A stretch of DNA of 23,110 bases from a virus: positions 1-23,110 of IMG/VR virus record IMGVR_UViG_3300007512_000213. The stretch is one strand, 5' to 3'. The notes beneath the pieces were generated by a model. That model was not told where the DNA came from. It worked only from the letters and a program-made list of their open reading frames with translations, and ran no database searches. This document shows, one piece after another, positions 1 through 23,110 of the stretch (its first letter is position 1; each line of letters starts with the position of its first letter). The position numbers and the translations under genes are program-made.

Positions 1-51
1 TTTACATAAATTTTCTTGGAAATTTTTACCAAAGACGCCTAGATTTTCCAT
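1..51 (-). CDS. 5' end of a probable DnaB-type replicative helicase (partial)
   Basis: Only the first 17 codons are present, beginning at ATG 51 and running off the window. GAGG lies 4 bases before the ATG and a strong sigma70-like promoter lies at 76-104, so this is a genuine gene start. The peptide has the pattern L-G-V-F-G-K-N-F-Q-E, which resembles the extreme N-terminus of phage DnaB/gp41-like helicases (a conserved G-x-x-FQ region). The identification rests on a very short stretch plus context: a polymerase, single-strand binding protein, recombinase and flap nuclease lie just upstream, and a helicase would complete the set. It could equally be another replication or unknown protein. 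Confidence 0.45.
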   Translation of the reverse strand, partial: MENLGVFGKNFQENLCK

Positions 52-53
52 GT

Positions 54-59
54 CACCTC
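54..59 (-). promoter_or_regulatory. Ribosome binding site of the helicase-like gene
   Basis: GAGGTG on the minus strand, close in front of ATG 51. It supports this ATG as a real start although only 17 codons follow in the window. Confidence 0.6.
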
Positions 60-75
60 GTTAAAATGTAAAGTA

Positions 76-104
76 AGTATATTATTTCTTATTAAAGAAG
101 TCAA
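76..104 (-). promoter_or_regulatory. Strong sigma70-like promoter
   Basis: On the minus strand a -35 box TTGACT (99-104) and a -10 box TATACT (76-81) are separated by exactly 17 bp (82-98). Each box matches the consensus at five of six positions. It sits between the AT-rich hairpin that ends the preceding gene and the ATG at 51, so the expected RNA would have a 5' leader of roughly 20 bases containing the GAGGTG ribosome site. It probably starts an early or middle transcript read by the host RNA polymerase. Confidence 0.7.
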
Positions 105-132
105 GCTATTTTATAAGTCGTTATAAGGATTG

Positions 133-158
133 AAAAAAAAGTTTTATTTAAAAACTTT
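133..158 (-). terminator. AT-rich hairpin with U-tract, possible terminator
   Basis: On the minus strand AAAGTTTT (151-158) can pair with AAAACTTT (138-145) around a 5-base loop, and more T residues follow (133-137). It overlaps the stop codon of the 80-aa gene and lies before the promoter at 76-104, the expected place for an end of transcript. The stem has only two G-C pairs, so termination may be weak. Confidence 0.4.
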
Positions 159-386
159 ATTCTTTGCTGTGTCAAATAATTTTGGAAGAAAACTCTTTTT
201 AAGTTTAAGAAGCCTTTCGAATTTAGCTCGTCGGCGGGCATCTGTATATATTGCTGTCGGTTTCCTAAGCTCACCATTAATTAATTGTTCACCGAAATCA
301 TAGAATTTTTGTTTTTGGGGTGGAGCACTCGCAAGAGAAAACGGTGTAATCATTATTACTATTAATATTAATATACATTTTTTCAC
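144..386 (-). CDS. Small secreted basic protein of unknown function
   Basis: 80 aa. Residues 1-20 form a typical Sec signal peptide: MKK, a hydrophobic stretch rich in I, L, V and M, then S-L-A-S-A before two prolines, a plausible signal peptidase I site. The mature part is about 60 aa, strongly basic and predicted helical, with a run R-R-R near residues 51-53 and many K and L residues at the end. The protein should therefore leave the cytoplasm of the host. It is the last gene before the promoter at 76-104 and follows the HExxH membrane protein by 13 bases. I do not recognise the family. A role at the envelope (lysis, superinfection exclusion) is possible but unsupported. Confidence 0.7.
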   Translation of the reverse strand: MKKCILILIVIMITPFSLASAPPQKQKFYDFGEQLINGELRKPTAIYTDARRRAKFERLLKLKKSFLPKLFDTAKNKVFK

Positions 387-399
387 TCACTTTGCCCTC

Positions 400-753
400 T
401 TAAATATACTTAGTCCAAGCCCAGTAATTGCGCTCTTTAAAATAATTCTCGTTGCTTTCATTGTTATAGGCTTCTTGCTCAAACGGATTTTTAAAATAAG
501 CTTCGGCCCATGAGTCGTATCTAAAGCGACCAATTACATAAAAAATACCGTACAGCAGCCACTGTAGTATAAAAAGCATTTCAACCTGTTGATAGAAATG
601 AATTGTCTCATGTCTTTTAAGTCTTTCCGTAATCTTTCCTCTGCAGAACACGAACCAAGCAAAGCTGACGGCGCTGATGTTCAGCGGAGATACCCTAGAC
701 AGGAGCCCGGGCACGTAGCTATTCTCAAAAACAATTGGTTTTAAAAAATACAT
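400..753 (-). CDS. Membrane-associated HExxH protein, putative minimal metallopeptidase
   Basis: 117 aa. The zinc-protease signature H-E-T-I-H is at residues 48-52. It is followed by a hydrophobic segment (about 57-74) likely to span or lie on the membrane, and then by F-E-Q-E-A-Y (91-96), where Glu92 or Glu94 could be the third metal ligand. HExxH plus a downstream Glu is the layout of gluzincin-type peptidases, but the protein is far shorter than a normal peptidase domain. Small proteins with this RHE-x-IH-F-x-QQ and PFE-x-EAY pattern recur in phages and bacteria without an assigned substrate. The start is supported by AGGAGG six bases before ATG 753. It follows the 27-aa membrane peptide by 16 bases, probably in the same transcript. 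Enzyme activity is inferred only from the motif. Confidence 0.65.
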   Translation of the reverse strand: MYFLKPIVFENSYVPGLLSRVSPLNISAVSFAWFVFCRGKITERLKRHETIHFYQQVEMLFILQWLLYGIFYVIGRFRYDSWAEAYFKNPFEQEAYNNESNENYFKERNYWAWTKYI

Positions 754-769
754 TTTTTCCTCCTGAAAC

Positions 770-853
770 TCATTTATTATTTTTCATAGTCACTGCACAG
801 CCAACCATCATAGTCAAGGCAAATGCTGCAGCTGCTAATTCAAAAAGTATCAT
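770..853 (-). CDS. 27-aa hydrophobic micropeptide
   Basis: A short ORF (27 codons) starts at ATG 853, overlapping the TGA stop of the 5' nuclease gene as ATGA, the classic layout for translational coupling. The peptide has one hydrophobic segment, from about residue 2 to 23 with several Ala, Leu and Met residues, and ends M-K-N-N-K, so it would be a single membrane helix with a positive tail. The sequence V-G-C near residue 19 is only a poor lipobox. The downstream HExxH gene starts 16 bases after its stop. Codon coupling and composition suggest a real gene, but there is no strong ribosome site and no recognised family. Its function is unknown. Confidence 0.5.
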   Translation of the reverse strand: MILFELAAAAFALTMMVGCAVTMKNNK

Positions 854-1839
854 TCTTTGTTATCCCGGCAAATACGCCTAAAGTCTTGGAACAAATCGGA
901 CCAATAATTCTCGCTGATGCCATCCTCAAGCATCATAAGGTCTGTTTTCGTCTTATTAAACTCATATTCAAACTCATTAATCGTCCAATCCACACTTTGT
1001 TTTGTCTGAATAGACAGACTTGGGCTATAGAGCTGCATAAGACTATAGTTCTCCTTAATTAGTTCTTGATTATCTATTATAGACTGATATGCCTTAACTT
1101 TGCTTTCTTGATTGGAACAAAACTCAACCAATTCTGATACAGTAACATCTCTTTCTTCTTCGAAAAAAGTAAATCTTTTGGCCACAGTTTTTAATCCAAC
1201 TCCGGGTACACCCTCAAGATTATCAGATTTATCACCAGCGATGGCTCGGGCCAAAGCAAAATTTGTTGGGTGAATCCCATGCTCTTTTACAATGTTATGT
1301 TTATTTAAGAATTTTTTTTGTATTGGACGATGAAGAACTGTGTTATCATCCAGCAACTGATAGAAATCTTTATCGCTGGATATAATAACCTTTTGGTTGT
1401 TCTTATAACAAGAGTAACGAGTGATATATGATATCAAGTCATCTGCTTCAACCTCGTCTGCTACTAATTGAATTACTGGAAAATTATTGAGATATTCAAA
1501 AGTTCTGTGCATTTGCCAGATTCTGTTTTCGTTTTCTTGTTGCTCGGTTAGGACTTTTATATTCCTATTCAAGCGAATAGGGGCGCGGCCTTCCTTATAA
1601 TTTTTATTTACTTGTTTTCTTTTTCTGCTGCCTCCGCGACCATCCCAGCACATAATAATTGTATCCGGCTTAATCTCTCTCGAAAGCTTCTGTAAAGATT
1701 TAAGAAATCCCGCGGTGCCACCAATTGGATTACCATCCTTCGACATCGTAGGGTTGACAATATACGATCTTAGAAACATATTCAGCGAATCTATGATCAT
1801 CACTCTTTTATTCATTGTGTTATTTGTATTTCCGTTCAT
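850..1839 (-). CDS. FEN/Pol I-type 5'-3' exonuclease (flap nuclease)
   Basis: 329 aa, near the size of T4 RNase H. It carries the conserved acidic metal-binding residues of the PIN-like FEN fold: MIID (Asp17), CWDG (Asp66), D-E-V-E-A-D-D (128-134), S-S-D-K-D (154-158) and G-D-K-S-D-N (202-207). These are followed by the helix-hairpin-helix-like DNA-binding turn G-V-P-G-V-G at about 210-215. Such enzymes remove RNA primers and 5' flaps during lagging-strand synthesis. The polymerase in this window has no fused 5' nuclease domain, so this gene probably supplies that activity. The true start is uncertain: ATG 1839 and the in-frame ATG 1815 both lack a clear ribosome site, and the second gives the more family-like start MNKRVMIID. 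It follows the recombinase gene by 29 bases. Confidence 0.93.
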   Translation of the reverse strand: MNGNTNNTMNKRVMIIDSLNMFLRSYIVNPTMSKDGNPIGGTAGFLKSLQKLSREIKPDTIIMCWDGRGGSRKRKQVNKNYKEGRAPIRLNRNIKVLTEQQENENRIWQMHRTFEYLNNFPVIQLVADEVEADDLISYITRYSCYKNNQKVIISSDKDFYQLLDDNTVLHRPIQKKFLNKHNIVKEHGIHPTNFALARAIAGDKSDNLEGVPGVGLKTVAKRFTFFEEERDVTVSELVEFCSNQESKVKAYQSIIDNQELIKENYSLMQLYSPSLSIQTKQSVDWTINEFEYEFNKTKTDLMMLEDGISENYWSDLFQDFRRICRDNKE

Positions 1840-1868
1840 TAACTATATAAATGCAATTTGGATACCAT

Positions 1869-2981
1869 TTATCCTTCTTCGTCATAAAAATCTGAGGCTT
1901 TCCCTGTTCGTTCATCGAACTTTCTAATAATTTCCTCATCCATGATTTGAAGCACTCTGTTTTTAAACTTCGAAACCTCCAACTTATCTAGCCACTTTGC
2001 GGATTGAAATTTTTCGGCGGTGCCGTCTTCATAAACTAACTCATACCATGCTCCGGAGCGCCGCAAAAGATCCGAGGACTGGATGGCATCGAACCAACTT
2101 TCTTCGTCTTGTACACCCACTTTTTCACCCCAAAGAATTTTAAACCGGCATTGGCGACCCTGTGAACCAAATCGTGACTTCTCAAGCTTTATTTTTACAG
2201 TGTTGCCAATACGATAATCCTTATCATCATAAACATAAGATGCTTTTGCTTTGGGTCTAGTTAACCAAATTCGTAATGAATACGAGTAGATAAGAGTTTT
2301 ACCTCCCGGAGTCATGTATGGCGTAGTAAGCGCCTCAGATGGAGAACGTGTAATGTTCGCCTTAAGCTGATTCAACACCAGAAGTGTTGATTGCGTATTG
2401 GCAATTGACACAAGTAGTTTTGACATCCCCTTCGAAAGAATGCGTGCTTTGACCGCCATTGTCGATTGAGGGTTAAAGTCGCCCTCGATATCTGAAACAG
2501 AAGGAGTTAAGGCCAAGCTATCCCAAATGAAGAGCATTCTATTATCGTTTGATTTTAGAAGCTCTTCTATAGTCTCCAAGACAAATTCAACATTTGTTGC
2601 TTGAATATAAAGAATTTTGCTGGCGTCACATCCGGATCTCTCTAAAAATGAATTATCTAGTGCAGACTCAGAATCAAAATAAACAACATCAATGCCCTTC
2701 TTTTGAGCATTTGCTGCAATTTGAGCAGCCATATATGATTTGCCACTCGATTCAAGACCTGCAATCTCAGTCACTTTTCCAACAGGAATGCCAGATAGCT
2801 TTCCTCGACAAATGATTCCATCGAGCCATCGAGATCCAGTTGGAATCCAGTCAGTTACATTTGTTGGATTGTTTTCGTCGTTAAGGTCATGAGCAACTTG
2901 CATTCCAGCCTTTTTATTAACAAGCTGTCTCATTTGTTCGATACTAAGCTTTCCAGCTTTTACTTCTTTTTTACGAGCCAT
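1869..2981 (-). CDS. uvsX: UvsX/RecA-like strand-exchange recombinase
   Basis: 370 aa, between RecA (about 350) and T4 UvsX (about 390). Visible RecA-core motifs in order are Walker A G-L-E-S-S-G-K-S (75-82), the catalytic-glutamate region YFDSESALD (Glu105), Walker B MLFIWDS (149-155), L-N-Q (203-205, the RecA Gln194 position), and TPGGK (224-228) followed by a RecA-like S-L-R-I-W strand. The C-terminus is acidic (DEEG). It should form ATP-dependent filaments on single-stranded DNA and drive recombination-dependent replication and repair, working with the gp32-like protein encoded two genes upstream. AGGGAG 10 bases before ATG 2981 supports the start. Confidence 0.93.
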   Translation of the reverse strand: MARKKEVKAGKLSIEQMRQLVNKKAGMQVAHDLNDENNPTNVTDWIPTGSRWLDGIICRGKLSGIPVGKVTEIAGLESSGKSYMAAQIAANAQKKGIDVVYFDSESALDNSFLERSGCDASKILYIQATNVEFVLETIEELLKSNDNRMLFIWDSLALTPSVSDIEGDFNPQSTMAVKARILSKGMSKLLVSIANTQSTLLVLNQLKANITRSPSEALTTPYMTPGGKTLIYSYSLRIWLTRPKAKASYVYDDKDYRIGNTVKIKLEKSRFGSQGRQCRFKILWGEKVGVQDEESWFDAIQSSDLLRRSGAWYELVYEDGTAEKFQSAKWLDKLEVSKFKNRVLQIMDEEIIRKFDERTGKASDFYDEEG

Positions 2982-2995
2982 TAAATTTATTCTCC

Positions 2996-3301
2996 CTATT
3001 TTGAAATTTTAAATGCATGAAAGCAACTTCGGAAACCTTTTCTATCAAGCTTGATTATAACATTTTCTCCGTAGTCGGCAATTTCTAGGACATACCCTTT
3101 GCTTCTGGTCAGTAGGTTTGTAATATCACTATTGTCAGAATAGAAAGTTACGTAACCTTCCCCTATGTCTTGTTTGAATGCGTTGATGGCCGTTTCGCTG
3201 TCCGGGCCACCGCCTTTGCCCTTGAATCTTTTAGCGACTTCATTAATTTTCTTACTAAAGTCTTTATCGTTTTTCTTATACACTTTCTTGAATAGCGCCA
3301 T
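2996..3301 (-). CDS. Conserved-looking small protein of unknown function
   Basis: 101 aa, with a basic N-terminal third rich in Lys and a G-K-G-G-G turn, then a mixed alpha/beta-looking second half (GYVTFYSD, GYVLEIADYG, NVIIKLDRKG). No catalytic motif or domain that I recognise. The start ATG 3301 has AGGAG seven bases upstream, and that site lies inside the 3' end of the zinc-ribbon gene; the two genes overlap by 26 bases, which suggests coupled translation. The recombinase gene follows 14 bases downstream. Position between the single-strand binding protein and UvsX suggests a part in replication or recombination, possibly as a recombination-mediator (UvsY-like) accessory, but nothing in the sequence itself shows that. 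Confidence 0.75.
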   Translation of the reverse strand: MALFKKVYKKNDKDFSKKINEVAKRFKGKGGGPDSETAINAFKQDIGEGYVTFYSDNSDITNLLTRSKGYVLEIADYGENVIIKLDRKGFRSCFHAFKISK

Positions 3302-3554
3302 TTTTACTCCTATCGGGTCTTATAAGCCCAAAATCATCTTTCATATCATACCAATCATTATATAACTTGTCAAGAGAAATGTTGATATCTATTTTTTTAA
3401 CTTCGTAATTTGCGCCGGGGATTGCAAAGTGTTTAAAATATGTACAACCACCAGTTACCTCCACAGCGCCACAGGAACACTTTCGAAAATCTTCATCAGC
3501 TCTTGAGTAAATAATATCACCACAATCTTTACACTCAACTGCTTTTATTAACAA
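3276..3554 (-). CDS. Small zinc-ribbon protein
   Basis: 92 aa. The N-terminal half holds four cysteines as C8-x2-C11 and C26-x-C28 with a further Cys37, a zinc-ribbon-like knuckle pair. The second half (about 45-92) is acidic with aromatic residues (DWYDMKDDF) and no recognised fold. Zinc ribbons of this size usually bind nucleic acid or a partner protein, but no partner can be named here. It lies 67 bases after the single-strand binding protein gene and overlaps the next gene by 26 bases, so it is probably part of the replication operon. A GGAAAAG-like purine run lies before ATG 3554. Confidence 0.75.
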   Translation of the reverse strand: MLIKAVECKDCGDIIYSRADEDFRKCSCGAVEVTGGCTYFKHFAIPGANYEVKKIDINISLDKLYNDWYDMKDDFGLIRPDRSKNGAIQESV

Positions 3555-3621
3555 TTTCTTTTCCTTTTTTTCTAAGTCAATGAGACATCTGTAAACCCAT
3601 GCCTCCCTGCGGTTATTTAGT

Positions 3622-4365
3622 CTAGCTTAGAAGCTCTTTAAACGCCTTATCTACGCTATTGCCATTCACTGTTGCGGTTGAAGAGACCGTTGGCTCATCC
3701 GATACTTCTTCGCTGTTTAAGTAAGCAGCAAGGATATCTTCGACCTCTTGAGGGGTCTTTCGGCCTGACTCAAACACTTCTTCAAAATCCGGAACATCTT
3801 CCATCAATTCTACAACACGCTCAGAATCCTTATGAAGAGGCGACGACTTGCGGCGAGGGGTAATCTTGGTTTCTGGGAAAGACGCGCCGGCTGGCTTTCC
3901 GTACCCAATAACCAAATCTGTGCCTGTCTCCGGGTCTGTGATGTCGCCATATTCAGGATTTAAAACGAGCCCCAGAAGCGTTTCGTAGGTTCGCTTACCG
4001 AACCCCCAAACCTTTACTCCTTCGCTCTCTTCTCCTCGTACAATTACGGGAGCAAAAAAGCGTTGCCGAGCACCAAGCTTCTTCGCAACTCGCTTGGACT
4101 CTTCACTACCCTCCTTCCAGAGCTGCTTCACATAATTATCAAGAGGACAATCCTCTCCAAAGTTACGCTTAGGACTCAGGAAGCCGGGTTGGTCGCCAAC
4201 ATTGTAGTGGAACCAATAATCACGGAAGGGGTCTCCATCAGAAGAACATACAATACGAATCGTTTGCTCTCCATCTTGAGGACGCCAAAAGCGGTTAGAG
4301 CCGCCGTTTCCGTTGTTTTTCAATGCCACTTGTCGGGCCCGCATTTTTTCCATATTAATAGCCAT
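3622..4365 (-). CDS. gp32-like single-stranded DNA-binding protein
   Basis: 247 aa, somewhat shorter than T4 gp32 (301). The central part matches the gp32 core pattern: R-F-W-R-P near 25-29, the FHYN and CP-x-x-x-Y region (52-78), then a strand-rich block with VWGFGKRTYETL (119-130), E-T-G-T-D-L (146-151) and K-I-T-P-R (167-171). The C-terminal 60 residues are acidic and low in structure, ending AFKELLS, comparable to the protein-docking tail of gp32. Only one of the gp32 zinc-ligand cysteines (Cys73) is evident, so the zinc module seems lost. It coats single-stranded DNA and should recruit polymerase, helicase and recombinase. The start has AAGGAG upstream. Confidence 0.85.
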   Translation of the reverse strand: MAINMEKMRARQVALKNNGNGGSNRFWRPQDGEQTIRIVCSSDGDPFRDYWFHYNVGDQPGFLSPKRNFGEDCPLDNYVKQLWKEGSEESKRVAKKLGARQRFFAPVIVRGEESEGVKVWGFGKRTYETLLGLVLNPEYGDITDPETGTDLVIGYGKPAGASFPETKITPRRKSSPLHKDSERVVELMEDVPDFEEVFESGRKTPQEVEDILAAYLNSEEVSDEPTVSSTATVNGNSVDKAFKELLS

Positions 4366-4406
4366 AAATAATTTCTCCTTTTGTTAAAGCTACCTTAATA
4401 AATCTC

Positions 4407-5252
4407 TTAAGATACTAGTTTTTGTATTAACGAACTGTTACTTTCACAATAGATATATGATTGATCGTATTCTGTGGAGTATACTGCGTATCCCACCTTC
4501 ATTCTGTCATGCTCTATTGATTTTTTAACCTGTTCTTTAATCTTATTCATCAACATAGGGTCCTGTTCTAGAACACTATGAGGTATAGCATAATAATACC
4601 TTTTTTCTCTTGGAATGTCAAGGTCAAAAAAGCATTTTTCTTCTTCCTCGTCAAATTTATCAAATCCAATTGTACACATGCGTGCAGTATTAATACGCTT
4701 TGTAAACGTTGTAAAAACGGGCATGCTGTGTTCAAAAACATTGATCATGTGATAAGTTGAAGCAATCATCTGATTTATACTTTCCCAATAATTTAATATT
4801 GGAACAGGACCTATTATATCAGATAATTTATTGTTGTCAACTAAAATAATTTTCTCGAACAGCGCTGATCTTGCAAACTGCTGAAAAACATTAAATAAAG
4901 TGTTGTTTTGTAATTTTTGAATTTCTGACATACCCTCTTTGTCGGGGATTATATACATTAACGTTATTTTTGTTTTGTCTTTTATTTTCTCCAGTATACG
5001 CAGCGATGCTCCGGAGACGGCGCCACAACTTGTAATAAACAAAGTCTCATCTTCTACGACCTCCAAGAACTTATTAAGGGTTTTGGGTGTCTTTTCTTCG
5101 TATAGCTCTGAGGATTTTTGTTCTTTAAAGCCTAGCGTTTTTTTTGTTTTCTTGAGTCCAGTGTCAATTTTTAATATATCATACTCTGGATATAGTTTCA
5201 TGCAGTCGGCAATATTGCAGCCGGCTTGTCCTAGACCAATAACAGTTTGCAT
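4407..5252 (-). CDS. Divergent FtsZ/tubulin-superfamily protein
   Basis: 281 aa from ATG 5252, preceded by AGAGG five bases upstream (an upstream in-frame TTG is less likely). The N-terminus, VIGLGQAGCNIAD, matches the nucleotide-binding loop of FtsZ and tubulin. The next landmarks come in FtsZ order: LFITSCGAVSGAS (about 71-83) at the place of the GGGTGTG signature loop; a strand ending IIPDKEG where FtsZ has VTKPF-EG; KIILVDNNKLSDIIGPVP (134-151) where FtsZ has the IPNDKLL region; and a long helix WESINQMIASTYHMI. The glycine signature is degenerate and no N-x-D-x-x-D catalytic loop is visible, so GTP hydrolysis may be lost or altered. Phage tubulins (PhuZ, TubZ) position or segregate DNA, but those are about 320 aa and not usually placed here, between polymerase and ssb. 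The superfamily call is fairly firm; the function is open. Confidence 0.7.
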   Translation of the reverse strand: MQTVIGLGQAGCNIADCMKLYPEYDILKIDTGLKKTKKTLGFKEQKSSELYEEKTPKTLNKFLEVVEDETLFITSCGAVSGASLRILEKIKDKTKITLMYIIPDKEGMSEIQKLQNNTLFNVFQQFARSALFEKIILVDNNKLSDIIGPVPILNYWESINQMIASTYHMINVFEHSMPVFTTFTKRINTARMCTIGFDKFDEEEEKCFFDLDIPREKRYYYAIPHSVLEQDPMLMNKIKEQVKKSIEHDRMKVGYAVYSTEYDQSYIYCESNSSLIQKLVS

Positions 5253-5261
5253 CAATACCTC

Positions 5262-6443
5262 TTATTTAATATAAAGCTCTTTCATGTCGAGCCAATTCCT
5301 GCCAGCGCTGCAGTTAACTTTAAACTTGCCCATGCGCGTGTCGTAAAAAATGTGTTTTATATCATTTAGAAGAAGTTGATCCTCTTCAGAAAAGTCAACT
5401 ACAATCGAATCATGATTACAAAACTTAATGAAGCTTTTGCGGCCTTCTAGAAGTTCCCACACTTTATACATTTGTTCAAATAGAATATCTGCAGCTGTTG
5501 ACTGTATAATATAACTTACTGCATGATGATCATCACATTCTATTTCTCTACCAAAAATAGTCGTTACCTTATTATCCATAAAATGCAATCTTTTGATCTT
5601 CTCTCGGTCGTAAATCTTGCCAACCCTATCCTCACTGCTTTTTGGATTATAAAGCCAAGCAAAGATCCTTTTTTTAGCATTTTCGCGATCTTTTGACCTA
5701 AGAAAGACATGTTTTAGGTTCCAATCGTGAAGATCGCCTTCTGGTTGCTCCTGTCCCAGCAACCCCAGAGCCACTCGTAGCTCACAAGCATTAAAATCTA
5801 TTTCGAAAAGCCAATCGTTTGTCGGCTTCAAAACATTACGATATTTCTTTGCCAAGGTCATCACAGGAAAAGAATTCTTTTTTGTGCTCAATCTTCCAGT
5901 TTTGGTCTTGAACTGATCATAAGAAATAGCCTTGTCACATGTTTCTATAGTATTATAGGTATTTCTATCTTGTAGATTCGTTATTATAATTTCTTCCGGG
6001 TCGATGTCTAAAGGCTGCAGCTTTATTTCTGTAATCATTTTTTCTACTTTTAATAGCAAGTCATAATTTTTTGGCTTGCTGAAAGTTTGGAAGACATGAT
6101 CGCATATATTATTTTTTACTGTTGCCCATGTTTTGAGCATGTGTTCGGGAATTAGGTCGTAAAGACATATATCCCCGAGATTCATTCCAACGCTAGCGCT
6201 CGACTTTAGAACGGCCTTTATCCTGCGCTCGATACTTTTTAAGTCGTCTTGCCAGATGTCGGGGCATATTTCTTCTAATGATTTGCCAAAGGCGAATAAA
6301 TTAGCATAATCGACATTCATATCCTTTAAATAAGGGGCATATGCCCATGTTTTGTCGCAATCGGGTGTAATGTTTTTGTGAAATTCAAGGTTTTTATATA
6401 CCATGAAGCAATCTTTTTTCTCGTCAAACGTCTGAAACAACAT
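5262..6443 (-). CDS. Compact family A (Pol I-type) DNA polymerase
   Basis: 393 aa from ATG 6443; a TTG two codons upstream is an alternative. Numbered from that TTG, the polymerase motifs are T-K-T-G-R-L-S (182-188), motif A EIDFNACELR with Asp218, motif B as R255-x3-K259-x3-F263-x3-Y267 (the O-helix pattern, with Asn in place of the usual Gly after Tyr), IIQSTAAD (314-321) and motif C C-N-H-D-S (344-348). The second acidic residue of motif C, usually Glu, is Ser. The roughly 170 residues before the palm are too few for a thumb plus a full 3'-5' exonuclease, and I see no exonuclease motifs, so proofreading would have to come from elsewhere. The gene opens the replication block behind its own promoter and ends 9 bases before the FtsZ-like gene. 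Confidence 0.9.
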   Translation of the reverse strand: MLFQTFDEKKDCFMVYKNLEFHKNITPDCDKTWAYAPYLKDMNVDYANLFAFGKSLEEICPDIWQDDLKSIERRIKAVLKSSASVGMNLGDICLYDLIPEHMLKTWATVKNNICDHVFQTFSKPKNYDLLLKVEKMITEIKLQPLDIDPEEIIITNLQDRNTYNTIETCDKAISYDQFKTKTGRLSTKKNSFPVMTLAKKYRNVLKPTNDWLFEIDFNACELRVALGLLGQEQPEGDLHDWNLKHVFLRSKDRENAKKRIFAWLYNPKSSEDRVGKIYDREKIKRLHFMDNKVTTIFGREIECDDHHAVSYIIQSTAADILFEQMYKVWELLEGRKSFIKFCNHDSIVVDFSEEDQLLLNDIKHIFYDTRMGKFKVNCSAGRNWLDMKELYIK

Positions 6444-6450
6444 TGTCAAT

Positions 6451-6478
6451 ATTATACATAGTTTTTTTTCTCAATCAA
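6451..6478 (-). promoter_or_regulatory. Sigma70-like promoter of the replication genes
   Basis: Minus strand: perfect -10 box TATAAT (6451-6456) and -35 box TTGATT (6473-6478), 16 bp apart. The -35 box overlaps the stop codon of the last structural-type gene, and the -10 ends only 7 bases before the polymerase ATG. Transcription would start at or next to the ATG, and no ribosome site is seen, so the message may be leaderless. It marks the boundary between virion and replication genes. Confidence 0.6.
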
Positions 6479-7680
6479 GCAAAAAAGAATATTTCTTTGT
6501 CCTTCTCTGTGTATATCTTTGAATTTATTAATTTTAAGTCGATATAGTCCAAAGCTGTTTTCGAGCCTCCTAGGCTATAATAATTTTGTACGTTATAAAC
6601 CAAATCGCTATATCTATGTTCTTTATTGTTTTCAATGAGTCTGATTTTGAAATATAATTTTAAAAAGTACTCATTGCCGTATTTGTTTTCAAATGCCACA
6701 TAATTTGACAAGCTTTCAACTGGTAGTTCTTTTACCAAGTGAGTTTTATAATTTGAAAAAAGTGGGGAGCCATTTTTTATCGACTTAAGGCTTACCTTTA
6801 TTTTATTGTATGTCGAGTTAACTGAATAATAACTCGTGTAGAGCAAATACAAATATCTTTTAAAGTTGTTGAAGTCTATTTCTGAGGCTGTGTAGTAATA
6901 TTCATCGAAAAGATCATTGCCCTCTAAAGATATCCCATACTTTCCAGCGTATTTTATCATTGGGTTTGGCTGGCCCGGAGAGATTTCCTTACTCGTTAGG
7001 TCTGCCACTAATTGCCATGGAGCGTGTTTGTTTATTCTGAATCCAAAATTTCTACAAGGATTGATGAAGTTTAAATATTCAAATTTTTGCAAATATTCTT
7101 CCGCCTTTAATTCATTGTCTCCGTGGTCTTCTGCTATCAAATCTATGATAAGTCCTGATATTTTATTGGTGCAATTGCTTCCTAAGATATACTCGTTTTG
7201 TGTGATGGAGACATCTGGAGCGACTGTCCTCGCGTATCTAATGTATTCATTTACAAATCCTTCGAATGTCTTAATTTTCTTATCTGCAAGGTACGTGTTT
7301 AAAAAGGGATTGAATATGAAGTCTTCAAAGTATTTATCGTATTCCACTGGTAGAGACTTCCATGCTCTTTTTGGAGTAAAATCCTCAAGAAAATCAGATG
7401 GATAGACTTTCCTGTCTTTTGCCCTTCTGATAAAACTTTGAAGTTCTAAAAAGGCATCCGCAACAAAGTTTAAAGCTTTATGTTGGCCTCTGTCATCCAG
7501 ATTCGTTAAGAATTCTTCTTTAGGGTACACCGTAATCCCCTTTGAATCTATTTTGCCAAAATAAGGTCTCTTGTACCAGAGATCATAAAGTCTATTCTGG
7601 GGGACTACAGGGAAAATGTCATCGTATTCTTTTTTGCTTTTAAAGAAATCTGAAGCCTTCGACGAGTTGTTACTAAACAT
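6475..7680 (-). CDS. Unrecognised 401-aa protein, probably virion-related
   Basis: 401 aa, rich in Tyr, Phe, Asn and Lys, with no signal peptide, membrane helix or catalytic motif that I can identify. Notable segments are an N-terminal DLWYKRPYFGKID, a central NPCRNFGFRINKHAPWQLVADL (interrupted here only by memory of similar phage proteins, not by a search), and a C-terminal region with several tyrosine-rich strands (YLYLLYTSYYSV). It is the last gene before the replication promoter and directly follows the baseplate genes, which favours a structural or assembly role. The start ATG 7680 has AAGGAA about 13 bases upstream, a rather long spacing. Function unknown. Confidence 0.8.
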   Translation of the reverse strand: MFSNNSSKASDFFKSKKEYDDIFPVVPQNRLYDLWYKRPYFGKIDSKGITVYPKEEFLTNLDDRGQHKALNFVADAFLELQSFIRRAKDRKVYPSDFLEDFTPKRAWKSLPVEYDKYFEDFIFNPFLNTYLADKKIKTFEGFVNEYIRYARTVAPDVSITQNEYILGSNCTNKISGLIIDLIAEDHGDNELKAEEYLQKFEYLNFINPCRNFGFRINKHAPWQLVADLTSKEISPGQPNPMIKYAGKYGISLEGNDLFDEYYYTASEIDFNNFKRYLYLLYTSYYSVNSTYNKIKVSLKSIKNGSPLFSNYKTHLVKELPVESLSNYVAFENKYGNEYFLKLYFKIRLIENNKEHRYSDLVYNVQNYYSLGGSKTALDYIDLKLINSKIYTEKDKEIFFFA

Positions 7681-7703
7681 GTGATAAATAGATTCCTTTC
7701 ATG

Positions 7704-10205
7704 TTAATTATCTTTCAAAATATCCACAGGCATGACCGTTTTGCTAGTCACTGCAGTTGGCTCTTTCTTTGGTTTTTCCGGCTTTGATGTGGAAGATTTA
7801 GAAGTTTTGCTGTCTGGCTTCTTTTTGTCGCTGTCTTTCGGGGCTGCTCCTTTGTTGACTGTGCCCGAACTATTGCTCTTGACCTCTTCCATGAGAGCAG
7901 CCGATTGCGGTTTTGGTGGAGCGGCGCTCGATGCACTGTAGGTTTCCGTCTTCAGTTCTCCCGAATACAATAGGCTATAGTTTGTGGTCCATTCGTTGCC
8001 CGATATACTGTGCTCAAGGGAATGGATATAAAACAGCCCAGTAAAAAACAAATTATTGTTTTTTTGTTGGAAGAAGCCACCGTCCACAAATCGCGAATCA
8101 ATGTAAACCTTGTCGTTCAAGTTTAAAAACGGATTACCCCTTAAGCTCAATTGGGCTCGCATCTTGCTAGTTATCAAAACGGAGTCGCCATCGATGTCTC
8201 CAACTGAGTCTTCGTCACCTTTATTCGCGTTATATTGTTGTGACAGTGCCAGTGCTGCGAGACCTTTCAAGTGAATAGGTTGATAAGAAATTGATTTTAA
8301 CGGGCCTTTATCTGGACCACCTAAAAATATAGTTGGAATATTTAACTTTTTCCGCCTTTTCTTATTAACTTTTTTATCATACAAAATGTTCTTTAGAAGT
8401 ACGAAGTCCTTAATTTTTGTGGTCCCTTCATCTCCCATGTGGTCGGCAAAGTTCTTAATTGTTTTAGTTTCTTTGTCAATGGTTTTTTCATCAAGTGTAT
8501 ATACTTGACTACCAGCATAAAATTGTAAATCTTTACCAGTTTTCTCTTTCTCTCCGCCAAGTATTTTTAGATCAAAGAACCTTTTCATGAAATCAGAGAG
8601 AAACCCTCTCAAACTTAAGAACTTGAGATCCCGTTCAAGCATCATCTTATTCAGTTCAAACAAAAACATATCCATAGAAATAGGAGTGTTCGCTATGCTG
8701 TAGATTTTTTTGCTTTTTTTGTTTTGGATGTATACTGTGGGGCCCAAAAGTATATTAAAGGCGTCATCGCCCATTTCATCTAAATCTTGGCCTAGGCCGG
8801 TGCCGCTTTGATTATTCAATATAACATTCAAAAGATCTCCAAAATAGAAAAATTTTATTTTTTCAAAACTTGAATCGGAGTCGGTTTTATCGCCACTGAA
8901 CTTCCTTATTCTAAAATTTCCTCCAGAGAACACAACCGCATTTGGCGGAGTTTTGTCTAGGACATCTTTTGGTGCCAATTTAACTTTTTTATTTTCATCA
9001 GGCACAATTCTTAGAGTAGAAACGTCTACTGGTTCTCCTTGGGCAATTTTCTTAATATATTTTTTATATTGTTCGTTGTCCATTTCTAGATAATAAATTT
9101 TTCCAAGCTCATATAGTGCCGATATATAAGAGAAAACCGGAGGTATCGATTTTGCTTGTTTGGCAAGCTGAGCTTTTCTTTGCAACTCTTTAATCTCTTT
9201 TTCAAGCTTTTTAATAGTCCCTCCCGACTTTTTAAGGTCAGGCTTCTGGTCGTCGGAAAGAGCTTCAGTTGCTGCTATCTGTTTGTCAAACTCATTCTGT
9301 CTTATTAACTTGTCTAGATTTCCACGTTTTTTCTCTAGCTCTGAGGAGGAATATTCTTCTTCCTTGTCCATGACAAGCATATTCGTGCCTTTTCGAATGT
9401 TTTTATAATACTTTGGATCCAACAAGTTCAAAGATTGCCCCACAGTTTCAGAAAACCCTTCCAGTGTTGTGGTTAATTGGGCGCTGCCGTTTTCGTTGTA
9501 TGTGATGTTCGTTTTCGCGCCATTGGGAAACAAATTTAAAATTAATTTCTTCTTTGCCATTTGTTCAAGATCTAAATTTAAATTCTCTGGTATTCCGTAC
9601 CCAATTTCTATGACTATTCTGTAATTGGCTTTTGCAGGGCTGGCAAACAAATCCTTATATTTAATATTTCCTTCGTCGTCAAGGTTCTTAAACAGCATCT
9701 TGACATCTTGGAAATCCATTGATAGGTTAACAACAACATTTGACAATGTTGCCGGGGTGGCCCCTTTCCCACCCAAGCCTTTAAATGACAAATTTAAATC
9801 CTTCAGGCCGACCAATGGTCCCATAAACCTATCCGCCATAAAAGGAGTCTGGCCTCCAATATATTCTATTGGGTTCTCAAAGCTCTTGTAATCCATGCGG
9901 TTTTCAAAAGGAAACTCAATTCTTTTTTTAACATTTTTCCTTTGAAAGACTTTAAAAATTTTGATTGAGGGGGTCAATATACTTAGCTGCAGCGGATTAG
10001 CGCTGAAGAACTTTAAAACTTCTGGGGTTGTTGATTGTGCTGGCTCAAGATATGGGTTTTCGTCTAAATAATAAATGTACTTGTTGTCGGGCCTTTTATC
10101 GTTATAAAATTCATAAAGCTCTCCGTAGTAACCCAAAAGCTTTTGCTGATTCTTAACTTGGCTACCTAAAGAAACAATATAATCGGATATGGAAGGTAAG
10201 CTCAT
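7704..10205 (-). CDS. Large baseplate protein, hub-like
   Basis: 833 aa. The N-terminal half contains beta-rich stretches typical of virion proteins. Around residues 280-350 there is a charged, Lys/Glu-rich coiled-coil segment. The region at 722-749 ends with LEHSISGNEWTTNYSLLYSG, a pattern (H-x-I-S-G-x-x-W-T-T) seen in hub proteins of the gpD/gp27-like type where a beta domain closes. The last 80 residues are a low-complexity S, K, P and T-rich tail that ends in V-M-P-V-D-I-L, a motif shared with the tape measure. It lies directly after the gp53/LysM-like gene: its ATG abuts that gene's TAA, and AAGGAG lies within the last codons. No lysozyme domain is visible. Structural role is likely; the precise hub assignment is inference. 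Confidence 0.65.
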   Translation of the reverse strand: MSLPSISDYIVSLGSQVKNQQKLLGYYGELYEFYNDKRPDNKYIYYLDENPYLEPAQSTTPEVLKFFSANPLQLSILTPSIKIFKVFQRKNVKKRIEFPFENRMDYKSFENPIEYIGGQTPFMADRFMGPLVGLKDLNLSFKGLGGKGATPATLSNVVVNLSMDFQDVKMLFKNLDDEGNIKYKDLFASPAKANYRIVIEIGYGIPENLNLDLEQMAKKKLILNLFPNGAKTNITYNENGSAQLTTTLEGFSETVGQSLNLLDPKYYKNIRKGTNMLVMDKEEEYSSSELEKKRGNLDKLIRQNEFDKQIAATEALSDDQKPDLKKSGGTIKKLEKEIKELQRKAQLAKQAKSIPPVFSYISALYELGKIYYLEMDNEQYKKYIKKIAQGEPVDVSTLRIVPDENKKVKLAPKDVLDKTPPNAVVFSGGNFRIRKFSGDKTDSDSSFEKIKFFYFGDLLNVILNNQSGTGLGQDLDEMGDDAFNILLGPTVYIQNKKSKKIYSIANTPISMDMFLFELNKMMLERDLKFLSLRGFLSDFMKRFFDLKILGGEKEKTGKDLQFYAGSQVYTLDEKTIDKETKTIKNFADHMGDEGTTKIKDFVLLKNILYDKKVNKKRRKKLNIPTIFLGGPDKGPLKSISYQPIHLKGLAALALSQQYNANKGDEDSVGDIDGDSVLITSKMRAQLSLRGNPFLNLNDKVYIDSRFVDGGFFQQKNNNLFFTGLFYIHSLEHSISGNEWTTNYSLLYSGELKTETYSASSAAPPKPQSAALMEEVKSNSSGTVNKGAAPKDSDKKKPDSKTSKSSTSKPEKPKKEPTAVTSKTVMPVDILKDN

Positions 10206-10547
10206 TTATTCTCCTTCAAAGATCTCCAAAATCCTAGTTAAAGGAGTTGGTATATATATAGTATCTCCTAGCTTTACTAGATTTTCCATTGGCTTTTGAT
10301 TAAACTGTGCGATGACCCACCAGTAAGCGGGATCTCCATAATATTTTTGGGAATATTTGTAGAAGCGATCCCCAACTTTATAAGTTTCAATATTTATAAT
10401 TACCCCATCCAAATCTTCCGGCTTTGGATAGTGCATTGTCGGGGTAGAAAAGTGTTTTATAAAATTAACTTTTCTTTTTTTAAGTTGATCAATATACCTG
10501 TCGTCTTGGTTGATAAAAATAATTCTGTCTTTAAATCGCGATATCAT
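10206..10547 (-). CDS. Baseplate protein with gp53/LysM-like domain
   Basis: 113 aa. The C-terminal half shows a LysM-like arrangement: Y-K-V-G-D-R-F-Y-K-Y-S near residue 54-64, then Y-Y-G-D-P-A-Y-W-W-V-I, then N-L-V-K-L-G-D-T-I-Y-I-P near 88-99. The YGDP-x-YWW-I signature is typical of T4 gp53-like baseplate wedge proteins and of small LysM tail proteins (P2 gpX-like), which join tail or baseplate parts rather than cut peptidoglycan. The start ATG overlaps the stop of the preceding gene by one base (TAATG), with AAAGGA upstream. Wedge (gp53) is favoured over gpX because the neighbours are T4-like. Confidence 0.75.
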   Translation of the reverse strand: MISRFKDRIIFINQDDRYIDQLKKRKVNFIKHFSTPTMHYPKPEDLDGVIINIETYKVGDRFYKYSQKYYGDPAYWWVIAQFNQKPMENLVKLGDTIYIPTPLTRILEIFEGE

Positions 10548-11416
10548 TACAATAATCCTTTCTTAAATGGATTTGAGTTTTTCTTTATACTTAATGAGCC
10601 GCCGCCAGATTGTAAAGATTTCCCAACCAAAGCGGTAACGCCGACTGCTGCAGCTGCACCCAAAAGTTCACCCACAATATTTCCGCCGCCGAAGCCGGGG
10701 CCATCGGCAGTTTGGTCAATGACAATACCTGTATTATTGGGCCAATTTGTACGGCCGTCTTCGGCAAACTTTCCATCATACCAACCAACTGTATGTTCGT
10801 GTAGCACATCGAAATTAATGCTTACGTCATAAGAAACTGGAAGCACAGTGTCATTCACGCCATAGGTTAAATTTTCTCCCAGTCCTCCGCGCTCTCTCAT
10901 TGATACATCCAAGCTAGTTATATAACCCGGCAGACCCTTTCTTTGGCCGCCCTTGAAATCTCCAATGATATCTCCATACAGGATTCTAAAATAAGGTGGC
11001 GTTTTCAAAACACTAGTACTTTGTTTTGCAGTAGTCATATATGCAGGGTATACAAGCTGTTGCAAAAGGTTGGCTGTCATTGCATTACTAGAAACAGCTT
11101 CGGCGCCATTCAAAATAAAACTCTTGACCATTTTAAAAGTTATGCGCAGTGATCTACTTGTTCCGGAGTATGATGGAATATTATCTGCACGGCCATAGTA
11201 ATTTCCGCCGCCGCCCATCTGAATGCGAACATTGTTATCAACTGATAAATCAACCGGCTCAATTATAACAGCAATGCTTTCACCGTTTATTGTTGTGTGA
11301 AGGGGCTCAATTTCTAGGAGTTCGACATCTTCATCAACCATTCCTTTGACAGTCCCGCCGTTAAAAAGTGCTGAAACATCTTTTACTGTCTGAATTATTT
11401 TTCCAAAATCTGCCAA
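10547..11416 (-). CDS. Baseplate tail-tube initiator-like protein (gp54/gp48 type)
   Basis: 289 aa. The middle contains SGTSRSLRITFKMV, then NLLQQLVYPAY, then KTPPYFRILYGD and GLPGYITSLDVSM. This sequence of features (a tube-like strand, an L-x-x-L-x-YP segment, PP-x-x-x-x-x-x-G, then G-x-I-x-x-x-x-V) is the pattern of tube-initiator proteins on which the tail tube polymerises. The C-terminal 50 residues are glycine-rich with one hydrophobic stretch (GAAAAVGVTALVG). The start codon is TTG at 11416, chosen because AGGAGA lies eight bases upstream and the reading frame opens there. It sits between the tape measure and the gp53-like gene, where T4-like phages keep such proteins. Whether it is gp48 or gp54 cannot be decided. 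Confidence 0.6.
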   Translation of the reverse strand: MADFGKIIQTVKDVSALFNGGTVKGMVDEDVELLEIEPLHTTINGESIAVIIEPVDLSVDNNVRIQMGGGGNYYGRADNIPSYSGTSRSLRITFKMVKSFILNGAEAVSSNAMTANLLQQLVYPAYMTTAKQSTSVLKTPPYFRILYGDIIGDFKGGQRKGLPGYITSLDVSMRERGGLGENLTYGVNDTVLPVSYDVSINFDVLHEHTVGWYDGKFAEDGRTNWPNNTGIVIDQTADGPGFGGGNIVGELLGAAAAVGVTALVGKSLQSGGGSLSIKKNSNPFKKGLL

Positions 11417-11424
11417 CTGCTTAA

Positions 11425-11430
11425 TCTCCT
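11425..11430 (-). promoter_or_regulatory. Ribosome binding site selecting a TTG start
   Basis: AGGAGA on the minus strand lies 8 bases before TTG 11416. No ATG or GTG lies at a suitable distance, so this site fixes the unusual TTG as the start of the tube-initiator-like gene. Confidence 0.6.
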
Positions 11431-11435
11431 ATTTA

Positions 11436-13280
11436 TTATAATTTATTCGTTTGTCCCTTGTTTACTGCTTCGGTTAATATATTTACTGGGAGCACTTGCG
11501 TGGTTGTAACGGTAATGTCTCCATTCGGCATTACTTGGGTACGTTGATTGTTATTTTGTGCTGCTGGTGGTGTAGTATTATTAGTATTATTTTCCGGTAT
11601 CCAAGTGCTGCCTCCCGCTTTTTCAGGATCTTTTTTCTCTGTATCAAGAATGCCCTTATAAAGTCCAAATCCTTCTACAAGTTTTTTTAGCATATCATCC
11701 GATCTCTTTACAACACCTTCAACGGCATCCATATTGGTTTTAAAGACATCTGTTCGGCCAAAAAGAAGTGTACCAAAGAACCCGCCTCCGGCGGCTCCTC
11801 CTTCCGGGCCAGACATTGCTTCTACACTGGTTTTTACACCGGCCATAACAGCAGAAAGGTCACCAATAGCTTTTCCAAAGTTGCCAATATTTGTTCGCAT
11901 CACCTCTGTGTTCTGATTTACTAATTCGGTAAATTTATTAAAATTACCTTTAGCATTAACGACTTCGTTGGCAAGCGTAGTCATAACTGATTTCTTTTTC
12001 TCTTCGGCTGAAATCATATCTGCTGCGGCCTTTGCGGCCTCCTCGGAGGTTGTTTTGGCTTTGCCTGCTCTGGCTTCAAAAAGTTCTTCAACATCTGTTG
12101 TGTTTCTTAGAAGTTTGTTCATTTCTTCTGAGGTTACTCCGGCCGCTTGAGCCAATGCTTGAACTTGATAAACCCTTTCCATGCCGCCTTCAGCAAGCTC
12201 AAAACGACCCTCTTCAATGGCGCCTCTAATATCACCTAATACTGCTTGTACCCTTTCAGCCGGTTCGGCGGCGAGCATTTCGCCAACTGAGACTGTGGTG
12301 CCTTTCAGTACGGCAGACAGGTTTCCTACAACATCTGCGGCGCCTTCTAAAGTATTAAACTGTTCAGACATTTTCATAAAAGATCCAATCTCTACTCCTG
12401 TTTGTGTAGCAACATTGGTCAACTTATCAAAGTTGTTTATGAGAGGACCTAGGCCCATTATTGCCAGTTCCGGAAACGACTGTGTTAATTCTTTTATGGT
12501 TGAGCCTAACGGTGTCTTGTATGCCTTTGACAGAGCCAAAGTTTTGCCCATTAACTTTTCAAGCTCCGCTGCATTTACTTGGCCTGATTTTGTAAAAAGA
12601 CCCAAGCTGCTCCTCGCTGTTTCGATGGCCGAGGCGAACTCTTCTGGTGCAACGCCCATTGCTTCATATTGTGCGGCCATGGCCGCTAACTGAACTACAT
12701 TTTTTTTGCCCTGTTCTCCATTCTTCATCAATTCGGTACGCACTGCAGGAGAAGCATTCTTCAATTTTTGCATGGCAATGATAACTTTATCAGAGGAAAC
12801 ATTTAATTTGTTGAGCGCTTGTTCCGAACCTTTTATTCCTTCAGTAACGCTGTCAAAATTAAAATCCGTAGCTAAGAATTCTTTCCTAAAGTTGGCAAAT
12901 GCAGTGGAAAGTGCATTCAGAGCAGGGCTTTGGTCGGCAAGCTCTCCGGCATAACCTATTCCGGCTTTGACGGTACCTGCGGCGGTGCCTCCGCCGGGGA
13001 TTCCGCCCGGTGCCATCATTTTCATTGTGGCACCTGCAGCAATACCTTTTACCAACGCATTAATTGACGCCTCAGACAAACTAACTTCGCCCAATTTACC
13101 AGTTCTTGTATCTTGCATGATGTTTGGCATTGCTCCGCCGGGGTCGGTGGGCAACGTAGTTGTTCCCGGGGCGGCACCAGTAAGGTCTTCGGCCGCTTTT
13201 GCCATCCTGTTTGCTGCTTTGGTCTGCTCTTTCACGGACTCGTGGAGTTTATTGAGTACCGGCTTTAGTTCATCAGTCAT
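11436..13280 (-). CDS. Tail tape measure protein
   Basis: 614 aa, almost wholly helical with many Ala, Glu, Lys and Met residues, and little Cys or Trp, as expected for a tape measure. The N-terminal third includes a Gly/Pro-rich segment (about 35-55 and 85-100); the middle has long amphipathic helices (ATQTGVEIGSFMKMSEQF; EEAAKAAADMISAEEKKK). The C-terminus is polar, with runs of Asn and Thr, and ends with V-L-P-V-N-I-L before the last 12 residues. The length is close to T4 gp29 (590 aa). At about 0.15 nm per residue it predicts a tail near 90-100 nm. The gene follows the gp26-like/frameshift pair directly, as tape measure genes follow tail assembly chaperones. AGAGG precedes ATG 13280. Confidence 0.8.
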   Translation of the reverse strand: MTDELKPVLNKLHESVKEQTKAANRMAKAAEDLTGAAPGTTTLPTDPGGAMPNIMQDTRTGKLGEVSLSEASINALVKGIAAGATMKMMAPGGIPGGGTAAGTVKAGIGYAGELADQSPALNALSTAFANFRKEFLATDFNFDSVTEGIKGSEQALNKLNVSSDKVIIAMQKLKNASPAVRTELMKNGEQGKKNVVQLAAMAAQYEAMGVAPEEFASAIETARSSLGLFTKSGQVNAAELEKLMGKTLALSKAYKTPLGSTIKELTQSFPELAIMGLGPLINNFDKLTNVATQTGVEIGSFMKMSEQFNTLEGAADVVGNLSAVLKGTTVSVGEMLAAEPAERVQAVLGDIRGAIEEGRFELAEGGMERVYQVQALAQAAGVTSEEMNKLLRNTTDVEELFEARAGKAKTTSEEAAKAAADMISAEEKKKSVMTTLANEVVNAKGNFNKFTELVNQNTEVMRTNIGNFGKAIGDLSAVMAGVKTSVEAMSGPEGGAAGGGFFGTLLFGRTDVFKTNMDAVEGVVKRSDDMLKKLVEGFGLYKGILDTEKKDPEKAGGSTWIPENNTNNTTPPAAQNNNQRTQVMPNGDITVTTTQVLPVNILTEAVNKGQTNKL

Positions 13281-13310
13281 TTATCAAATTACCTCTTGAT
13301 ATTAAATAGT

Positions 13311-13547
13311 TTAGCGTTGTTTATTTTCTAATGCTTTTTGTTGTCGCTCTTTTTGCTCAATGAATTCTTCAATAAACCATGAACGTAAAGCAACGGGTAG
13401 GTTATAAAGTTCTAAAAAGGACCAATTTGAATTGTCTTTAAACATGAGGAAAATCTTATATACCTGCCGCATATAATCATGACTGAGGCCAAAAAAACTG
13501 TGCCGTAATCGGCACTTCTCTCCTTTCTGTATGTGAACAAGACTCAC
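13311..13547 (-). CDS. Small ORF overlapping the gp26-like gene, probable frameshift extension
   Basis: 78 codons counted from GTG 13547, the last 71 bases of the gp26-like gene being shared in another frame. The first 16 residues look like an out-of-frame shadow, whereas from residue 18 (FFGLSHDYM) onward it looks like real protein: hydrophobic helix VYKIFLMF, then NWSFLELYNLPVALRSWF, then a charged tail. No ribosome site lies in front of the GTG, and the only strong one (AAAGGAG) is 47 bases before the first ATG. With a +1 or -2 shift on the T7 run at 13491-13497, residues 20-78 would be joined to residue 267 of the upstream protein, giving about 326 aa. Proteins with the pattern W-S-F-x-E-x-Y-NLP-x-x-x-R-x-WF accompany tape measure genes in myoviruses and may be assembly chaperones. 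As a stand-alone gene it is doubtful. Confidence 0.6.
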   Translation of the reverse strand: MSLVHIQKGEKCRLRHSFFGLSHDYMRQVYKIFLMFKDNSNWSFLELYNLPVALRSWFIEEFIEQKERQQKALENKQR

Positions 13548-14292
13548 ACTCGACTTCTAGAAAGAAATCAACATCAGGCTTTGTATCAACATAACAGTTC
13601 TTAATATGTTTAGCGTCTGCAGCTGGCATATTTTCAATAAATTCGTTAATACTGCTATCTGTAGTTTTTACTCCATTTATAGAGGTTATAATAAATTTAA
13701 GAAAAGTTGTTAGCGCGTTGTCGCCGTATCCCAACTTTGACCTTTTCTCGACTTCTTTTTGTAGCAGTTCTTCTTCATGAGCTGTTAAATATCTAAAAGT
13801 GACAGGGTATTTTGTTTTGGGTAATTCTACAACGGGCTCGCCATCTGTGTTTATTTCTTTGTTTTTTATATTTTCGAGATTAAATTCAGCATTTGTAAAA
13901 TGACCACAACCAGTGCACTGGGACGTTGCTTTATAATCTGCACCGTAGCCATTGATTCTCGCATTCAAAAGAATTGCATTTCTGTCTCCGCCGAACAAAG
14001 TTTTGGCATTAATGCTCTTATCAATCAATAGACTCTGAATGAGATGATCTAAAACAATGCCCTTTTCTACCAAACTAGCGGAAGTTAAAATATCTTCTTC
14101 TTTCGCTGTCATGTGTTTTATTTCAACATATTCCTTATTATATAAAGGATGATCCGAGGGGTAAAAGCGGCCTTTGCTTGGCAGATCAACAATCTCTGTT
14201 GGTATTACATAATTTAATACGCCGGCACTGCTTTGTGGTATCACCGGAGCAGGAGGAGCAGGACTCCCAATCCTTTCATCGTTTTGTCTCAT
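13477..14292 (-). CDS. gp26-like baseplate hub/assembly protein with zinc ribbon
   Basis: 271 aa. After a Pro-rich N-terminus (residues 11-21) the T4 baseplate-family pattern is clear: DLPSKGRFYP (36-45), VEIKHMTAKEEDILT (56-70), LFGGDRNAILLNARINGYG (99-117). Four cysteines, C126-x2-C129 and C249-x2-C252, form a probable zinc ribbon. The family (gp26-type) is required for tail hub assembly and is not a main structural component. The start has AGAGG six bases before ATG 14292. The 3' end carries a TTTTTTT run within the codons for Phe266-Phe267 and stops four residues later (W-P-Q-S), while a second frame runs on for 59 codons. A frameshifted longer product is likely. Confidence 0.8.
   Translation of the reverse strand: MRQNDERIGSPAPPAPVIPQSSAGVLNYVIPTEIVDLPSKGRFYPSDHPLYNKEYVEIKHMTAKEEDILTSASLVEKGIVLDHLIQSLLIDKSINAKTLFGGDRNAILLNARINGYGADYKATSQCTGCGHFTNAEFNLENIKNKEINTDGEPVVELPKTKYPVTFRYLTAHEEELLQKEVEKRSKLGYGDNALTTFLKFIITSINGVKTTDSSINEFIENMPAADAKHIKNCYVDTKPDVDFFLEVECESCSHTERREVPITAQFFWPQS
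13491..13497 (-). promoter_or_regulatory. Candidate ribosomal frameshift site, T7 run
   Basis: Minus strand zero-frame codons read CAG TTT TTT TGG. The downstream frame reads AGT TTT TTT GGC, which is +1 (or -2) relative to the first. Slipping on seven T keeps all pairing to tRNA-Phe, and the zero frame stops only four codons later (TGG CCT CAG TCA, then TGA). A strong internal ribosome-like site AAAGGAG lies about 23 bases upstream of the run, which can stimulate shifting. Confidence 0.5.
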
Positions 14293-14315
14293 ATTTACCT
14301 CTTTTTTTATTTATT

Positions 14316-15020
14316 TTAAACTAAACTTTTTTCGTATTTAAAGTTATTGTATGCCAATGATACTCTAATTGTTGTTATGGCATCTCCATTATAATTAAAA
14401 TCACCAAAATTAACACCAGTAATTACCGGCCTACTAATAGTCCAAACCCCTGCAACGTTTTCCCCTAAGAAGTTAACCGCAGTTGAAGCAGTTTCTGCTA
14501 AGCTTCCCAAGCTGAAATCTCCACTTAGCAAGTCGCCCACAATGTCAGTTACCGCTGAAGCGATTGCACTTGTCTTTCTTGCGGTTGTGCTACGTGCATG
14601 CGGGGTTAATTCTAATATTTGAAAATTTGGAAACCTTAAAAGCTCCTTCGTCATCGTTAAAATGCCCTGAGATCTCTCATTAGATTGTAGGGTCCAACCG
14701 CCGGCTGTTAACATATCAAAGATGGTTTGTGATTTATTCAACGAATTCAACAAGTTGTCTTGCAATTCTAAATCATAGGCATCAATAATAGTCATATCAA
14801 TTGAGTTTAAACGATAATCATTTTTATAATGATTCTCAGTCTTTATTGTACCATTTTTTAATATTTTTTTAACTGTCTGTGAAGAAATTGATTGAAATGA
14901 TGGCTTCGTCATACTTTGTATAAGAAAAGGTTGTACAAAGTCGGTTATGCCAATAGCTTGAAATTCGCGCTTTGGCTCAATGTATGATTTTTTAGTATTT
15001 GATGACCAGAAGTGAGACAT
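14316..15020 (-). CDS. Tail tube protein paralogue (gp19-like, second copy)
   Basis: 234 aa. It aligns along its length with the neighbouring 196-aa tube protein: F-W-S-S and E-P-K-R-E-F near the start, F-L-I-Q-S-M-T-K-P (33-41), MTIIDAYD, and near the C-terminus ITGVNFGDFNYNGDAITTIRVSLAYN, which matches the V-x-F-G-x-x-x-Y pattern of the gp19-type tube fold. It is 38 residues longer, with an extra Ala/Thr/Ser-rich stretch near 150-190 (SAIASAVTDIVGDLL). It may be a minor tube subunit, a tube-end or initiator protein, or a second tube protein. Its ATG follows the first tube gene stop by 10 bases, with TAGGAT upstream. Confidence 0.7.
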   Translation of the reverse strand: MSHFWSSNTKKSYIEPKREFQAIGITDFVQPFLIQSMTKPSFQSISSQTVKKILKNGTIKTENHYKNDYRLNSIDMTIIDAYDLELQDNLLNSLNKSQTIFDMLTAGGWTLQSNERSQGILTMTKELLRFPNFQILELTPHARSTTARKTSAIASAVTDIVGDLLSGDFSLGSLAETASTAVNFLGENVAGVWTISRPVITGVNFGDFNYNGDAITTIRVSLAYNNFKYEKSLV

Positions 15021-15030
15021 TTTTTAAATC

Positions 15031-15621
15031 CTATAAGATGGACTTAAGCTCTTTACGATTTCGCTGGAAATCTCCCTTATAATGTGCATAGTCATATGAA
15101 ATGTCTAACTGTACTTCGCTTAATCCGTCATTGGTGTAATCAAGAGATCCAAATTGAACTTTATTTACCCATGCATTAACCATAGTCCATTCTTCAATTT
15201 CCCGCGGAGTTGCTTCTACACCGGGGACATTTCCTCCGGAGTCGATTTGTACGAGTCTTGGTGTACCAAGCGAATTAATAGCGCTACTTTTCGAAAATGA
15301 GAAAATAGCATTATCCTCAGTATCTGGAATTCTATAACCTGAAGATTGTACAATTTTGTTTAAAATACCAGAAGTATCTGGATCAATCGCATCAACCAAT
15401 GTTACAGAGACATTGTTCCAAGTTAGGCGTCCCGGATATTTAAAGGTGTGAATCATAAAATTAACTGGTGTCTCAGTCATGGTCCACGCGGGCTTTGTGA
15501 CCGATTTTACAAGATATGTTTGAATTGCTGCTGCGCCTGCAACGCCAGTGTCAGTTGGCAAATACAGAAGCCACCTAAATTGTCTTTTTGGTTCGACAGT
15601 GCTATCACTCCAAAATGCCAT
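15031..15621 (-). CDS. gp19: Tail tube protein (gp19-like)
   Basis: 196 aa, near the size of T4 gp19 (163). It begins MAFWSDSTVEPKRQFRW and continues with TYLVKSVTKPAW (39-50), NNVSVTLVDAID (71-82) and a C-terminal pattern VNKVQFGSLDYTNDGLSEVQ followed by L-D-I-S-Y-D-Y-A. This is the tail tube fold of T4-like phages, a stacked hexameric ring that forms the inner channel inside the sheath. It lies straight after the sheath gene (gap 47 bases), the T4 order 18-19. AAGGAGA in front of ATG 15621 supports the start. Because a second, longer paralogue follows, this copy is the likelier main tube subunit. Confidence 0.85.
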   Translation of the reverse strand: MAFWSDSTVEPKRQFRWLLYLPTDTGVAGAAAIQTYLVKSVTKPAWTMTETPVNFMIHTFKYPGRLTWNNVSVTLVDAIDPDTSGILNKIVQSSGYRIPDTEDNAIFSFSKSSAINSLGTPRLVQIDSGGNVPGVEATPREIEEWTMVNAWVNKVQFGSLDYTNDGLSEVQLDISYDYAHYKGDFQRNRKELKSIL

Positions 15622-15668
15622 TTTATAAAGTCTCCTTAATCTCTAATTTTAAATAGTAACTAATTTTT

Positions 15669-18600
15669 TTAATCATCAAATGCTGCTCCACTATCTGTGA
15701 TAATAAAGTCGATGGCAATAAATTCAATGGCACGAGCCGGTTTTACAAAAATCTTAGCATAGAGTATATTTCTATCAATGAGATCTGGTGTAGTTGTTGT
15801 CTCGTCTAGAATAACTTTATAATCAGTCAAACCTAGTCCAGATTTTACACCACTCAGGAAGCTTTCTGCTTGACCTCGGAATTTATTCCAAGTAATCTTA
15901 ACATTCTGGTCGAATAACAGAGTGGCTGCAATTCTTGAAATTTCTCGTTTCAAGAAAATAGTCAACCTTCGAACATTAATCCTGTCAAGGGCAGAAGGCG
16001 TCGTTTGAAGCGTCTTCTGGCCAAAGATGACAATACCCTCGGCTGGGAAGCTTGCAATCGGATTAATGTTATTCTCATACAATTTATCGCGGTCTTTCGA
16101 AGTTAATCGTTGTCGGACTCCAATGATTGGAATTCCAGCAGCGTTGTTTGCCGAAAGGCCACCGCGAGTGAAACCAGCGGGAGCAAACCAAAGTTCTGAA
16201 ACTGCTTCAGAGTAGGCCATTGCTCCAATTGCCGCCACGGAAGGTGGCGCCCACAAGGTTGCCGCGTTAACATTATCGCGGATCTGGACCCATGGGTAAT
16301 AAGCAGCACCATAGCTTGAGTTTAGCTTCAAGTTTTGCTGCATGTTGTTAACTGTGCTTGCAACAGTTCCAATTCTATTTTCGATGGAATCTGTTCCCTC
16401 AGTATTTGGAACAAACCCACCCTGTGGATCAATGATTGCAAGCGCGTCGCCGCGGTTTTCAGCGGTTCTTACAAGTTTGCTGTTCAAGCTGTTATTAGTA
16501 ATACCGGGCATTGCAACCATGTTATATTCAGTTCTTTCTGGGTCTCGTAACGAATCGATCGCAACGGTCAGAGAGTTGAAAGCATAGTTGGTGGTTTCCG
16601 ATTTGCCATCAAGCAAAGTATTGCGGAATGGTTCGCGCTCCGTGATGTCCAAAGCATTGAATCCGCCATGTAAACATGTGGTAAATCTATCAAACCCAGC
16701 ATCCAGTACATTTTCGTATGAAGCTGTGGCTGAATTGATCGGGGCGGTTGCTTGGGCAGACGATCCGGTGTGATTATTGTACGCCAATTCACTAGTTCTT
16801 GCTTTTTCGTCATATACTGCGTCGACAGCATAATCAGAAGTGTAGTGAGAGGCAGAAACCTTGGCATTTCTAACATTATCCAAGGAGAATACCCATGAAT
16901 TCTCTGTGGTGGTACCATCAGAAGTATGAGAATCTATGCCATCGGCCTTTGCGCGGAGAACATCGAGTACACTCTTATCAAATTGATTGGAATTATAAGT
17001 TGTATCCGCTCCGAAATAAGCATCCGCAGGGTCAACTACAAAACCCTCAGAACTTGAAATTCTCAAACGGACTTCCGGGAACTTAATCCTTGTGGGTACT
17101 GCAACTGCATGGAGCGAAGAAGTAAACACAACTGCGGTGCCCGGGCCCGTATCAGTGGGGCGGGATCCTGCATAAGCCAATCCTTTTGCCAAAAACGTCC
17201 CGCCGGCGGCTATAGCTGTTAAGCCGGTGTCATCGGCGCCAAGAGTTCCCGATCCAGCCACTCGACATCTAGTATATCTGGGCGGACCAAACACACCAAA
17301 TGGCAGAAATAGCGGGTCAGTAACGGCATCGCCAACATCGGATGCAACTTCAACTCTCACATAGTCAGAAACATTAGTGTAGTCCCCGTACTCTTTATAC
17401 CTTCTAGATGGATAATCCCATGTTTCGTACTTATCGCCAATTTTTCTAGCAACATAGTTGTCAGAAGCCGGATTCAAATTACAATTATTAAACTGTTCCA
17501 GAATGACCGGAGCAGCGTCTGTATCTTGAATGTCTCTTATAACCACCGAAAAGGTGCCGTATTGATCGTTCGGATCTGTCGATTTTCTAATATCTTGAAT
17601 AGAAATCTTTATATTACTTTGGACATCTTCGCGAGTCAGTCGACCAACGATTCGGAACAATTTAGTCATATTAGCGGGAGCATAGCTACTGAAATTTGTA
17701 GAAAGATCTTGAGAGATGAACCAGCCTGTTTTGGCTAGCGCGCCTTGGCTAGTGGACATTTTGGTATAGTCAAATTTAAAGTCTCCACCAACTGCTGTAG
17801 TTTTGTCAGGAGTGGTGAGAGGAGCTATAAAACCATATAAATTATTTTTGCTTGTCTGTGCAAATGTGTTATTAACATGACCCTCAAAAGTTTCGCCAAG
17901 AAAATAAGTTTCACTGTTTTCGACAATTGTTGCGTTTGTCAAAGTTGGATTGGTATTAAACCTCTTGCGAATGAAGCGAGGGGAGTTAATATTGAAATCA
18001 AATGCGGTGTCTTCAACGGTTGTTGAGCCATTACTTGTAATACGCACTTTGAATGTTTTATTGTCTTCGACCGGTCGGACTTGTATACCAGCACTGCATG
18101 TCGCGAGTGCGGTGCCGGCTGAGCCGGCGATGGTGTTACCAGACAATTCAATTGTCCCTTGGTTTAAATACCAAATAGCAGCCAAAGTACCACTATACGG
18201 GATATGTACAGAAGACGAGACGCCTGTTCGCGAGTTGTGAGAGAAAGTCGTTGTCGCATCAGACGAAGTTAAGTTGAAAAGTCCATCCGAACTTGCCATA
18301 TTAAGGCCGGAACCACTAAGCGTGATAGTGGCGTCGATACCGGGGGCGGTGAAAGTAATAATGTTATTTGTGTTTGTCGCTGAAAAGCCGTGAATTTGAC
18401 CACTAGTAGTACCACTATTGATTGCCTCAACAATGTTGGCTGCGATTTCTGTGTCCGTTAAGCCAGTAGCTGGCATGCTGCCGGTACCGAATGAGGCTGA
18501 ATGTACAGAATCAGTTGCAGATCCTACCCCGCCAATAGAGCCAGTAATGGTACATATGTTCGTACCACTAAGAACGATTGATGAAGAAAGAGCAGTGGCT

Positions 18601-19094
18601 ACGGCGGAAAACCCTCCAGAGCTGCCACTCATTAAAACCGTGCACGTCATGGTGAATGTATCGTGCTCTGCAACAAAAAGACCAAAAGCTCCACCATTTG
18701 ATGTGGCAGTTGTACTTGGAACTGTATTTGTTGTCTTCCAACCTGCATGAGCGCTGGCGCCTGTTGCATCTTTGTTTGTGTCTCCAACGAGACGTACGAC
18801 TGTTACTGGAGAGTTATTTCTAAGATATGCTTGCGCTGCGTATGCTGCGTATGTAGGAGCAGTGTAGTTGCCTTCACGAAAAACATCACCGCCTTGACCG
18901 CCCGGAATGGGTTTACCAAAAACATTAACGAACTCTTCAAATGAATTTACTTGAGTTGGCTTTAAAGCTGGACCTTTTTCGAATCTACCAATTAGAGCGG
19001 GTCCAACGTCTGCTGGTAGGCCGGGAAGTTGAGAATTATCAATTTCATTGATAAAAACCCCCGGTGAGATAAATTTGAATTTGCGTGAAGACAT
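15669..19094 (-). CDS. gp18: Contractile tail sheath protein, very long
   Basis: 1141 aa, compared with 659 for T4 gp18. The N-terminus has the sheath pattern SPGVFINEID (10-19) with PALIGRFEKGPA (32-43) and FEEFVNVFGKP. The C-terminal 98 residues (from LTIFLKREISRI at 1044) carry the conserved sheath domain with LLFDQN and a closing IEFIAIDFIIT strand. The middle holds large insertions: residues of about 130-300 are Ser, Thr, Gly and Ala-rich beta-type sequence (ATITLSGSGLNMAS and TDTEIAANIVEAINSG), and further extra sequence lies at about 300-750. These are probably surface domains on the sheath exterior. AAGGAG nine bases before ATG 19094. The protein contracts around the tube to drive DNA delivery. 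Confidence 0.92.
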   Translation of the reverse strand: MSSRKFKFISPGVFINEIDNSQLPGLPADVGPALIGRFEKGPALKPTQVNSFEEFVNVFGKPIPGGQGGDVFREGNYTAPTYAAYAAQAYLRNNSPVTVVRLVGDTNKDATGASAHAGWKTTNTVPSTTATSNGGAFGLFVAEHDTFTMTCTVLMSGSSGGFSAVATALSSSIVLSGTNICTITGSIGGVGSATDSVHSASFGTGSMPATGLTDTEIAANIVEAINSGTTSGQIHGFSATNTNNIITFTAPGIDATITLSGSGLNMASSDGLFNLTSSDATTTFSHNSRTGVSSSVHIPYSGTLAAIWYLNQGTIELSGNTIAGSAGTALATCSAGIQVRPVEDNKTFKVRITSNGSTTVEDTAFDFNINSPRFIRKRFNTNPTLTNATIVENSETYFLGETFEGHVNNTFAQTSKNNLYGFIAPLTTPDKTTAVGGDFKFDYTKMSTSQGALAKTGWFISQDLSTNFSSYAPANMTKLFRIVGRLTREDVQSNIKISIQDIRKSTDPNDQYGTFSVVIRDIQDTDAAPVILEQFNNCNLNPASDNYVARKIGDKYETWDYPSRRYKEYGDYTNVSDYVRVEVASDVGDAVTDPLFLPFGVFGPPRYTRCRVAGSGTLGADDTGLTAIAAGGTFLAKGLAYAGSRPTDTGPGTAVVFTSSLHAVAVPTRIKFPEVRLRISSSEGFVVDPADAYFGADTTYNSNQFDKSVLDVLRAKADGIDSHTSDGTTTENSWVFSLDNVRNAKVSASHYTSDYAVDAVYDEKARTSELAYNNHTGSSAQATAPINSATASYENVLDAGFDRFTTCLHGGFNALDITEREPFRNTLLDGKSETTNYAFNSLTVAIDSLRDPERTEYNMVAMPGITNNSLNSKLVRTAENRGDALAIIDPQGGFVPNTEGTDSIENRIGTVASTVNNMQQNLKLNSSYGAAYYPWVQIRDNVNAATLWAPPSVAAIGAMAYSEAVSELWFAPAGFTRGGLSANNAAGIPIIGVRQRLTSKDRDKLYENNINPIASFPAEGIVIFGQKTLQTTPSALDRINVRRLTIFLKREISRIAATLLFDQNVKITWNKFRGQAESFLSGVKSGLGLTDYKVILDETTTTPDLIDRNILYAKIFVKPARAIEFIAIDFIITDSGAAFDD

Positions 19095-19137
19095 GAAATA
19101 ATTCTCCTTACAGGTTTTTTAAAAAAATTGCATGTTA

Positions 19138-19152
19138 TGTCTTAATAAATAG
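19138..19152 (-). promoter_or_regulatory. CTATTTATTAAG element upstream of the sheath gene
   Basis: Minus-strand CTATTTATTAAGACA lies in the 82-base gap before the sheath gene, 43 bases upstream of its ATG. It agrees with the copy at 22126-22140 at 14 of 15 positions. The sheath is made in large amounts, so a late promoter here is plausible but not shown. Confidence 0.25.
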
Positions 19153-19176
19153 TTTTGTTTTTACCAAAGTGCTTTA

Positions 19177-20079
19177 TCAATCGCGGTAAAAGCCACTGTC
19201 GGGGTCAAACTCTTGAATGTCTCCTAGGATAACTCGCTCGCGGGGGATTTTTACCTTCACTGCATTTTCTCTTTTTATAATTTTTGGACGGATTTGATTA
19301 TTGCCCTCTCCCATTAAATAACCAAGCACAGTAAAGGTCATTGTGGTTGTATAGATTCTTTCATTATCTGCAAAAGAAGTTACATTGTTCTGCTGTGAAT
19401 AGGTGCCATCGAAAAAGCCCTCATATTTGTGACCCTTGTTATTTATAACAAAATCTTTAGCGTATCCACCCATTGTTATAAAAGGGGTTACCATTTCATT
19501 AATTTGCTGTATATAGTTGCTTTTTAAAGTTGCGGTATATGTCACATTAACAAAAGTTGGCCTTGGAATATAATAACTAACCACTATAACTTGCTTATCG
19601 TTTTTTCCGGGGTAGTAAGCTTGTCCATTTGGTGTACGCCTTATACCTCCTAAGTTTTTGATATTATTAGCAACAGCAACATTATTTGTTTTATCACGAA
19701 CTATCTTTCTATTGATCTGAATGTAACTACCATGAATAGCATCCACAAAAAATGGCGTGGGGCCGATAAACGTTCCCTGCTTCAGACCTCCAGCACTTTT
19801 TTGCAAATTAGTTCTTTGGATGCTTATAAGAGGAAATCTTAAGGTACCTTGTTCATCTCTAATATCCACCGCTCTTTCTTCTTTAACCAGAAAAGAGCGC
19901 TCGGCGCTTGCAAACAATACCGGCACCTTTTTAAAACCATCATTTGATGTTGCTGAAATGTTTAGCCGCTCGTCGATAAACCTGTACATGGCAATATCGA
20001 TATTTTCTATAGTCGAGGGGTCTATTTCTACATCTTTTAAGATGTCATCAGCATTTTTTATACCAGTGTTATCAGCCAT
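19177..20079 (-). CDS. gp15: gp15-like tail completion/sheath stabiliser protein
   Basis: 300 aa, near T4 gp15 (272). It shows the T4-like pattern in order: KVPVLFASAERSF (51-63), R-F-P-L-I-S-I-Q-R (81-89), PRPTFVNVTYTATL (172-185), QQINEMVTPFI, and a C-terminal T-M-T-F-T-V-L-G-Y-L (247-256) followed by a charged tail. gp15 caps the end of the tail tube and sheath and joins it to the neck. The ATG overlaps the end of the gp14-like gene by 8 bases with GAGAGGGA upstream, and the sheath gene follows, as in T4 (13, 14, 15, 18). Confidence 0.75.
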   Translation of the reverse strand: MADNTGIKNADDILKDVEIDPSTIENIDIAMYRFIDERLNISATSNDGFKKVPVLFASAERSFLVKEERAVDIRDEQGTLRFPLISIQRTNLQKSAGGLKQGTFIGPTPFFVDAIHGSYIQINRKIVRDKTNNVAVANNIKNLGGIRRTPNGQAYYPGKNDKQVIVVSYYIPRPTFVNVTYTATLKSNYIQQINEMVTPFITMGGYAKDFVINNKGHKYEGFFDGTYSQQNNVTSFADNERIYTTTMTFTVLGYLMGEGNNQIRPKIIKRENAVKVKIPRERVILGDIQEFDPDSGFYRD

Positions 20080-20563
20080 TGAATAGTCCCTCTCTGGCCT
20101 TAATACATTTTGCTTGTACTTCCATAAAATGCTCCACTTGTCCGAAAATTGGCGTTATTTCGGCAACAGTCAATATTTCATAAAACTGGTCGTCGTACAA
20201 AATAAAATCGCCTTCTCTGACAAAAAGATCTTGATCCTCAGTCAGCCTTCTTCTGTGAAAGTTCACCGTCAATTGGGCTCTTCTGTCGACACCAAAATCT
20301 GTAATTTCAGTTGTATATCCTCCCCATTCCACCAAAGCGTAAACGCGAATGGGATTTAAAAAAGATTTTTTGATTGCCTCTCCATAAATTGGATGGAAAT
20401 CAGTGTGCGTTGTACTAATAGGATAATAAGCCACGGTCTGACCTACAACTCGTTCAATGAGTTCGTCATTGACTTGTTTAACTAGGTCGCGTTCCTTTTT
20501 ACCTAAGAATAAGGGCGGTGGGGGCTGCGCTGGTTGTGTCCATTTGTTTTTTTTCTCTGACAT
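20072..20563 (-). CDS. gp14: gp14-like neck protein
   Basis: 163 aa, shorter than T4 gp14 (256). After a Pro-rich start (Q-P-P-P-P-L), the pattern follows gp14: V-V-G-Q-T-V-A-Y-Y-P near 39-48, IYGEAIKKSF (59-68), an E-W-G-G turn, FGVDRRAQLTVNF, then REGDFILYDDQFYEIL (116-131) and P-I-F-G-Q. gp14 forms part of the neck between head and tail. Missing is the C-terminal third of the T4 protein. Its 3' end overlaps the gp15-like gene by 8 bases and its start lies 9 bases after the gp13-like stop, so the three neck/tail-joining genes are tightly coupled. Confidence 0.7.
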   Translation of the reverse strand: MSEKKNKWTQPAQPPPPLFLGKKERDLVKQVNDELIERVVGQTVAYYPISTTHTDFHPIYGEAIKKSFLNPIRVYALVEWGGYTTEITDFGVDRRAQLTVNFHRRRLTEDQDLFVREGDFILYDDQFYEILTVAEITPIFGQVEHFMEVQAKCIKAREGLFNG

Positions 20564-20572
20564 TTTTCATTA

Positions 20573-21838
20573 TTACCCCGTGTAAATTAAATTAGGAACT
20601 TTTTCCTGAATTTTGTTGAGAGAATCAACCATTTCTACATCTTGCGCAGAAACTTTTGTATATGTAAGTTCATCGAATATCGTTTTAAGCTCTTCTCGCA
20701 GCTTTTCTTGTTCAGTTGTTGCTTGTGTGATTAAGGCGGCGCCATTGAGCGTGACAGATTGATTCGGAATCGGCACAGTTGCAAATTTAGATCTAATATT
20801 TCCTAATATTTCTTTACAAAGCGACAAGGCAAACCTTCGAATCCATTGTTTACCAATAGAATTGATCTTTTGGTACGGTGTATTTTCAAATGGAAGACTG
20901 TTGATGTTGTTAATCCCATCAACTCCAGTTTTAATACTGGACTCTTCTGCCCATGGTGTTCGTGTATCTAAGAAGAACTGAATCCAAAACTTTGTTGGGC
21001 CAACAATATTTACGCTTGGATAAACCCTTATGCTGTTGTTCTTTATTTCGTATGAATAATGACTGTTTCTTGTATATATGGCGTCTTCAAAGGCCATTGC
21101 TTGGGCTTTATTTTCCCAAACAGGTACAAGCTGGAAAGTGGCATCATCAGAGAACTGACCATAACTGGAAAGATTGCCTACAACGTTTAAACCACCATAA
21201 TAACCATAAAATCTCCACATTGCTTGCGGCGTCTTATAATAAACTTTGGTTATGTTTATCCTATTGTCTCCGACCTTGCCCTCATAAGGAATTCCGGACG
21301 TTAAAGCACTGGCAGATACAATAGCTTGTAGGTCATAGTCTTGTATACCTTCTGTCGTATTAAAACTTGCCGAATAGAGTGGTTTTGTGCCTCCAAAACC
21401 GGCTTCAGTTGAAAATTCGTGTGCTATCCTGCGTGCGTTTGTAAAAGAGAATTTTGGGAACTTTAAACCAACTTGTGAGCCGGATAAATCATGACCAGAT
21501 TGTAATTGTCCATCTTCGTCGAAGGAGCCAGTTGAAGCTCCCAACAAATCTTTTAAGCTGTTTTTAGCTTGATGAATGTTAAGAAGATAAGAATATTCTA
21601 AGCATGCTTCCTGATAAGCAGAGAATACTTGCTCTTTTGTTAACTCAATGTCAAGTACGTCGCCGCCAAGCTTTTTGTAGGTATAAGCAACTTGATCTGC
21701 TGCTCCGGACAAAAAGTAATCATCCGCAGTATATACAGAAAAAGGAAACGCTGCGGCAGCGGCAGCGGCAGGTAAGCTCGCAGAAGGAAGCGTTATCGCG
21801 CTGGTCGTAGATGCAGGTGTTAAAGTTGGTAAAGCCAT
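20573..21838 (-). CDS. gp13: gp13-like neck protein
   Basis: 421 aa, longer than T4 gp13 (309). Residues 1-33 are a low-complexity leader with seven consecutive Ala (24-30). Then come KKLGGDVLDIELTKEQV (55-71) and A-Y-Q-E-A, the start of the gp13 fold. The C-terminal third has SIGKQWIRRFALSLCKEILGN, QSVTLNGAAL and EEL, matching the gp13 segment that ends in a helix and V-T-L-N-G. The order 13, 14, 15 then sheath is as in T4. AGGAGA precedes ATG 21838. gp13 and gp14 together close the packaged head and accept the tail. Confidence 0.8.
   Translation of the reverse strand: MALPTLTPASTTSAITLPSASLPAAAAAAAFPFSVYTADDYFLSGAADQVAYTYKKLGGDVLDIELTKEQVFSAYQEACLEYSYLLNIHQAKNSLKDLLGASTGSFDEDGQLQSGHDLSGSQVGLKFPKFSFTNARRIAHEFSTEAGFGGTKPLYSASFNTTEGIQDYDLQAIVSASALTSGIPYEGKVGDNRINITKVYYKTPQAMWRFYGYYGGLNVVGNLSSYGQFSDDATFQLVPVWENKAQAMAFEDAIYTRNSHYSYEIKNNSIRVYPSVNIVGPTKFWIQFFLDTRTPWAEESSIKTGVDGINNINSLPFENTPYQKINSIGKQWIRRFALSLCKEILGNIRSKFATVPIPNQSVTLNGAALITQATTEQEKLREELKTIFDELTYTKVSAQDVEMVDSLNKIQEKVPNLIYTG
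21753..21770 (-). repeat. Hexamer repeat coding for the Ala tract
   Basis: Three perfect GCGGCA units (plus strand) code for the core of the Ala7 run near the N-terminus of the gp13-like protein. Such tracts can change length by replication slippage without shifting the frame. Confidence 0.5.
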
Positions 21839-21889
21839 TCTTTTTGATTCTCCTAGCTAAATGTAATTAGTGTGAATCAAGCAGAAAGT

Positions 21890-22111
21890 TTACTTAGACT
21901 TGGTGGTTTTATTTTTGTTAAGTATACTTTTAGTTGGCGTAACGACCGTTTTCTTTTTTGGGATAGGCGGCAGGGTCGTTTCAAGTACAGTTTTCTCTAT
22001 AACAGGGGCTTCAACTGTCGTTTCCTCAGTGTCCGACGTGAGCGCTGGATGCGTGCTATATTTTGAACCAAATTTACTTTTATTGTTTATGATACGTCTT
22101 TTTTTACCCAT
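21890..22111 (-). CDS. Short basic protein of unknown function
   Basis: 73 aa, with a basic N-terminus (GKKRRIINNKSKFGSKY) followed by a Thr/Val/Glu-rich middle (about 26-50) and a Lys/Thr-rich C-terminus ending T-K-S-K. Composition suggests a mostly disordered protein; there is no hydrophobic segment or motif. AAAGGAG lies before ATG 22111. It is the first gene after a terminator and so begins the neck/tail transcript, 51 bases ahead of gp13. A head-associated or neck accessory role is inferred from place only. Confidence 0.65.
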   Translation of the reverse strand: MGKKRRIINNKSKFGSKYSTHPALTSDTEETTVEAPVIEKTVLETTLPPIPKKKTVVTPTKSILNKNKTTKSK

Positions 22112-22128
22112 AACAAATTCTCCTTTGT

Positions 22129-22140
22129 CTTTATAAATAG
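22129..22140 (-). promoter_or_regulatory. CTATTTATAAAG element, possible late promoter
   Basis: Minus-strand CTATTTATAAAGACA stands 14 bases before ATG 22111, between a terminator and the first neck gene. A nearly identical copy, CTATTTATTAAGACA, is found before the sheath gene. It does not match a sigma70 promoter, and its complement contains TATAAATA. Confidence 0.25.
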
Positions 22141-22157
22141 TTGTAAAAAATCAAAAT

Positions 22158-22203
22158 CTCAAAAAATGGTTGGGCGCCGTTTTTGGCCAATCTTGTTTTT
22201 GAG
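22158..22203 (-). other. Imperfect inverted repeat in the leader of the neck transcript
   Basis: CTCAAAAA (22158-22165) pairs with TTTTTGAG (22196-22203), and inside it GGTTGG (22068-22073 of the 22000 block, that is 22168-22173) pairs with CCAATC (22187-22192) with one wobble, leaving a 13-base loop. It lies just past the UUCG terminator in the direction of transcription. It might be a second terminator (T-rich sequence follows), an RNA processing site, or a stabilising hairpin. Confidence 0.4.
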
Positions 22204-22221
22204 CAATGATTTGTTTTTAAG

Positions 22222-22245
22222 AAAAAACCCCCTCCGAAGAGGGGG
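22222..22245 (-). terminator. Intrinsic terminator with UUCG tetraloop
   Basis: On the minus strand CCCCCTC, loop TTCG, GAGGGGG, then TTTTTT. The 7-bp G-C rich stem with the very stable UUCG loop and an adjacent U-tract make a textbook Rho-independent terminator. It sits 40 bases after the stop of the 173-aa virion protein and separates head genes from neck/tail genes. Confidence 0.9.
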
Positions 22246-22285
22246 TAAAACATAAAGATATATTTTATATCTACTTAAAGAATTA

Positions 22286-22807
22286 TTAACTCGTCGCGAA
22301 TGGATTTGCTGAAGTACCAGCAGACAGCATTGTGCCTTCAATGTACCATACATCAGCAGCTATATTTGTAAGTTTCCACGTACTACCGGGTTCGCCTTCT
22401 TGTGCGTTTGTAATCTCTATAGATGAGAAAGATTGGCCTGCTTCTGCAGTAAATGTGCCTGCGGATGTGATATCATCAGTATCGGCAACTGATACAGAGC
22501 CAATCATCACTTCATTCGTTGTGTCAGCACACTTTACCTCTTGACCAGTTCCTTGGAAATTGGAAATAAACGAATAAGTTACTCCAATTATATCACCAGC
22601 GCCAGAATCTGGTAAAGTTAAAACTGCAGCTGCATCAGTAAAAACAAACATCTTCCCAGAGTCGTTCGCAGTCAAAGACGCATCGGCGGTTACGCTAGTT
22701 ACATTGACTTTCTCGCCTGTCAGGTTAGTACCATTTAAGCTTAATTCTCTCTTTAAATTTTCTATTAAGGCTTGCATTCTTGCAAGTCCTATTCTTTTTG
22801 TTCCCAT
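22286..22807 (-). CDS. Probable head decoration or other virion surface protein
   Basis: 173 aa. Residues 1-26 form a helix (IGLARMQALIENLKREL), then comes beta-rich sequence of the kind found in small phage surface domains: LTANDSGKMFVF, AVLTLPDSGAGDIIGVTYSF, and a C-terminal T-W-K-L-T-N and D-V-W-Y-I-E-G strand. Such 150-200 aa beta proteins coded next to the major capsid gene are often decoration proteins, but I cannot name the family. It stands between two terminators, downstream of the capsid gene, so it may be made from its own promoter or by read-through. AAGGGGG precedes ATG 22807. Function is inferred from place and fold type. Confidence 0.7.
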   Translation of the reverse strand: MGTKRIGLARMQALIENLKRELSLNGTNLTGEKVNVTSVTADASLTANDSGKMFVFTDAAAVLTLPDSGAGDIIGVTYSFISNFQGTGQEVKCADTTNEVMIGSVSVADTDDITSAGTFTAEAGQSFSSIEITNAQEGEPGSTWKLTNIAADVWYIEGTMLSAGTSANPFATS

Positions 22808-22910
22808 TATTTATTTTCCCCCTTAAAGTATGGTTTAGTGAATCTATAAAGATCCACAGGGTAATTAGAAAGAAAAATAAGTTGCCACACTGTGTCTATT
22901 AAATAAAAAG

Positions 22911-22941
22911 AAAAAGCCTTGACCCAATAAAGAGCCAAGGC
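22911..22941 (-). terminator. Intrinsic terminator of the capsid gene
   Basis: On the minus strand GCCTTGGCTC (22932-22941) can pair with GGGTCAAGGC (22916-22925) around a TTTATT loop; six outer pairs are perfect, and the inner four include two G-T wobbles. TTTTT follows immediately and more T residues come after it. It begins 26 bases after the capsid stop codon, separating the capsid message from the decoration-like gene. Confidence 0.85.
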
Positions 22942-22966
22942 TAATTCTACGATTGATTACAATCTG

Positions 22967-23110
22967 TTAAGCTGTAGCGCCTGCTTCTCCCAACAAGCCG
23001 CGAACAACGACAAGACCGTACATATCCGGTCGAACCATTTTCTTAGCATATCGAGTCATCACGCCCTTACGTGGCACGAAGTCTTCCGTACCAAAGATGG
23101 TAGGAGTGAC
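22967..23110 (-). CDS. Major capsid protein, C-terminal end (partial)
   Basis: The last 47 codons of a gene that enters from the right edge, stop TAA at 22967-22969. The peptide has DFVPRKGVMTRYAKKMV (10-26) and RPDMYGLVVVRG, which resembles the C-terminal end of gp23-like major capsid proteins of T4-like phages (a short R-x-G-x-x-TRY segment near the end). Position fits: it is followed by a strong terminator, a decoration-like protein and then neck genes 13 and 14. With only 47 residues it could also be another head protein. Confidence 0.6.
   Translation of the reverse strand, partial: VTPTIFGTEDFVPRKGVMTRYAKKMVRPDMYGLVVVRGLLGEAGATA

Follow-up and report, generated by a model that had tools for sequence, protein, structure and literature searches.

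A tubulin active site is shared by two subunits: it forms around the nucleotide bound by one and is completed by the T7 loop of its neighbor. TubZ, the partition tubulin of plasmids and phages, has about 400 residues or more, is an active GTPase and partners with the adaptor TubR. Phage tubulins are regarded as a mark of the nucleus-forming jumbo phages (Chimalliviridae), with a handful elsewhere (PMC11835377), and other reports likewise link them to the Chimalliviridae and a few others (PMC7824862, PMC7162821, PMC9123017). Polymerization of the phage tubulin PhuZ requires its long C-terminal H11 tail, and the T7 mutant D190A forms non-dynamic filaments (PMC7950403).

The gene analyzed here lies in a 23,110-nt stretch of viral DNA (the window) and encodes a 281-aa protein that, judged by strict features, is predicted to belong to the tubulin/FtsZ superfamily by fold, yet is not FtsZ, TubZ or PhuZ. 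With FtsZ, the bacterial and archaeal division GTPase, it shares the predicted fold, the order of loops and strands, a GxGxxG-type T1 loop and the positions of N165, F182 and N186. Unlike FtsZ, it is without GGGTGTG, the T3 motif GAGANPE, the T7 motif NxDxxD and helix H8, its C-terminal domain is smaller, and its gene sits in a phage replication operon. PhuZ is likewise a phage-encoded tubulin fold, and the start of its helix H7 (SYESIND) resembles YWESINQ of the 281-aa protein. In contrast, the GGGSGS loop, the T7 motif DxxD, a long C-terminal tail and a TubZ_C_2 domain belong to PhuZ and not to the protein described here; moreover, PhuZ occurs with chimallin in phages of more than 200 kb and does not adjoin polA, as the tubulin-like gene does. 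TubZ is a high fold match. In the open-access literature, we found no description of a tubulin-like family between polA and ssb, an earlier mention being possible in subscription papers.

The gene and its replication operon

Minus-strand positions 4407-5252 form an open frame of 281 codons with an ATG at 5252 and a stop codon ending at 4407; an alternative in-frame TTG start is possible at 5255. The frame is part of a replication module with the order polA-tub-ssb-uvsX-exo, in which tub is the tubulin-like gene:

5262..6449, minus strand: polA, short family A DNA polymerase, 395 aa (PF00476, E=2.6e-11)
5258..5263, minus strand: Shine-Dalgarno-like AAGAGG seen in the sequence, 5 nt before the ATG and overlapping the polA stop codon
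4407..5252, minus strand: predicted tubulin/FtsZ-superfamily coding sequence without T7 catalytic loop, 281 aa (open frame, Pfam, AlphaFold2 and Foldseek; 208-locus family)
3622..4365, minus strand: gp32-type single-strand DNA-binding protein, ssb (PF08804, E=1.3e-13; phrog_1192)
1869..2981, minus strand: UvsX/RecA recombinase (PF00154, phrog_97)
850..1839, minus strand: 5'-3' exonuclease (PF02739, phrog_107)

The overlap of AAGAGG with the polA stop codon suggests that the tubulin-like gene may be translationally coupled to polA. Pairwise dN/dS between the gene and its near relatives is 0.07-0.17, and the protein is therefore under purifying selection.

A scan of IMG/VR yielded at least 593 confirmed relatives. 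The family set used below comprises 208 IMG/VR loci with one copy each, including 132 full-length members of less than 90% identity to one another; the lowest pairwise identity within the family is 22%. The initial annotation had placed the gene between polA and ssb in the window, and the same arrangement is found throughout the family: going upstream, the first homologue of a window gene is polA in 181/181 testable loci, and going downstream it is the gp32-type ssb in 200/200, the rest of the 208 loci stopping at contig ends. The median distance between polA and the tubulin-like gene is 1 nt, with an overlap in 88 of 181 loci, while in some loci other ORFs lie between them. To avoid circularity, loci were also fetched by polA alone, and the tubulin-like gene is present in all 80 of those nearest to the window polA. 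Since the clade keeps the order of genes throughout the module, position alone does not establish contact with the replisome.

The window further encodes a 1141-aa tail sheath, tail tube proteins, a baseplate wedge and a hub; the phage is thus contractile-tailed. Far from being a one-off, the tubulin-like gene is part of the core gene set of a large uncultured clade of such phages, a clade that we read as marine from sample numbers and first searches. Records bearing the gene reach 190 kb, the longest thus lying under 200 kb. No chimallin was detected in 17 such records of 42-186 kb, which may be fragments and in which a very divergent chimallin could escape, while three of three control phages were positive. 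Neither 50,697 GenBank phage records (tblastn with the 281-aa protein and two divergent relatives) nor 84,980 bacterial and archaeal species genomes contained a relative, very near records possibly being omitted. A gene of this kind, universal in a large group of uncultured marine phages and placed inside their replication operon, would widen the range of the tubulin fold.

The same polA-ssb-recA-exo order and related proteins occur in Immutovirus (Flavobacterium immuto phages), Microcystis phage Mel-JY01 and the 484-kb uncultured phage LR756508. In these phages, however, the slot is without the tubulin-like gene and holds other short ORFs instead; a search of this slot in the cultured relatives revealed no tubulin.

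Several features of the module stand beside these results. The family match of the window polA is limited to the polymerase part, so that a proofreading exonuclease, if any, would be encoded elsewhere; Immutovirus, Mel-JY01 and LR756508 have a similarly short PolA (408-452 aa). Just downstream of ssb, positions 3276-3554 encode a small zinc-ribbon-like protein matching DUF7695 (E=2e-13), and at the end of the module, positions 400-753 encode a protein matching phrog_15610, labeled protease (E=7e-21). Upstream of polA lie two ORFs that are syntenic in the clade, at 6475-7680 (401 aa) and 7704-10205 (833 aa), neither of which has a significant family match.

Predicted fold and superfamily

The AlphaFold2 (AF2) model of the 281-aa protein, built from 33 family sequences, has a mean pLDDT of 93.1 and a pTM of 0.91. 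An independent AF2 model was obtained for a relative (L050; 28% identical, ten sequences, pLDDT 72). The models have a two-domain fold composed of a Rossmann-type GTPase domain, a long central helix H7 and a four-strand C-terminal domain. Foldseek returned 579 matches in the PDB at E<=0.001 for the main model; each of the best 50 listed is an FtsZ or a TubZ, with E-values down to 3e-12 and TMq (TM over the query) of 0.65-0.74, and TubZ structures 2xka and 4ei7 are among the high matches. For the relative, 40 PDB matches were obtained at E<=0.001, all of them FtsZ, TubZ or tubulin. Among the viral models of BFVD, the best match (TMq 0.79) is A0A6J5RW92, an FtsZ-like protein of an uncultured Caudovirales phage that has 452 aa versus 281 aa here and is 14% identical; other phage tubulins follow.

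Profile-profile comparison with FtsZ is collinear through T1, T4, S5, S6-N and H7-N to mid-H7 (P=9e-4), and that with PhuZ across the first 100 residues (P=4e-4), versus P=0.02 for the unrelated polA family as a control. Identity to FtsZ is about 11-15%. The Pfam Tubulin family PF00091 matches residues 76-147 with E=1.4e-4 and 22.6 bits, under the curated cut-off of 33. Such a sub-threshold score is not odd for a phage tubulin, because the bona fide PhuZ of 201phi2-1 likewise stays under the cut-off (29.9 bits). A survey of phage tubulins demanded an HMM bit score above 30 (PMC11835377), a level of which the present family would probably fall short.

Other sequence searches were less informative. 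Those of PHROGs and NCBIfam gave insignificant matches only, and a PDB sequence search with the single protein or a five-member alignment gave nothing useful. With the 33-member alignment, weak KtrA Rossmann matches ranked above weak FtsZ matches; after the fold searches, the KtrA matches were judged to reflect the shared GxGxxG loop and were set aside.

The initial annotation had described FtsZ-order landmarks in this frame and, on that basis, a match to the tubulin superfamily. Both observations hold. The strings that it quoted, VIGLGQAGCNIAD, LFITSCGAVSGAS, IIPDKEG and KIILVDNNKLSDIIGP, are all found in the 281-aa protein, and the long helix said to follow KIILVDNNKLSDIIGP corresponds to residues 152-174 of the AF2 model. 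It had also named two findings that would speak against a tubulin, a structure without the tubulin GTPase domain and a firm placement in an NAD- or FAD-binding family. The models instead predict a tubulin fold; the profile searches gave no NAD/FAD family placement, their other low-E matches being short GxGxxG-type ones to KtrA/TrkA only, and none of the listed Foldseek matches of the main model is an NAD/FAD-type or KtrA/TrkA protein. By its predicted fold, the protein thus very probably belongs to the tubulin/FtsZ superfamily, an assignment that is secure at the level of prediction.

Nucleotide pocket and catalytic elements

Conservation was scored on the 132 non-redundant full-length members, and the following elements were located, with residues numbered from the ATG:

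5214..5240, minus strand: T1-like nucleotide loop IGLGQAGCN, residues 5-13 (G6 99%, G8 99%, G11 98%; n=132)
5010..5030, minus strand: degenerate T4 signature loop SCGAVSG, residues 75-81, replacing GGGTG[TS]G (alignment, n=132)
4866..4883, minus strand: Q124...R128-S129, invariant and specific to the family, where helix H5 ends (100% in 132 members)
4833..4835, minus strand: N140, aligned with the guanine contact N165 of FtsZ (94% conserved; register from the profile-profile alignment)
4773..4787, minus strand: W156-x3-N160, aligned with F182-x3-N186 of FtsZ (guanine stacking and contact; N160 96%)
4689..4730, minus strand: segment in place of the T7 loop and helix H8, residues 175-188, without catalytic acids and coil in the AF2 model
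4680..4682, minus strand: family-specific R191 at the start of strand S7 (R 95%, K 4%; n=132)

The T1 motif GxGxAG is retained, while the phosphate loops T3 and T4 are altered. Strict GGGTG[TS]G occurs in 0/132 members and the weaker G.G..[ST]G in 63/132; two alignments place T4 two residues apart, which leaves its exact register ambiguous. The T3 motif GAGANPE was not seen in the family alignments. The residues proposed for a conservation check, G9, G12, S81 and G82 when numbered from the TTG, correspond to G8, G11, S80 and G81 and are conserved in 99%, 98%, 82% and 73% of members (S or T at position 80 in 93%).

In contrast to the catalytic elements, guanine recognition appears to be kept. 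N165, F182 and N186 hold the guanine base in FtsZ, as N206, Y224 and N228 do in beta-tubulin, and an aromatic residue at position 156 together with N140 and N160 is found in 109 of 132 members. The T7 loop NxDxx[DE] is found in none of the 132. Between N160 and the S7 glycine G196, the spacing is 36 in every member versus 40 in E. coli FtsZ; the multiple alignment assigns this four-residue gap to the beginning of the T7 loop, and the position of helix H8 is modeled as coil. What the initial annotation noted for the window protein, a signature loop that is degenerate and a catalytic loop that seems missing, hence holds for the whole family. Its further suggestion of a possibly non-hydrolyzing protein gains support from these residues and can be refined: because the guanine-recognition residues are retained, binding without hydrolysis is likelier than loss of the nucleotide. 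Binding itself is uncertain, because loops T3 and T4 are altered. On the sequence evidence, a pocket occupied by GTP or GDP combined with absent T7 catalysis is probable, and the family would be a natural case in which the T7 catalytic loop was lost and guanine recognition retained.

The C-terminal end is short. With a family median length of 282 aa, there is no long C-terminal tail: the 281-aa protein ends 4 residues past Q277, and family members end within about a dozen. The TubZ_C_2 domain PF22334, which a Pfam scan matched in PhuZ, has no match in the 281-aa protein, and the short end does not hold an FtsZ-type FtsA/ZipA-binding peptide. R128 and R191 are leads as a candidate arginine finger.

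Possible roles in the replication module

The roles brought up in the initial annotation, DNA positioning, binding of host FtsZ and a scaffold, are ones that we can only infer. The best explanation of the whole, which we advance tentatively, would be a GTP/GDP-binding, hydrolysis-deficient tubulin that forms a static scaffold or polymer for the replication module. GTP or GDP would be bound at the usual pocket, and hydrolysis between subunits could not be completed. Static, non-treadmilling polymers or small oligomers would form, would be produced together with the DNA polymerase, and may gather, anchor or position the phage replication machinery and DNA. We favor a nucleotide-bound static polymer or oligomer because T7 is absent and T7 mutants of PhuZ make non-dynamic filaments. 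A scaffold role in replication, taken by itself, is put forward quite tentatively, and it is possible but doubtful that a hydrolysis-dead tubulin is a built-in core part of the replisome or replication compartment in a widespread marine phage clade. Against the scaffold, the long H11 tail that PhuZ needs to polymerize is absent here, and cultured phages sharing the operon lack the gene.

The fold may also have become a GTP-binding platform that does not polymerize. The protein would then assist the replisome as an accessory subunit or sense nucleotides for it, perhaps by regulating the short PolA or raising its processivity. The tight polA-tub coupling (median gap 1 nt, 88 overlaps) and the 395-aa PolA are consistent with such a subunit, and a protein that has lost T7/H8 and some of its C-terminal domain may also have lost polymerization; since other ORFs intervene between polA and tub at some loci and related phages with a PolA of 408-452 aa are without the gene, we regard this as fairly unlikely. 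It is unlikely, too, that the protein is a dead tubulin acting on the host FtsZ ring, capping or poisoning it so that the infected cell cannot divide. Takeover proteins are usually variable accessory genes, whereas the tubulin-like gene is found throughout the clade at a fixed place in the replication module, and identity to FtsZ is just about 11-15%, even though FtsZ is the closest fold among solved structures (best 50 of 579 PDB matches) and a nucleotide face without a T7 face could cap FtsZ ends.

A PhuZ/TubZ-like motor for DNA positioning or partition would require dynamic GTP-driven filaments and another catalytic residue, such as R128 or R191, in place of T7. The fold and guanine-contact residues are retained, the gene is a core gene of the replication module, and the invariant Q124/R128/S129/R191 could form a replacement active surface. 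Nevertheless, such a motor is quite unlikely: T7 is found in 0/132 members, the C-terminal tail is absent, no chimallin was detected in the 17 long records, no adaptor gene was recognized among the neighbors, and T7 loss ends the dynamics of PhuZ (PMC7950403). The hypothesis of a Chimalliviridae nucleus with its spindle was rejected, the search of the 17 long records having yielded no chimallin. Finally, it is highly improbable that the protein is a different Rossmann-like nucleotide-binding protein with a GxGxxG loop, as weak profile matches to KtrA/TrkA, ThiF and dehydrogenases within the first 90 residues would suggest, given that both independent models match FtsZ, TubZ and tubulin alone among the listed matches at E<=1e-3 and that a four-strand C-terminal domain following a long central helix is tubulin-like in the main AF2 model.

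If the static scaffold is correct, it would be unrelated to the nucleus and spindle of jumbo phages and would represent a new function for the tubulin fold. With this small protein, the question whether ordinary myoviruses organize replication with a cytoskeletal protein becomes directly testable.

In the related phages, the slot contains a shared family of 130-150 aa with the motif ILVHRKKxxNTLYTINALN (L153:1346-1801, L152:3813-4256, L151:8203-8592). The tail sheath of the window phage (15669-19094) is unusually long; a large insertion is likely, because its best sheath match is confined to the C-terminal 460 residues.
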